A stretch of DNA of 64,000 bases. Origin: Streptomyces noursei ATCC 11455. Lineage in GTDB: Bacteria; Actinomycetota; Actinomycetes; Streptomycetales; Streptomycetaceae. The position numbers and the translations under genes were made by a program. Shown in pieces: positions 1 through 64,000 of this stretch. The stretch lies in contig NZ_CP011533.1 in NCBI RefSeq assembly GCF_001704275.1, forward strand, positions 7,068,001-7,132,000. Direction: 5' to 3'. The notes under the pieces were generated by a model, which did not search any database, had not been told where the DNA came from, and was given only the letters and a program-made list of their open reading frames with translations. Numbering within the stretch: position 1 is the stretch's first letter; every line of letters begins with the position of its first letter.

Positions 1-45
1 GGCCGCGGCCGGACGGGCCAGCAACGAAGGGCAACGGGAGCCGCT

Positions 46-978
46 GTGGATATCATCATCGTCCTGATCATCCTGGTGGTGCTCGTCTTCATCGCACTCC
101 TCAAAACGATCCAGGTCATCCCCCAGGCCAGCGCCGCCATCGTCGAGCGCTTCGGCCGCTACACCCGCACGCTCAACGCGGGCCTGAACATCGTCGTCCC
201 GTTCATCGACACCATCCGCAACCGCATCGACCTGCGCGAACAGGTCGTGCCGTTCCCGCCGCAGCCGGTGATCACGCAGGACAACCTCGTCGTCAACATC
301 GACACGGTCATCTACTACCAGGTCACCGACGCCCGCGCCGCCACCTACGAAGTCGCCAGCTACATCCAGGCGATCGAGCAGCTCACCGTCACCACCCTCC
401 GCAACATCATCGGCGGCATGGACCTCGAACGCACCCTGACTTCCCGCGAGGAGATCAACGCGGCGCTGCGCGGCGTCCTGGACGAGGCCACCGGCAAGTG
501 GGGCATCCGCGTCAACCGCGTCGAGCTCAAGGCGATCGAGCCGCCCACCTCCATCCAGGACTCGATGGAGAAGCAGATGCGCGCCGACCGCGACAAGCGC
601 GCCGCCATCCTCCAGGCCGAGGGTGTCCGGCAGTCCGAGATCCTCACCGCCGAGGGCCAGAAGCAGTCCGCGATCCTCCGCGCCGAGGGTGAGGCCAAGG
701 CCGCGGCCCTGCGCGCCGAGGGCGAGGCCCAGGCGATCCGGGTGGTCTTCGAGTCCATCCACGCCGGCGACCCGGACCAGAAGCTGCTGTCGTACCAGTA
801 CCTCCAGATGCTCCCGAAGATCGCCGAGGGCGACGCCAACAAGCTCTGGATCGTCCCCAGCGAGATCGGCGACGCGCTCAAGGGCCTCGGCGGCGCCATC
901 GGCAGCTTCAACCCCGCGGGCGGCGCCAACATCCCCAAGCCCGGCGGCCCCGAGCGCCAGGCGCCCCCGATCGACTGA
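46..978 (+). CDS. SPFH/Band-7 domain membrane protein (stomatin/QmcA-like)
   Basis: 310 aa. One N-terminal membrane segment (about residues 3-22) is followed by an SPFH/prohibitin domain (about 25-180, with FGRYTRTLNAGLN and VVPFID) and a coiled region of repeated AEG-x-x-x-A-I-L units (about 185-230). This is the layout of stomatin/HflK-like scaffolds, which oligomerise at membrane microdomains and usually work with an NfeD partner. No NfeD gene is visible because the window starts just upstream. The GTG start at 46 has GGGAG five bases before it. The C-terminal 40 residues are Gly/Pro-rich and probably disordered. The family call is firm; the cellular role is inferred. Confidence 0.93.
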   Translation: MDIIIVLIILVVLVFIALLKTIQVIPQASAAIVERFGRYTRTLNAGLNIVVPFIDTIRNRIDLREQVVPFPPQPVITQDNLVVNIDTVIYYQVTDARAATYEVASYIQAIEQLTVTTLRNIIGGMDLERTLTSREEINAALRGVLDEATGKWGIRVNRVELKAIEPPTSIQDSMEKQMRADRDKRAAILQAEGVRQSEILTAEGQKQSAILRAEGEAKAAALRAEGEAQAIRVVFESIHAGDPDQKLLSYQYLQMLPKIAEGDANKLWIVPSEIGDALKGLGGAIGSFNPAGGANIPKPGGPERQAPPID

Positions 979-997
979 CGCCGCGACACCCCTCGTG

Positions 998-1050
998 CAT
1001 GATCAGGGTTGCCCCTCGACCTCAATGGCGGGGAGGCAACCCTGATCATG
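998..1050 (+). repeat. Perfect 16-bp inverted repeat before the TauE/SafE gene
   Basis: CATGATCAGGGTTGCC (998-1013) is the exact reverse complement of GGCAACCCTGATCATG (1035-1050), with a 21-nt loop. The right arm ends two bases before the GAGGAG ribosome binding site of the gene starting at 1058. There is no T-run after it. It could be a terminator for the SPFH gene, an operator, or a structure affecting translation of the permease. Confidence 0.7.
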
Positions 1051-1057
1051 TGAGGAG

Positions 1058-1831
1058 ATGGGCTTGTCCCTCTGGGAAGCAGTCGCAGTCTTCGTCGCCG
1101 GCCTGGGCGCCGGCACCATGAACACCATCGTCGGTTCCGGCACCCTGATCACCTTCCCCGTCCTGCTCGCCGTCGGCCTCCCGCCGGTGACCGCCAACGT
1201 CTCCAACTCCCTTGGCCTGGTGCCCGGTTCGATCAGCGGCGCAATAGGGTACCGCCGCGAACTGCGCGGCCAGGGGCGCCGGGTGCTGCGCCTCGCGACC
1301 GCCGCCCTCATCGGCGGCCTGACCGGTGCCGTCCTGCTGCTGGCCCTGCCCTCCAGCGCCTTCGACACGGTCGTCCCGGCCCTGATCGCCGTCGCCCTGG
1401 TGCTCGTCGTCGCGCAGCCCCGGCTCGCCGCCGCGGTCCGCGCCCGCCGTGCCCGCAACGGCACCGCCGCCCACCGCGACGGCGGCCTCGCCCTCTTCGC
1501 CGGCCTGCTGCTGGCCAGCGTCTACGGCGGCTACTTCGGCGCCGCCCAGGGCATCATCTACCTCTCCCTGATGGGCGTCCTGCTCAGCGACGACCTCCAG
1601 CGCATCAACGCGCTCAAGAACGTCCTCGCCGCCCTCGTCAACGGCGTCGCGGCGATCTTCTTCCTCTTCGTCGCCGACTTCGACTGGACAGCCGTCGCCC
1701 TGATCGCGATCGGCTCCGCCCTCGGCGGCCAGGTGGGGGCCACGATCGGCCGACGCCTCCCGCCGACCGCCCTGCGTGCCGTGATCGTCGCGGTGGGACT
1801 GCTGGCCATCGTCCAACTCCTCCTGAAGTAG
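1058..1831 (+). CDS. TauE/SafE (TSUP) family membrane permease
   Basis: 257 aa and strongly hydrophobic, with about 7-8 predicted membrane segments. The N-terminus (GAGTMNTIVGSGTLITFP, then TANVSNSLGLVPGSISG) and the C-terminal repeat of this pattern (SALGGQVGATIGRR) are typical of the TauE/SafE family, which moves sulfite, sulfoacetate or other organic sulfur anions across the membrane. The substrate cannot be read from sequence. ATG at 1058 directly abuts GAGGAG (1052-1057), an unusually tight spacing; a later start would remove part of the first membrane segment. The stop lies inside a hairpin (1812-1842). Convergent with the HNH gene. Confidence 0.9.
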   Translation: MGLSLWEAVAVFVAGLGAGTMNTIVGSGTLITFPVLLAVGLPPVTANVSNSLGLVPGSISGAIGYRRELRGQGRRVLRLATAALIGGLTGAVLLLALPSSAFDTVVPALIAVALVLVVAQPRLAAAVRARRARNGTAAHRDGGLALFAGLLLASVYGGYFGAAQGIIYLSLMGVLLSDDLQRINALKNVLAALVNGVAAIFFLFVADFDWTAVALIAIGSALGGQVGATIGRRLPPTALRAVIVAVGLLAIVQLLLK

Positions 1832-1842
1832 GAGGAGTTGGA
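1812..1842 (+). terminator. Hairpin covering the TauE/SafE stop codon
   Basis: TCCAACTCCTCCT (1812-1824) pairs perfectly with AGGAGGAGTTGGA (1830-1842) around a 5-nt loop. The TAG stop (1829-1831) sits at the loop/right-arm junction. It lies between convergent genes, so it could stop transcripts from both sides. There is no T-tract, as is common in Streptomyces. Confidence 0.65.
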
Positions 1843-1876
1843 TGCCGGTCCGCCGGTCTGCCAGCCGTCCGCGGCG

Positions 1877-2383
1877 CTACGCCGGGAGCGCTCCCAGCCA
1901 CTCCGGCAGCTCGTCCCGCGCGGACACCCCCAGGGCCGACACCAGTGCGTCCGCCGGCGTCGGCACGAAGGGCCGCCGGAGCAGCCGCATCCCCGCCTGC
2001 TCCGGCGTCCGGTCCGCCTTGCGGTGGTTGTCCTCCGCACACGAAGCGACGGTATTCAGCCAGGTGTCCCCACCGCCGTGCGACCGCGGCAGCACGTGGT
2101 CCACGGTCGTCGCCCGCTTCCCGCAGTACGCGCATCGGTGCTGGTCACGGGCGAGTACTCCGCGCCGGGACCACGATGCCTGTCTTCGGAACGGCACCCG
2201 GACGTACCGGCTGAGCCTGATCACCCGCGGCACCGGTACGTCCACCGACGCCGCCCGGATCCGCATCCCCGGGTGGGCGTGCTCGACGACCGCCTTGTCC
2301 TGCATCACCAGCACCACCGCACGCCGCAGCGACACCGTCGCCAGCGGCTCGAAGCTCGCATTCAGCACCAGCGTCTCGCGCAT
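1877..2383 (-). CDS. HNH endonuclease family protein
   Basis: 168 aa from ATG at 2383, preceded by GGGAGGT seven bases upstream. An HNH/zinc module occupies about residues 75-125: CAYC at 84-87, the DH pair at 95-96 (TTVDHVLPR), N110, and C115-x-x-D-N-H at 118-120. The N-terminal half (MRETLVLNASFEPL, then IPRVIRL-like VPRVIRLSRYVRVPF) is the conserved actinobacterial form of stand-alone McrA-like HNH nucleases. The substrate and any restriction or repair role are unknown. The frame stays open upstream of 2383, but that extension lacks the conserved N-terminus and a ribosome binding site. Confidence 0.9.
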   Translation of the reverse strand: MRETLVLNASFEPLATVSLRRAVVLVMQDKAVVEHAHPGMRIRAASVDVPVPRVIRLSRYVRVPFRRQASWSRRGVLARDQHRCAYCGKRATTVDHVLPRSHGGGDTWLNTVASCAEDNHRKADRTPEQAGMRLLRRPFVPTPADALVSALGVSARDELPEWLGALPA

Positions 2384-2839
2384 CCCGTCCACCTCCCGGA
2401 CCCTGATCGCCGTCGTGGCGAAGTGGCTCCACTGTGCAGGGGCAGGTATTTCCCGGACAACGCAATTTCCGTGTGCCACAAGGGAAATGGCAGGTGAGGG
2501 CAGGGTGAAGAAGAGGTGTGCCGCGGCGACGGCGGGGACGCCGCGGAGGCACACGAAAGGGTGCGCTCCGAGTCCCGTCCCCCGTGACGCACGGAACCCG
2601 GAGCGAACGACAGCCGGTACGGACGTCCGGCGCGTGCGGACTCCGGACGGGGCACCCACCCGTGCTCCTGAGGCACGGGGGGAGGGGGCGAACACACCTG
2701 CGCCCCAGCACTCCCGCCCACTGTGGTACCAGCTGCCCGCCGCCTCGTGGAGGCGGCGGCACGCGTACCACTGTGCGCGCGGGGAGCGCCGGGGCGCAAC
2801 GCATTTCTCCCGGGCCCGACGGCCCGGCCGGCACCGGCG
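2384..2839. other. 456-bp intergenic stretch, no convincing gene
   Basis: Between two minus-strand genes. It should hold the HNH gene promoter near 2384-2480 (a comparatively AT-rich patch around 2445-2495). A small hairpin lies at 2659-2679 (CCCGTGC / GCACGGG, 7-nt loop) and a larger one at 2723-2771. Several frames are open, but none has a ribosome binding site or a recognisable protein. Confidence 0.5.
2723..2771 (-). terminator. Two-part hairpin downstream of the PEBP gene
   Basis: An inner perfect 10-bp stem CCGCCGCCTC / GAGGCGGCGG (2737-2746 with 2750-2759, 3-nt loop) is flanked by an outer pair GTGGTAC / GTACCAC (2723-2729 with 2765-2771). It lies about 70 nt past the stop of the minus-strand gene at 2840, consistent with a factor-independent terminator. 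Confidence 0.6.
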
Positions 2840-3379
2840 TCAGCCGGCGGCGGGCACCTCGTACTCGCCGATCAGCTGAGCCCGCCCGATCGTGTGGAAC
2901 CGCAGGTTGAAGCCGACCACCGCGGGCGAGACGTCCGCGTCCGGACCCAACTTCTCCTGGTCCACCGCGTACACGGTGAACACATAGCGGTGCGGACCGT
3001 CACCGGGCGGCGGCGCCGCACCGCCGAAGTCCCGCGTCCCGTAGTCGTTGCGGACGTGCACGGCCCCCTCGGGGAGCCCCTTCATGTCACCGCTGCCCGC
3101 CCCGGCCGGCAGCTCCGTCACCGACGCCGGGATGTCGAACAGCACCCAGTGCCAGAACCCGCTGCCGGTCGGCGCGTCCGGGTCGTAGCAGGTGACGGCA
3201 TAGCTCCTGGTCCCCGTGGGAGCACCCTCCCACCGCAGCTGAGGAGAGCGGTTCCCCGCCGCGTGGACCTGCTCGGGCCGCAGCGTGCCGCCCGGCTCCA
3301 CCTCCTCGCTCACCACGGTGAACTCCGCCACCGGCGGGTGGAAATCGTGCGGGAGCGGCCGCCGCTTCAGCTCGGACAC
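2840..3379 (-). CDS. YbhB/YbcL family phosphatidylethanolamine-binding-like protein
   Basis: 179 aa, about the usual size of bacterial YbhB/YbcL proteins (Raf-kinase-inhibitor-like fold). The family signature is present: [15 protein letters not shown] (about 64-78) and [13 protein letters not shown] (about 128-140), which form the anion-binding pocket in PEBP structures. There is no signal peptide, so it is cytoplasmic. The GTG start at 3379 has a perfect AGGAGGT six bases upstream. The physiological ligand in actinobacteria is not established. It lies 42 bp from the next minus-strand gene and may be cotranscribed with it. Confidence 0.92.
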
Positions 3380-3421
3380 CTCGGACCTCCTGGTCGCTTG
3401 CTGACACTCTGTCCGGCCAGG

Positions 3422-4204
3422 TTAGAGCCAGTTGCGCCGCCCGCCGACCTCGGCCAGCCAGTGGTTGAGATAACCGGGCCAGTCGGTCCCCTCGAAGTCG
3501 TGCAGCCCGACCGTGAACGACCGGTAGGTGTCCGACCCCTCGCTGAACAGCCCCGGCTTCTTGTCCATCTCCAGCACCACGTCCATCTCCCGGTCGTCGG
3601 CCACGAAGGACACCTCGACCTCGCTCAGCCCGCGGTACTGCGGCGGCGCCGAGAACTCGATCTCCTGGTAGAAGGGCAGCTGCTGACGCGTCCCGTGGAT
3701 CCGCCCCTGTTCCAGATCCGCGGTCTTGAACCGGAACCCGAGCCGCCCGAAGGCGTCCAGGATCGCCTGCTGTGCCGGCAGCGGGTGCACCTGCACCGGG
3801 TCGAGATCACTGGAGTCCACCGCCCGCGCGATCGCCAGGTCGGTCGTCACCCCCACGCTCACCCCGGGCAGCGGATGCCCCGGGAAGGTGGTCATCGGCG
3901 TCTCCCAGGGGATCTCCAGCCCGAACGGCACCGTGTGCACGGCCCCCGCCTGCACCTCGAACGCCCCGCCCAACCGCAGCCGGGCGAACTCGACGTCCCG
4001 CCTGACCTCCTCGTCCCCGCGCTCGACCTCCACCCGCGCCTGCAGCCCGACGGACAGCCCCTGGATCGCCTGCGGCACCGACCCGCCCTGGAGCCGGACC
4101 TCCCCTTGCACCACCCCGCCGGGCACCACGTTCTCCTCGAAGAGCACCGTCTCCACGGACGCGCCCCCGGCCCCCAGACTCGCCAGCAACTTCTTGAACC
4201 CCAT
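3422..4204 (-). CDS. spo0M: Sporulation protein Spo0M (SpoOM) family
   Basis: 260 aa. An arrestin-like beta-sandwich N-terminal domain starts [21 protein letters not shown], with [16 protein letters not shown] next. The C-terminal half contains [16 protein letters not shown], typical of the SpoOM family. In Bacillus, Spo0M acts at an early sporulation stage; Streptomyces carries homologues whose role is not firmly defined. Start ATG 4204 is preceded by GGGAGGG. The frame extends 36 codons further upstream, but that extension is Cys/Gly-rich and not family-like. The glycosylase gene is divergent, 153 bp away. Confidence 0.9.
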
Positions 4205-4357
4205 GCTCGCCCTCCCCTGACGCAATCCGCGCCCCGTACAGCCGGCCGATCGTGGCCCGATCCTTACGCACCCCGAACCGATCGGCCCAATTCCGTTTCC
4301 ACAACCGCCCAAACCGCCCCGCCGCCCACCCGTGCCCCTCCACTACGCTCGGGATCC

Positions 4358-5008
4358 ATGACCGACGTACCGGGCCACGTCCCCCTCCCGCGCGACTTCT
4401 TCGACCGCCCCGTCCTGGACGTCGCCCCGGACCTGCTCGGCCGCACCCTGGTACGTCACAGCCCCGCCGGCCCGATCGCACTCCGCCTCACCGAGGTCGA
4501 GGCGTACGACGGCGAGGCCGACCCCGGCTCCCACGCCTACCGCGGCCGCACCGCCCGCAACGCCACGATGTACGGCCCGCCCGGCCACGCGTACGTCTAC
4601 TTCATCTACGGCATGTGGTTCAGCATCAACCTGGTCTGCGGGCCCGAGGGCAAGGCCGGCGCGGTCCTGCTGCGCGCCGGCGAGATCCTCACCGGCGCAC
4701 CCCTGGCCGCCGGCCGCCGCCCCAAGGCCCGCAACACCGACGAGCTCGCCAAGGGCCCGGCCCGGCTGGCCACCGCCCTCGACATCGACCGCTCCCTGGA
4801 CGGCGTAGACGTCTGCGCCCCGGCCCACGGCCCGCTCACGATCCTCCACGGCACCCCCGCCCCGCGCGATCGGGTGCGCAATGGGCCCCGCACCGGCGTC
4901 GGCGGCGACGGCGCCGACCACCCGTGGCGCTACTGGATCGACGGTGACCCCACCGTCAGCCCCTACCGCCCCCACACGCCCAGGCGACGCACCGCCACGA
5001 CGACTTGA
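4358..5008 (+). CDS. mpg: 3-methyladenine DNA glycosylase (AAG/MPG family)
   Basis: 216 aa. It excises alkylated purines (3-methyladenine, hypoxanthine) in base excision repair. The AAG active-site block is visible: LTEVEAYDG (Glu48 and Tyr50 correspond to human E125 and Y127), SHAYRG (His59), and [10 protein letters not shown] (Tyr81 corresponds to Y159). The downstream motif LLRAGE is also present. ATG 4358 fits the family N-terminus ([19 protein letters not shown]). The open frame continues far upstream, but that part is antisense to spo0M and the PEBP gene. The TGA stop overlaps the -35 box of a promoter reading into the rRNA operon. Confidence 0.94.
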
Positions 5009-5033
5009 CTCTGTCCCGCCAAACGCCTAACGT
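5005..5033 (+). promoter_or_regulatory. Near-consensus housekeeping promoter upstream of the rRNA operon
   Basis: TTGACT (5005-5010), exactly 17 bp, then TAACGT (5028-5033). This closely matches the HrdB consensus TTGACA-N17-TAnnnT. The -35 overlaps the mpg stop codon. No gene lies between it and the 16S start, so it is probably the most upstream rRNA promoter. Confidence 0.75.
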
Positions 5034-5178
5034 GTCCCGAGCCGCTGAACCCGGGCAGTGCTATCTGCACACCCGAGGCGGCACCACCACTACTTCGAAC
5101 GACTCCCTGGCGGGTTTCTTTCGGCGTTGCCGAAATTCACCCCGCTCGGCTCGATTATGAGCCGTCAGGAAAAGCCGC

Positions 5179-5362
5179 TAAAGTAGTGACCACGCCGAAA
5201 GGCGAACCCCTCCGACGAAAATCGGAACCGAATTCGAAGCCGGTAGCGCCCCTCGGGAAGCGGCCCGGAAACGAAAAAGGATCTGATAAAGTCGGAGCCG
5301 CGAGGAAGCCGAAAGGCCGAATCGCACCGGCGAAAATCGGAGCCGAAAGGATCTGATAGAGT
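5179..5362 (+). promoter_or_regulatory. Tandem rRNA promoter -10 elements
   Basis: Three -10-like hexamers occur in series: TAAAGT 5179-5184, TAAAGT 5287-5292 and TAGAGT 5357-5362. The last two sit in near-identical contexts (GGATCTGATARAGTCGGAG), 70 bp apart, within repeats of a CGAAAATCGGAnCCGAA motif. None has a good -35. This matches the multi-promoter layout of Streptomyces rRNA operons. Exact start sites are inferred. Confidence 0.65.
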
Positions 5363-5646
5363 CGGAGACGCAAGACCGAAGGGAAGCGCCCGGAGGAAGC
5401 CCGAGAGGGTGGCCGAAGGAAGCGTCCGTTCCTTGAGAACTCAACAGCGTGCCAAAAGTCAACGCCAGATATGTTGATACCCCGTCTCCATCATGGAGAT
5501 GAGGTTCCTTTGAAAAGTCCTTCTAATAGCTTTGGGAGGCACACAGCGAGGACGCTGTGAACCGCGAGGATTATTCCTCCTTGTGGTTCCGCTCAACGCG
5601 AGTGTTGATACCGGCAGTTTTTCATTAAACGCAGTCCGGAAAGCAT
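5363..5646 (+). other. 16S rRNA leader
   Basis: Transcribed leader between the last promoter and mature 16S. It contains CCTTGAGAACTCAACAGCG and AACGCCAGATATGTTGATACC (about 5431-5481), close to the conserved Streptomyces rRNA leader/processing region, and a second TGTTGATACC near 5602. No gene is present. Confidence 0.6.
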
Positions 5647-10606
<4,960 letters not shown>

Positions 10607-10744
10607 AGTTGCTCGCGTCCACTGTGTGGTTCCCGGGTTGCGAACAGTCGCAGCATCGGTGAACTGGCTGATATCCCGCTTTCGCGGGGTGACAGTTGCA
10701 CTTCTTAAATTGAAGAGTGTGCTTGTTCGCTTGAACCCGAATGG

Positions 10745-10863
10745 GTTTCGGTGGTTATAGCGTTAGGGAAACGCCCGGTCACATTCCGAACCCGGAAGCT
10801 AAGCCTTTCAGCGCCGATGGTACTGCAGGGGGGACCCTGTGGGAGAGTAGGACGCCGCCGAAC
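10745..10863 (+). rRNA. rrf: 5S ribosomal RNA
   Basis: About 119 nt, beginning GTTTCGGTGG and ending CCGCCGAAC, which pair to form helix I. Internal CCGAACCCGGAAGCTAAGCC and GGGAGAGTAGG are the standard bacterial 5S blocks. It lies 138 nt after 23S and is the last gene of the operon. Confidence 0.95.
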
Positions 10864-10871
10864 AATTTTTC

Positions 10872-10921
10872 AAGGACCCTTGGTCCCAGCGTTCACGCTG
10901 GGACCAAGGGTCCTTTTGTTT
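10872..10921 (+). terminator. rRNA operon intrinsic terminator
   Basis: A perfect 20-bp stem (10872-10891 with 10896-10915, loop TTCA; core GACCCTTGGTCCCAGC) is followed by TTGTTTTG. This is the strongest intrinsic terminator in the window, placed just after 5S. Confidence 0.93.
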
Positions 10922-10988
10922 TGCCGAAGCGCGCCGAACGGGTCGGTGCGTGAGAATGAATGCAGTACCGAAGACAGGAGTCACGTCG

Positions 10989-12749
10989 ATGTCCACCAAC
11001 CCTTCCGACGATCGTTCGGAGCGCCGGCCGAGGCGCGACGGCGGTGACCGTGGTGGTTTCCGGCGGGACGACCGTGGGCCGCGGCGCGACAGCCGGGACA
11101 ACCGCGACAGCCGGGACAACCGTGGTGGTGAGCGCGGTGGTTACCGTCGCGACGACCGCGGTGAGCGGGGCGAGCGCGGTGACCGGGGCGGCTACCGCGG
11201 TGGGTTCCGTCGGGACGAGCGTGGCGGTGGCGAGCGTCGCGACGACCGGGGCGGTTTCCGGCGCGACGAGCGTCGGGACGACCGGGGTGACCGGGGTGAC
11301 CGGGGCGGGTTCCGTCGGGATGAGCGTGGCGGTGGCGAGCGGCGTGACGACCGGGGCGGTTTCCGGCGTGACGAGCGTCGCGACGACCGGGGTGACCGCG
11401 GCGGGTTCCGTCGGGACGACCGCTTCGAGCGGCGTGACGACCGGGGCGGTTTCCGGCGTGACGAGCGGCCCGAGCGTCGCGACGACCGTGGCGGATTCCG
11501 GCGTGATGAGCGGGACGACCGTGGTGGGTTCCGGCGTGACGAGCGTCGCGACGACCGGGGCGACCGTGGCGGGTTCCGTCGGGACGAGCGTGGTGGGGGC
11601 CGTGGTGGGTTCCGGCGGGACGAGCGGGATGATCGCGGTGGGTTCCGGCGGGATGACCGTTCGCGGGCGCCGCGGCGGGACGATGAGCGCGGTGGCTTCC
11701 GTCGCGACGACGAGCGCGGTGGCTTCCGTCGGGACGACGAGCGCGGTGGGTTCCGGCGCGACGAGCGTCGGGACGACCGGGGCGAGCGCGGCGGGTTCCG
11801 GCGCGATGATGAGCGCGGCGGTTTCCGGCGGGACGATCGAGGGCCGCGACGGGACGACCGTGGTGGTTTCCGGCGGGACGATGAGCGCGGGGCGCGGCGG
11901 CCGTACGGCGGTGGGCGTGGCCGGGACGACCGTAGGGACGGGCAGCGTCGGGACGACCGTCGGGACTACGACCGGGACCGGGAGCCGATCAAGCGGCTGC
12001 CGATCCCGGAGGACGTGACCGGCGAGGAGATCGACAAGGCGGTGCGGCAGGAGCTGCAGAGCCTGCCGAAGACGCTGGCCGAGGACGTCGCCAAGAACCT
12101 GGTGATGGTCGCGCGGCTGCTCGACGAGGAGCCGGAGAGGGCGTACGGGTACGCGCGGGTCGCGCTGCGGCTGGCGTCCCGGGTCGCGGCGGTGCGCGAG
12201 GCCGCCGGCTTCGCGGCGTACGGGACCGGCAAGTACGCCGAGGCGCTGAAGGAGTTCCGGGCGGCGCGGCGGATGACCGGCAGCGCGGAGCTGTGGCCCC
12301 TCATGGCGGACTGCGAGCGGGGCCTCGGTCGTCCGGAGAAGGCGCTGGCGATGGCCGGTGAGCCCGAGGTGCAGAAGCTGGACCGGGCCGGGCAGGTCGA
12401 GATGCGGCTGGTCGCGGCCGGGGCCCGGCGGGACCTGGGGCAGGCGGACGCCGCGGTGGTGACGCTGCAGAGCCCCGAGCTGGCGTCGAACGCGGTGCAC
12501 CCGTGGACCGCGCGGCTGCGGTACGCGTACGCGGACGCGCTGTTGGCGGTCGGGCGCGAGGGCGAGGCGCGGGACTGGTTCGCCAAGGCGCTGGAGGCCG
12601 ATCAGGCCGGCACCACGGATGCCTCGGACCGGCTGGCCGAGATGGACGGCGTGCAGTTCACCGATGCGCTGGTCGAGGACGAGGCCGAGGCCGAGGCCGA
12701 GGCCGGCGGTGAGGCGCAGTCCGGTGGCGGGTCGGAGAAGACCGAGTAG
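10989..12749 (+). CDS. TPR protein with long Arg/Asp/Gly/Phe-rich repeat tail
   Basis: 586 aa from ATG 10989 (AGGAG eight bases upstream; an in-frame ATG 13 codons earlier lacks a good site). Residues 1 to about 332 are a low-complexity tail built from irregular units such as GGFRRDDRGGFRRDE, almost entirely R, D, G, E and F: charge-balanced and RGG-box-like. Residues ~340-560 form an alpha-helical tetratricopeptide-like domain (EEIDKAVRQELQSLP, YARVALRLA, YAEALKEFRAA, ARDWFAKALEAD). The end is Glu/Ala-rich. The TPR part matches the position of the conserved actinobacterial TPR protein upstream of the HAD/tlyA genes (Rv1691 in M. tuberculosis, from memory). Function unknown; RNA binding or condensate formation is a guess from the tail. 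Confidence 0.88.
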   Translation: MSTNPSDDRSERRPRRDGGDRGGFRRDDRGPRRDSRDNRDSRDNRGGERGGYRRDDRGERGERGDRGGYRGGFRRDERGGGERRDDRGGFRRDERRDDRGDRGDRGGFRRDERGGGERRDDRGGFRRDERRDDRGDRGGFRRDDRFERRDDRGGFRRDERPERRDDRGGFRRDERDDRGGFRRDERRDDRGDRGGFRRDERGGGRGGFRRDERDDRGGFRRDDRSRAPRRDDERGGFRRDDERGGFRRDDERGGFRRDERRDDRGERGGFRRDDERGGFRRDDRGPRRDDRGGFRRDDERGARRPYGGGRGRDDRRDGQRRDDRRDYDRDREPIKRLPIPEDVTGEEIDKAVRQELQSLPKTLAEDVAKNLVMVARLLDEEPERAYGYARVALRLASRVAAVREAAGFAAYGTGKYAEALKEFRAARRMTGSAELWPLMADCERGLGRPEKALAMAGEPEVQKLDRAGQVEMRLVAAGARRDLGQADAAVVTLQSPELASNAVHPWTARLRYAYADALLAVGREGEARDWFAKALEADQAGTTDASDRLAEMDGVQFTDALVEDEAEAEAEAGGEAQSGGGSEKTE

Positions 12750-12761
12750 CTGAGTGACGAG

Positions 12762-12794
12762 AGAAGGGCGGACCCGGTGCGGGTCCGCCCTTCT
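12762..12794 (+). terminator. Bidirectional terminator between the TPR gene and desD
   Basis: AGAAGGGCGGACCC (12762-12775) pairs with GGGTCCGCCCTTCT (12781-12794) over a 5-nt loop, followed by TCG. It is symmetrical, with A-rich and T-rich edges, between convergent genes. Confidence 0.85.
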
Positions 12795-12832
12795 TCGTAT
12801 GTGGCGTGGGGGAATGTCGTGCGGGGGTGGGG

Positions 12833-14638
12833 TCAGGGGGCGTAGGGGGCGATGGGGTTCTGCAGGGTGCCGATGAGCTGGAGGGCGCCGGCCGGGTCCT
12901 GGAGGTCGACCATCTGCTGGTTGTTGCGCAGCTGGAGGCGGTTGAGGCAGGAGAGGGCGAACTCGGGGGCGAACATGTCGTACTCGGCGAACTTGTCGGC
13001 GAGTTCGGGGTGGGCCGCCTGGTAGTCGGTGACGGTGGCGGCGACGGTGCGCCAGAAGGTGTCCTCGTCGAGGACACCGCGGTCGGCGAGGGTGGCGCCG
13101 AGGAAGCGGAAGAAGCAGTCGAAGACGTCGGTGAAGACCGAGAGCAGCTTCTTGTCGTCGGGGACGTCGGCGCGGATGCGTTCGACGGTGGGCGGCAGGA
13201 CCGCGTCGGCGGACATCACGGCGATCTCCTCGGCGATGTCCTTGAAGATCACGCGGGCCACCGCGCCGTCCTCGATGACCAGGATGGCGTTCTCGCCGTG
13301 CGGCATGAAGACCAGGTCGTAGGCGTAGAAGGCGTGCAGGACCGGGGTGAGGTAGCCGTCGAGGTAGCGGCGGAGCCAGGCTTCGGGGGCCAGGCCGGAT
13401 TCCGCGACGAGGGCGGCGGCGAAGGAGTCGCCGTCCCGGTCCACGTGGAGGAGGGAGGCCATGGTGGCCAGCCGCTGGCCCGGTTCGAGGGTGGGGACCG
13501 GGCTCTCGCGCCAGAGGGCGGCGAGCATCTTGCGGTACGGGGAGCCCTTGTCGGTGGCGGCCTCGTACTGGCGGTGGTGGTAGCCGATGGCGGCGCGCTC
13601 GCGGATGATCGAGAAGCGGGCGGCGCGGAAGGTGTCGTCGGCGTCGATCAGGCGGGCCAGCCAGTCGTTGATGGCCGGGGTGGCTTCCATGTAGGAGGCG
13701 GACAGGCCGCGCATGAAGCCCATGTTGAGGACCGACAGGGCGGTTTTGACGTAGTGCCTGGCGGGCTGGGTGGTGTTGAAGAAGGTGCGGATGGACTGCT
13801 GGGCGAGGTACTGGTCGTCGCCGGGGCCCAGGCAGACCAGGCGGCGCTGGGCGACCTCGGCGGCGAAGGTGACGGAGAGCTTGTTCCACCACTGCCAGGG
13901 GTGGGTGGGGAAGAAGTAGTAGGCGTCCGGGTCGAGGCCGAGGTCGGTGAGGGTGGCGGTGAAGCGGGCCCGGGTCGCGGCGGGGAGCTCGGCGTCGACG
14001 AGGGTGTCGTAGTCGAGGCCGGCGCCGGCGGTGAAGGTGCTGTGGTCGCGGTGGGCGGCCAGCCAGAGGAGCGTCAGCGGGGCGGCGGCCTCGGGGGCGT
14101 AGGCGTGGTACTCGTGGATGCCGAAGCCGAGGCGGCCGTTGTTGGCGACGAAGCAGGGGTGGCCCTCGGTCATGCCGGTCTCGACGGCCTGGAAGTCGGC
14201 GGTGGCGAGTTCGGCGGCGGTGGGGGCCTTGCCGGCGAGCTTGTAGGCGGTGCCGGAGAGGGTGGAGCTGATCTCCTCCAGGTAGACCGGGAGGACGTCC
14301 GGGGACAGGCCCAGGGACGTGTGGAACTCGGTGATGAAGTCCAGGGCGTCCAGCGGGAGTTCGGCGTCTTCGCGGTGGCGGGTGATGCTCTCGGCGTCGA
14401 TCTGCCAGTGGTCGAGGGCCTGTCTGCGGGCGGTGAAGCGGTAGCTGGTGGTGGCGTCGTCGCTGTGGACGGCGTAGCGGCCGTCTTCGGCCAGCGGCTC
14501 GGGGGTCAGCAGGCGTTCGTGGGCGAACTCGGCGAGGGCCTTGCGGACCAGGGCGCGGTTGGCGCGGGCCCACAGTTCCGGGGTGAGGTGGGCGACGGCG
14601 TCCTGGGCGGGCTGCTCCGGGGCGGTGGGGGCGGTCAT
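12833..14638 (-). CDS. desD: Desferrioxamine synthetase DesD (NIS synthetase)
   Basis: 601 aa, IucA/IucC family. It uses ATP to condense and macrocyclise N-hydroxy-N-succinyl-cadaverine units into desferrioxamine E or related products. Visible family motifs: EGHPCFVANNGRLGF (~158-172), THPWQWWNKL (245-254), SIRTFF (282-287), and HGENAILVIEDG (447-458), which together shape the ATP and substrate pocket. The C-terminal FhuF-like portion is intact. Last gene of desABCD; its ATG overlaps the desC stop (TGATG), implying coupled translation. Type C NIS synthetases of the DesD class are the closest match because of the desABC context. Confidence 0.96.
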   Translation of the reverse strand: MTAPTAPEQPAQDAVAHLTPELWARANRALVRKALAEFAHERLLTPEPLAEDGRYAVHSDDATTSYRFTARRQALDHWQIDAESITRHREDAELPLDALDFITEFHTSLGLSPDVLPVYLEEISSTLSGTAYKLAGKAPTAAELATADFQAVETGMTEGHPCFVANNGRLGFGIHEYHAYAPEAAAPLTLLWLAAHRDHSTFTAGAGLDYDTLVDAELPAATRARFTATLTDLGLDPDAYYFFPTHPWQWWNKLSVTFAAEVAQRRLVCLGPGDDQYLAQQSIRTFFNTTQPARHYVKTALSVLNMGFMRGLSASYMEATPAINDWLARLIDADDTFRAARFSIIRERAAIGYHHRQYEAATDKGSPYRKMLAALWRESPVPTLEPGQRLATMASLLHVDRDGDSFAAALVAESGLAPEAWLRRYLDGYLTPVLHAFYAYDLVFMPHGENAILVIEDGAVARVIFKDIAEEIAVMSADAVLPPTVERIRADVPDDKKLLSVFTDVFDCFFRFLGATLADRGVLDEDTFWRTVAATVTDYQAAHPELADKFAEYDMFAPEFALSCLNRLQLRNNQQMVDLQDPAGALQLIGTLQNPIAPYAP

Positions 14639-15204
14639 CAGCGGTCTCCTCGGGTGGCCAGGAACTGTTCGCGGGTGCAGGTGCTGAGGTAGGCGTCTTT
14701 GGACGGGAGCGAGACGGTGCGGACGACCTCGAAGCCGACGGCCTTGTTGAGGGCGTGGACCGCGGTGTTGCGGGTGTCGGGTTCGACGACCACGCGCCGG
14801 ACGTCGGGGTCGGCGAAGAGGCTCTCCATGACCGTGGTGATCACGGCGTGGGTGAAGCCGTGGACGGGGGCGTCCGTGGGGGCGGTCAGGAAGTGCATGC
14901 CGACGTCGCCGGGCCGGGCGGCGTGGATGCCGACCAGTTCGCGGTGGGCGGGGTCGTAGCGCTCCATGAGGAAGGCGGGGGCGCCGTCGTGCAGGCCGAG
15001 GAGGGCGTCGTGGTGCGGATCGGCGTCGATCCGGGTGAACTCCTTCTCGACCCCGGCCAGGTCGCAGTCCTGCATCAGCCAGAAGACGGCCTTGGGGTGG
15101 GTGACCCAGGAGTGCAGGACGGGGGCGTCGGCGGCGGGGTCGACGGGCCGCAGGGCGAACTCCCCCAGCGCGGGGTCGGTGCGGGTGAAGACGGGGGCGT
15201 TCAT
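14638..15204 (-). CDS. desC: Acyl-CoA acyltransferase DesC (N-hydroxycadaverine acylation)
   Basis: 188 aa, GNAT/IucB-like fold (MHFLTAP, then [21 protein letters not shown], the acetyl-CoA-binding C-terminal segment). In the pathway it transfers succinyl (or acetyl) from CoA to N-hydroxycadaverine, giving the hydroxamate. It overlaps desB by four bases (ATGA) and desD by one, so the three are translationally coupled. Acyl donor preference cannot be read from the sequence. Confidence 0.94.
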
Positions 15205-16526
15205 GCGGATATCTCCATCGGGTCGTGCGGGCCGGCCGGGGCGGCGAACTCCTGGAAGGCGATGGCCTTCTCGACCGGGTAGTACTCGCGGCCGAGCAGC
15301 TCGCGGACGATGCAGGAGTTGCGGTAGGCGGCCATGCCGAGGTCGGGGGTGACGAAGCCGTGGGTGTGCAGCTCGGCGTTCTGCACGAAGATGCCCTGGC
15401 CGGTGGTGTCGATGCTGTAGTTGCGGGCGACGTCGTAGCGGCCGGCGGCGTCCCAGGCGATGCGGTCGCGGACCGGGTCCAGGAAGTCGGGGACGCGGTA
15501 GCGGTAGCCGGTGGCGAGGACGAGGCCCTGGGTGGCGAGGGTGAAGTCCCGTCCCTGCTCCTCCTGGTGCAGGCCGAGGGTGTAGGTGCCGGTGGCCTCG
15601 TCGTAACGGGCCTCCCGCAGCGCGGAGTTGGTCAGCAGACGGGTGCGGACCGGGCCGGCCAGGCGCTTCTGGTAGAGCAGGTCGAAGATGTCGTTGATCA
15701 GCTCCGAGTCGATGCCCTTGTAGAGGTGCTTCTGGGTGGCGTTGAGGTGGTCGCGGGTGGCGGCGGGGAGGGCGTGGAAGTAGTCCACGTACTCCGGGGA
15801 GGTCATCTCCAGGGTGAGCTTGGTGTATTCGAGGGGGAAGAAGCGGGGGGAGCGGGTGGCCCAGGTCAGGTGGTAGCCGTGGGTGTCGATGTCCTGGAGG
15901 AGGTCGTAGTAGATCTCGGCGGCGCTCTGGCCGCTGCCCACGATGGTGATGCTGTCCTTGGCCTGGAGGGTGGTCTTGGCGTCCAGGTAGCCGGCGTTGT
16001 GCAGGGCGTCGCCGCCCAGGTCCCGGCAGGCGTCGGGGAGGTGCGGCGGGGTGCCGGTGCCCAGGACGAGCCTGCGGGCCCGGAAGGTGTGCCGTTCGCC
16101 CTGGTGGTCGGCGTGGACGAGGTAGACCTCGGCACGCTCGTCGTACTCGACGGTGGTGACCTTGTGGGAGAAGCGGACGGTGTCGAGCTTGCCGGCGGCC
16201 CAGCGGCAGTAGTCGTTGAACTCGGCGCGCAGCGGATAGAAGTTCTCGCGGATGTAGAAGGAGTACATCCGGCCCGATTCCTTCAGGTAGTTGAGGAAGG
16301 AGAAGGGCGAGGTGGGGTCGGCCAGGGTGACCAGGTCGGCCATGAACGGCACCTGGAGGTGGGTGCTGTCCAGCATCATGCCGGGGTGCCAGTCGAAGCC
16401 CGGCCGGTCGTCGAGGAAGAGGCCGTCGAGTTCGTCGATGGGGGCGGTCAGGCAGGCCAGGCCGAGGTTGAACGGGCCGAGTCCGATGGCGAGGAAGTCG
16501 TAGGGGGCATCGTGGGGGACGGTCAC
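15201..16526 (-). CDS. desB: Cadaverine N-monooxygenase DesB
   Basis: 441 aa, FAD- and NADPH-dependent lysine/ornithine N-hydroxylase family. The FAD motif [14 protein letters not shown] is near residues 11-24, the NADPH motif [17 protein letters not shown] about 195-211, and the [12 protein letters not shown] block near 340. It hydroxylates cadaverine made by DesA. The GTG start at 16526 follows a purine-rich GAAGAGAG. It is 37 bp downstream of desA and overlaps desC by four bases. Length is normal for the family. Confidence 0.95.
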
Positions 16527-16563
16527 GGGGGCTCTCTTCGGAGATGGTCGGTCGGTGGGGAGG

Positions 16564-18111
16564 TCAGGGGGCGCTGAGGGCGGGTGCCGGGCGGTCGACG
16601 ACGGGCTGCTCGGCCAGGTAGCGGCCGGCGTGCTCGGCGATCAGGTCGAGGACGGTGGCGATGTCGTCGAGCGTGGTCTCCGGGTTGAGCAGGGTGAACT
16701 TGAGGTAGTGCCGGCCGTCGACCTTGGTGCCGGCGACGACCGCGTCACCGGAGGCGAAGAGGGCCTCCCGGGCGTGCAGATTGATCCGGTCGGTGAGCTC
16801 GGGGTCCTGGGGGCCGCCGGGGAGGTAGCGGAAGACCAGGGTGCTCAGCTGGGGCTCGACCACGACCTCGAAGCGCGGGTCGTCGTGCAGCAGTTTCCAG
16901 GCGTCGGCGGCCCGGTCGATGACCTCGTCGAAGAGTTCGCCGATGGCCTGGGCGCCCATGATGCGCAGGGTCAGCCAGAGTTTGAGGGCGTCGAAGCGGC
17001 GGGTGGTCTGGAGTGACTTGTCGACCTGGTTGGGGATCCGCTTCTCGACCATCCGGCGCGGGTTGAGGTAGTCCGCGTGGTAGGTGACGTGCCGGAGCGT
17101 GGCGCGGTCGCGGACCAGGACGGCGCTGGAACTGACCGGCTGGAAGAAGGACTTGTGGTAGTCGACGGTGACCGAGTCGGCGCGCTCGATGCCGGTGAGC
17201 AGGTCGCGGCGGCGGGAGACCAGCAGGCCGCAGCCGTAGGCGGCGTCCACGTGCATCCAGGCGCCGTGCCGGGCGGCCAGGTCGGCGATCTCCGGGAGCG
17301 GGTCGATGGAGCCGAAGTCGGTGGTGCCGGCGGTGGCGACGACCGCCATGGGTATCAGGCCGTCGCGGCGGCAGCGCTCCAGTTCGGCGGCGAGCGCGTC
17401 GGTGCGCATCCGCTTGGTGGCGTCGGCGGGGACGGCGATGACGGCCTCCGCGCCCAGGCCGAGCAGGGTGGCGGACTTGCGGATGCTGAAGTGGCTGCAG
17501 GCGGAGGTGAGGATGCGCAGCCGGGGGAGCAGGTCGGTGAGCCGGGTGCCTTCCGGGGACTCCGGGCGGGCCAGTTCGCGGCGGCAGGTCTCGTCCCGGG
17601 CGAGCAGCATGGCCTGGAGGTTGGACTGGCTGCCGCCGCTGGTGAAGATGCCGTCGGCGGTCGGGCCGAGGCCGATCCGCTCGGCCGTCCAGTCGACCAG
17701 GCGGCGCTCGATGAGGGTGCCGCCGGCGCTCTGGTCCCAGGTGTCGAGGGAGGAGTTGACGGCGGAGAGCACCGCCTCGCCGACGAGGGCCGGGATCACC
17801 ACCGGGCAGTTGAGGTGTGCGAGGTAGCGCGGGTGGTGGAAGTAGATCGCGTCGCGGAGGTAGACCCGTTCCAGCTCGTCGAGGGCGGCGGCCGGGTCGT
17901 GGAGCGGGGCGTCGAGGTCGACGGCGGCGACGGTGGGCGCCAGCTCGTCGACGGAGACGCCGGTGAAGGGGCGCTCGGTGGTGGCGAACCGGTCGCTGAG
18001 CCGGGTGACGCTCTCGGTGACGGCGGAGCGATACCGTTCGGCGGTACGGCTGTTGAGAAGATAGGTGCGGCTGTCGGCCGGGTCCTCGGCGGGGTGCTCG
18101 AGGCGACTCAT
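16564..18111 (-). CDS. desA: Lysine decarboxylase DesA (PLP-dependent)
   Basis: 515 aa, group II PLP decarboxylase. It converts L-lysine to cadaverine, the first step of desferrioxamine synthesis. Visible are [12 protein letters not shown] (~157), HVDAAYG (~287, with the Asp contacting the pyridine nitrogen), and [12 protein letters not shown], whose Lys320 should form the Schiff base. ATG 18111 has AGGGAGGG seven bases upstream; the nine-codon upstream extension (ATG 18138) has none. First gene of the operon, with an iron box about 90 bp upstream. Confidence 0.95.
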
Positions 18112-18200
18112 GAAGTGCCCTCCCTGGTGCGGGGTCAACCGCGTCCTGTGCAGGGTGCGGAGGTGTGCACAGGGGCAGGGGGACCCGCCCGGTGACGCAG

Positions 18201-18219
18201 TGAGGTAAGCCTAACCTAA
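18201..18219 (-). promoter_or_regulatory. Iron box (DmdR1/IdeR operator) of the des operon
   Basis: TGAGGTAAGCCTAACCTAA matches 16 of 19 positions of the DmdR/IdeR palindrome TTAGGTTAGGCTAACCTAA. It lies between DUF1015 and desA, about 90 bp upstream of desA. The operon should be repressed by the iron-loaded regulator. The site is seen; binding is inferred from known Streptomyces biology. Confidence 0.92.
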
Positions 18220-18272
18220 CTGGATCACCGGGTGGGTGCGGGGTGCCGTCCGGGACGGGTCCCCGCGGAGGG

Positions 18273-19538
18273 TCAGCTCCCTTCGTCGTCCAGGGTGCGC
18301 AGCACCAGACCGGTCGCCGGCTTGGGACCGAACGAGGTGGACTTGCGGGGCATCGTCACGCCCTGCTGGGCGAGTTGACGGACCGTCTCCTCCGACGTGG
18401 CGCGCATCAGGACCGCCGTCCCGCCGTGCCGGGCGGCCTGCGCCACCGCCGCCTCGGTGTGGTGCAGATAGCCGATGTCCGACGGGTGGTCCGGGATCCG
18501 CCAGACCTCGTCCAGCAGCACCGAGTGCAGCACCGTCGCGTCCAGCCGCCGCCACGCATCGGGCCGGTCGGTGCGGATCGCCCGGTCCAGCAGGCCGGGG
18601 TCGGGGCGGTCCAGGAGGTGGAAGGAGTCCGGGCCGCCGGACAGCACGAAGGCGGTTCCGGGCGTTTCGGCCAGTGCCTCCAGGGCGGCGGCCGGGTCGT
18701 CGGGCAGCCGGCTGACCCGGAACGCGCCGGCCACGTCCGCCAGTGCCTTGCCGGGCGACAGGTGCGGCAGCACCCGGTGGATCGCCCGGACCTGGAGCGG
18801 ATAGCGGGCGGTGTCGACCAGCAGCACCAGCCCGGATGCCCACGGGGAGTCCGGGCCGGCCTCCGGCCGCTGCTCGTGGAGCCGTTGGTAGGTCGCCCAG
18901 CGGTGGTGGCCGTCGGCGATCAGCGCCTGCCGCTGGGCCAGGTCCGCGTCGATGGCGGCCAGCTCGGCGGGGTCGGTGACCGCCCACAGGCGGTGCGCGA
19001 AGCCGTCCTCGGTGGTGGTGGCCAGCAGCGGGGCGTGCTGGACCGTGCGCTCGATGACCGCGGTGGCGCCGTTCCCGGTGCCCTGGCCGCGGTACGACAG
19101 CAGCAGTGGCTCGAAGTTGGCCGCCGCGGCGCCCATCAGCGCGGCCCGGTCCTCGACCACCTCGGGGATGACGTCCTCGTGGGGCAGTACCGGGCCGTCC
19201 AGTCGGAGCGCGCCGATCAGGCCGCGCTGGAGGGTGTCGCCGCCGCGCTGCTCGTAGACGTAGAGCGCGGGCTCCGGATCCGGTGTGAGGATTCCCTCGT
19301 CGCGCCAGCGCCGCAGGGTCTCGGCGGCCTGGCGGTGGCGGGCGGTGGGGTCCGCGGTGTGCGGCAGGATCAACCGGACGATGTTGTACGGATCGGAGGT
19401 CTCCAACTCGCGGACCCCGTCCGGGCGGACCACGACGTCGTAGGGCGGGGAGGTGACCGCGGTGAGGCTGCTGACCCGGTCCGGGGCGTAGCGCAGGCCG
19501 CGGAACGGGAGGAGGCGGAGGCCGTCGGTACTGGTCAT
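18273..19538 (-). CDS. DUF1015 family protein
   Basis: 421 aa, full length for the family. DUF1015 hallmarks are the N-terminal PFRGLRYAP and SPPYDVV, then DPYNIVRLILP, YVYEQ, and a central IADGHHRWATY motif (His-rich, resembling ParB/Srx-like folds). Members are widespread cytoplasmic proteins of uncertain function. The end contains MPRKSTSFGPKPATGL, also conserved. It is upstream of the des operon on the same strand but separated from it by the iron box, so probably a separate unit. Divergent from the HAD gene (177 bp apart). Confidence 0.92.
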   Translation of the reverse strand: MTSTDGLRLLPFRGLRYAPDRVSSLTAVTSPPYDVVVRPDGVRELETSDPYNIVRLILPHTADPTARHRQAAETLRRWRDEGILTPDPEPALYVYEQRGGDTLQRGLIGALRLDGPVLPHEDVIPEVVEDRAALMGAAAANFEPLLLSYRGQGTGNGATAVIERTVQHAPLLATTTEDGFAHRLWAVTDPAELAAIDADLAQRQALIADGHHRWATYQRLHEQRPEAGPDSPWASGLVLLVDTARYPLQVRAIHRVLPHLSPGKALADVAGAFRVSRLPDDPAAALEALAETPGTAFVLSGGPDSFHLLDRPDPGLLDRAIRTDRPDAWRRLDATVLHSVLLDEVWRIPDHPSDIGYLHHTEAAVAQAARHGGTAVLMRATSEETVRQLAQQGVTMPRKSTSFGPKPATGLVLRTLDDEGS

Positions 19539-19715
19539 TGAAGAATGCTATGCCGGGAGCCGGTGCGGGATGATCGGGGGAGCGGCCGTGAATCGGCCGG
19601 AATCATCGGCGGCCGCGCGACGGCGCAGGGACCGGCCCGGGGGGTGCCGGACGGCCCGCGCACGGAGTGCGGGGCGAGCCTCCGTGCGGCACGGAGGAGC
19701 GAGGAGCAGGACGGC

Positions 19716-20738
19716 ATGGAAGAGGTTCGCAGGCGGCCCGACGGATGCCGGCGCGCGCTGAGCGAGGCGTACGACACGGCGCTGCTGGATCTGGACGGGG
19801 TCGTCTATGCCGGCGGACGGGCCATAGAGCACGCCGTGGCGTCGCTCACCACGGCGCGGGAGGGCGGCATGCACCTCGCGTATGTGACCAACAACGCTTC
19901 CCGGACCCCGCAGGCGGTGGCCGGCCAACTGTCCGGATTCGGTCTCCCCACGACCGCCGAGGACGTGATCACCTCGGCGCAGGCGGTGGCCCGCTTGATC
20001 TCCGAGCAGGTGCCGGCCGGCTCCCGGGTGCTGGCCGTCGGGGGCGAGGGGCTGCGGGTGGCACTGCGCGAGCGCGGGCTGGTGCCGGTGGCGTCGGCGG
20101 ACGACGACCCGGCGGCGGTGGTCCAGGGCTTCGACCCGGCGCTGGACTGGGAGCGGCTGGCGGAGGCCGCGTACGCGGTGCAGCGGGGGGTGCCGTGGTT
20201 CGCCTCCAACACCGACCTGACCATCCCCAAGGAGCGCGGGATCGCGCCGGGCAACGGCGCGCTGGTGGAGGTGGTGCGGATCGCCGCCGGCGGGACGCCG
20301 CAGGTCGCGGGCAAGCCGCAGCCGCCGATGCACCGCGAGACGGTGCTGCGGACCGGCGCGCGGCGGCCGTTGGTGATCGGGGACCGGCTCGACACCGACA
20401 TCGAGGGCGCCTGGAACGGCGGCGTGGACTCCCTGCTGGTGCTCACCGGCGTCACCACCCCGGCGGCCCTGCTGGCCGCGCCGCCCGAGCACCGGCCGAC
20501 GTACGTGGCGGCGGATCTGCGGGGGCTGCTGCGTCCGCAGCCGGAGGTGGCGGCGGACGGCGCCGGCTTCCGCTGCGGCGACTGGCGGGCCGAGGCGGCC
20601 GGCGACGAACTGGTCCTGGACGGCGCGGGGAAGCCGCTGGACGGGCTGCGGGCGCTGTGCGCTGCGGCCTGGACCGCGGCGGGCACCGGGAGTTGCCCGG
20701 TGGACGCAGCCAAGTCCCTGCGCACGCTCGGTATGTGA
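19716..20738 (+). CDS. HAD-IIA family phosphatase (NagD/PglP-like)
   Basis: 340 aa. HAD motif I is LLDLDGVVYAGG (Asp25 nucleophile, Asp27), motif II is YVTNNASRTP, and motif III/IV is KPQPPM plus VIGDRLDTDIEGA. The cap is the IIA type seen in NagD, phosphoglycolate and sugar-phosphate phosphatases; the substrate is not predictable. ATG 19716 is preceded by GAGGAG. It takes the place of the HAD protein that sits upstream of tlyA in M. tuberculosis (Rv1692), but here siderophore uptake genes separate it from tlyA. The last ~70 residues (after RGLLRPQPEV) form a small extra domain. Confidence 0.92.
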   Translation: MEEVRRRPDGCRRALSEAYDTALLDLDGVVYAGGRAIEHAVASLTTAREGGMHLAYVTNNASRTPQAVAGQLSGFGLPTTAEDVITSAQAVARLISEQVPAGSRVLAVGGEGLRVALRERGLVPVASADDDPAAVVQGFDPALDWERLAEAAYAVQRGVPWFASNTDLTIPKERGIAPGNGALVEVVRIAAGGTPQVAGKPQPPMHRETVLRTGARRPLVIGDRLDTDIEGAWNGGVDSLLVLTGVTTPAALLAAPPEHRPTYVAADLRGLLRPQPEVAADGAGFRCGDWRAEAAGDELVLDGAGKPLDGLRALCAAAWTAAGTGSCPVDAAKSLRTLGM

Positions 20739-20777
20739 CGACACGTCACATAACTTGCGGCCCGGGTCGGAGGGCCG

Positions 20778-20810
20778 ACGGGCCCCGTCGCGAGGAGCGG
20801 CGGGGCCCGT
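20778..20810 (+). terminator. Terminator hairpin between the HAD and SIP genes
   Basis: ACGGGCCCCG (20778-20787) and CGGGGCCCGT (20801-20810) form a 10-bp stem over a 13-nt loop, between convergent genes. Confidence 0.75.
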
Positions 20811-20834
20811 GCGGGGGACCGGCGGGCCGGCAGG

Positions 20835-21737
20835 TCACTCCTTGCCGGCGGCGGCCGTGGCGGCCGCGGTCAGCTCCGCGATCAGGTCCTCCTCGGTGGC
20901 GCCGCGCCGCCAGTAGCCGGTGAACTTCACCGCGCGGCGGTCGAATCCGCGCTCCCCGACGAGATGCCGGCGCGTCGCCTTGACGGTGCCGGCCTCGCCG
21001 GCGATCCAGGCGTACGGGGTGCCCTCGGGCAGGTCGGCGGCGCGCAGCGCGTCCAGGACGGGCCCGCCGTCCGCGCCGTCGCGGCCGTGGGGGCGGACCA
21101 GCCAGGTGACCTCGACGTCGGCGAAGGTCGGCAGCGGCTGCCGGTCGTCCTCGTGCCCTACCTCGATCCACACCTTGGCCACCGTGCCGGGCGAGAGCCA
21201 GGACAGGATCCCGGCGATGGCCGGCAGGGCGGTCTCGTCGCCGGTCAGCAGGATCCAGTCGGTGCCGGGCGGCGGCCGGAAGTCCACGCCGCCGTTGTCC
21301 TCGACGGCCGGGGCGAGGACGGTCAGCCGGTCGCCCGGCCGGGCCCGGAGCGCCCAGCGGCTGGCCGGCCCGCCGGAGGCGAGGGCGGGCGACGCCGGCT
21401 CGTCGGCGCCGTGCAGCGCGAAGTCCACGTCGAACTCGCAAGGGGCGGGGCGCTGTTCGCGGATCGTGTACGAGCGCATCACCGGGCGCTCGGCCGGGTC
21501 CTGCGCCCGCCAGGCGGTGTACCAGCCGTCCCCCATGTCGTCGAAGACCGGCGCGGTCTGGTGGGGCTGCGGGAGGAACAGCTTGAAGCGCTGGTCCCGG
21601 CCGCCGGACACCAGCTCCTCCAGCCGTTCGCCGGTGAAGGTGATCCGGACCATGGAGGGGCCCAGTCGCCGGGTGCGGGCGACCTGGACGTCGAAGAAGC
21701 GGAACGGCGCGGTGGTGGGGGTGGCGGTCGCGGTCAT
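20835..21737 (-). CDS. Siderophore-interacting protein (FAD ferric-siderophore reductase)
   Basis: 300 aa, SIP/ViuB family. The N-terminal FAD-binding beta-barrel contains VMRSYTIRE (the RxYTxR flavin motif, ~85-93). The C-terminal NAD(P)H-binding half contains WILLTGDETALPAIAGIL. The end shows the SIP-specific GYWRRGATEEDL. It reduces imported ferric siderophore in the cytoplasm to release Fe(II). ATG 21737 follows GGGAGGTT by seven bases. It is downstream of the binding-protein gene on the same strand, with a hairpin (21778-21803) in between, so expression may be partly independent. Confidence 0.95.
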   Translation of the reverse strand: MTATATPTTAPFRFFDVQVARTRRLGPSMVRITFTGERLEELVSGGRDQRFKLFLPQPHQTAPVFDDMGDGWYTAWRAQDPAERPVMRSYTIREQRPAPCEFDVDFALHGADEPASPALASGGPASRWALRARPGDRLTVLAPAVEDNGGVDFRPPPGTDWILLTGDETALPAIAGILSWLSPGTVAKVWIEVGHEDDRQPLPTFADVEVTWLVRPHGRDGADGGPVLDALRAADLPEGTPYAWIAGEAGTVKATRRHLVGERGFDRRAVKFTGYWRRGATEEDLIAELTAAATAAAGKE

Positions 21738-21777
21738 TCGGGAACCTCCCGGGACGGTGCGGGGCGGGGTGGGGTGA

Positions 21778-21803
21778 CCGGGCCGGCGGCGAAGCCGGCC
21801 CGG
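21778..21803 (-). terminator. Hairpin between the siderophore-binding protein and SIP genes
   Basis: CCGGGCCGGC / GCCGGCCCGG (21778-21787 with 21794-21803) over loop GGCGAA, right after the stop of the binding-protein gene. It could terminate or attenuate read-through into the SIP gene. Confidence 0.7.
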
Positions 21804-21810
21804 CGGTGCG

Positions 21811-22848
21811 TCAGTTGACCTTCTTCGCGTGCTCGATGGCCTGGGCGAGCGACTCCAGGAGCGGGGCGGCGCCGGCGTAGGAGAAGCGCGGCTCGCTGGC
21901 CCAGGGGGTGATCTGGCCGGCCTTCACGGCGGGCAGTCCGGCCCAGGACGGCTTGGCGGCCAGGTCCTTGGGCTGGAGGGTGGCGGTCCGGTTGTCCAGC
22001 AGGAGGACGTCGGCCTTGTACTTGTCGGCGTTCTCCCAGCTCAGGCTCTCGAAGTAGCCGCCCTTGTCGAGGTGGTCGGGGACGATCAGGTCCACGCCGA
22101 GGGATCTGAAGTACATCAGGTCCGCGCTGATGCCGGGGTTGGAGGCGTAGAAGAAGTCGGCGCTGCCGGAGCAGGCGAGGACCTTGACCGGGTGGGCGGC
22201 GGCGGCCTTGCGCAGCCGTGCCGCGGCCTGTTCGAAGCGGGCCTTGGCGTCGGTGACCTTCTTGGCCTTCAGGTCCGCGCCGAGCGACGCGGCGAACTCC
22301 GCGTACCGCCCGATGATCCGGTCCAGCGGCACCCGCGACGCGGTGAGGGCCACGGACCCGGCCAGCTTGGTGATCTTGTCCTTGCTGCTGTCCGGGACGA
22401 ACCAGAGCGCGTCCGGCTCGTACATGTTGGTGACCAGCAGATCGGGGCCGAGGCCGGCGTACTTCTCGACGTTGAACTGGTCGTAGGCGTTGCCGAGGAT
22501 GGTGACCTTGTCGACGTCGAGGTCGCCGGCCTGCGGGTCGGGCCTGCCGTTCGGCAGCTTGGTGGGGCCGAAGACGCCGACGATCCGGTCGTCGATCCCG
22601 AAGTCGTGCAGGGCCGCGGCGCTGCCGGTGAAGGCGACGATCCGGTGCGGTGTCCGGGGCAGCGAGACCTTCCGCCCGCGGTCGTCGGTGAAGGACCACG
22701 GGCCGCCCTTGCCGCCGCCGTCGGAACCCCCGGACCCTCCCGACCCCTTGCTCCCCCCGCAGGCGGCGAGCAGCGCACCGATGCCGAGGGCACCGCCGGC
22801 GGCCAGGACACCGCGTCGGGACGGGGATACGCTTCGGGGGGTTCTCAT
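21811..22848 (-). CDS. Ferric-siderophore ABC transporter, substrate-binding lipoprotein
   Basis: 345 aa, class III (FepB/BtuF-like) periplasmic-binding fold. The N-terminus has a twin-arginine-like SRRGVLAAGG, a hydrophobic stretch and a lipobox LLAAC followed by a Gly/Ser linker, so it is exported and lipid-anchored. The mature part starts WSFTDDRGRKVSLPRTPHRIV and contains LGPDLLVTNMYEP. It delivers a ferric siderophore, plausibly ferrioxamine given the des cluster, to the divergently encoded permeases. ATG 22848 lacks a strong ribosome binding site, but the frame upstream of it is not signal-like. An iron box lies about 90 bp upstream. Confidence 0.93.
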   Translation of the reverse strand: MRTPRSVSPSRRGVLAAGGALGIGALLAACGGSKGSGGSGGSDGGGKGGPWSFTDDRGRKVSLPRTPHRIVAFTGSAAALHDFGIDDRIVGVFGPTKLPNGRPDPQAGDLDVDKVTILGNAYDQFNVEKYAGLGPDLLVTNMYEPDALWFVPDSSKDKITKLAGSVALTASRVPLDRIIGRYAEFAASLGADLKAKKVTDAKARFEQAAARLRKAAAAHPVKVLACSGSADFFYASNPGISADLMYFRSLGVDLIVPDHLDKGGYFESLSWENADKYKADVLLLDNRTATLQPKDLAAKPSWAGLPAVKAGQITPWASEPRFSYAGAAPLLESLAQAIEHAKKVN

Positions 22849-22935
22849 GACGTGCGTGCTTCTCTCTGGAGGCGGAGCGCCCCAACGGGCATGGCGGACG
22901 GGCCGAACCACAAGGGCCGGTAGATCGACTGCTTG

Positions 22936-22954
22936 TGAGGGTAGGCTAACCTAA
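22936..22954 (+). promoter_or_regulatory. Iron box between the divergent siderophore uptake genes
   Basis: TGAGGGTAGGCTAACCTAA matches 17 of 19 positions of the DmdR/IdeR consensus. It overlaps a plausible plus-strand promoter (TCGACT 22925-22930, 17 bp, TAACCT 22948-22953) whose start would fall at or next to the GTG at 22960. One site can serve both directions. Confidence 0.93.
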
Positions 22955-22959
22955 CTGGC

Positions 22960-24018
22960 GTGTTGGTTGACAGTCCTCCCGTCGACAGTCCCACCGACGC
23001 GGCGACGGCCCCCACCGCACCCCGGCGGCGGCCTGCCGCCCGCGCCGCGGGACTGGCCGCCTGCCTCGTGCTCCTCGCCGTCGTCGCCGTCCTGGGCATC
23101 GCCGTCGGCGCCAAGGCGATCCCCGTCGACCAGGTCTGGCACGGGGTGTTCCACTACTCCGGCTCCGACACCGACGTCGTCATCCGCGATGTACGGCTGC
23201 CGCGCACGCTCCTCGGACTGCTGGTCGGCGCCGCGCTCGGCCTGGCCGGCACCGTCATGCAGGCGCTCACCCGCAATCCGCTCGCCGACCCCGGCATCCT
23301 CGGCATCAACGCCGGCGCCTCGGCCGCGGTGGTCTCCGCCATCAGCTTCCTCGGCGTCACCTCGCTGACCGGCTATGTGTGGTTCGCCTTCGCCGGTGCC
23401 GCGCTGGTCTCCGTCGCGGTCCACGTGCTCGGCGGCACCCGCAGCGTCACCCCGGTCCGGCTCGCGCTGGCCGGCACCGCGCTGACCGCCGTCCTCACCG
23501 GCTACCTCAACGCCGTCAACCTCATGGACTCCGCGGCGTTGGACCGGATGCGGTTCTGGACGGTCGGCTCGCTGGCCAACGCGACCCTGCCGACGGTGAC
23601 GCGGATCGCGCCGTTCCTGGCCGTCGGCGCGCTGCTCGCGCTGCTGCTCGCCCGCCCGCTCAACGCCGTTGCGCTCGGCGACGACCAGGCCCGGGCACTG
23701 GGCGCCCGCCTGACCCGCACCCGGGTGCTGGCCATGCTCGCGGTCACCCTGCTGTGCGGCGGGGCCACCGCGGTCTGCGGCCCGATCGTCTATCTCGGCC
23801 TGATGGTGCCGCACGCGGTCCGCGTCCTCACCGGGCCGGACCTGCGCTGGATCCTGCCGTACTCGGCGGTGCTCTCGCCGGTGCTGCTGGTCGGCGCCGA
23901 CGTGCTCGGGCGCGTGCTGGCCCGGCCCGGCGAACTCCAGGTCGGCATCGTCACCGCCGTCCTCGGCGGCCCGGTCTTCGTCCTCCTCGTCCGACGCCGG
24001 CGGATGGCCCAACTGTGA
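22960..24018 (+). CDS. FecCD-family siderophore ABC transporter permease 1
   Basis: 352 aa with about 9-10 membrane helices. Family signature: RLPRTLLGLLVGAALGLAG and MQALTRNPLADPGILGINAGAS. It forms the channel for ferric siderophore import with permease 2 and the ATPase. The GTG start is only six bases after the iron box and has no Shine-Dalgarno, consistent with a leaderless mRNA. The stop TGA overlaps the GTG of the first micro-ORF of the 92-bp array (GTGA). Confidence 0.94.
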   Translation: MLVDSPPVDSPTDAATAPTAPRRRPAARAAGLAACLVLLAVVAVLGIAVGAKAIPVDQVWHGVFHYSGSDTDVVIRDVRLPRTLLGLLVGAALGLAGTVMQALTRNPLADPGILGINAGASAAVVSAISFLGVTSLTGYVWFAFAGAALVSVAVHVLGGTRSVTPVRLALAGTALTAVLTGYLNAVNLMDSAALDRMRFWTVGSLANATLPTVTRIAPFLAVGALLALLLARPLNAVALGDDQARALGARLTRTRVLAMLAVTLLCGGATAVCGPIVYLGLMVPHAVRVLTGPDLRWILPYSAVLSPVLLVGADVLGRVLARPGELQVGIVTAVLGGPVFVLLVRRRRMAQL

Positions 24019-24290
24019 GCGTCGCACGCGCGGCCGCCGGGCTGCTGACGGGTACGAGAGGCGCGCTGCTGCGCCGCGCGGGCGGAGAAGCGAGCGGGGG
24101 TGCGCTGTGAGCGTCGCACGCGCGGCCGCCGGGCTGCTGACGGGTACGAGAGGCGCGCTGCTGCGCCGCGCGGGCGGAGAAGCGAGCGGGGGTGCGCTGT
24201 GAGCGTCGCACGCGCGGCCGCCGGGCTGCTGACGGGTACGAGAGGCGCGCTGTTGCGCCGCGCGGGCGGAGAAGCGAGCGGGGGTGCGCT
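24015..24290 (+). repeat. Three tandem copies of a 92-bp unit, each a coupled micro-ORF
   Basis: Copies begin at 24015, 24107 and 24199, each with GTGAGCGTCGCACGCGCGGC. They are identical except for C to T at 24253 in copy 3. A partial GTGAGCG follows at 24291. Each copy reads GTG to TGA as a 31-residue peptide (MSVARAAAGLL...GGEASGGAL), whose TGA overlaps the next copy's GTG (GTGA). GCGGGGGTG near each copy's end sits as a ribosome binding site for the next. Because 92 is not divisible by three, the array is not one open frame. It lies between the two permease genes. Confidence 0.95.
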
Positions 24291-24326
24291 GTGAGCGGAC
24301 GCGGCGAGCGAGGAGAGGCAGTGCAA

Positions 24327-25454
24327 ATGCACGCGACAGTGAGGTCGGACGGGTCCGGGACCGCGGGACGGCCGGGGGAGACCGCCGCGGCCGGGCCGCG
24401 GAGCGGGGCGCCGGTCGGCCGGCGGACCCGGGTGGTGCGGACCGCGGGCGGGTTCTCGCTCCGCCTGGACCTGCGCGCCGTCCTGTCCGGGGCGCTGCTG
24501 CTGGCCGTCGCGGTGGCCGCCACCGTCGCCCTGATCGGCTCCGGCGACTACCCGATGACCCCCTCGGAGGTGCTCACCACCCTGACCGGCGGCGGCACCA
24601 CCGGCCAGGAGTTCATCGTGCACGAACTGCGGCTGCCGCGGGTGCTGGTGGGGCTGCTGGTCGGCGCCGCCTTCGGGATCGCCGGCGCGGCCTTCCAGGC
24701 CGTCTCCCGCAACCCGCTGGGCAGCCCGGACATGCTCGGACTCTCCCAGGGCGCCTCGGTCGGTGCGCTGGTCGTCCTCGTGTGGTTCCACGGCGAGCCC
24801 CGCGCGGTGGCCGCCGGCGCGGTCGTCGGCGGCGTGGTCACCGGCCTGGCCATCTTCCTGCTCGCCTGGAAGCGCGGCGTCCACGGCTACCGCTTCGTCC
24901 TCGTCGGCATCGGCACCGCCGCCATGCTCTACGCCGTCGTGCTCTACCTCCTGACGAAGTCCACCCTCTACGACGCGGCCCGGGCCACCCTCTGGATGAC
25001 CGGCTCGCTGAGCGGCCGCGACTGGAGCCAGGTCGGCCCGCTGGCCGCGGTCTGCGCGGTGCTGGTCCCGGTGGCGCTGCTGTGCGGGCGGCCGCTGCGG
25101 ATGCTGGAGATGGGCGACGACGCGGCCGCCGCGCTGGGCGTCCGCACCGAACGGGTGCGGATCACCGTCCTGTTGGTCGCCGTGGTCCTCGTCGCGGCCG
25201 GTACCGCCGCGGCCGGCCCGATCTCCTTCGTGGCCCTCACCGCACCCCAACTCGCCCGCCGGCTGACCCGCGCGCCCGGCCCCAACCTGCTGCCCGCCGC
25301 GCTGATGGGCGCCGCGCTGCTGGTCGGCGCGGACTGGGCCGCCCAGCGGCTCTTCGGCGCCGACCAACTGCCGGTCGGCGTGCTGACCGGCGTCCTCGGC
25401 GGCGGCTATCTGCTGTGGCTGCTGGTCGCCGAGCGGAAGGCGGGACGGGTGTGA
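24327..25454 (+). CDS. FecCD-family siderophore ABC transporter permease 2
   Basis: 375 aa from ATG 24327, preceded by GAGGAGAGG. Alternatives are GTG 24321 and GTG 24291, the latter overlapping the last micro-ORF stop. A ~45-residue hydrophilic N-terminus precedes the helices. Family motifs: ELRLPRVLVGLLVGAAFGIAG and QAVSRNPLGSPDMLGLSQGAS. It pairs with permease 1. The stop is 76 bp before the ATPase gene. True N-terminus uncertain because of the repeat array. Confidence 0.92.
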   Translation: MHATVRSDGSGTAGRPGETAAAGPRSGAPVGRRTRVVRTAGGFSLRLDLRAVLSGALLLAVAVAATVALIGSGDYPMTPSEVLTTLTGGGTTGQEFIVHELRLPRVLVGLLVGAAFGIAGAAFQAVSRNPLGSPDMLGLSQGASVGALVVLVWFHGEPRAVAAGAVVGGVVTGLAIFLLAWKRGVHGYRFVLVGIGTAAMLYAVVLYLLTKSTLYDAARATLWMTGSLSGRDWSQVGPLAAVCAVLVPVALLCGRPLRMLEMGDDAAAALGVRTERVRITVLLVAVVLVAAGTAAAGPISFVALTAPQLARRLTRAPGPNLLPAALMGAALLVGADWAAQRLFGADQLPVGVLTGVLGGGYLLWLLVAERKAGRV

Positions 25455-25530
25455 GCGGCCGGCCGCCCGTCATCGCGGCCCCCGGCGACCCCAGCGATCC
25501 GACCACCCCCATCACCTCAGGAGCCATCCA

Positions 25531-26355
25531 GTGAGCCGTCTCACGGCCGAGGGCCTCACCCTCGCCTACGACCAGCGGACCATCGCCGAGAACCTCTCGG
25601 TCGCCATCCCCGACCACTCCTTCACCGTCATCGTCGGCCCCAACGCCTGCGGCAAGTCCACGCTGTTGCGCGCGCTGTCGCGGATGCTCAAGCCGACCGC
25701 CGGCGCGGTCCTGCTCGACGGCCAGACGATCTCCTCGCTGCCGGCCAAGCAGGTCGCCCGCACGCTGGGCCTGCTGCCGCAGTCCTCGGTCGCCCCCGAC
25801 GGCATCACCGTCGCCGACCTGGTGGCCCGCGGCCGCTACCCGCACCAGGGACTGCTGCGCCAGTGGTCGGCCGAGGACGAGCGGATCGTCCAGGAGTCGA
25901 TGGCCGCGACCGGCGTGGCCGCGCTGGCCGACCGCTACGTCGACGAGCTCTCCGGCGGGCAGCGGCAGCGGGTCTGGATCGCCATGGCGCTGGCCCAGCA
26001 GACCCCGCTGTTCCTCCTCGACGAGCCGACCACCTATCTCGACATCCAGCACCAGATCGAGGTGCTGGACCTGTGCGCCACCCTCCACGAGGAGCAGGGC
26101 CGCACCCTGGTCGCGGTGCTGCACGACCTCAACCAGGCGGCCCGCTACGCCACCCACCTGATCGCGATGAAGGACGGCGAGGTGATCGCCGAGGGCGCGC
26201 CGTCGGACATCGTCACCGCCGACCTGGTGGGCCGGGTCTTCGGCATCGACTGCCGGATCATCGACGACCCCGAGACCGGCACCCCGCTGGTCGTGCCGGC
26301 CGCCCGCCGGCCCCGGGAGGCCGCCGCGGCGGCGTCGGCTACAGCAGCGACCTGA
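25531..26355 (+). CDS. Ferric-siderophore ABC transporter ATP-binding protein
   Basis: 274 aa, FecE/FepC type. Walker A GPNACGKST (36-44), a Q-loop around LLPQSS, signature LSGGQRQR (140-147), Walker B LFLLDEP (160-166) and the H-loop VLHDLNQA are all intact. It powers the two FecCD permeases. The GTG start follows AGGAG. Its last 17 bp overlap the 3' end of the opposite-strand SCP-2 gene. Confidence 0.96.
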   Translation: MSRLTAEGLTLAYDQRTIAENLSVAIPDHSFTVIVGPNACGKSTLLRALSRMLKPTAGAVLLDGQTISSLPAKQVARTLGLLPQSSVAPDGITVADLVARGRYPHQGLLRQWSAEDERIVQESMAATGVAALADRYVDELSGGQRQRVWIAMALAQQTPLFLLDEPTTYLDIQHQIEVLDLCATLHEEQGRTLVAVLHDLNQAARYATHLIAMKDGEVIAEGAPSDIVTADLVGRVFGIDCRIIDDPETGTPLVVPAARRPREAAAAASATAAT

Positions 26356-26686
26356 GCCGCAGCAGGTCGCGCAGGCCGGCCTCCAGCTTCACCCGGCCGC
26401 TGCCCCAGGCCCGGGCGAAGTTGAGCCGGCCGTCCACCAGCGCGACCAGGTCGTCCCCGGTCATCGCCAGCCGGATCTCGGCCTTCTGAGGCGGCGGTCC
26501 GGCGACGCAGATCACGTCCCGCAGGCTGCCGTCGGCCAGCCGGCCGACGAAGGTGGTGTCGAGGTCGGTGATGCGGCAGCTGACGGAGCGGTCGAGCGCC
26601 GTGGCGCTGCGCACCTCGCCGTCCGCCGACGCAAGGTTGTGGGCCAGCCGGTCGAGCGCGGCGCGGCACTGGTCGAGAGTTGCCAT
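26339..26686 (-). CDS. SCP-2 sterol transfer family protein
   Basis: 115 aa, the size of a stand-alone SCP-2 lipid-binding domain. The C-terminal DDLVALVDGRLNFARAWGSGRVKLEAGLRDLLRLRSLL is the typical G-R-l-k-a/G-d-l end of this fold. It probably binds a lipid-like ligand in the cytoplasm; the ligand is unknown. Divergent from the small gene at 26751 and convergent, with a 17-bp overlap, with the ABC ATPase. Confidence 0.85.
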   Translation of the reverse strand: MATLDQCRAALDRLAHNLASADGEVRSATALDRSVSCRITDLDTTFVGRLADGSLRDVICVAGPPPQKAEIRLAMTGDDLVALVDGRLNFARAWGSGRVKLEAGLRDLLRLRSLL

Positions 26687-26750
26687 CGGGCCCGACGATA
26701 CGCCAGGTCACGGACGGCCGGGGGCGCACGGCCGAGGTAGCGTCGGGGGC

Positions 26751-27083
26751 ATGGCAGACCCGACGAACGGCCCGGTGCAGGCGGCCCCCGACACCCCGGA
26801 CGCCGCACCGGAGCCGGCCCCCCAGCAGGCCCCCGAGGTCACGGAGCCCGCCGAGCCGGCCGGCCCGCGGCCGCTCGGGCCGGCGGTGACCCCCACCGGC
26901 CAGGCCGCGGTCGACGGCGGCCTGCGGCGCCTGGCCGAAGCCGACCACCTCCCGGTGAGCGGCCACCTGGACATGTACGAGGATGTCCACCGTGGACTGC
27001 GCGACGTGCTGGCCGGCCTCGACCAGCACCCCGGGCCGCCCGCCCCGTCCCCGTCCCCGACGCACGACCGTCCCGACCAGTAG
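26751..27083 (+). CDS. Small conserved actinobacterial protein upstream of tlyA
   Basis: 110 aa. The first ~55 residues are Pro/Ala/Glu-rich and disordered. The conserved core is in the second half (AVDGGLRRLAEADHLPVSGHLDMYEDVHRGLRDVLAGLD). It occupies the position of Rv1693 in M. tuberculosis, immediately before tlyA (14-bp gap here), suggesting an operon. No function is known. ATG 26751 has GGGGG four to five bases upstream. The frame is open further upstream but antisense to the SCP-2 gene. Confidence 0.75.
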   Translation: MADPTNGPVQAAPDTPDAAPEPAPQQAPEVTEPAEPAGPRPLGPAVTPTGQAAVDGGLRRLAEADHLPVSGHLDMYEDVHRGLRDVLAGLDQHPGPPAPSPSPTHDRPDQ

Positions 27084-27097
27084 GAGCTGAACCACAG

Positions 27098-27913
27098 GTG
27101 GCAGGAGTGGCACGACGCCGTCTCGACGCGGAGCTGGTGCGCCGCAAGCTGGCCCGCTCGCGGGAGCACGCGAGCCAGCTGATCGCCGCGGGCCGGGTGA
27201 CCGTCGGCGGGGCGACCGCGACCAAGCCGGCCACCCAGGTGGAGACCAGCGCGGCCCTGGTCGTCCGGGCGGACGAGAGCGACCCGGAGTACGTCTCGCG
27301 CGGCGGTCACAAGCTCGCCGGGGCGCTGGCCGCCTTCGTCCCGCGCGGGCTGCGCGTGGAGGGCCGCCGGGCGCTCGACGCCGGCGCCTCCACCGGCGGC
27401 TTCACCGACGTCCTGCTGCGGTCCGGCGCCGGCCATGTCGTCGCGGTGGACGTCGGCTACGGACAGCTCGCCTGGCAGCTGCAGAGCGACGAGCGGGTCA
27501 CCGTCAAGGACCGCACCAACGTCCGCGAGCTGACCCTCGATCAGATCGACGACCGGCCCGTCGACCTGGTCGTCGGCGACCTCTCCTTCATCCCGCTGGG
27601 CCTGGTCCTGCCCGCGCTGGTGCGCTGCGCGGCGCCCGACGCCGACCTGGTGCTGATGGTCAAGCCGCAGTTCGAGGTCGGCAAGGAGCGGCTGGGCAGC
27701 GGCGGCGTGGTGCGCAGCGCGGCGCTGCGGGCCGAGGCGGTGCGCGGCGTCGCGGACCGCGCGGCCGGGCTGGGGCTGGGCGTCCTCGGCGTGACCGCGA
27801 GCCCGTTGCCCGGTCCCTCGGGCAATGTCGAGTACTTTCTGTGGCTGCGCGCCGGGGCGCCTGCACTCGACCCGGCGGATGTCGACCGTGCAGTGGCGGA
27901 GGGGCCCAGTTGA
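27098..27913 (+). CDS. tlyA: TlyA family 16S/23S rRNA 2'-O-methyltransferase
   Basis: 271 aa. N-terminal S4 RNA-binding domain (RRLDAELVRRKLARSREHASQLI, residues ~5-65), then an FtsJ/RrmJ-like methyltransferase: SAM motif ALDAGASTGGFTDVLL, then VDVGYGQL and DLVVGDLSFI, with VKPQFE carrying the catalytic Lys. In mycobacteria TlyA methylates 16S C1409 and 23S C1920 and its loss gives capreomycin resistance. The GTG start has AGGAG eleven bases upstream. Its TGA overlaps the TTG start of nadK. Confidence 0.93.
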   Translation: MAGVARRRLDAELVRRKLARSREHASQLIAAGRVTVGGATATKPATQVETSAALVVRADESDPEYVSRGGHKLAGALAAFVPRGLRVEGRRALDAGASTGGFTDVLLRSGAGHVVAVDVGYGQLAWQLQSDERVTVKDRTNVRELTLDQIDDRPVDLVVGDLSFIPLGLVLPALVRCAAPDADLVLMVKPQFEVGKERLGSGGVVRSAALRAEAVRGVADRAAGLGLGVLGVTASPLPGPSGNVEYFLWLRAGAPALDPADVDRAVAEGPS

Positions 27914-28848
27914 CCACTACCCAGGCAGTTGAAGGCAGCGCAGCACCGCAGAGCGGCGCCGGGCGGACGGTGTTCCTGCTCGCGCACACCGGGCGCCCGG
28001 CGGCCATCCGCAGCGCCGAACTCGTCGTCCAGGGGCTGCTGCGCAGCGGGATCGGAGTGCGGGTACTGGCCGAGGAGGCCACCGACCTGCCGCTGCCGGA
28101 CCCGGTCGAGCGCGTGGAGACCGAGCCCTGCGCGGCCGAGGGCTGCGAACTGCTGGTCGTCCTCGGCGGGGACGGCACGCTGCTGCGCGGCGCCGACTTC
28201 GCCCGGACGTCCGGCGTGCCCATGCTCGGCGTCAACCTCGGCCGGGTCGGCTTCCTCGCCGAGGCCGAGCGGGACGACCTCGACAAGGTCGTCGACCGGG
28301 TAGTCACCCGCTCCTACGAGGTCGAGGAGCGGATGACCCTCGACGTCCTGGTGCGCAACAACGGCGCCGTGGTCCACACCGACTGGGCGCTCAACGAGGC
28401 GTCCGTGGAGAAGGCCGCCCGCGAGCGGATGCTGGAGGTCGTCACCGAGGTGGACGGCCGGCCGGTCTCCCGCTTCGGCGGCGACGGGGTGGTCTGCGCG
28501 ACCCCGACCGGCTCGACCGCGTACGCCTTCTCGGCCGGCGGCCCGGTCGTCTGGCCGGAGGTCGAGGCGCTGCTGATGGTCCCGATCAGCGCCCACGCGC
28601 TGTTCGCCAAGCCGCTGGTCACCTCGCCGACCTCGGTGCTGGCCGTCGAGGTCCAGCCCAAGACCCCGCACGGGGTGCTGTGGTGCGACGGCCGGCGCAG
28701 CGTCGAACTCCCCGCCGGCGCCCGGGTCGAGGTCCGCCGCGGCGCGGTCCCGGTCCGTCTGGCCCGGTTGCACCACGCCTCCTTCACCGACCGGCTGGTC
28801 GCCAAGTTCGCCCTCCCGGTGGCCGGCTGGCGGGGCGCGCCCCACTGA
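27910..28848 (+). CDS. nadK: NAD kinase
   Basis: 312 aa. It makes NADP from NAD with ATP or polyphosphate. Visible are the GGDG motif in VVLGGDGTLLRGA, the NE of ALNEASVEK, and GDGVVCATPTGSTAYAFSAGGP. The best start is TTG 27910, preceded by GGAGGGG at six bases and overlapping the tlyA stop (TTGA). The open frame upstream to 27841 only duplicates tlyA codons in another frame. Same order as ppnK in M. tuberculosis. Confidence 0.94.
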   Translation: MTTTQAVEGSAAPQSGAGRTVFLLAHTGRPAAIRSAELVVQGLLRSGIGVRVLAEEATDLPLPDPVERVETEPCAAEGCELLVVLGGDGTLLRGADFARTSGVPMLGVNLGRVGFLAEAERDDLDKVVDRVVTRSYEVEERMTLDVLVRNNGAVVHTDWALNEASVEKAARERMLEVVTEVDGRPVSRFGGDGVVCATPTGSTAYAFSAGGPVVWPEVEALLMVPISAHALFAKPLVTSPTSVLAVEVQPKTPHGVLWCDGRRSVELPAGARVEVRRGAVPVRLARLHHASFTDRLVAKFALPVAGWRGAPH

Positions 28849-28863
28849 CCCGACAGGGCCTCG

Positions 28864-30330
28864 TCAGGACGACGCCGCCCCGGTGCCGCGCGCCAGCAGC
28901 TCCCGCGCCCGGGCCAGGGCGGTGTCGTGCCCGGCGGTCAGTTCCGCGTCGGTGAACACCGGGGTGCGGACGGCGGGCGGGATGCCGGGGCCGTCGAAGG
29001 TCCGGCCGTCGGCCGTCAGGAACTCCTCGTCGGGCAGGCCGAAGCTCCAGCCGTTCGGCAGCGCCCGCTCCAGCACGTCGGAGAAGACGCCCTGGGTGTT
29101 CTCGCCGATCCGGGTGGGCGCGGGGGAGCGGCCCATCAGGGACTGGGTGAAGGTCTCGCCCGCGCTGATCGTCAGCCGGCCGGTGAGCACGGCCAGCGGT
29201 CCGGTGTAGAGCGGGCCGCGGTGCGGACGGACGGTGATCGGCTCCGGCGCGGTGAACCCGCCCGGGTGCCGCGGGTCGTTCCGGACCCGCTTGCGGTACG
29301 CGGTGTAGGGCCGGTCGGAGAGCCGGGAGGCGATCCGCAGGCCCAGGGCGTCCGAGCCGCCGCCGTTGAGCCGCAGGTCCAGGACGAGTCCGCGCAGCGC
29401 GGTGGGGCCCTCGGTGCGGGCCCTGGTGAAGATCGCGTCCAGCGCCCGGTCGAGCTCGGCGACGTCCCCCGCGTAGTCGCCCTGCTCGGTGTACTTCGCG
29501 AACTGGGTGACCCGGAAGTAGCCGATCCGGCCGGGCAGATCGGCGTAGGAGAGCCGGCCGCCGGCCCAGTGCCGCCGGACGGCGCCCGGCCCGAGGTTCG
29601 CGGCGACCGCCCGGTCGACGCGGGCGGTGAACCCGGGCGTGGGCAGCACGGTGCCGGGACGGCTGCCGGCGAACCACCGGTCCGGTCCGGCGACGACCCG
29701 GGTGTGCGCGTCGTGCAGCGGCTCGATCATCGCGCGCAGCACCGCGAAGAGTTCGGCGTCCGTGGTCGTGGCGGTGATCCGGGGGCGGTAGCGGTCCCGG
29801 ACCGCGTTCCAGTCGATGCCCTTCGCCCGGAAGAACGGGTAGTTCTCCGCGTACGTCTGCCAGAAGACGTCGAAGACCGCCCGCGGGTCCCGGGCCGGCC
29901 GGGCACCGCAGCGCTTCGGCAGCGCCCCGGCCCGGCGCAGCGCGTGGTGGCCGACGTTGTCCTCGAAGGCCGTCCGGGCGCGGTCGGGGCCCGCCGGGGT
30001 CACGGTCAGCGGCGCGGAGTCCGGCACGGCGAAGCGGAGCGTGTCGTCCGCGCCGGGGGCGCCGGCCCGGCTGCCGGTGACCGCGCCCGGCAGGCAGCTG
30101 ATCGCGGTGGTCTGGTACGTCTTCAGGGTGCGGCCCTCGATCGTGACGAGGGTGCCGTAGCCGTCCGTCCGCCAGACACCGTCCAGGGAGGGCGCGGCGG
30201 CCCCCGCGGCGCGGGCCGGGGCCGCCGGGGCGGCACAGGCGGTGAGCGCGGTGACGGTGGCCAGCGTGGTGGCCAGGAGGACGGCGGTGCGCGGGCGGCG
30301 GGCCGGACGGGGCGCTGCCGGGTCACTCAT
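28864..30330 (-). CDS. S41 family (C-terminal-processing-like) peptidase, lipoprotein
   Basis: 488 aa. An N-terminal Arg-rich segment, a hydrophobic stretch and a lipobox ending at Cys32 (VTALTAC) indicate a lipoprotein outside the membrane. The S41 core shows RIGYFRVTQF, LRGLVLDLRLNGGGSDALG, and LTISAGETF with the putative nucleophile Ser. A small beta domain (SLDGVWRTDGYGTLVTIEGR, ~48-67) precedes it, as in Streptomyces tricorn-like lipoproteins. No PDZ is obvious. Convergent with nadK (15 bp), divergent from recN. Substrates unknown. Confidence 0.88.
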   Translation of the reverse strand: MSDPAAPRPARRPRTAVLLATTLATVTALTACAAPAAPARAAGAAAPSLDGVWRTDGYGTLVTIEGRTLKTYQTTAISCLPGAVTGSRAGAPGADDTLRFAVPDSAPLTVTPAGPDRARTAFEDNVGHHALRRAGALPKRCGARPARDPRAVFDVFWQTYAENYPFFRAKGIDWNAVRDRYRPRITATTTDAELFAVLRAMIEPLHDAHTRVVAGPDRWFAGSRPGTVLPTPGFTARVDRAVAANLGPGAVRRHWAGGRLSYADLPGRIGYFRVTQFAKYTEQGDYAGDVAELDRALDAIFTRARTEGPTALRGLVLDLRLNGGGSDALGLRIASRLSDRPYTAYRKRVRNDPRHPGGFTAPEPITVRPHRGPLYTGPLAVLTGRLTISAGETFTQSLMGRSPAPTRIGENTQGVFSDVLERALPNGWSFGLPDEEFLTADGRTFDGPGIPPAVRTPVFTDAELTAGHDTALARARELLARGTGAASS

Positions 30331-30563
30331 GGGAGTACCTCGGGGAAGTCGGAGCGGAGTGCGGCGCGGGCCGCGGTGCTGTGTCAGCGTGCCGTTCGGG
30401 CCCGGCCGGGCGCACTGCGGCGGCCACCCCGTTCCATGGTGCGGTTTTCCGCACGTCCCGGGCCTGCGAGGGGTCCGGACCGGGCGGGACGGGGGCCGGA
30501 GCCGGGAAGCGGTGTGGGGGAGGCCGTCGCGGGGCGGCCCCGGGACCTCGTAAGGTCATACCC

Positions 30564-32312
30564 GTGTTGGAGGAGATGCGGATCCGGTCCCTGGGTGTCA
30601 TCGACGACGCGGTCGTCGAGCTGTCCCCGGGCTTCACGGCGGTGACCGGCGAGACCGGCGCCGGCAAGACCATGGTCGTCACCAGCCTCGGCCTGCTGCT
30701 GGGCGGGCGCGCGGACCCCGCCCTGGTGCGGATCGGCGCCCGGGCGGCGGTGGTCGAGGGCAGGATCGTCCTCAATTCCTCGTCCCCCGCGGCCGTGCGG
30801 GCCGAGGAGGCCGGCGCGGAGCTGGACGACGGTGCGCTGCTGATCAGCCGCACGGTCTCCGCCGAGGGCCGCTCGCGGGCCCATGTGGGCGGCCGCTCGG
30901 TACCGGTCGGGGTGCTCGGCGAACTCGCCGACGACCTGGTCGCGGTGCACGGCCAGACCGACCAGCAGGGCCTGCTGCGGCCGGCCCGCCAGCGCCAGGC
31001 CCTGGACCGCTACGCCGGGGACGCGGTCGCCGTCCCGCTCGCCAAGTACACCGCCGCGCACCGCCGGCTGCGCACCGTCGCCGCCGAGCTGGACGAGCTG
31101 ACCACCCGGGCCCGCGAGCGCGCCCAGGAAGCCGATCTGCTCCGCTTCGGCCTGGACGAGATCGCCGCCACCGAGCCGCTGCCCGGCGAGGACACCGAAC
31201 TCGCCGCCGAGGCCGAACGGCTCGGCCACGCCGAGGCGCTGGCGTCCGCCGCGGTCGCCGCGCACGCCGCGCTGGCCGGCAACCCCGAGGACCCCGAGGG
31301 CGTCGACGCCACCACCCTGGTCGCCGGCGCCCACCGCGCCCTGGAGTCGGTCCGCGGCCACGACCGCGACCTGGCCGCACTGGCCGACCGGCTCGGCGAG
31401 ATCGGCATCCTGATGGCCGACGTCGCCACCGAACTCGCCGGCTACGCGGACGGCCTGGACGCCGACCCGCGGCGACTGGCCGCCGTGCAGGAGCGCCGCG
31501 CCGCCCTGAACCACCTCACCCGCAAGTACGGCGAGGACATCACCGCGGTGCTGGCCTGGGCCGAGCAGAGCGCCGCCCGGCTCGCCGAACTCGACGGCGA
31601 CGACGACCGGATCGCCGAGCTGACCACCGAGCGCGACGCCCTCCGCGCCGAACTGGGCGAACTGGCCCAGCAGTTGACCGACGCCCGGGCCGCCTCCGCG
31701 GAGCGCTTCGCGGACGCGGTCACCGCCGAACTGGGCGAACTGGCCATGCCGCACGCCCGGGTGAGCGTCGCCCTGCACCAGGCCGAACTCGCCGAGGACG
31801 CCGACGAGGCCGACGGCATCGAGGTGAACGGCCGCACCGTGGCCTACGGCCCGGCCGGCGCCGACGAGGTCGAGATCCTGCTGGCCCCGCACCCGGGCGC
31901 CCCGCCCCGGCCGATCGCCAAGGGCGCCTCCGGCGGTGAGCTCTCCCGGGTGATGCTGGCCGTGGAGGTCGTCTTCGCCGGCTCGGACCCGGTGCCGACC
32001 TATCTCTTCGACGAGGTGGACGCGGGCGTCGGCGGCAAGGCGGCCGTCGAGGTCGGCCGGCGGCTGGCCAGGCTCGCGAAGTCGGCGCAGGTCGTGGTGG
32101 TCACCCACCTCCCGCAGGTCGCCGCGTTCGCCGACCGGCAGCTGCTGGTGGAGAAGACCAACGACGGGTCGGTGACCCGCAGCGGCGTCACCGTCCTGGA
32201 GGGCGAGGACCGGATCCGCGAGCTGTCCCGGATGCTGGCCGGCCAGGAGGACTCCGAAACGGCCCGCGCGCACGCCGAGGAACTGCTGGAGACCGCCCGC
32301 ACCAGCCGGTAG
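30564..32312 (+). CDS. recN: DNA repair protein RecN
   Basis: 582 aa, SMC-like ATPase used in double-strand-break repair. Walker A is TGETGAGKTM near the N-terminus, then a long coiled-coil middle. The C-terminal signature SGGELSRVMLAVE and Walker B YLFDEVDAGVGG are intact, followed by VVVTHLPQVAAFAD. GTG 30564 (AAGG eight bases upstream) gives the usual MLEEMRIRSLGVID start. The ATG at 30576 touches GGAGGAG and is too close to use it. The upstream part of the open frame is not conserved. Confidence 0.95.
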   Translation: MLEEMRIRSLGVIDDAVVELSPGFTAVTGETGAGKTMVVTSLGLLLGGRADPALVRIGARAAVVEGRIVLNSSSPAAVRAEEAGAELDDGALLISRTVSAEGRSRAHVGGRSVPVGVLGELADDLVAVHGQTDQQGLLRPARQRQALDRYAGDAVAVPLAKYTAAHRRLRTVAAELDELTTRARERAQEADLLRFGLDEIAATEPLPGEDTELAAEAERLGHAEALASAAVAAHAALAGNPEDPEGVDATTLVAGAHRALESVRGHDRDLAALADRLGEIGILMADVATELAGYADGLDADPRRLAAVQERRAALNHLTRKYGEDITAVLAWAEQSAARLAELDGDDDRIAELTTERDALRAELGELAQQLTDARAASAERFADAVTAELGELAMPHARVSVALHQAELAEDADEADGIEVNGRTVAYGPAGADEVEILLAPHPGAPPRPIAKGASGGELSRVMLAVEVVFAGSDPVPTYLFDEVDAGVGGKAAVEVGRRLARLAKSAQVVVVTHLPQVAAFADRQLLVEKTNDGSVTRSGVTVLEGEDRIRELSRMLAGQEDSETARAHAEELLETARTSR

Positions 32313-32343
32313 CGGCGCCGGTACGGCGAGAAGGGGAGGGACG

Positions 32344-33171
32344 ATGACGATGGGAGCGGGCGGCGGGACGCCGGCCCGGAGCGCGGCGCTGGTCGCGGCG
32401 GCCGGCGCGACCCGGGCGGTCTACGGGGCGCTGCGGCGCCGGCCACCGGGCGGCGCCGCCCGGTGGGAGCGGAAGAACTACGCGGGCCGGACGGTCACCC
32501 TGCACGCCGGCCCGGCCGCCGCGCTCGGCGTCGCGCTGGCCGCGGCCGGCGCGCCGGGGCTGCCCGCCCGGGCCCGTGGCGCGGCGGCGCTGGCCGTCCT
32601 GGCCGCCGGTGGCTGCGGGGCCTACGACGACATCGCCGGCGCCGGGGACCCGCGGCGCGGCTTCCGGGCACACCTGACCGCGCTGCGGCACGGCGAGGTC
32701 ACCAGCGGCGCGGTCAAGCTCTTCGGGATCGGCGCCGCCGGGCTCGCCGCCGGCGCCCTGCTCAAGGACCGCCCGGCCGACAAGCTGCTGGCCGGCGTGG
32801 TGATCGCCGGCTCGGCCCACCTGGTCAACCTCCTGGACGTCCGGCCGGGCCGGGCCGCCGGCGCCGCGCTGGCCCTGGCCGCACCGGGGCTGCTGCGCCG
32901 CGGGCCGGCCGGTCCGCTCTCCGCCGTCCCCATGGGCGCCGCCGCCGCGGTCGTCGCGGACGACCTCCGGGAGCGGACGATGCTCGGGGACGCCGGGGCG
33001 CATGCGCTCGGCGCCGCCCTGGGGGTGGCCGCCGTCGCGGGATGGGGGTCCCCCCGCTCCAGCGGAGCCGAGAGCGGGGGAGGCCGCGCGGGGCTGGCCG
33101 CGCACGCCGCCGCGCTGGTCGCCGCGGCGGCCGCCGGCGACCGGATCAGCCGGCTGGCCGGGGCGCTCTGA
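32344..33171 (+). CDS. MraY-like (glycosyltransferase family 4) membrane protein
   Basis: 275 aa and hydrophobic, resembling a shortened polyprenyl-phosphate sugar-phosphate transferase: RKNYAGRTVTLHAGP (43-57), GAYDDIAG (93-99, the DD pair), NLLDVRPGRA (162-171, like NxxNxxDGxxG loops), and MLGDAGAHALG (213-223). Substrate not predictable; possibly a cell-envelope glycan. It has fewer helices than MraY (~320+ aa), so activity is uncertain. Residues 234-248 are encoded by a hairpin-repeat insertion. ATG 32350 is an equally good start by ribosome binding site spacing. The stop lies within a perfect 30-bp palindrome. Confidence 0.75.
   Translation: MTMGAGGGTPARSAALVAAAGATRAVYGALRRRPPGGAARWERKNYAGRTVTLHAGPAAALGVALAAAGAPGLPARARGAAALAVLAAGGCGAYDDIAGAGDPRRGFRAHLTALRHGEVTSGAVKLFGIGAAGLAAGALLKDRPADKLLAGVVIAGSAHLVNLLDVRPGRAAGAALALAAPGLLRRGPAGPLSAVPMGAAAAVVADDLRERTMLGDAGAHALGAALGVAAVAGWGSPRSSGAESGGGRAGLAAHAAALVAAAAAGDRISRLAGAL
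33041..33085 (+). repeat. GC-rich hairpin repeat inserted in the MraY-like gene
   Basis: CCCCCGCTC (33051-33059) pairs with GAGCGGGGG (33072-33080), with an alternative inner CTCC-AGC-GGAG hairpin. This resembles the short CCCCCGCTC...GAGCGGGGGAGG elements scattered between Streptomyces genes. Here it lies in frame and encodes Gly/Ser-rich GSPRSSGAESGGG between two hydrophobic segments. Confidence 0.75.
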
Positions 33172-33191
33172 CCGGGCCCGGTCAGAGCGCC
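33162..33191 (+). terminator. Perfect 30-bp palindrome over the MraY-like stop codon
   Basis: GGCGCTCTGACCGGG (33162-33176) is followed directly by its exact reverse complement (33177-33191). The TGA stop (33169-33171) is inside the left arm. Likely terminator; a dyad operator is the alternative. Confidence 0.65.
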
Positions 33192-33570
33192 GGTGCCGCT
33201 AGGGCCCGCGGAAGATCCGGAGCGACCCGATCCGGACAGTGAAGGGCGGGTTCCGGACAGCGCCGGAGGTGGACCGGAAGGGTGGCTTCACCCCTTTCGG
33301 GCTGCGGTCCGCTCACTCACCGGGTCGCCCATGTGGGTGAATCCGGGGAACGGCGGGTGAGACTTCCCACCGGAACGGCGTCCGCACGGTGCCGAATTGA
33401 CGCCGCCGGACTGGCATCCTGGGCGCGGTGCGCGGTGCCGGAGCGTGCCCGCCCCGACCTGTCCGCAGGCCGGTGCGTCGCTCCGATCCGGCACATCGCA
33501 GCACCTCGCAGTGCCAAACCGCCCCGCCGGTACGGTCCGTACCGCACCCCCGACCCAGGAGCCCGACGTC
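33192..33570. other. Intergenic region before the glycosyltransferase
   Basis: 379 bp with no recognisable gene. It contains a TTGACG (33397-33402) without a clear -10, and several short repeats of TCCGGAnC/CCGGAAnGG type. The glycosyltransferase frame is open through part of this, but its ribosome binding site and family N-terminus place the start at 33571. Confidence 0.5.
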
Positions 33571-34734
33571 GTGATCAGCACCCCGACCCCGCCGCACGGG
33601 CTCGCGCCGCTGCGCACGGTCCAGGTGCTCGGCCACGGCGGAGCCGGCAGCGCCGCCCACGTCCGTTCGCTGGCCGAGGGGCTGGCCGCCCGCGGGGTCC
33701 GGGTGACCGTGTGCGCCCCACCGGAGGCCGAGGAGGCGTACCGCTTCACCGCGGCGGGCGCCCGGTTCGTGCCGGTCGCCACGCGGATGGACCCGGCGAG
33801 CATGACCGCCCTGCGCGGCGCCTGTTGGGACACCGACCTGGTCCATGCGCACGGCCTGCGGGCGGGGCTGCGCGCGTCGATGGCGCTGCGCGGGCTGCGC
33901 GGCCCGCGCGGCGGGAGGGTCCCGCTCGTCATCACCTGGCACACCAAGGCGCACACCGAGGGCGCGCGGGCCGGGTTGGTGCACCTGATGGAGCGGCGGG
34001 TGGCGCGGGCCGCGGCGGTCGTCCTGGGCGTCTGCTCCGACCTCGTCGACCGGGCGCGCGAACGGGGCGCCCGGGACGCCCGCCTCGCGCCGGTCGCCAT
34101 CCCGCGCCCCCGGCCCGGCCGGGCCGCCGCCGCCGATCCCGACCGCAGCCGCGACAAGGAGCGCGCCGAACTGGGCGTGGTGGACCGGCCGTTGCTGCTC
34201 GCGGTCGGCCGGCTCGACCCCGCCCAGGGCCATGACCTGCTGCTGGACGCGGCCCACGCCTGGTGCGGGCTCGACCCCCAGCCGCTGCTCGCCATCGCCG
34301 GCGAGGGCGGCCAACGGGCCGCGCTGCAGCGCCGGATCGACAGCGAACGGCTGCCCGTCCAACTGCTCGGCCGCCGCGACGACGTGCCCGCACTCCTCGC
34401 CGCCGCCGACCTGGTGGTGCTGCCCAGCCGTTGGGAGGCGCGCTCGCTGATCGCCCAGGAGGCGCTGCGCGCCGGCGTCCCCCTGGTGGCCACCGACACC
34501 GGCGGCACCCCCGAACTGGTCGGCCGGGCCGCCGCCCTGGTCCGCTACGGCGACGCCGCCGCCCTGGCCCACACGGTCCTCGACCTGCTGGCCGACCCGG
34601 TGCGCCGGGACGCGCTGGCCGTGGCCGGCCGCGCCCAGGCCGCCGGCTGGCCCAGCGAGAACGACACCGTCACCCAGGTCCTCAGCGTCTACGACGAGCT
34701 GACCCAGCCGCGGTCGGCGGAACGGTCGGCCTGA
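33571..34734 (+). CDS. Glycosyltransferase family 4 protein
   Basis: 387 aa, GT-B fold. The N-terminal acceptor domain has LGHGGAGSAAHVRSLAEGLAARG, and ITWHTKAHTEGAR precedes the linker. The C-terminal nucleotide-sugar domain has LLLAVGRLDPAQGHDLLLDAA, LLGRRDDVPALLAAAD, and the retaining E-x7-E motif in PSRWEARSLIAQEAL. GTG 33571 has AGGAG nine bases upstream. Substrates unknown; together with the MraY-like gene it may build an envelope glycan or glycolipid. Convergent with the PucR gene (25-bp gap). Confidence 0.9.
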   Translation: MISTPTPPHGLAPLRTVQVLGHGGAGSAAHVRSLAEGLAARGVRVTVCAPPEAEEAYRFTAAGARFVPVATRMDPASMTALRGACWDTDLVHAHGLRAGLRASMALRGLRGPRGGRVPLVITWHTKAHTEGARAGLVHLMERRVARAAAVVLGVCSDLVDRARERGARDARLAPVAIPRPRPGRAAAADPDRSRDKERAELGVVDRPLLLAVGRLDPAQGHDLLLDAAHAWCGLDPQPLLAIAGEGGQRAALQRRIDSERLPVQLLGRRDDVPALLAAADLVVLPSRWEARSLIAQEALRAGVPLVATDTGGTPELVGRAAALVRYGDAAALAHTVLDLLADPVRRDALAVAGRAQAAGWPSENDTVTQVLSVYDELTQPRSAERSA

Positions 34735-34759
34735 CCCCGGCCGCCGGGCGGCACGGGCC

Positions 34760-36385
34760 CTACCGCTCGGTGTGCCGCCGTGCCCGCAGCGCCAGCCGCA
34801 GCCCCAGCACGGTCTGCGGATCGTCCAGGTCGGTCCCCAGCAGCTGGGCGATCCGCGCCAGCCGGTCGTAGAGGGTCTGCCGGTTGACGTTCAGATCGCG
34901 GGCGGTCTCCGCCTTGCGGCCGGCGCTGGCCAGATACGCCTCCAGGGTCGGCAGCAGCGGCTGGCGGGCGCCCCGGTCGTGGGCCAGCAGCGGGCCGATG
35001 GCGCGCTCGACGAAGTCGGTGAGCACCCCCTGCTCGCCGTGCTCCCGCATCCGCCACAGCAGCAGTTCGATGTCCAGGCGACGGGCGTCGTACCAGGACG
35101 CCTCCGGCAGGCCCTGGGCCGCGGCCGCCGCCTCCGCCGCGTGCCGCAGCCCGGGGCCGGCCGCCGCCCAGTCGCCCGCCGTGCCGACCACCACCACCGG
35201 GCGGTGCGCGGACGGCCGGTCCAGGCCGGCCCGGACGACCCCGGCCCGCAGTGCCTCGGCGACCCGGTCGGCCAGCGCCGCCCGGTCCTGGCCCGCCCGC
35301 AGCGCCACCAGCAGCGGCACCCGGCCCTCCACGGGCCGCACGCCGAGCAGCACCGGCACGCCGGGGGCGGCCAGCTCCTCGCGCAGCGCCTGGGCGAGCA
35401 CCGCCCAGCTGCCGGGGGAGGGCAGCGCGGCCGGCAGCCGCATCACCACCGGCAGCACCGGGTCGGCGCCCGGCCGGAATCCCAGCAGACGGGCCTGCGC
35501 CGGCGCCTCGGACGCGGAGATCCGGCCCTCGGCGAGCTCGGCGAGGAAGTCCCCGCGGCCCCGGGCGGCCAGCACCTCCTCCTGCCGGGACTGGAGCATC
35601 ACCACGGCCAGCAGATCGGCGGCCCGCTCGGCGGCGATCCGGTGCACCGGCTCCAGCGGCCCGTTCACCGGGAGCAGCACCAGGCGGGCGCGTACCGTGT
35701 CGGGCCCGTGCCCGCCGCCGGGCACCTCGATCCGCAGGCCGGATTCCCGCAGCCCCTCCCAGGCCAGCAGGGGGTCGGCGTCCGCGCCGCCGTCTTCGCC
35801 CTCCGGCCCGGCCGCGTACAGCGGGCTGCCGTCGGGTGCCTCCAGGCACAGCGGATTGCCGGTGAAGACGGCGAGCAGCCGCAGCACCTCCGGGGCGCCG
35901 CCGCCCCGCAGCAGCACGCCGGTGCAGCGCCGCAGCAGTTCGTCGGCGCGCCGCAGCAGGCTGTAGTGGCTGTTGATGATCTCGGTGTGGATCTCCTCGG
36001 TGACCGTGACGTACGGGACCTCGCGGTGCAGTTGGATCAGCGGCAGCCCGCAGTCCCGCGCGGCGTCGATCAGCGCAGTCGGCAGCGCGTCGAACCGCGA
36101 GCCCAGCTCCACGACCAGCGCGGCGACGTCCCGGTCCGCGAGCTTGCGGATGAAGGCGCGCTGCTCGGACGGCCGGGTGCCCACTCCGAGGCCGGTGGTC
36201 AGCAGCAGCTCGCCGCCCTTGAGCAGCGAGGCGATGTGCGGGACCTCGCCGGCGTGCACCCAGCGCACCGGCCGACCCAGCCGGTCCTCGCCGGCCAGCA
36301 CCTCCGGCAGGCCGCGCCGCAGCGCCGGCAGTTCCAGCGCCCTGCGCACCGTGATGTCGGCGTCGGTCCTCGCGTACGGCCCCAT
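34760..36385 (-). CDS. PucR family transcriptional regulator
   Basis: 541 aa, full-length PucR architecture: N-terminal PucR ligand domain (TVRRALELPALRRGLPEVLAG to ~130, with KGGELLLTTGLG), a middle GGDEF-like/CdaR region, and a C-terminal helix-turn-helix (LASAGRKAETARDLNVNRQTLYDRLARIAQLLG). Such regulators often control purine, amino acid or polyamine use. ATG 36385 lacks a Shine-Dalgarno but has TAGCGT ending eight bases upstream, so a leaderless transcript is possible. An 11-bp-arm palindrome begins 24 bp upstream. Divergent from the GH64 gene. Confidence 0.92.
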   Translation of the reverse strand: MGPYARTDADITVRRALELPALRRGLPEVLAGEDRLGRPVRWVHAGEVPHIASLLKGGELLLTTGLGVGTRPSEQRAFIRKLADRDVAALVVELGSRFDALPTALIDAARDCGLPLIQLHREVPYVTVTEEIHTEIINSHYSLLRRADELLRRCTGVLLRGGGAPEVLRLLAVFTGNPLCLEAPDGSPLYAAGPEGEDGGADADPLLAWEGLRESGLRIEVPGGGHGPDTVRARLVLLPVNGPLEPVHRIAAERAADLLAVVMLQSRQEEVLAARGRGDFLAELAEGRISASEAPAQARLLGFRPGADPVLPVVMRLPAALPSPGSWAVLAQALREELAAPGVPVLLGVRPVEGRVPLLVALRAGQDRAALADRVAEALRAGVVRAGLDRPSAHRPVVVVGTAGDWAAAGPGLRHAAEAAAAAQGLPEASWYDARRLDIELLLWRMREHGEQGVLTDFVERAIGPLLAHDRGARQPLLPTLEAYLASAGRKAETARDLNVNRQTLYDRLARIAQLLGTDLDDPQTVLGLRLALRARRHTER

Positions 36386-36408
36386 GGCGCGAACGCTACC
36401 GCGAGTAC

Positions 36409-36439
36409 GACCATCCGGAGGAATGTGATCCGGATGGTC
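36409..36439. promoter_or_regulatory. 31-bp palindrome between pucR-like and GH64 genes (putative operator)
   Basis: GACCATCCGGA (36409-36419), nine bases, TCCGGATGGTC (36429-36439): both arms perfect. It lies in the 210-bp divergent intergenic region, overlapping the expected promoter of the PucR gene. Candidate autoregulatory site. Confidence 0.7.
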
Positions 36440-36595
36440 CCCGGCGGCTCCGGGGAAGGGCCGCCCCGACCCACCCGGCGCGCTTCGCAACTCCCGCCCC
36501 CGCCAGCCCACTTGACGAGATCGGCGACAACTGGGCAGGGTGCCCGCACGTCCCACCGAGAGCGCTCACCCCACCCCCCCACAAGGAGCCGCCTC

Positions 36596-37795
36596 ATGAT
36601 CACCCGTCGCACCCTGCTCGGCGGACTCACCGCCGGCGCCGCCACCGTTGCCGCCGCCGCCCTCGCCGGCCGCGCCGCCGGCGCCCCCGCCCGCCCCGCC
36701 GCGGCACCCCTCCCGCTGCACGTCGTCAACAACTCCGGCTCCTACGCCAACGGCTCCGTCTGGATCTACATCCTCGGCAACGACGGCACCCAGCAGATCC
36801 GGGTCACCCCGGACGGCCGCCCCGCCCCCGTCGCCCTGGCCGACAACGGCCCGGACGGCTACACCGACTACGCGATACCGCTCGCCGCCAACGGCCCCAC
36901 CACCCTCGGGCTGCCCCCGATGTCCGGCCGGATCTACGTCAGCCTGGGCGCCAAGCTCAAGATCAAGGCGGTCGCCGACGGCAGCGGCCGGCCCGCGCTG
37001 GCCTACCCGGCGGGCTGGGTCGCCACCGACCCCAACTACGAGGTCCTGCACGACTGCGCCGAGTTCACCCACACCTCCGGCGGGATGTACTGCAACACCA
37101 CCATGGTCGACATGTTCAGCGTCCCGCTCGCCCTGCGGCTCACCGGCGCCGCCGACCAGACCACCGGCACGCTCAAGGACGGCGCCCGGGCCCGGATCTT
37201 CGCCGACGTCGGGGCCGCCGCGGGCTTCGACCGCCTGGTCGTCGGCGACCGGCGGGTGATCGCCCCCGGCCACGGCCTGGACAGCGGCCTGTTCGCCGCC
37301 GACTACTTCGCCCCCGCCGTCGACGCCGCCTGGTCCGCGTACGCCGCCAAGGACCTGACCGTCACCACCGCCGCAGGCACCTTCACCGGCCGGACCGACG
37401 GCGGCCGGCTCACCTTCACCGGCCCCCAAGGCCCCAAGGGCCGGGGTGGGGGTGCCCCCGTCGGCACGGTCGCCTTCGACAAACCGTCCACCCGCGACGT
37501 CCTCTTCTGCGACGGCACCCTGGCCGCCCCCAACGACGGCACCCGGGGCCCGGTGGCCGCCGTCCTGGGCGCCGCCCTCAACCGCTCCACCCTGGCGACC
37601 CACGCCGCCCAGCCCGTCACCGACCCGGCCGCCTTCTACCAGCAGCCGCTCACCAACCACTACGCCCGCGCCATGCACGCCGCGACGTCGGACGGCAAGG
37701 CGTACGGCTTCGCCTTCGACGACGTCGCCGGCTTCGCCTCCTACATCGAGGACCGCGCCCCCAAGGAGCTGACCCTCACCCTGACGCCGTTCTGA
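36596..37795 (+). CDS. GH64 beta-1,3-glucanase, Tat-exported
   Basis: 399 aa. The N-terminus ITRRTLLGG plus Ala-rich stretch is a twin-arginine signal (cleavage probably around residues 30-37). The thaumatin-like GH64 domain starts PLHVVNNSGSYANGSVWIYILG. Glu156 (HDCAEFTHTSGG) and Asp172 (TTMVDMFSVPL) are 16 apart, as are the catalytic Glu/Asp pair of the Streptomyces laminaripentaose-producing glucanase. It should release pentasaccharides from fungal beta-1,3-glucan. AAGGAG lies seven bases before ATG 36596. Residues ~276-289 (GPQGPKGRGGGAPV) come from a GC-repeat insertion. Confidence 0.92.
   Translation: MITRRTLLGGLTAGAATVAAAALAGRAAGAPARPAAAPLPLHVVNNSGSYANGSVWIYILGNDGTQQIRVTPDGRPAPVALADNGPDGYTDYAIPLAANGPTTLGLPPMSGRIYVSLGAKLKIKAVADGSGRPALAYPAGWVATDPNYEVLHDCAEFTHTSGGMYCNTTMVDMFSVPLALRLTGAADQTTGTLKDGARARIFADVGAAAGFDRLVVGDRRVIAPGHGLDSGLFAADYFAPAVDAAWSAYAAKDLTVTTAAGTFTGRTDGGRLTFTGPQGPKGRGGGAPVGTVAFDKPSTRDVLFCDGTLAAPNDGTRGPVAAVLGAALNRSTLATHAAQPVTDPAAFYQQPLTNHYARAMHAATSDGKAYGFAFDDVAGFASYIEDRAPKELTLTLTPF
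37421..37461 (+). repeat. GC-rich repeat insertion inside the GH64 gene
   Basis: GGCCCCCAAGGCCCCAAGGG followed by CCGGGGTGGGGGTGCCCCCG. It contains GGCCCC-AAG-GGCC and GGGGGTGCCCCC hairpins and encodes a Gly/Pro loop between FTG and GTVAFDKPSTRD, interrupting an otherwise ordinary glucanase segment. Confidence 0.6.
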
Positions 37796-37835
37796 ACCAC
37801 GGGCAGCCGGACCCCGACGGCAGCGAAGACCGCCG

Positions 37836-37869
37836 GGAGGTTGGTGCCCCGAAGGGGGCACTAACCTCC
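37836..37869. terminator. Bidirectional terminator between GH64 and GH15 genes
   Basis: GGAGGTTGGTGCCCC (37836-37850) pairs with GGGGCACTAACCTCC (37855-37869), 15 bp with one G-U, loop GAAG. The right arm contains the stop codon of the minus-strand GH15 gene (37861-37863). Confidence 0.8.
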
Positions 37870-39660
37870 GTACGCCCCGCTGGCGGTCAGCCGCAGCGCC
37901 GTGTCGATCAGCGGAACGTGGCTGAACGCCTGCGGGAAGTTCCCCACCTGGCGCTGGAGCCGGGAATCCCACTCCTCCGCGAGCAGCCCCAGGTCGTTGC
38001 GGAGCGAGAGCAGCTTCTCGAAGAGCTTGCGGGCCTCCTCCACCCGGCCGATCATCGCCAGGTCGTCGGCGAGCCAGAACGAGCAGGCCAGGAACGCCCC
38101 CTCGTCGCCTTCGAGGCCGTCCACGCCGAGCCCCTCGCCGGCCGTCGGGTAGCGCAGCACGAACCCGTCCTCGGTGGACAGCTCCCGCTGGATCGCCTCG
38201 ATGGTGCCGATCACCCGCTTGTCGTCCGGCGGCAGGAACCCCACCTGCGGGATCAGCAGCAGCGACGCGTCCAGCTCCTCCGACCCGTAGGACTGGGTGA
38301 AGGTGTTCCGCTCCTTGTCGTACCCCTTCTCGCAGACGTCCCGGTGGATGGTCTCCCGCAGGTCCTTCCAGCGCTCCAGCGGGCCGTCGACGTCCCCGGA
38401 CTCGATCAGCTTGACCGTGCGGTCGACCGCGACCCAGGTCATGACCTTGGAGTGGACGAAGTGCCGGCGCGGTCCGCGCACCTCCCAGATGCCCTCGTCC
38501 GGCTCGTCCCAGTGCTTCTCCACCCACTCGATCAACTTGATCTGGAGCAGCGAGGCGTAGTCGTTGCGGGCCAGCCCGGTCATGTGCGCCAGGTGCAGCG
38601 CCTCGGTGACCTCGCCGTAGACGTCCAGCTGGAGCTGGCCGGCGGCGCCGTTGCCGACCCGCACCGGGCGCGAATCCTCGTACCCGGGCAGCCACTTGAG
38701 CTCGGTCTCGCCCAGCTCCCGCTCACCGGCGATGCCGTACATGATCTGGAGGTTCTCCGGGTCGCCGGCCACCGCCCGCAGCAGCCACTCGCGCCACGCC
38801 CGGGCCTCCTCGCGGTAGCCGGTGCGCAGCAGCGACGACAGGGTGATCGCCGCGTCCCGCAGCCAGGTGAAGCGGTAGTCCCAGTTGCGGACCCCGCCGA
38901 TGCACTCCGGCAGGGAGGTCGTCGGGGCCGCCACGATCCCGCCGGTCGGCGCGTACGTCAGCGCCTTGAGCGTGATCAGCGAGCGCACCACCGCGTCCCG
39001 GTAGGGCCCGTGGTAGGTGCAGTGCTCGACCCACTCCCGCCAGAAGTCCTCGGTCGCCTCCAGCGACTGCTCCGGCTCGGCCAGGGCCGGCGGCTCCTGA
39101 TGCGAGGGCTGCCAGCTGATCGTGAACGCGATCCGCTCGCCCGGCGACACCGTGAAGTCCGAGTACGTCGTCAGGTCCTTGCCGTAGGTCTCGGCGGAGG
39201 TGTCCAGCCACACCGCGTCCGGCCCGGCGACCGCCACGGTCCGGCCGTCGACCTTGTGGACCCAGGGCACCACCCAGCCGTACGCGAACCGCATCCGCAG
39301 CTCCGACCGCATCGGGACGCGACCGCTGACGCCCTCCACGATCCGGATCACCTGCGGCGCGCCGTCCCGCGGCGGCATGAAGTCGATCACCCGGACGGTA
39401 CCGCGCGGAGTGTCCCACTCGGACTCCAGGACGAGTGAATCCCCTCGGTAGCGCCGCCGGTCCGCGGCCCGCGGGCCGCCGTCCCCACCGGCCGGGCCCA
39501 TCCGCCAGAAGCCGTGCTCCTCGGTGCCCAGCAGCCCCGCGAAGACCGCCGGTGAGTCGAAACGCGGCAGACACAGCCAGTCGACCGTGCCGTCCCGGCA
39601 CACGAGAGCGGCGGTCTGCATATCACCGATAAGTGCGTAGTCCTCGATGCGCCCGGCCAC
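37861..39660 (-). CDS. Glycoside hydrolase family 15 protein (trehalase/glucoamylase-like)
   Basis: 599 aa. The N-terminal block GRIEDYALIGDMQTAALVCRDGTVDWLCLPRFDSPAVFAGLLG is shared with mycobacterial/Streptomyces GH15 trehalases. The C-terminal (alpha/alpha)6 part has GGVRNWDYRFTWLRDA and DEPDEGIWEVRG with putative acid residues. No signal peptide, so cytoplasmic. GTG 39660 is preferred: GGGAG is seven bases upstream, whereas ATG 39666 abuts it. The frame remains open far upstream without conserved sequence. Substrate could be trehalose or maltodextrin. Confidence 0.9.
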   Translation of the reverse strand: MAGRIEDYALIGDMQTAALVCRDGTVDWLCLPRFDSPAVFAGLLGTEEHGFWRMGPAGGDGGPRAADRRRYRGDSLVLESEWDTPRGTVRVIDFMPPRDGAPQVIRIVEGVSGRVPMRSELRMRFAYGWVVPWVHKVDGRTVAVAGPDAVWLDTSAETYGKDLTTYSDFTVSPGERIAFTISWQPSHQEPPALAEPEQSLEATEDFWREWVEHCTYHGPYRDAVVRSLITLKALTYAPTGGIVAAPTTSLPECIGGVRNWDYRFTWLRDAAITLSSLLRTGYREEARAWREWLLRAVAGDPENLQIMYGIAGERELGETELKWLPGYEDSRPVRVGNGAAGQLQLDVYGEVTEALHLAHMTGLARNDYASLLQIKLIEWVEKHWDEPDEGIWEVRGPRRHFVHSKVMTWVAVDRTVKLIESGDVDGPLERWKDLRETIHRDVCEKGYDKERNTFTQSYGSEELDASLLLIPQVGFLPPDDKRVIGTIEAIQRELSTEDGFVLRYPTAGEGLGVDGLEGDEGAFLACSFWLADDLAMIGRVEEARKLFEKLLSLRNDLGLLAEEWDSRLQRQVGNFPQAFSHVPLIDTALRLTASGAYGG

Positions 39661-40114
39661 GTGCATCTCCCGTCGAACTGGAGTCACGCCCCCCATGGGA
39701 CGTTGTGTGCTGTCCGTCCTGCCCATGAAACGTCGCCGAGCAGCGGGACCGGAAATCGGGCTGGGGGCACTCCCCCAGCTATCGCTGGGGGCACCCCCAC
39801 CCAGCGGTGGCTGGGGCAGGGTGGTGCCTTCCCGGACGGCTCGTAGCGAGTGTCCGAGCAGGATACGACGCAGGGGAGTGCTGCGCGCGACGCTCACGTC
39901 GAGTGGGGGTGCTCCGAAAGGGTGGCCTGCGGAACAACCCCCTCCGGTGCGTGGCCGGACGCGACCATGCCCGGTCGCTGATAGCCTGGTACCCCGTGGA
40001 CCGGTGGGCCCCAGCAGAAATGCGGCACCCCCGAACCGCAGCGAAGGCACCCCCTGAATCCCAGGGTCGGCGCCGCATCGCACCTCTCCACCTCGCGACC
40101 ACGGGAGCCCCCTC
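39661..40114. other. Divergent intergenic region GH15/pyrG with hairpin repeats
   Basis: 454 bp with no convincing gene. At 39761-39796 there are overlapping, mutually exclusive hairpins: CTGGGGG-CACT-CCCCCAG (39761-39778), then CCCCCAGC-TATC-GCTGGGGG (39772-39791), then a CACCCCC run and a related GGTGGCTGGGG. These are Streptomyces-type intergenic repeats. A TAGCCT (39982-39987) could be a pyrG -10, with no clear -35. Confidence 0.6.
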
Positions 40115-41791
<1,677 letters not shown>

Positions 41792-41889
41792 GCGCCGACA
41801 CGCCGGATACGGTTGCCGGGGTACGGCCTCACCTCGTGGGGCGGTACCCCGGTTTCCGTTGTGGCACAGGCACCTACAGGAGGACGCGC

Positions 41890-42516
41890 ATGGCGATCAA
41901 GGACACCCCGGAGGAATGGACGGTCACCGGGACCACCACGCCGTTCACCGGGGCGAAGACGAGCGTGCGCACCGACCGGGTCGTGATGCCGGACGGCTCC
42001 ACCGCCACCCGCGACTACCAGGTCCACCCCGGCTCGGTGGCGGTCCTCGCCCTCGACGACGCCGGCCAGGTGCTGGTGCTGCGCCAGTACCGCCATCCGG
42101 TGCGGCAGAAGCTGTGGGAGATCCCCGCCGGCCTGCTCGACGTCCCCGGGGAGAACCCGCTGCACGCCGCACAGCGCGAGCTGTACGAGGAGGCGCACGT
42201 CGAGGCCGAGGACTGGCGGGTGCTGACCGACGTCTACACCACCCCGGGCGGCTGCGACGAGGCGGTGCGGATCTTCCTCGCCCGCGGGCTGTCCGAGGCC
42301 GAGGGCGAGCGTTTCGAGGTCTCCGAGGAGGAGGCCGACATGGAGCTGGCGCGGGTGTCGGCGGACGAGCTGGTCCGCGGGGTGCTCGCCGGCGAGCTGC
42401 ACAACAACTGCCTGGTCGTGGGAGTGCTGGCGCTCACCGCGGCACGCGCCGGCGACGGCCTGGACGCCCTCCGGCCGGCCGACGCGCCCTGGCCAGCCCG
42501 TCCCTTCGCGGCCTGA
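41890..42516 (+). CDS. Nudix hydrolase (ADP-ribose pyrophosphatase-like)
   Basis: 208 aa. The Nudix box spans GLLDVPGENPLHAAQRELYEEA plus HVEAE and keeps R-E-L-x-E-E, although the usual following Gly is His. The context VLRQYRHPVRQKLWEIPAG and TTPGGCDE matches ADP-ribose pyrophosphatases, which hydrolyse ADP-ribose to AMP and ribose-5-phosphate. ATG 41890 follows AGGAGGA by six bases. It follows pyrG as in M. tuberculosis (Rv1699-Rv1700). Confidence 0.93.
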   Translation: MAIKDTPEEWTVTGTTTPFTGAKTSVRTDRVVMPDGSTATRDYQVHPGSVAVLALDDAGQVLVLRQYRHPVRQKLWEIPAGLLDVPGENPLHAAQRELYEEAHVEAEDWRVLTDVYTTPGGCDEAVRIFLARGLSEAEGERFEVSEEEADMELARVSADELVRGVLAGELHNNCLVVGVLALTAARAGDGLDALRPADAPWPARPFAA

Positions 42517-42707
42517 CCCCGGGCCGGGTGCCGCCGCCCCGGCCCGGGGCCCCTCCGTCTCCCGGTCGGATGATCGGCCGATCCGATCGAGTGACCCAAC
42601 AGCCCTGCTCCGCACGGTGTGTGACGGATCGTGAACTACGCTCGACAGGGTTCCCGTACGCGCCCGCGACGGGAACCCAAGCGCGCGGGCGGACGGGAGG
42701 GTGACCG

Positions 42708-44819
42708 GTGACGGACCAGGCGGTGGACGGGGGGCACCGTGCGCCGGACGCGGCGCGCGGGCCCGGCGCGGCGGCCCGGGAACGGCGGGCGACGCTGCCC
42801 CGCCAGGACGCTGCCGCCGCCCGCTCCGGCCTCCCCGGATTCGCCGGCCGCCGCCATGAACTCAAGGCGCTGCGCGCCGACATCGGGCGGGCCGGCCTGG
42901 ACACCCTCACCGGTCGCCGGGGCGCCCGCAGCCGCGTCCTGCTGATCGCCGGCCGCCCCGGCTCCGGCCGCACCACCCTGGCCGAGGCGCTGCTGCGGGA
43001 GATCGCCGACGAGTACCCGGACGGGGTGCTGCGCGCCGTCCTGACCGGCCGGGACGCCGCCCCGACGGGCCTCGCCCGGACCGCCCGCGACCTGCTCGCC
43101 GAGCTCGGCGCCGACGCCCCGCCGGGCGCCGACGAGGACGAACTGGCCGAGGCGGTGCGCACCGCGCTGGCCGGGCGGCGGACGGTGCTCCTGCTGGACG
43201 ACGCGCCGGGCGCCGAGCACGTCGAACCGCTGATCCCGGACGCCCCGGACTGCCTGGTCGTGGTGGTCTCGCAGGGCCCGTTGACCGGCATCCCGGACGT
43301 CCGGCCCTGCGCCCTGGGCGGGTTGGACACCGCGGCCGCCGTCGAGGTGCTGTGCCACTACGCGGGACCGACCCGGGTCACCGTCGATCCGCGGACCGCG
43401 GAGGCCGTCGCCGAGGAGTGCGGCGGCCAGCCCGCGGCGCTGATACTGGCGGGCGCCTGGCTCGCCGCCCGTCCCAAGCTCTCCGTCGCCGACCTGCGCC
43501 AGGCGCTGCTCGCCGTCCCGCTGCCGCCGGACCTGCCGGCCGGCGACCGCCCCCTGCACCGCGCCTTCCGCCTCACCTACGACGCGCTGCCCCAACCCGC
43601 CGCCCGGATACTGCGCCTGGCCACGCTCGCGCCGGACGGCCTGGTGGATCCGCACACCGCCGCCGCGCTGGGCGGCTGCACGGTCCCGGCCGCCGCCGCG
43701 GTGCTGCACGACTTCGCCGCGCTCGGCCTGGTGCGGCCGGTCCCCGAGGACGACGGCCCGCACGTCCCGCCCGCCGACGCCGCGATCGGTCCCCGCTACC
43801 GGCTCCCCGGCTGCCTCGTGCCGTTCTCCCGGGAACTGATCCACGGACAAGAGCGGCCGGCCGACGTGCAGTTGGCCCGGGCCCGGATGCTGGAGCGGAC
43901 GGTGCGACTGGTCCAGTCGTGCCGGGCGGCCGCCGAACCATCCGGTTCGCCCGCCCGCCGCAGGGCCGGGGAGCTGCCCCGCTCGCTGCGCTTCGCCACC
44001 AGGGCCGCCGCCGCGCACTGGCTGCACACCCGCCGCGGCGCCCTGCTGGACGCCGCCCGGATGGCCGTCGCGGACGGCCAACTCGACACGCTGGACCGGC
44101 GGTTGATCACCTCGCTGACCCGCGCCCTGCTCGCCCACTACGGCCCCGAGGCCGCCGCGCCCGACCTCTACACCCTGCATGCGCTGCTCTTTGAGGTCGC
44201 CGAGCGGCGCGCCCTGCCGCGCGAGCGGGCCGCCGCCCTGCTCAACCTCGGCGACCTGGACGCCGGGGCCGGCCGACAGGAGCAGGCGCTCACCCGCTAC
44301 CGGGGGGCCCTGGAGTCGGCTCGCGCGGTCAAGGATCCCCTGGCCACCGGCCGGGCGCTGGAGTCGCTGGGCGACACCTACACCGAGCTGGGCGACTGGG
44401 TCCGGGCCGCGGACTGGTACGGGCGGGCGCTGGAGCTGCGGCTGGCCCGGGGCGAGCGGGCCGACGCGGCCCGGCTGCACGCCCGGATCGGTGCCGCGCA
44501 CGGCCGCGCCGGCCGCCATGAGCAGGCGCTGAAGGACTGCCGGGCGGCCGCCCGGACCTCCCGCAGGCTCGGCGATGCCGCAGGTCAGGCGCGTGCGGCG
44601 GAGGTGGCGGCGGACGTCCACGAGCACGTCGGGCAGCTCGACGGGGCGCTGCGCAGCCTGCTGGAGGCCCTCGATTTCGCCCGTGCGGCGGCCGACGGGG
44701 CGCTGGAGGTGCGCCTCCAGCTGCGGATTGCGGAGATCCTCGACCGGCTCGGCGACCCAGCAGCGGCACGGCTGCATCGGGCGGCGGGGGAGCGGCGACG
44801 GGAGGAGCACCCCGAGTGA
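42708..44819 (+). CDS. STAND-like NTPase with C-terminal TPR repeats
   Basis: 703 aa. Residues ~75-330 resemble an AP/NB-ARC-type NTPase: P-loop LLIAGRPGSGRTTLAEALL, Walker B TVLLLDDAPG, and ECGGQPAALILAGAWLA (GLPLA-like). The P-loop has Arg where Lys is normal (GRTT). A winged-helix-like segment (LTYDALPQPAARILRLATLAPDG) follows, then from ~500 at least four TPRs (AALLNLGDLDAGAGRQEQAL, RALESLGDTYTELGDW, RLHARIGAAHGRAGRHEQAL, AEVAADVHEHVGQLDGAL). GTG 42708 has GGGAGGG six bases upstream. Likely a signalling/regulatory switch; ligand unknown. Confidence 0.82.
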   Translation: MTDQAVDGGHRAPDAARGPGAAARERRATLPRQDAAAARSGLPGFAGRRHELKALRADIGRAGLDTLTGRRGARSRVLLIAGRPGSGRTTLAEALLREIADEYPDGVLRAVLTGRDAAPTGLARTARDLLAELGADAPPGADEDELAEAVRTALAGRRTVLLLDDAPGAEHVEPLIPDAPDCLVVVVSQGPLTGIPDVRPCALGGLDTAAAVEVLCHYAGPTRVTVDPRTAEAVAEECGGQPAALILAGAWLAARPKLSVADLRQALLAVPLPPDLPAGDRPLHRAFRLTYDALPQPAARILRLATLAPDGLVDPHTAAALGGCTVPAAAAVLHDFAALGLVRPVPEDDGPHVPPADAAIGPRYRLPGCLVPFSRELIHGQERPADVQLARARMLERTVRLVQSCRAAAEPSGSPARRRAGELPRSLRFATRAAAAHWLHTRRGALLDAARMAVADGQLDTLDRRLITSLTRALLAHYGPEAAAPDLYTLHALLFEVAERRALPRERAAALLNLGDLDAGAGRQEQALTRYRGALESARAVKDPLATGRALESLGDTYTELGDWVRAADWYGRALELRLARGERADAARLHARIGAAHGRAGRHEQALKDCRAAARTSRRLGDAAGQARAAEVAADVHEHVGQLDGALRSLLEALDFARAAADGALEVRLQLRIAEILDRLGDPAAARLHRAAGERRREEHPE

Positions 44820-44867
44820 CCTACGAAATCGGTAGTGGCCTTCCGGAAAATTATGTCTTTGCAAGGC

Positions 44868-44895
44868 TAGACAACGTGACGTCCTTCAATAGACT
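44868..44895 (+). promoter_or_regulatory. Putative housekeeping promoter of ald
   Basis: TAGACA (44868-44873), 16 bp, TAGACT (44890-44895); start expected near 44902, giving a leader of about 85 nt before the ald GTG. The surrounding stretch is notably AT-rich for this genome. Confidence 0.6.
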
Positions 44896-44986
44896 GGTCA
44901 GGCCGCGTACGGCGCGGTCAGTTCCGTCATGCATCGCATGAGGGATAATTCCTTCTGCAAGCTCTCATTCAAGGACCGTGATCGAC

Positions 44987-46102
44987 GTGAAGGTCGGCAT
45001 CCCCCGCGAGGTCAAGAACAACGAGTTCCGCGTGGCCATCACGCCCGCCGGAGTCCACGAGCTCGTCCGCAACGGCCACCAGGTCGTCATTGAGAAGGAC
45101 GCCGGTCTCGGCTCGTCCATCACGAACGAGGAGTACGTCGCCGCCGGCGCCACCATCCTCGACACCGCCGACGAGGTCTGGGGCACCGCCGACCTGCTGC
45201 TGAAGGTCAAGGAGCCGATCGCGGAGGAGTACCACCGCCTCCGCAAGGACCAGACCCTGTTCACCTACCTCCACCTGGCCGCGTCCAAGGAGTGCACGGA
45301 CGCCCTGCTGGAGTCCGGCACCACCGCCATCGCCTACGAGACGGTCGAGACCGCCAACCGCGCGCTGCCGCTGCTGGCCCCGATGTCCGAGGTCGCGGGC
45401 CGGATCGCCCCGCAGGTCGGCGCCTACCACCTGATGCGCCAGGCCGGCGGCCGCGGCGTGCTGCCCGGTGGCGTCCCCGGTGTCCAGGCCGGCAAGGCCG
45501 TCGTCATCGGCGGTGGCGTCTCCGGTTGGAACGCGGTGCAGATCGCCGTGGGCCTCGGCTTCCACGTCACCCTGCTCGACAAGGACATCAACAAGCTCCG
45601 CGAGGCCGACAAGATCTTCGGCACCAAGGTGCAGACGATCGTCTCCAACGCCTACGAGCTGGAGAAGGCCGTCGTCGAGGCCGACCTGGTCGTCGGTGCG
45701 GTCCTGATCCCGGGCGCCAAGGCCCCCAAGCTCGTCACCAACGAGCTGGTCGCCAAGATGAAGCCCGGTAGTGTCCTTGTCGACATCGCGATCGACCAGG
45801 GCGGCTGCTTCGAGGACTCCAAGCCGACCACGCACGCCGAGCCGACCTTCCAGGTCCACAACTCGGTCTTCTACTGCGTCGCCAACATGCCCGGCGCGGT
45901 GCCCAACACCTCCACCTACGCCCTCACCAACGCCACGATGCCCTACATCGTGGAGCTGGCGAACCGCGGCTGGGTCGAGGCGCTGCGCCGTGACCCCGCG
46001 CTGGCCAAGGGTCTGAACACCCACGACGGCAAGGTCGTCTACCCCGAGGTCGCCCAGGCCCACGGTCTGGAGTACGTGGAGCTGCGCACCCTCCTCGGCT
46101 AA
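44987..46102 (+). CDS. ald: Alanine dehydrogenase
   Basis: 371 aa from GTG 44987, the usual length. It interconverts L-alanine with pyruvate and ammonia using NAD. The N-terminus [19 protein letters not shown], the central [10 protein letters not shown] with the catalytic His region, and the Rossmann motif [13 protein letters not shown] are clear; [12 protein letters not shown] and [14 protein letters not shown] follow. GTG 44978 is in frame but only two bases from AAGGA, whereas 44987 has an eleven-base spacing and fits the family start. A strong hairpin terminator follows. Confidence 0.95.
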
Positions 46103-46133
46103 AGGGCGTCAACCGCACGCGTCAAGCGCCGCA

Positions 46134-46171
46134 CGACCGGCCGGGCCCTCTCTACAGGGCCCGGCCGGTCG
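46134..46171 (+). terminator. ald terminator hairpin
   Basis: CGACCGGCCGGGCCCT (46134-46149) pairs perfectly with AGGGCCCGGCCGGTCG (46156-46171) over loop CTCTAC. GC-rich with no T-tract. Confidence 0.8.
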
Positions 46172-46446
46172 CATGTGCGACGCGTCCCGGGAGCGGCTCC
46201 CGGCGGCCAACTCTCAACTCGCCGTGAACGTAACCCTTTAACCTATTCGCGCACCCCCGAAACATCCGTCTTGTGCGCTGTGCACTCTTGACATCGGGGG
46301 CTTCCATTACCGACACATCGGGCCGGGTCCGGCGGATTGTGTTGCTGCGGACGCCCGACACGCCATAGAGTCGCCAACCGTCGGCATGGTGCCACGCTGA
46401 CCTATCGATAAGTTTCCTGGTCACATCCAAGGAGGTAAGACGACTT
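46172..46446 (+). promoter_or_regulatory. Upstream region of the parA-like gene
   Basis: AT-richer region with promoter-like elements: TTGACA at 46288-46293 with no good -10, and TTGCTG (46342-46347), 18 bp, TAGAGT (46366-46371), the better candidate. The region ends with a perfect AAGGAGGT ribosome binding site (46430-46437). I see no canonical parS (GTTTCACGTGAAAC). Confidence 0.5.
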
Positions 46447-47610
46447 GTGAATGAGTCGACATTTACTCCCGGAGGAGGTCGGCCAGGAGCGGTTGCACGG
46501 GGCCAGGGTCCCTCGGGGCGCGAGGCTGTCGGCTCCGTAGCGGTCCACCCCTTCGCAGCCCCCCAGAGCACTTCCACGACAGCCCACCAGAGCATGGACG
46601 GCCAACACGTGAACGCCATGGCCGGCGACCGGGGCAGTGGAGAGCCCGCCCGTCTCGCCGACTACGACGACCTGCCCGAAGGGCACTTCTACGACCCGGA
46701 CGCCGAGTACGAGCCGGACCCCGAATACGCGGCGACGCTCGCGCCGGACGCGGCGCGCCAGCGCCGTGAGCGGGTCGGCCCGACCGGACGCCCGCTGCCT
46801 TACTTCCCCATCCCGGGACCGTTGTCGGAACACGGCCCGGCGAAGATCATCGCGATGTGCAACCAGAAGGGCGGGGTCGGCAAGACCACCTCGACCATCA
46901 ACCTGGGTGCCGCACTCGCCGAATACGGCCGCCGGGTGCTGCTCGTCGACTTCGACCCGCAGGGTGCCCTGTCCGTCGGACTCGGCGTCAACCCGATGGA
47001 ACTGGACCTGACGGTCTACAACCTGCTCATGGAGCGGGGCATGTCGGCCGACGAGGTTCTGCTCAAGACCGCGGTCCCCAACATGGACCTGCTGCCCAGC
47101 AATATCGATTTGTCAGCGGCAGAGGTGCAGTTGGTCAGCGAGGTCGCCCGCGAGTCGACCCTCCAGCGGGCCCTGAAGCCCCTGCTGCCCGACTACGACT
47201 ACATCGTCATCGACTGTCAGCCCTCGCTCGGCCTGCTGACCGTCAACGCCCTGACGGCCGCTCACAAGGTCATCGTGCCGCTGGAGTGCGAGTTCTTCGC
47301 GCTGCGCGGGGTCGCGCTGCTCACCGAGACGATCGAGAAGGTCCAGGAGCGGCTCAACCCCGACCTCGAGCTGGACGGCATCCTGGCGACGATGTACGAC
47401 TCCCGCACCGTGCACAGCCGCGAGGTCCTGGCGCGCGTCGTCGAGGCGTTCGACGATCACGTCTACCACACCGTCATCGGCCGTACGGTCCGCTTCCCGG
47501 AGACCACCGTCGCCGGTGAGCCGATCACCACCTACGCCTCCAACTCCGTGGGGGCCGCGGCCTATCGCCAGCTCGCCAGGGAGGTGCTCGCCCGGTGTCA
47601 CGCCGAGTGA
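46447..47610 (+). CDS. ParA-like Walker-type partition ATPase
   Basis: 387 aa. A ~130-residue hydrophilic N-terminal extension (with acidic DYDDLPEGHFYDPDAEYEPD) precedes the ATPase: deviant Walker A KGGVGKTTS (141-149, with the signature Lys), switch I FDPQGALS, and YIVIDCQPSLGLLT. No helix-turn-helix precedes it. The GTG start lies nine bases after a perfect AAGGAGGT. In actinobacteria this gene belongs with scpA-scpB rather than with oriC-proximal parAB, so it is probably a second ParA involved with the SMC loader. It overlaps the next gene by 16 bp. Confidence 0.93.
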   Translation: MNESTFTPGGGRPGAVARGQGPSGREAVGSVAVHPFAAPQSTSTTAHQSMDGQHVNAMAGDRGSGEPARLADYDDLPEGHFYDPDAEYEPDPEYAATLAPDAARQRRERVGPTGRPLPYFPIPGPLSEHGPAKIIAMCNQKGGVGKTTSTINLGAALAEYGRRVLLVDFDPQGALSVGLGVNPMELDLTVYNLLMERGMSADEVLLKTAVPNMDLLPSNIDLSAAEVQLVSEVARESTLQRALKPLLPDYDYIVIDCQPSLGLLTVNALTAAHKVIVPLECEFFALRGVALLTETIEKVQERLNPDLELDGILATMYDSRTVHSREVLARVVEAFDDHVYHTVIGRTVRFPETTVAGEPITTYASNSVGAAAYRQLAREVLARCHAE

Positions 47611-48224
47611 GTCTGCCCGGAGCCGACGAACTGTTCCGCACCACCGGGGGAGTGGGCCTGCAGTCGTCCACTCCCCGCCGTACGAACGGCGGTCCGGCCG
47701 GCGGCGAGGACGTCCGGGTGCCCGCCCCGGCCGGCGAGTCGGACCCCACGTCGGACGCGGCCGAGGACACCCCCGGGGCGCGCCGGTCGCGGGCCGGGGC
47801 CGGCGCGGACGCCGATGCCCCGGCGGCCGACGACGGTGCCGCGGGCGCGGCGCGCACGGCGTCGGCCGAGCACGGCGGCCGCGAGGCGGAGTCGGAGGCT
47901 TCCGCCGGGCACCGGACGACGGCCGGCCGGGCGGCCCGCGCCGAGCGGGAGGCCGCGGCGCCGGCCGGTGCGTCGGGCCGCCGCCGGGGGCGCGGCGCCA
48001 ACCGCCGTCCCAGCGGCCGGGAACGGCACGACGAGAAGATCACCGTCTATGTCTCCGCCGAGGAGCTCATGGACCTCGAACACGCCCGCCTGGTGCTGCG
48101 CGGCGAGCACGGCCTGGCGGTCGACCGCGGCCGGATCGTCCGCGAGGCGGTGGCCGTGGTCCTCGCCGACCTGGAGTCGCGCGGGGACGCCAGCATCCTG
48201 GTCCGGCGGCTCCGCGGCCGCTAG
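47595..48224 (+). CDS. Disordered protein with C-terminal ribbon-helix-helix-like domain
   Basis: 209 aa. Residues ~15-140 are Ala/Gly/Arg-rich and disordered. The last ~65 (HDEKITVYVSAEELMDLEHARL, then DRGRIVREAVAVVLADLES) look like a beta strand plus two helices of the ribbon-helix-helix class. GTG 47595 (GGGAGG ten bases upstream) lies inside parA, so the two are coupled. ParA partners in some plasmid systems (ParG, Omega) are RHH DNA-binding proteins with disordered tails, so this may be the centromere-binding partner. Homology is inferred by pattern only. Confidence 0.72.
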   Translation: MSRRVSLPGADELFRTTGGVGLQSSTPRRTNGGPAGGEDVRVPAPAGESDPTSDAAEDTPGARRSRAGAGADADAPAADDGAAGAARTASAEHGGREAESEASAGHRTTAGRAARAEREAAAPAGASGRRRGRGANRRPSGRERHDEKITVYVSAEELMDLEHARLVLRGEHGLAVDRGRIVREAVAVVLADLESRGDASILVRRLRGR

Positions 48225-48387
48225 GGCCTGTCCGATGTGGATCATGGCCGGGTCCGCGGCGTCTGGTACGGCCCCTCGCGGCGTTGCCGAAACGCCCCAA
48301 TAGCTCCGCTATCGAGCCGCTCCGGCGCCTTGCGACGCACCGCACCAGACGCCGCGGCCTTGCCGACCCTGACCCATCGGACAGGCC
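48225..48387. mobile_element. MITE-like 163-bp palindromic element
   Basis: Terminal inverted repeats GGCCTGTCCGATG (48225-48237) and CATCGGACAGGCC (48375-48387). Inside, CCGCGGCGTCTGGT (48254-48267) matches ACCAGACGCCGCGG (48344-48357) perfectly, so the whole unit folds into a long interrupted hairpin. GCTAG flanks both sides (48220-48224 and 48388-48392), a possible target duplication. No coding capacity. It starts at the base after the stop of the preceding gene and separates it from scpA. Confidence 0.75.
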
Positions 48388-48468
48388 GCTAGGCCGCCCG
48401 ACACGCCCTGGGGGCCGGTCCCCGGCGCGTGGCGGGATAGCCTGCCTCTTCGGCGGGGTGTCCCGCCC

Positions 48469-49602
48469 GTGACCGACCCGCCGCCCCGGCGCGGGACCGC
48501 AGCACACTGGACCGCCATGCCGACCGACGCCGCCGACGAGACCGTCCCCGCCCCGCGCCGCACCCGCCGCGCTCTCGGGCGGGGGCCGGACAGCGCCCTG
48601 GAGGCCCCCGCGCCGGACGTGATGGACGTGGTGGACGCCGCCCCGGCTCCGGTCGAGCAGGCCGCGGGGGCGACCGCGGACGAGGCCGTGGAGACGGCGG
48701 AGAGGCCGGAGGCAGACGGTGGCGGGGCCGCCGCGGCGCCCCCCGGGGACGGCCGGTTCACGCTCCGGCTGGACAACTTCGAGGGGCCCTTCGACCTCCT
48801 GCTCCAGCTCATCTCCCGGCACAAGCTGGACGTCACCGAGGTCGCGCTGTCCAAGGTGACCGACGAGTTCATGGCGCACATCCGGGCCATGGGGCCGGAC
48901 TGGGACCTCGACCAGACCACCGAGTTCCTGGTCGTCGCGGCCACCCTGCTCGACCTCAAGGCGGCCCGGCTGCTGCCCGTCGCCGAAGTGGAGGACGAGG
49001 CCGACCTCGCCCTCCTGGAGGCCCGCGACCTGCTCTTCGCCCGTCTGCTCCAGTACCGCGCGTACAAGCGGATCGCGGAGATCTTCAGCGGGCGGCTGGC
49101 CGAGGAGACGCGCTGCCATCCCCGAACCGTGGGGCTGGAGCCGCACCACGCGGAGCTGCTGCCCGAGGTCGTCCTCGGGATCGGGGCGGAGGGGTTCGCC
49201 CGGCTCGCGGTGCGGGCGATGCAGCCCAGGGCGAAGCCGCAGGTCTACGTCGACCACATCCACGCGCCGCTGGTCAGCGTCCGGGAGCAGGCCGAGGTGG
49301 TGGTGGCCCGGCTGCGCACGACCGGCGCCGCCGACTTCCGGGAACTGGTCGCCGACGCCCCCGACACCCTCACCGTCGTCGCGCGCTTCCTGGCCCTGCT
49401 GGAGCTCTACCGGGAGCGGGTGGTCGCCCTGGACCAGGAGGAGGCGCTGGGGACGCTGACGGCCCGCTGGACGGGCGCGGAGGGGGCCGCCCCACAGGTC
49501 ACCGACGAGTTCGACCGGGAACCGGGCGAAGGGGCCGACAAGGACGCCGGCGCGGACGCGACGGACCGCCCGGAGGCGGAGGAACAGGAGGAGCCGGCGT
49601 GA
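48469..49602 (+). CDS. scpA: Segregation and condensation protein ScpA (kleisin)
   Basis: 377 aa. The kleisin core begins after ~95 disordered residues: RFTLRLDNFEGPFDLLLQLI, KLDVTEVALSKVTDEFM, TTEFLVVAATLLDLKAARLLP; the C-terminal winged helix has VVARFLALLELYRERVVALDQEE. It bridges the SMC dimer with ScpB. GTG 48469 is taken as the start; ATG 48517 is possible because the N-terminus is not conserved. It overlaps scpB by four bases (GTGA). Confidence 0.93.
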   Translation: MTDPPPRRGTAAHWTAMPTDAADETVPAPRRTRRALGRGPDSALEAPAPDVMDVVDAAPAPVEQAAGATADEAVETAERPEADGGGAAAAPPGDGRFTLRLDNFEGPFDLLLQLISRHKLDVTEVALSKVTDEFMAHIRAMGPDWDLDQTTEFLVVAATLLDLKAARLLPVAEVEDEADLALLEARDLLFARLLQYRAYKRIAEIFSGRLAEETRCHPRTVGLEPHHAELLPEVVLGIGAEGFARLAVRAMQPRAKPQVYVDHIHAPLVSVREQAEVVVARLRTTGAADFRELVADAPDTLTVVARFLALLELYRERVVALDQEEALGTLTARWTGAEGAAPQVTDEFDREPGEGADKDAGADATDRPEAEEQEEPA

Positions 49603-50282
49603 GCGGCACGGGATACGAGATCACCGAGCAGGGGCCGGGGGAGCACCGCGCGCCCCAGGAGCCGCCGGCCGGCGCGCTGGGCGTGGCCGACCTGGAGCTG
49701 AAGCCCGCGCTGGAGGCCGTCCTCATGGTCGTCGACGAGCCGGCGACCGAGGAGCACCTGGCCAGGGTGCTCCAGCGGTCCCGCCGGGCGGTGGCGCTGG
49801 CGCTGCGCGAGCTGTCCGAGGACTACACCCGCCAGGGCCGCGGCTTCGACCTGCGGCTGGTGGCCGGTGGCTGGCGGTTCTACTCCCGGGCGGCCTACGC
49901 GGACGCGGTGGAGGGCTTCGTCCTGGACGGCCAGCAGGCCCGGCTGACCCAGGCCGCATTGGAGACTCTGGCCGTGGTCGCGTACCGTCAGCCGGTCAGC
50001 CGTTCCCGCGTCTCGGCCGTCCGCGGGGTCAACTGCGACGGCGTGATGCGCACGCTTCTGCAGCGCGGCCTGGTGGAGGAGGCGGGGACGGAACCTGAAA
50101 CAGGTGCGATCCTGTACAGGACGACGAATTACTTCCTGGAGCGGATGGGCCTGCGCGGCCTTGACGAGCTCCCTGAGCTCGCACCGTTCCTCCCGGAGGC
50201 GGACGCGGTCGAGGGCGACTCCGCGGAAGGCATCCCGTCGTTCGACGTAGACGACAGCGGCAACTCTCAGACGGATCATTGA
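49599..50282 (+). CDS. scpB: Segregation and condensation protein ScpB
   Basis: 227 aa, two winged-helix domains: LKPALEAVLMVVDEPATEEHLARVL, then LTQAALETLAVVAYRQPVSRSRVSAVRGVNCDGVMRTLLQRGLVEEAG, the diagnostic ScpB segment. It acts as a dimer on ScpA-SMC. It starts at GTG overlapping the scpA TGA and ends overlapping the next ATG (TGATG). C-terminal ~40 residues acidic and variable. Confidence 0.95.
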   Translation: MSGTGYEITEQGPGEHRAPQEPPAGALGVADLELKPALEAVLMVVDEPATEEHLARVLQRSRRAVALALRELSEDYTRQGRGFDLRLVAGGWRFYSRAAYADAVEGFVLDGQQARLTQAALETLAVVAYRQPVSRSRVSAVRGVNCDGVMRTLLQRGLVEEAGTEPETGAILYRTTNYFLERMGLRGLDELPELAPFLPEADAVEGDSAEGIPSFDVDDSGNSQTDH

Positions 50283-51403
50283 TGCGAAGCAGCGGTAGTA
50301 ACAGCAGGGGCAGCGGCGGCGGCAGGGGCAACTACCGCGGCGCGGGCAACAAGCGGGACGAGAAGCAGCAGCGCACGGGCCGCCCCCGTCCCGAGGAGCG
50401 CCGCTACGACGTGGGCGGGTCCCAGGGCGGCGACGAGCGCCGGAGCGGCGGCAAGAGCGGCGCCCGGGGCGAGGCGGCCCGCGGCGGCGCCAAGGGCGGC
50501 CCCCGCACGGGCGCGTCCCGGGGCGGGCGGCCGGGCGGCGCCGGTGGCGCGGGCGGTCAGCAGCGCGGCCGCGGCCAGGCCCCCGCGCGGCCCCGCGAGT
50601 ACGACGCCAAGATCGAGGAGCGCAACCGCGCCCGCTACGAGAACAAGCCGCAGGTCAAGACCCCCAAGACCTTCGGTGACCAGGAGGGCGAGCGGCTGCA
50701 GAAGGTGCTGGCCAGGGCAGGTATGGGCTCCCGGCGCGCCTGCGAGGAGCTGATCGACCAGGCCCGGGTCGAGGTCAACGGCAAGATCGTCATGGAGCAG
50801 GGCGTCCGGGTCGACCCGGAGAAGGACGAGATCAAGGTCGACGGCCTGACGGTCGCCACCCAGTCGTACCTCTTCTTCGCGCTGAACAAGCCCGCCGGTG
50901 TGGTCTCCACGATGGAGGACCCGGACGGCCGCCAGTGCCTGGGCGACTACGTGACCAACCGGGAGACCCGGCTGTTCCACGTCGGCCGGCTGGACACCGA
51001 GACCGAGGGCATCATCCTGCTCACCAACCACGGTGAGCTGGCCCACCGCCTCACGCACCCGCGCTACGGCGTCACCAAGACCTACCTGGCCGCCATCCAG
51101 GGCCCGCTCCCGCGCGACCTGGGCAAGCGGCTCAAGGACGGCATCCCGCTGGAGGACGGCTACGCCCGCGCCGACCACTTCCGGGTCGTGGAGAACACCG
51201 GCAAGAACTATCTCGTCGAGGTCACCCTCCACGAGGGCCGCAAGCACATCGTGCGCCGGATGCTGGCCGAGGCCGGCTTCCCGGTGGACAAGCTGGTCCG
51301 GACGCACTTCGGCCCGATCGCCCTGGGCGACCAGAAGTCGGGCTGGCTGCGCCGGATGACCAACACCGAGGTCGGGATGCTGATGCGCGAGGTGGACCTC
51401 TAA
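50282..51403 (+). CDS. RluB/RsuA-family pseudouridine synthase with RG-rich tail
   Basis: 373 aa. Residues 1-110 are Gly/Arg-rich and disordered (RGSGGGRGNYRGAGNKRDEK, repeated RGG and GGR). Then an S4 RNA-binding domain (ERLQKVLARAGMGSRRACEELI) and the synthase core FHVGRLDTETEGIILLTNHGEL with the catalytic Asp of the GRLD motif, plus EGRKHIVRRMLAEAGFPV. It isomerises a uridine in rRNA, by homology in 23S. ATG 50282 overlaps the scpB stop; TTG 50279 is less likely. Gene order scpA-scpB-rluB is conserved in actinobacteria. Confidence 0.93.
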   Translation: MRSSGSNSRGSGGGRGNYRGAGNKRDEKQQRTGRPRPEERRYDVGGSQGGDERRSGGKSGARGEAARGGAKGGPRTGASRGGRPGGAGGAGGQQRGRGQAPARPREYDAKIEERNRARYENKPQVKTPKTFGDQEGERLQKVLARAGMGSRRACEELIDQARVEVNGKIVMEQGVRVDPEKDEIKVDGLTVATQSYLFFALNKPAGVVSTMEDPDGRQCLGDYVTNRETRLFHVGRLDTETEGIILLTNHGELAHRLTHPRYGVTKTYLAAIQGPLPRDLGKRLKDGIPLEDGYARADHFRVVENTGKNYLVEVTLHEGRKHIVRRMLAEAGFPVDKLVRTHFGPIALGDQKSGWLRRMTNTEVGMLMREVDL

Positions 51404-51456
51404 GGTCCGGCCCGCCGCGGTCCGTCCGGGCCGGCCGTCGCTTGCGGTGGCCGGCC

Positions 51457-51494
51457 ACCACCCCTTAATGTCATCGTGACGATTAAGGGGTGGT
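51457..51494 (+). promoter_or_regulatory. 38-nt near-perfect palindrome covering the ribosome binding site
   Basis: ACCACCCCTTAAT (51457-51469) pairs with ATTAAGGGGTGGT (51482-51494), and the loop itself is GTCA-TCG-TGAC with one unpaired G (51481). The right arm includes AGGGG, the ribosome binding site of the ATG at 51499. Possible operator or translation-blocking hairpin; it could also terminate the rluB-type transcript. Confidence 0.75.
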
Positions 51495-51498
51495 TTTC

Positions 51499-52509
51499 AT
51501 GGGGGCATCGATGACGGCGACCGGATCGCTGGTCGGGCTGGCGCTCGGTGACGCGCTCGGCTTCCCGATGGAGTTCAACGACGTACCGGCGATCCTCGCG
51601 AAGTGCGGTCCCTGGCGGGAGATGGACCTGCCCGAGCCCGCCCTCGTCACCGACGACACCCAGATGACGCTGGCCCTGGGGCACGGACTGCGCACCGCCC
51701 TGGACGGCGGCGAGCTGACCGCCGCCACGCTCGAACCGCCGGTCCGGCGCGCGTACGTGGCCTGGTGGCGCTCGCCCGAGAACAACCGGGCACCGGGCTT
51801 CACCTGTCTTCGTGCCTGCCAACTCCTCAGCGACGAGCACCGGCCCTGGGCCGACGCCAGCCAGATCGGGTCCAAGGGGTGCGGCGCCAACATGCGGGTG
51901 GCGCCCCTCGGGCTGGTGCCCGGACTGACCCCGGAGCAGCGCTCCGGCGCCGCCCAGCTCCAGTCCGCGCTGACCCACGGACACCCCACCGCGCTCGCCG
52001 CCAGCGACCTCACCGCGTACGCCGTGCGCGTCCTCGCCGACGGCGCCCGCCCCGCCGAACTGCCCGGCCTGCTGCGGGCCCACGCCCACGCCCAGCGCAC
52101 CACCTACCGCGAGGACTGGCTCGGCGACCTCTGGCGGCGCTCCCAGGACCCGTCCCCGACGGCGTTCATCGCCCGCGGCTGGGACGACTGCCTGGGCGTC
52201 CTGGACCGGCTCGACGCGGCGCTCGCCGCACCGGACCGGGAGGCCGACCCGTGCCTGGCCACCGGCGCCGGCTGGATCGCCGAGGAGGCGCTGGCCACCG
52301 GCCTGCTCTGCTTCCTGCTCTTCCCCGACGAGCCGGTCACCGCGCTGCGCCGGGCCGCCTGCAGCTCCGGGGACTCCGACTCGCTCGCCTGCCTCGCCGG
52401 CGCGTTCGCGGGCGCCGCGCTCGGCGCCGGCGCCTGGCCGCAGGAGTGGGCCGCCCGCATCGAGTACCGCGCGGAACTCCTCGCCCTCGGGGCGGCCTGG
52501 GATGCCTGA
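51499..52509 (+). CDS. ADP-ribosylglycohydrolase (DraG/ARH) family protein
   Basis: 336 aa. Early GLALGDALGFPMEF and the metal-binding LVTDDTQMTLALG (T51-D52-D53), then ARH-type SKGCGANMRVAPLGL and, near the end, SSGDSDSLACLAGAFAGAALG, the second metal-binding cluster. Such enzymes use two Mg ions to remove ADP-ribose from proteins, nucleic acids or small molecules. ATG 51499 has AGGGG nine bases upstream. GTG 51490 and ATG 51511 are less well placed. It overlaps the next gene by eight bases, so probably one operon. Confidence 0.92.
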   Translation: MGASMTATGSLVGLALGDALGFPMEFNDVPAILAKCGPWREMDLPEPALVTDDTQMTLALGHGLRTALDGGELTAATLEPPVRRAYVAWWRSPENNRAPGFTCLRACQLLSDEHRPWADASQIGSKGCGANMRVAPLGLVPGLTPEQRSGAAQLQSALTHGHPTALAASDLTAYAVRVLADGARPAELPGLLRAHAHAQRTTYREDWLGDLWRRSQDPSPTAFIARGWDDCLGVLDRLDAALAAPDREADPCLATGAGWIAEEALATGLLCFLLFPDEPVTALRRAACSSGDSDSLACLAGAFAGAALGAGAWPQEWAARIEYRAELLALGAAWDA

Positions 52510-53323
52510 GACGTCCGTGGCCCCCGCCGCCGGCCGGGACGCGGTCCTGCGGGCCGCCGGAATCCCCGCCGTCGACCTGGACGCCCTCCTCGCGCGGCAG
52601 CGCGATCCGCTGCTCTTCGCCACGGTCTCCGGCGCGCACCTGTACGGCTTCCCCTCCCGCGACTCCGACGTGGACCTGCGCGGCGTCCACCTGCTGCCGG
52701 TGGCCGACCTCGTGGGGCTGCGGGAGCCGGCGGAGACCAGGACGCTGATGGGGGAGCACGACGGCGTCGAGACGGATCTCGTCACGCACGACCTGCGGAA
52801 GTTCGTTCGGCTGCTGCTGCGCCGCAACGGCTACGTCCTGGAGCAGCTGCTCTCCCCTCTGGTCGTGCACAGCACGCCCGTCCACGAGGAGCTGGTCGCG
52901 CTCGCCCCCGGCCTGTTCACCTCCCACCACGCCCACCACTACCGGGGCTTCGCGGGCACCCAGTGGCGGCTCTTCGAGAAGACCGGCGAGCTGAAGCCGC
53001 TGCTGTACACGCTGCGGGTCCTGCTGACCGGCATCCACCTCATGGCCACCGGCCGGCTGGTGGCCCACCTGCCCACCCTGGCCGGCGGGCCGGACGCCCC
53101 CGCCTACGTGCCGGAACTGGTCGCGGCCAAGGAGGCGGCCGAACACGGGCCGACCGGCGACCTGGTGCCCCCGGACCGGCTGCGCGCCGACATCGAGGCG
53201 CTGCACGCCCGGCTGGACGCCGCGCAGGCCGCCACCGCCCTGCCGGACGCGCCGGCCGGCCGGGACGCGCTGCACGACCTGGTGGTGCGGGCCCGGCTGG
53301 ACGGTGCCGCGGCCGGCGGCTGA
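52502..53323 (+). CDS. RlaP-like nucleotidyltransferase (pol-beta superfamily), copy 1
   Basis: 273 aa. The nucleotidyltransferase core SGAHLYGFPSRDSDVDLRGV has the metal-binding pair D56/D58, and GVETDLVTHDLRKFVRLLLRRNGYVLEQLLSP follows with the third acidic residue. A helical C-terminal part (HHYRGFAGTQWRLFEKTG, KPLLYTLRVLLTGIHLM) matches the RNA-repair-associated RlaP family. Catalytic residues look intact although the leading G-S is S-G-A. Overlaps the ADP-ribosylglycohydrolase gene; convergent with a second RlaP-like gene 71 bp away. Substrate unknown. Confidence 0.82.
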   Translation: MPETSVAPAAGRDAVLRAAGIPAVDLDALLARQRDPLLFATVSGAHLYGFPSRDSDVDLRGVHLLPVADLVGLREPAETRTLMGEHDGVETDLVTHDLRKFVRLLLRRNGYVLEQLLSPLVVHSTPVHEELVALAPGLFTSHHAHHYRGFAGTQWRLFEKTGELKPLLYTLRVLLTGIHLMATGRLVAHLPTLAGGPDAPAYVPELVAAKEAAEHGPTGDLVPPDRLRADIEALHARLDAAQAATALPDAPAGRDALHDLVVRARLDGAAAGG

Positions 53324-53394
53324 ACGGGCCCGACCGACTGACCGGCCCGATCGACCGGTTCGACCGACTGGCACGGTCCGTACGGACGGCGGCG

Positions 53395-54102
53395 TCAGCC
53401 GCGCAGCGCCGAGGTCCGGCGCGTCCGGTGCAGGAAGTCCGCGACCCGGGCCCGGTCCGGCCCGGCGGGCAGCGGCGAGCCGGGCAGCGCCGCCTCCGCC
53501 TCCGCCGACAGCACCGCCAGCCGGCGCTCCACCGTCTCCCAGGGCACCTCGCCGCGGCGCACCGCCAGCAACTCCTCCCGGGCCGCGCCGACCTCCAGGG
53601 TCAGCTCGCCGGTACGCAGCAGGTCACGGGCGCAGGCCAGGAGGCGCAGCAGGTGCATCGCCTGCTTCCAGCGGGGTGCGCCGTGCCGCGCCCGGTCGGA
53701 CCGCAGCTGCTTCAACTGGCCGGTGGCGTAGCGGACATAGGTGCCGTGCACCTCGCGGGAGAGGAACGCGTCGCGCAGCGCGAGCAGCTCGCGGCCGGTG
53801 GCGTCGGCGCGTTCCACCAGGGGGGAGTGCAGGCACTCCAGGGCGGTGGGGTTGGCGCGCAGCGCCAGCCCGCAGAACCGTTCCAGCTCCCAGGAGAACT
53901 CCTCCTCGCGCGGCCCCTCCACGTGCGTCGGCGGCTTCTCGAACCGCCAGAAGAGGGCGGTGGGCGCGAGATAGACCCCGCGCCGGTCGGTGTCGCTGGC
54001 CTCGGTGGCCAGACCGAAGGCGCGCGAGCCCATCACACACGCATAGACGGTGTGCCCGGTGACGAGTTCATGACCGGAGGGGGCGGGAGGAGCGGTCGAC
54101 AT
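53395..54102 (-). CDS. RlaP-like nucleotidyltransferase, copy 2
   Basis: 235 aa. Core ACVMGSRAFGLATEASDTDRRGVYLAP has the canonical GS and the acidic pair D37/D39; EEEFSWELERFCGLALRANPTALECL and LKQLRSDRARHGAPRWKQAMHLLRLL follow, as in RlaP proteins. Its similarity to copy 1 is limited to the core, so it is not a recent duplicate. ATG 54102 lacks a strong ribosome binding site but starts close to the core, as in relatives. Divergent from aroH (140 bp). Confidence 0.82.
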   Translation of the reverse strand: MSTAPPAPSGHELVTGHTVYACVMGSRAFGLATEASDTDRRGVYLAPTALFWRFEKPPTHVEGPREEEFSWELERFCGLALRANPTALECLHSPLVERADATGRELLALRDAFLSREVHGTYVRYATGQLKQLRSDRARHGAPRWKQAMHLLRLLACARDLLRTGELTLEVGAAREELLAVRRGEVPWETVERRLAVLSAEAEAALPGSPLPAGPDRARVADFLHRTRRTSALRG

Positions 54103-54242
54103 GTCGGGGATTGTCGCCGGGCGGGGGCGCCGGGGGCCACCGGATTCCCAAGAGCTCGGGACACGGTTGTCGGTGGCGCTGGTTACGCTGAGCAGTGCGT
54201 ACGCGGACGTGTACGCGGCACACGACGCAGGGGAGCAGGGAC

Positions 54243-54605
54243 GTGGCGGTACGGGCCGTGCGCGGGGCCGTCCAGCTGGAGCGGGACGACGCGGAGCACA
54301 TGCGGGAGCAGGTCGGCGCGCTGCTCACCGCGCTACTGGAGCGCAACGGCCTGGCGCCGGACGACCTGATCAGCATGTGGTTCACCGCCACCCCCGATCT
54401 GCACAGCGACTTCCCGGCCGCCGCCGCGCGCGCCCTGGGCATCACGGACGTCCCGCTGCTCTGCGCCCAGGAGCTGGACGTGGCCGGTGCCATGGCACGG
54501 GTGGTGCGGGTGCTCGCCCACGTCGAGACCGGGCGGTCCAAGCCCGAGATCGCCCACGTCTACCTCGGCGCGGCCGCGGCGCTCCGGAAGGACATCGCCC
54601 AGTGA
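54243..54605 (+). CDS. aroH: Chorismate mutase, AroH type
   Basis: 120 aa, the normal AroH size. RAVRGAVQLERDDAEHM (with the active-site Arg), LISMWFTATPDLHSDFPAAAARALG and VPLLCAQELDVAGAM are diagnostic of the Bacillus-type trimeric mutase, which converts chorismate to prephenate. GTG 54243 is preceded by GGGAGCAGGGA. The stop overlaps the tyrA start (GTGA), placing two consecutive steps of tyrosine/phenylalanine synthesis in one coupled unit. Confidence 0.94.
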   Translation: MAVRAVRGAVQLERDDAEHMREQVGALLTALLERNGLAPDDLISMWFTATPDLHSDFPAAAARALGITDVPLLCAQELDVAGAMARVVRVLAHVETGRSKPEIAHVYLGAAAALRKDIAQ

Positions 54606-55687
54606 GAACCGCACTCGTCATCGGAACGGGCCTGATCGGCACCTCGGCCGCCCTCGCGCTCAGCGCCCGCGGCGTGCAGGTCCACCTGGCGGACCACGAC
54701 CACGCCCAGGCCCTGACGGCCGCCGCGCTCGGCGCCGGCACCGCCGAGCCGCCGCAGGACACCGTGGACCTCGCCATCGTGGCCGTGCCACCGGCGCACG
54801 TCGCGGCGGCGCTCGCCGAGGCGATCCGGCGCGGTGCGGCCCGGGCGTACATCGACGTCGCCAGCGTCAAGGGCGGCCCGCGCCGCGAGCTGGAGGCGCT
54901 CGGCTGCGACCTGTCCGGCTACCTCGGCACGCACCCGATGGCCGGCAAGGAGCGCTCCGGCCCGCTGGCCGCGACGGCCGACCTCTTCGAGGGCCGCCCC
55001 TGGGTGCTCACCCCGTCCCCCGGCGGCGACACCGAGGTGCTCAACCTCGCCCTGGAGCTGGTCGCGCTGTGCCGGGCCGTCCCGGTGGTGATGGACGCGG
55101 ACGCGCACGACCGCGCCGTCGCCCTGGTCTCGCACACCCCGCAGCTGGTCTCCAGCCTGGTCGCGGCCCGCCTCAAGGGCGCCGACGAGACCGCCGTCCG
55201 GCTCTGCGGCCAGGGCATCCGGGACGTGACGCGGATCGCCGCCTCCGACCCCGCGATGTGGATCGACATCCTCTCCGCCAACCCCGGCCCGGTCGCCGAC
55301 GTCCTGGCCGAGGTCGCCGCCGACCTGGACGCCACGGTCCGGTCGCTGCGCTCCCTCCAGTCCGCCGACGACGAGAAGCGCGGCAGCGGCGCCCACGGCA
55401 TCGAGGACGTGCTCCGCCGCGGCAACGCCGGCCGCGAGCGGGTCCCCGGCAAGCACGGCGCCGCCCCGTCCGTCTACGACGTCGTCGCGGTCTACATCGG
55501 CGACCAGCCCGGTGAGCTGGCCCGGATCTTCGCCGACGCCGGCCGCGTCGGGGTCAACATCGAGGACGTCCGCATCGAGCACGCCACCGGCCAGCAGGCC
55601 GGCTTCATCCAGCTGATGGTCGAGCCGCAGGCGGTCCCGGCGCTGACCGCGGAGCTGCGGGAGCGGGGGTGGTCGATCCGGCAGTGA
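54602..55687 (+). CDS. tyrA: Prephenate dehydrogenase
   Basis: 361 aa. Rossmann motif ALVIGTGLIGTSAALAL at the N-terminus, then DVASVKGGPRREL and GTHPMAGKERSGP (prephenate binding), AHDRAVALVSHTPQLVSS, and a C-terminal ACT-like domain (VYIGDQPGELARIFADAGRVGVNIEDVRIEH), which suggests feedback control. It converts prephenate to 4-hydroxyphenylpyruvate. GTG start overlaps the aroH stop. Confidence 0.95.
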   Translation: MRTALVIGTGLIGTSAALALSARGVQVHLADHDHAQALTAAALGAGTAEPPQDTVDLAIVAVPPAHVAAALAEAIRRGAARAYIDVASVKGGPRRELEALGCDLSGYLGTHPMAGKERSGPLAATADLFEGRPWVLTPSPGGDTEVLNLALELVALCRAVPVVMDADAHDRAVALVSHTPQLVSSLVAARLKGADETAVRLCGQGIRDVTRIAASDPAMWIDILSANPGPVADVLAEVAADLDATVRSLRSLQSADDEKRGSGAHGIEDVLRRGNAGRERVPGKHGAAPSVYDVVAVYIGDQPGELARIFADAGRVGVNIEDVRIEHATGQQAGFIQLMVEPQAVPALTAELRERGWSIRQ

Positions 55688-55852
55688 CACCGTGGACGGC
55701 GCGCTGCGGCCGAGCCAGTAACCTTGTCCGAGGCCCCAGTCCCTTCGTCGGCCCCTTCGTCGGCTCTTCGTGGCTCTCCCGACCGCCGGTCGACGACCGG
55801 ACCTGGCGCCCTGGACCGCGCCCCGTGTGTATCAAGAAAGGTGTTCGTCACC

Positions 55853-56575
55853 GTGGAAACCGCCGATCGGACCGCCCCGGCTGCAGTGATTGTCGCCATC
55901 GACGGCCCCGCAGGCACGGGCAAGTCCAGCACGTCCAAGGCCGTCGCCGGCAAGCTGGGCCTGGGCTACCTCGACACCGGCGCGCAGTACCGCGCGATCA
56001 CCTGGTGGATGTTGACCAACGGCATCGACGTCAACGACCCGGTCGCGGTGGCCGACGCCTGTGCCAAGCCGGTGATCGTCTCCGGCACCGACCCGGCGGC
56101 GCCGACCATCACCGTGGACGGGGCGGACGCCGCAGGCCCGATCCGCAGCGCGGAGGTCACCGCCGCGGTCAGCGCGGTCAGCGCGGTCCCCGAGGTGCGT
56201 GCCGCGATCACCGACCTCCAGCGCAGCATTGCCGCCGAGGCGCCGCTGGGCATCGTCGTCGAGGGCCGGGACATCGGCATAACCGTCCTGCCGGACGCCG
56301 ATCTCAAGATCTTCCTCACCGCCTCCGCGGAGGCCCGGGCGGCCCGTCGCAACGGCGAGCTCAAGGGCGAGGAGGCCGGCGACCTGGCCGCCACCCGCGA
56401 GGCGCTGATCAAGCGGGACGCCGCCGACTCCTCCCGCAAGACCTCGCCGCTGGCCAAGGCGGACGACGCCGTCGAGGTCGACACCACCGACCTGACGCTG
56501 GATCAGGTCATCGAGTGCGTGGTCACCCTCATCGAGGGTGTCAGCGCCGAGAAGGCGGGGCGGGACATCCGGTGA
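55853..56575 (+). CDS. cmk: Cytidylate kinase
   Basis: 240 aa. P-loop IDGPAGTGKSSTSKAVA, LGYLDTGAQYRAITW, and VVEGRDIGITVLPDADLKIFLTAS are typical CMP kinase segments. It phosphorylates CMP and dCMP. GTG 55853 has AAAGG eleven bases upstream and gives the expected short N-terminus; GTG 55841 is the alternative. Coupled to the acyltransferase gene by a GTGA overlap. Confidence 0.95.
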   Translation: METADRTAPAAVIVAIDGPAGTGKSSTSKAVAGKLGLGYLDTGAQYRAITWWMLTNGIDVNDPVAVADACAKPVIVSGTDPAAPTITVDGADAAGPIRSAEVTAAVSAVSAVPEVRAAITDLQRSIAAEAPLGIVVEGRDIGITVLPDADLKIFLTASAEARAARRNGELKGEEAGDLAATREALIKRDAADSSRKTSPLAKADDAVEVDTTDLTLDQVIECVVTLIEGVSAEKAGRDIR

Positions 56576-57228
56576 CCGACGGCGGCAAGGCGCCGAGCCC
56601 CCGCGGGGCCGCGATCGGCCGGCGGATCGGCATCGGGCTGATGTACGGCCTGTGGAAGCCGCGGGTGCTGGGCGCCTGGCGGGTGCCGGCCTCCGGACCG
56701 GTCATCCTCGCCGTCAACCACTCCCACGGCATCGACGGCCCGATGCTGATGGGCACCGCACCCCGACCGGTGCACTTCCTGATCAAGAAGGAAGCCTTCG
56801 CCGGCCCGCTGGACCCGTTCCTGCGGGGCATCGGCCAGCTGAAGGTGGACCGTCAGGCAGCCGACCGCAAGGCGATCACCGACGCGCTCGACGTGCTGGC
56901 GGGCGGCGGAGTGCTGGGGATCTTCCCGGAGGGCACCCGCGGCGAGGGCGACTTCGCCTCCCTGCGGGCCGGCCTCGCGTACTTCGCGGTGCGCTCCGGC
57001 GCCCAGGTCGTCCCGGTGGCGGTGCTCGGCAGCACCGACCACCCCAGCCGGCTCAGCCCGGCCGTGCCGCGGCTGCGCGGCCGCATCGACGTCGTCTTCG
57101 GCGACGCCTTCGAGGCGGGCGACGGCAGCGGGCGGCGCACCCGTAAGGCGCTGGACGAGGCGACCGTACGGATCCAGGAGCGGTTGACCGCCCACCTGGC
57201 ACAGGCCCGGCGCCTTACCGGGCGCTGA
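56572..57228 (+). CDS. 1-acyl-sn-glycerol-3-phosphate acyltransferase (PlsC-like)
   Basis: 218 aa. The acyltransferase motif NHSHGIDGP (H-x4-D), [10 protein letters not shown], and [24 protein letters not shown] are intact. It likely adds the second acyl chain in phosphatidic acid synthesis; other acceptors cannot be excluded. GTG 56572 overlaps the cmk stop. The arrangement cmk-plsC-der is usual in Streptomyces. Confidence 0.93.
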
Positions 57229-57298
57229 CCGACACTTGAGCAGTGGGCCCTCCACCAAGCGGCCCACCGACCACATGGATGAACGAGGAACGGACTTC

Positions 57299-58771
57299 AT
57301 GAACGAGCAGATCCCCGCCGGCGACGAGCACGGTGCGCTGGGCGACGCCGAGTACGCGGAGTTCATGGAGCTCGCCGCGGAAGAGGGCTTCGACCTGGAG
57401 GAGGTCGAGGGCGACATCGCCGCGGCCGGCCACGGCCCGCTCCCGGTCCTCGCCGTCATCGGCCGCCCCAACGTCGGCAAGTCGACGCTGGTGAACCGCA
57501 TCATCGGCCGCCGCGAGGCGGTCGTCGAGGACCGGCCGGGCGTCACCCGCGACCGGGTCACCTACGAGGCCGACTGGAACGGCCGCCGCTTCAAGGTCGT
57601 CGACACCGGCGGCTGGGAGCAGGACGTCCTCGGCATCGACGCGTCGGTCGCGATGCAGGCCGAGTTCGCCATCGAGGCCGCCGACGCGGTGGTCTTCGTG
57701 GTGGACTCCAAGGTCGGCGCCACCGACACCGATGAGGCCGTGGTCAAGCTGCTGCGCCGCTCCGGCAAGCCGGTGGTCCTGGTCGCCAACAAGGTCGACG
57801 GCGCGTCCGGCGAGGCCGACGCCGCCATGCTCTGGTCGCTGGGCCTGGGCGAGCCGTACCCGGTCTCCGCGCTGCACGGCCGGGGCACCGGCGACATGCT
57901 CGACGCGGCGCTGGACGCGCTCCCCGAGGCGCCCGCGCAGACCTTCGGCGGCGGCGTCGGCGGCCCCCGCCGGATCGCCCTGATCGGCCGCCCGAACGTC
58001 GGCAAGTCGTCGCTGCTGAACAAGCTCGCCCGCGAGGAGCGGGTGGTCGTCAACGAGCTCGCCGGCACCACCCGCGACCCGGTCGACGAGCTGATCGAAC
58101 TGGGCGGCAAGACCTGGAAGTTCGTGGACACCGCCGGCATCCGCCGCCGGGTGCACCTCCAGGAGGGCGCCGACTACTACGCCTCGCTGCGCACCGCCGC
58201 GGCCGTGGAGAAGGCCGAGGTGGCGGTTGTCCTGATCGACGCCGGCGAGTCCATCAGCGTCCAGGACCAGCGGATCATCACGATGGCCGTGGAGGCCGGC
58301 CGGGCCCTGGTCATCGCCTACAACAAGTGGGACAACCTCGACGAGGAGCGCCGCTTCTACCTGGAGCGGGAGATCGAGCGGGACCTCGTCCAGATCCCGT
58401 GGGCGATGCGGGTCAACGTCTCCGCGCGCACCGGCCGGCACATGGAGAAGCTCGTGCCGGCGATCGAGACCGCGCTGGCCGGCTGGGAGACCCGGATCCC
58501 CACCGGGCGGCTGAACGCCTTCCTCGGCGAGATCGTGTCCTCCCACCCGCACCCGATCCGCGGCGGCAAGCAGCCCCGGATCCTCTTCGGCACCCAGGCC
58601 GGCACCAAGCCGCCGCGCTTCGTGCTCTTCGCCTCGGGCTTCCTGGAGGCGGGCTACCGTCGCTTCGTCGAGCGCCGGCTGCGCGAGGAATTCGGCTTCG
58701 AGGGGACGCCGATCCACATCTCGGTGCGGGTGCGCGAGAAGCGCGGCACCAAGAACAGCAAGAAGAAGTAG
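57299..58771 (+). CDS. der: Ribosome-assembly GTPase Der (EngA)
   Basis: 490 aa. An acidic N-terminal ~50 residues (actinobacterial feature) precede two G domains: G1 [14 protein letters not shown] with DTGGWEQD and NKVD, then G1 [14 protein letters not shown] with DTAGIRRR and NKWD. The C-terminal KH-like domain ends in basic [10 protein letters not shown]. It binds the 50S subunit during maturation. ATG 57299 follows AGGAA by nine bases; an open frame extends 21 codons upstream. Confidence 0.96.
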
Positions 58772-58807
58772 CAGCGACGATCCGACCCCGCGGCGGCCCG
58801 GCCGGTG

Positions 58808-59224
58808 TCAGCGGCCGCCGTGGCGTCGGGAACCGTCCCGCGGCCCCGGCGGCAGCGCCGCCGGCAACTGCCCCCGCGGCCGGAACGGCTGCCGGCCCAC
58901 CACCTCCCACTGCGTCGGTGCCGCCGCGCCGCCGCCCCAGTTGCCGCCGCGCAACGCTTCCGGCACCTCCGGCTCGTCCGTACGGTCCCCGGGCAGCGCC
59001 CGGAAGGCGCGGCGGTACTCGGCGTACAGCGCGTCATAGATCGGCGTGGCCGAACCGCGGTCGACGCCGCGCGGCGCCGCGGCTTCCCGGGACGGACGCA
59101 TGCCGGGGATGGGGTGGGGGAACGGGGCGCGGGAGGGGGGCTCGTATGCGTGCACGTAGGTGCCAACGACCCCGGTGCCCCCGGGATGCGGCTTTCGGGA
59201 GGAAATGGCCGATCGCGGGCGCAA
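58808..59224 (-). CDS. Conserved Streptomyces protein of unknown function
   Basis: Up to 138 aa. No domain recognised. A short compositionally normal core (PIYDALYAEYRRAFRALPGDRTDEPEVPEALRGG with WEVVGRQPF) suggests a real gene; both ends are Pro/Arg/Gly-rich. Start uncertain: TTG 59224 gives the longest form, GTG 59155 gives 115 aa starting at MHAYEPP. Convergent with der (36-bp gap). Confidence 0.55.
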   Translation of the reverse strand: MRPRSAISSRKPHPGGTGVVGTYVHAYEPPSRAPFPHPIPGMRPSREAAAPRGVDRGSATPIYDALYAEYRRAFRALPGDRTDEPEVPEALRGGNWGGGAAAPTQWEVVGRQPFRPRGQLPAALPPGPRDGSRRHGGR

Positions 59225-59272
59225 TCCCGCCCCATTGGACGGTCATGCTCCCGCGATCGGATTGCCGGACGG

Positions 59273-60061
59273 TCAGGTTCCGGCCAGCGGCATCGAGGCC
59301 GCGACCAGCAGGCCCTTGGCCGCCGCCTGCTCCAGCGCCTGGCGCATCAGGTCCTCGCGCGGCTGATGGCCGATGGTTCCCGAGGGCGCGGCGTACATCA
59401 GCACGGTCCGGGCCTTGTTGGCCGCGGTGCGCCAGCCGTCCGAGACGGCCAGCGGCTGATGGGCCTGCCACCAGGCGGACTGGCTGCCGGCCGTGCCGGG
59501 CTGGAGCACGGCGTGCAGCTTGCCCATGGCCAGCAGCGCGGACCAGCCCTCGATCGGGGCGGGGGGCGTGTTCATGTCCCGCACCGGGGTGAAGCCGTGC
59601 TCCAGGAGGAGCGGCAGGAAGTCGTCGTCCAGGCTGGTCGAACCCGGGCGGGCGATCGGGCCGTTGGGCTCGACCACGAGGGCGGGGTGCAGCTCGTCCC
59701 TGATCAGCACCAGGCCGCAGGTGATGCCCAGGGTGGCCTGGCGGTCGTTGGTGGGGATCGGGGCGGCCGGGGCACCGGCGGAGTTGTCGCCGGTGATGGA
59801 GCGCACGGCCCCGCGGAGCTGCTCCTCGGCGACCGGCACGACCTGCGACGGGATGCACGTGGCATGGGCGAACGCGAGCACCGCGGTCTCCTCGCCGACG
59901 AACAGGACGGTGCTGGTGCGCTCCTGCTCGCTGTTGCCGGGCGTGCGGCACGAGGTGCAGTCATAGCTGCCGGGGGCGTCTTCTCCGGCCAGCAGGCGGT
60001 CGGCTTCTTCGTCGCCGATCTCGGCGCGAACGTCGTCGCTGACGTCGAGCATGCGCGGCAC
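59273..60061 (-). CDS. Conserved actinobacterial protein of unknown function
   Basis: 262 aa from GTG 60061 (GGAG six bases upstream), starting MPRMLDVSDDVRAEIGDEEADRLLAG. Notable residues are a CTSC pair near 36-39 and FAHATC near 63, which could bind a metal; an acidic middle and an Ala-rich end follow. No signal peptide or membrane segment. ATG 60082 upstream is possible but lacks a ribosome binding site. I do not recognise a characterised family. Confidence 0.72.
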   Translation of the reverse strand: MPRMLDVSDDVRAEIGDEEADRLLAGEDAPGSYDCTSCRTPGNSEQERTSTVLFVGEETAVLAFAHATCIPSQVVPVAEEQLRGAVRSITGDNSAGAPAAPIPTNDRQATLGITCGLVLIRDELHPALVVEPNGPIARPGSTSLDDDFLPLLLEHGFTPVRDMNTPPAPIEGWSALLAMGKLHAVLQPGTAGSQSAWWQAHQPLAVSDGWRTAANKARTVLMYAAPSGTIGHQPREDLMRQALEQAAAKGLLVAASMPLAGT

Positions 60062-60084
60062 GGGTGGCTCCTCGATCTTCATGA

Positions 60085-60936
<852 letters not shown>

Positions 60937-60950
60937 GCCCCGCACGGCAT

Positions 60951-60976
60951 CCGGGGAACGGCGCCCCGCTCCCCGG
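60951..60976 (+). terminator. Hairpin after the Rpf-like gene
   Basis: CCGGGGA (60951-60957) pairs with TCCCCGG (60970-60976) over a 12-nt GC-rich loop, 15 nt after the stop. Confidence 0.5.
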
Positions 60977-61165
60977 AAAGAGTTCCCGCCGCGCCATACC
61001 GATGCCCTAACTTTTTCGGCACGACTTGGCCAATACCCCCAACCCCGAAGACCGTTTTGCGGTCTTATCTTTCAACAGCCGGACGCCGGGCGCCGCCACC
61101 AGGGCGGCCGTCCGGATCGCGGGGGGACCAGGAAGAGCGCGAGGGACCAGGGGGCACCGGGACGG

Positions 61166-62425
61166 ATGCACATCTCATTCCTGCTTCACCATGCCTACGG
61201 CGCCGGTGAGACGGCCCGCGCCACCTTCAGCCTGGCGGACGCCCTCGCCGTCCACCACGACGTGGAGATCGTCTCCGTCCTGCGGCACCGCGACGCCCCG
61301 GCGCTCGACCTCGCCCCCCGGGTCGCGCTGCGGCACCTGGTGGACCTCCGCGAGCACGCCCCGGCCGGGGACCGGACGGACCCGGCGCACGCCCGGCCCG
61401 CCAAGGTCTTCCCGGCCGCCGAACCGTGCTTCGGCCAGTACAGCGAGCTCACCGACCGCCGGATCGCCGCACACCTGCGCCGGACCGAGGCCGACGTGGT
61501 GATCGGCACCCGGCCCGGCCTCACCGTGCACATCGCCCGGCAGACCCGCCGCGGGCCGCTCCGGGTCGGTCAGGAGTCGCACTGCCTGGCCGCCCACGGC
61601 CGGCAGCTGCGGTTGGCGCTGCGCGGCGCCTACCCGCGGTTGGACGCGCTGGTCACCGCCACGGAGGCGGACGCCCGCGCCCACCTGCGCCGGCTGCGGC
61701 TGCCCGGCGTCCGCGTCGCGGCGGTGCCCCGCGCGGTCCCGGCACCGCGGCTGGCGCCCGCCGACGGCACCGGCCGGTGGGTGGTCGCCGCCGGCCGGCT
61801 CACCCGGGCCAAGCGCTACGACGTACTCGTCCGGGCCTTCGCCGCGGTGGTCGCCGAACGCCCCGACTGGCGCCTGCGGATCTACGGCGGCGGGCCGGAG
61901 AAGCCCGCGCTGCGCGCCCTGATCGACGAACTCGACCTCTACAACCACGTCTTCCTGATGGGGCCGGCCGGCCCGCTGGAGTCCGAGTGGGCCAAGGGCG
62001 CCGTCGCCGTGGACCCCGCCGACCGGGAGCCCGCCGGGACGGTCCTCGCCGAGGCGCTGCGCTGCGGACTGCCCGCCGTCGCCACCGACAGCCCCTACGG
62101 GCCGGGCGAGCTCGTCGAGGACGGGGTCACCGGCCGGCTGGTGCCCGCCGGCCACCCCTCGGCGCTGGCCGCGGCCCTGCTGGAGCTGATCGGCGACACC
62201 GCCCGCCGGACCCGGATGGGCGCTGCCGCCCTCGCCGCGTCCGACCGCTTCGACCCGGCCGCGGTCGCCGGGCGGCACGCCGCGCTCTTCGGCGAACTGC
62301 TCGACCGGCGGCGCGGCAGCGGACTGCGCGGCTCCCTGCACCGCGTACGGGGAACCCTGATCGGCGGCGCCTACGCCACCAAGGATGCGGCCCGCGCCGC
62401 GGTGAGAGGGGTGCGGACGGTATGA
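61166..62425 (+). CDS. Glycosyltransferase family 4 protein
   Basis: 419 aa, GT-B fold. N-terminal HISFLLHHAYGAGETARATFSLADAL; C-terminal VVAAGRLTRAKRYDVLVRAFA, LRIYGGGPEKPALRALIDELDL and the sugar-nucleotide-binding AEALRCGLPAVATDSPYGPGELV. In the retaining E-x7-E motif the first acidic residue lies in DREPAGTVLAEAL. A ~45-residue basic tail follows. It overlaps the next gene by four bases (ATGA), so the two products probably act together. Acceptor unknown. Confidence 0.88.
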   Translation: MHISFLLHHAYGAGETARATFSLADALAVHHDVEIVSVLRHRDAPALDLAPRVALRHLVDLREHAPAGDRTDPAHARPAKVFPAAEPCFGQYSELTDRRIAAHLRRTEADVVIGTRPGLTVHIARQTRRGPLRVGQESHCLAAHGRQLRLALRGAYPRLDALVTATEADARAHLRRLRLPGVRVAAVPRAVPAPRLAPADGTGRWVVAAGRLTRAKRYDVLVRAFAAVVAERPDWRLRIYGGGPEKPALRALIDELDLYNHVFLMGPAGPLESEWAKGAVAVDPADREPAGTVLAEALRCGLPAVATDSPYGPGELVEDGVTGRLVPAGHPSALAAALLELIGDTARRTRMGAAALAASDRFDPAAVAGRHAALFGELLDRRRGSGLRGSLHRVRGTLIGGAYATKDAARAAVRGVRTV

Positions 62426-63375
62426 ACGCCTCGACGCAGTCACCCGTGACCGGGCCCGGAGCGGCCGACCGACCGCGGCGGACCGCCGCGGCAGGAGGAG
62501 GGGCGCCGGTGCCCGTGGACCTGAAGGCCGACTGCATCGCGGACTCCGCGGGCGGCCTCACCTTCGATCTGAACGTCCCCCAGGGCACCGGCACCACCTG
62601 GAGCGCGGCCCTGGTGCTGCGGCTGCGGGCCGGTACCGACGACACCGGCACCGCCGCCGGCGGCCCGGACGGCACCGCCGCCGACAACGAGGTGCGGCTG
62701 CCGCTCGGACCCAACGGCCCCGGTCGGCTGCGCGCCGTCCTGCCCAGCACCGTCGCCCTCGCCGAGGGGCGCTGGCACGCCTTCGCCGACCTCGGAGACG
62801 GCGCCGACCCGCGCCGGCTGCTGCCCGGCGTCAACGATCTGCGGTCGCTGGTGGACCGCCGGCCGCTGGCGGCCATCGGCCGACTCGGCGTGCGCATCCC
62901 CTACGCCACCAAGCTGGGCAACCTCGCACTGCGCAGCTGGCTGCGCGGGCCGCACGCCGAGGCCGGCGACATCCTGGTCGGCCCCGAGGGCATCACCGTC
63001 ACCGGCCGCCTGTACGGGGCGAGTCCGGCGGCCGACGCCCATGCGGAGGCCCGCGCCCGCCGCGCCGGCCAGGACCCGGTCGCCGTCCCGCTGACCGTCG
63101 AGGGACCGACCTTCCGCTTCACCCTCCCCTACGGGGAGTTGGCCGCCCACTGGCGGCGCGGCAGCGAGCCCTGGGACCTGTGGCTGTGCCCCGCCGAGGA
63201 CCTGCCGCCGGTCCGGATCGCCCGGCTCCTGGACGACGTCCCGGAGAAGGAGCAGGTGTTCAGCTATCCGGCGCGGCCGGTGCCGGCACCGGCCGGGGAG
63301 CTCAGGATCGGCCCGTACTACACGCTCGACAACGACCTGGCCGTACGGGTCACCGGTCCGGTCGGCCGGGAGTAG
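62422..63375 (+). CDS. Unknown protein coupled to the glycosyltransferase
   Basis: 317 aa, no signal peptide. Predicted beta-rich: alternating short strands (LTFDLNVPQG, WSAALVLRLRAG, GRLRAVLPSTVALAEGRWHAFADLGDG) and a repeat of the same pattern in the second half (VAVPLTVEGPTFRFTLPYGEL, WDLWLCPAEDLPPVRIARLLDD). The end, LRIGPYYTLDNDLAVRVTGP, reads like a conserved tail. No catalytic motif recognised. Translational coupling with the GT4 gene suggests an accessory role in glycan or natural-product glycosylation. Confidence 0.72.
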   Translation: MNASTQSPVTGPGAADRPRRTAAAGGGAPVPVDLKADCIADSAGGLTFDLNVPQGTGTTWSAALVLRLRAGTDDTGTAAGGPDGTAADNEVRLPLGPNGPGRLRAVLPSTVALAEGRWHAFADLGDGADPRRLLPGVNDLRSLVDRRPLAAIGRLGVRIPYATKLGNLALRSWLRGPHAEAGDILVGPEGITVTGRLYGASPAADAHAEARARRAGQDPVAVPLTVEGPTFRFTLPYGELAAHWRRGSEPWDLWLCPAEDLPPVRIARLLDDVPEKEQVFSYPARPVPAPAGELRIGPYYTLDNDLAVRVTGPVGRE

Positions 63376-63384
63376 GGGCGGCCC

Positions 63385-64000
63385 GTGGAAGGGGAGTGCG
63401 GTGCGGCGCCGCTGGGGATCGGGGAGTTGGCCCGCCGCGCGGGGGTGACGGTCAAGACCGTGCGGCACTACTCCGACGCCGGGCTGCTGCCGGAGGCCGA
63501 CCGCAGCGCCGGCGGGCACCGCCGCTACGGTCTGGACGACCTGGACCGGCTGCACCGGATCCGCGATCTGCGGGCCGTCGGGATGCCGCTGCCCGCCGTG
63601 GCCCAGGCGCTGGCGGGCGGTTCCTTGGAGCATGCCCTGGCCGCCCAACTCGACGCCGTCGGCGGCCAGTTGACCGCGCTGCGCTGGCGGGAGGCCGCGC
63701 TGCGCGCGCTGACCGCCGCCCCCGAGGAGCGTCGTCCGGAGCTGCTGCGCCTGCTGGGCGGTCTGCCGCAGCCGCCCACCAGCGACGCGCTGGTCCGGTT
63801 CTGGCACCGGCAGTTGCCCCGTGCGCTGCCGCCCGCGGTGCGCGCCGCCGTGGTCGAGGCCGCGGTGCCCGCCCCGCCCGCCGACCCCCGGCCCGCCCAG
63901 GTCGTCGGCTACGCCCGGCTCCACGCGCTCGCCATGGACCGCGACGGCGGGCTGGCCGCGCGCTGCCGCCGGGTGCGCGCGGCCGCCGCGCTGCCGGGGG
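63385..64000 (+). CDS. MerR family transcriptional regulator (partial, cut by window end)
   Basis: At least 205 aa; no stop before the end of the window. The N-terminal winged helix GIGELARRAGVTVKTVRHYSDAGLLPEADRSAGGHRRYGLDDLDRL is typical MerR. The following region (AQALAGGSLEHALAAQLDAVGGQLTAL) is the dimerisation helix, and the effector domain is incomplete. GTG 63385 is preceded by AGGGG and lies nine bases after the preceding gene. The effector cannot be predicted. Confidence 0.88.
   Translation, partial: MEGECGAAPLGIGELARRAGVTVKTVRHYSDAGLLPEADRSAGGHRRYGLDDLDRLHRIRDLRAVGMPLPAVAQALAGGSLEHALAAQLDAVGGQLTALRWREAALRALTAAPEERRPELLRLLGGLPQPPTSDALVRFWHRQLPRALPPAVRAAVVEAAVPAPPADPRPAQVVGYARLHALAMDRDGGLAARCRRVRAAAALPG

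Follow-up and report, generated by a model that had tools for sequence, protein, structure and literature searches.

We analysed a window of 64,000 nucleotides (positions 7068001-7132000 of a single-contig 9.8-Mb genome) in which two FecCD permease genes are separated by three tandem copies of a 92-bp unit. TRF places the array at 24013-24297 with a period of 92, 3.1 copies, and a 99% match, and reading of the ORFs agrees: each unit holds a GTG frame of 31 codons whose TGA stop overlaps the following GTG as GTGA. Both permease genes join this chain, with the stop of FecCD-1 (TGA 24016-24018) overlapping the first micro-ORF start (GTG 24015-24017) in the first GTGA and the last GTG (24291) sharing its frame with FecCD-2. 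A preliminary description of the locus as a GTGA-linked chain running from one permease gene into the other was accurate on these points. Copies 1 and 2 are identical, and copy 3 differs from them by a single C to T change at 24253, which is synonymous in a Leu codon. The array is bounded by the direct repeat CTGTGAGCG, and the Shine-Dalgarno sequence of the window copies is weak (GGGGG, versus AGGAG in the family consensus). The features are listed below, with bit scores from covariance model R1, which was built from an alignment (A2) of 29 copies.

22960..24018, plus strand: FecCD permease 1 (ORF; PF01032, E 3.7e-90)
24015..24110, plus strand: element copy 1, micro-ORF GTG to TGA of 31 codons, 92-bp repeat period 24015-24106 (model R1, 92 bits)
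24023..24034, plus strand: 5' arm of the predicted stem in copy 1 (alignment columns 9-20), at the same offsets in copies 2 and 3
24073..24084, plus strand: 3' arm of the predicted stem in copy 1 (alignment columns 59-70), which extends into the conserved GGCGGAGAAGCG core
24107..24202, plus strand: element copy 2, micro-ORF with repeat period 24107-24198, identical to copy 1
24199..24294, plus strand: element copy 3, micro-ORF with repeat period 24199-24290 (model R1, 92.5 bits)
24291..24323, plus strand: probable fourth copy with an internal truncation, in which 5' end GTGAGCGGACGC meets 3' end GCGAGCGAGGAGAGGCAGTG
24291..25454, plus strand: FecCD permease 2 (ORF; PF01032, E 2.9e-77)

Two findings go beyond the preliminary description, namely the dispersal of the unit in this and other genomes and the resemblance of 24291-24323 to a truncated fourth copy. 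The latter is likely but not beyond doubt an internally truncated copy. Its last 20 bases have 2 mismatches to the family consensus 3' end, against an expected 0.00 such places, and nowhere else in the window does a 20-mer come within 3 mismatches of that consensus. A looser comparison (15 of 20 bases to any of 70 element ends) is less specific, yielding 21 plus-strand places, including the array and 24291-24323, and 17 on the minus strand. As GTG 24291 and GTG 24321 lie 30 nt apart, the putative remnant is in frame with FecCD-2, whose possible starts are GTG 24291 (coupled, reading through the remnant) and GTG 24321 or ATG 24327 after GGAGAGG. Because a stronger Shine-Dalgarno sequence with the start GTG 24321 lies inside the remnant, FecCD-2 might be independent of the micro-ORF chain for its start. 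Elsewhere in the window, a long imperfect repeat run at 11085-11890 gave many TRF rows and looks like Arg/Gly/Asp-rich low-complexity coding sequence.

A blastn search with one unit found 6 places in its own genome, 3 of which lie beyond the array at 80-84% identity. Among 101 same-genus genomes, this one included, 52 match at E<=1e-3, where short weak matches may be chance, and model R1 at the same threshold has matches in 54 of 150 same-genus genomes, again with this one included. The number of R1 matches is 8 in this genome, 15 in G079, and at most 19 (in G145). An exact pattern of 18 specified bases from the element core occurs in at least 119 stretches of named genome contigs, 105 of which also have a profile match; these comprise 97 from Streptomyces, 3 each from Streptantibioticus and Wenjunlia, 1 from Actinacidiphila, and 1 labelled 'Actinobacteria bacterium'. 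When R1 was run on 296 genomes sampled across the phylum, it matched 4 of the same genus (own included) and one other marginally (G221, locus L310), at E 0.006, with a copy that starts TTGA and holds a 22-codon frame. A phage search for carriers of the element gave no match, whereas a plasmid search returned 3 Streptomyces records with 64% of the query covered, and the one inspected has its match between argC and argJ. This record, the Streptomyces linear plasmid NZ_CP108157.1 (L367), thus carries argC and argJ with a partial element between them; its gene table, which is incomplete by design, has no entry in that gap.

There is also a short form of about 47 bp, which has both stem arms without the central loop and was found in S. 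hainanensis and in MAGs labelled Nocardiopsaceae and Streptosporangiaceae, at the following places.

L133, 4279-4329, plus strand: short form
L122, 2977-3027, plus strand: short form
L109, 4574-4624, minus strand: short form
L115, 5173-5223, minus strand: short form
L186, 6700-6750, minus strand: short form
L211, 474-521, minus strand: short form

It is tandem in L109 and L122, and the distance to the following GTGA is 47 nt (L133, L115) or 44 nt (L211), both 2 mod 3. A model of the short form (R2) had matches in 8 same-genus genomes (own included) and 2 others among 394; of the matches inspected, 4 from the same genus correspond to the 3' portions of long copies, and the 2 from other genera resemble chance matches.

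The full-length unit, about 89-95 bp long, has a GTGA of its own, an imperfect stem that pairs one end with the other, and a 3' end resembling a Shine-Dalgarno sequence. Read in the sense direction, it directly precedes the downstream start; most upstream genes end on the GTGA of the element, whose own frame continues to the native NTGA start. These properties can be counted from an nhmmer search of 275 loci, which gave 318 matches. After removal of matches that began beyond model position 3, lay too close to the end of a locus, or repeated an identical context, 227 distinct 5'-anchored copies remained, and 203 of these begin GTGA. It should be noted that most loci were chosen by the 3' core of the element or by model, rather than by frame, and that orthologous sites share descent, so the counts are neither independent nor random. 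The copies group into 171 sites, with 15 fused in frame to the following gene, 2 of other kinds, and 154 scored as coupled (a short micro-ORF ending in an NTG overlap), which is weak site by site, since an NTGA overlap is cheap and most TGA stops give one. A downstream sense-strand frame of at least 40 residues was present at 164 of the 171 sites, and the 164 proteins form 50 clusters, the largest of which is argJ (43 sites). For ten downstream proteins, the best NCBIfam matches were NuoE, NuoC, TrkA, PBP2/MrdA, CysD, triose-phosphate isomerase (TpiA), RibBA, SufS, PurL, and PstA, with TrkA (the full 225 residues given) and PBP2, SufS, and PurL (only 300 residues given) below the curated cut-off. 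Pfam placed further downstream proteins among ABC transporters, ketosynthases, amino-acid kinases, lipoyl ligases, FMN reductases, and AIM24, while one small downstream protein had no Pfam match. In S. toxytricini (L105), FecCD lies downstream here too, after two tandem copies. On the upstream side, the frame ending on the element TGA is open for 60 codons and has its highest GC (>0.8) at third positions at 143 of 167 sites, the test having failed at 24. The element is therefore oriented in the same direction as its flanking genes (143/167 upstream, 164/171 downstream).

Empty sites were available at three junctions. We fetched the FecCD junction from 29 relatives (L008-L036; 58 genomes matched), and in 29/29 an NTGA stands at the FecCD-1 stop with no element after it; a profile search of these loci likewise gave 0/29 matches. 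Between argC and argJ, empty loci read ...caccGTGAGTGTCACGG and occupied loci read ...caccGTGAGCGACGC...GATGCAGTGAGTGTCACGG, a difference of a clean 92 bp. At cysD, 20 of 30 loci lack the element, 14 of them reading ATGA and 6 GTGA; the occupied reference has GTGA, the element, and then ATGACG. The comparison of empty and occupied sites places the element directly before the native start, where it supplies the GTGA that ends the upstream gene, and it shows precise insertion before an NTGA start codon at the FecCD, argC-argJ, and cysD junctions.

Since an NTGA overlap comes cheaply, it is the argC-argJ and cysD tests that carry the weight for coupling. For the former, we found the argJ start from a motif of its own, so that its position did not depend on the micro-ORF. 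The motif had 106 matches, of which 39 were dropped because argC did not end in NTGA, leaving 67 junctions (9 empty and 58 occupied). Among the latter, 57/58 inserts are 2 mod 3 in length with a clean micro-ORF from the argC stop onto the argJ start, the exception being L296 (132). The lengths are of 15 different values from 50 to 137, and 14/15 are 2 mod 3. Several in-phase inserts carry a second repeat with a net 24 or 27 bases (L057, L118, L134, L194, L265, L282), and shorter diverged inserts, including ones of 50, 65, and 77 nt, are in frame as well (L288, L290, L291, L293). Two of the dropped matches, L174 and L192, are real junctions with a misplaced motif; their inserts of 92 and 152 nt are both 2 mod 3 and stand outside the 58. 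At cysD, the phase is an allowed one in 10/10 inserts (2 mod 3 in 8 and 0 in 2), with a clean 4-nt overlap in 7/10 and one (L332) in phase but without that overlap.

Tandem arrays follow the same rule. Of 39 distinct arrays, 21 have a period of 2 mod 3 (mostly 89 or 92), 17 have a period of 0 mod 3 (87, 90, or 93) such that the copies read through as one frame, and a single array breaks the rule (L155, period 91). If phases were free, the binomial probability of at most one array at 1 mod 3 in 39 would be ~3e-6, an estimate that makes the evidence look stronger than it is, because orthologous arrays are not independent. The longest arrays have nine units, of 92 bp in S. morookaense (L202), before a gene clustering with PBP2/MrdA-like ones, and of 89 bp in S. 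niphimycinicus (L189). In L176, L207, L113, L219, L234, and L226, tandem copies with a length of 90 or 93 bp share a single frame and are either fused to the following protein (an amino-acid kinase in L207) or form one longer micro-ORF. Judged from these lengths, the unit is restricted to phases in which a ribosome would either start again on the following gene (2 mod 3) or continue into it in the same frame (0 mod 3).

Some elements contain further insertions. A second palindromic repeat (GGGGGCACCTCCCAGCGGTAGCTGGGGGAG-like) lies inside the argC-argJ element in L057, L118, L134, L169, L194, and L201, with frame-keeping net additions. A third insert lies inside the element before its 3' end in L265, L282, and L292, the coupling frame being kept; it is GACAGYGACATCAGCCGC-like in L265 and L282, and peptides similar to that of this insert occur in the micro-ORFs of L220, L224, L251, and L263.

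These data bear on how the array arose. The preliminary description had regarded it as an expandable insertion preserving a 4-base coupling, whose removal would leave the permeases linked. The empty sites, tandem counts of up to nine, and 38/39 arrays in an allowed phase agree with the former, and the relatives show the latter to be right in kind. A search for the unit in other Streptomyces, also proposed there, came up empty at the FecCD junction of the 29 fetched relatives and succeeded elsewhere. Its suggestion of a recent slippage product fared unevenly. Replication slippage, meaning a local tandem duplication without function whose coupling is accidental, fits the 99-100% identity of the copies, the direct repeat at the array boundaries, and the missing element in the 29 relatives. 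However, the unit is dispersed before NuoE, NuoC, PBP2, PurL, TpiA, CysD, SufS, and others, and its presence at dozens of other junctions and in other species means that it was not made at the FecCD junction; the single phase of nearly all argC-argJ insert lengths also speaks against an accident. Slippage is thus refuted for the unit and quite unlikely as an account of the whole, while it may still explain the copy number here.

We also asked what is kept within the element. Frame 0 is open over 84 nt in 226/227 copies (frame 2 in 209/227) and yields a readable consensus peptide, VS(V/D)ARAAAGPQ...APLRRAGGEAN, both of which would be expected if the element encoded a functional family of small proteins of ~31 residues within operons. 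The ratio of non-synonymous to synonymous changes relative to expectation in frame 0 is also 0.73 at argJ alone; it is 1.41 elsewhere, however, and 0.88 pooled, so no consistent synonymous bias emerges, and codon position 3 does not have the highest entropy. Moreover, the diverged argJ inserts keep the frame and lose the peptide, several fused copies read the latter half of the peptide in a different frame, and an NCBIfam search with three micro-ORF peptides had no match. The peptide is without consistent amino-acid constraint; what is kept is the open frame, not clearly the peptide. On the basis of the substitution counts and the entropy by codon position we rejected the small-protein family, which we regard as very unlikely, and with it loses ground the earlier suggestion of small membrane-associated peptides.

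The stem behaves differently. In an alignment (A3) of 89/100 distinct 96-nt copies, from which 11 diverged or off-register ones were left out, columns 9-20 with 59-70 and 1-6 with 76-81 are paired in 97.5% of cells over the 89 near-ungapped copies. Two-sided changes number 60, compared with 15.6 after shuffling and 1-4 when the arms are slid. Within 35 argJ copies, 96.8% of cells are paired with 19 two-sided cells, and pairing is 87.4% in the 65 copies outside the argJ set, including the 11 left out of A3. The alignment thus indicates that an imperfect stem joining the ends of the element is kept by compensatory change. Such strong covariation, found even within orthologous argC-argJ copies, would also be expected of a cis-acting RNA regulator (an attenuator or stability hairpin) in which the stem is selected and the open frame is secondary. 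Against this, the downstream genes are unrelated, the short diverged argC-argJ inserts (50, 65, and 77 nt) keep the frame, and the window copies, folded one sequence at a time, come out less stable than their shuffled versions (z 1.93, 1.93, and 2.17). An Rfam search of 23900-24450 with E up to 5 found no family over the array, the sole match being SECIS_2 at 23914-23954, outside the array, with 21.6 bits (gathering 70). An RNA regulator of this kind is therefore unlikely.

Overall, we favor with good confidence a reading in which Streptomyces and its close kin carry a dispersed, MIRU-like translational-relay element, of which the array is a tandem. Having finished FecCD-1 at TGA 24016-24018, a ribosome would restart on GTG 24015, translate 31 codons, and stop and restart again at 24107, 24199, and 24291, being relayed in this way to FecCD-2; initiation at 24015, 24107, and 24199 is thus a prediction from the reading frames. 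Through such a relay an insertion would cost little downstream expression, and a nearly neutral element could persist and multiply at junctions of genes needing coupling. The micro-ORF peptide would be the by-product of a throw-away frame, and each copy may slightly lower downstream output. The three copies here could stem from slippage, from unequal exchange between identical units, or from successive insertions into the GTGA provided by a copy already in place. We infer that the element is, or has been, mobile; as no accompanying mobility gene turned up and the other copies that blastn found in this genome are only 80-84% like the window unit, present-day movement gets no support. The stem would serve either movement or the bringing together of stop and restart. 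A further-reaching version is possible, if rather doubtful: a mobile element targets the start codons of translationally coupled genes, its relay ORF makes insertion and tandem growth neutral, gain and loss of copies act as a tunable step-down with one termination-restart per copy, and the stem is kept.

One candidate for a mover can be weighed against the genomes. The element might be a REP-like hairpin moved by a Y1 (IS200/IS605-type) transposase recognising the GTGA at the foot of the stem, and a tetranucleotide does lie at the base of a stem that covaries, as in REP elements. However, PF01797 occurs in 4/11 chosen genomes with the element versus 3/10 without (7/21 in total), and it is absent both from this genome and from G145, which has 19 element matches. 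We rejected the Y1 transposase as mover since the presence of PF01797 does not track the element; its loss since the last movement is possible, and the explanation as a whole is highly improbable.

If the MIRU-like relay is the right reading, then the MIRU way of life, in which a repeat is hidden in translational coupling, exists outside the mycobacteria. In the open-access literature on Streptomyces we found no description of the element, most subscription papers lying outside that search. Dozens of insertions already exist in nature, three junctions have precise empty sites, and the number of relay steps ranges from 0 to 9; because Streptomyces are easily cultured and manipulated, the cost per termination-reinitiation step, a long-standing question, would be directly testable. 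There are also consequences for annotation, as a start codon may be set in the wrong place if the element is taken for an N-terminal extension or treated as ordinary intergenic sequence.

Among known systems, REP/BIME elements with RAYT transposases are dispersed short hairpins with a conserved tetranucleotide at the foot, and the Streptomyces element shares both the dispersed short hairpin and the tetranucleotide. Unlike them, it encodes a frame matched to its neighbours, sits in sense orientation before start codons, and is not tracked by Y1 transposase genes. Rickettsia palindromic elements are palindromic repeats tolerating in-frame insertion into coding sequence, which the fused copies here resemble, but the main mode of the Streptomyces element is a separate micro-ORF at a stop/start overlap, rather than an insertion inside a gene. 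The closest parallel is with the mycobacterial interspersed repetitive units (MIRUs), reportedly described by Supply et al. in 1997. Model R1 matched 23 of 148 genomes of the presumed mycobacterial genus (that of G244) at E<=1, with a best value of 0.006, and the 12 inspected look like chance; the likeness is drawn across genera from layout and behaviour, not from MIRU sequence.

As outlined in one review, a ribosome that terminates is able to reinitiate at a start codon overlapping the stop, which constitutes translational coupling, and MIRUs are short, mobile-looking, tandem-prone repeats that insert at start codons and carry an ORF coupled at -4 nt (PMC12548453). Those at senX3-regX3 are given as 77 and 53 bp (PMC4213456). 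The Streptomyces element is likewise a short (roughly 50-100 bp) dispersed repeat, it is found in tandem between operon genes (three copies in the window, 39 arrays, and up to nine units), and its internal ORF has the -4 overlap at 154/171 sites, in 57/58 argC-argJ inserts, and in 7/10 at cysD, the coupling being read from sequence. It also appears to insert at start codons, as seen from the empty sites at three junctions, points in the same direction as its flanking genes, comes in different size classes (about 92 and about 47 bp), and, like a MIRU, is probably mobile with little effect on expression. In addition to these shared traits, it shows the covarying stem that joins its ends and the in-frame fusion with periods of 87, 90, or 93 bp. 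Leaving aside descent from a common stock with the mycobacterial MIRUs, the analogy suggests that the Streptomyces element works like a MIRU.
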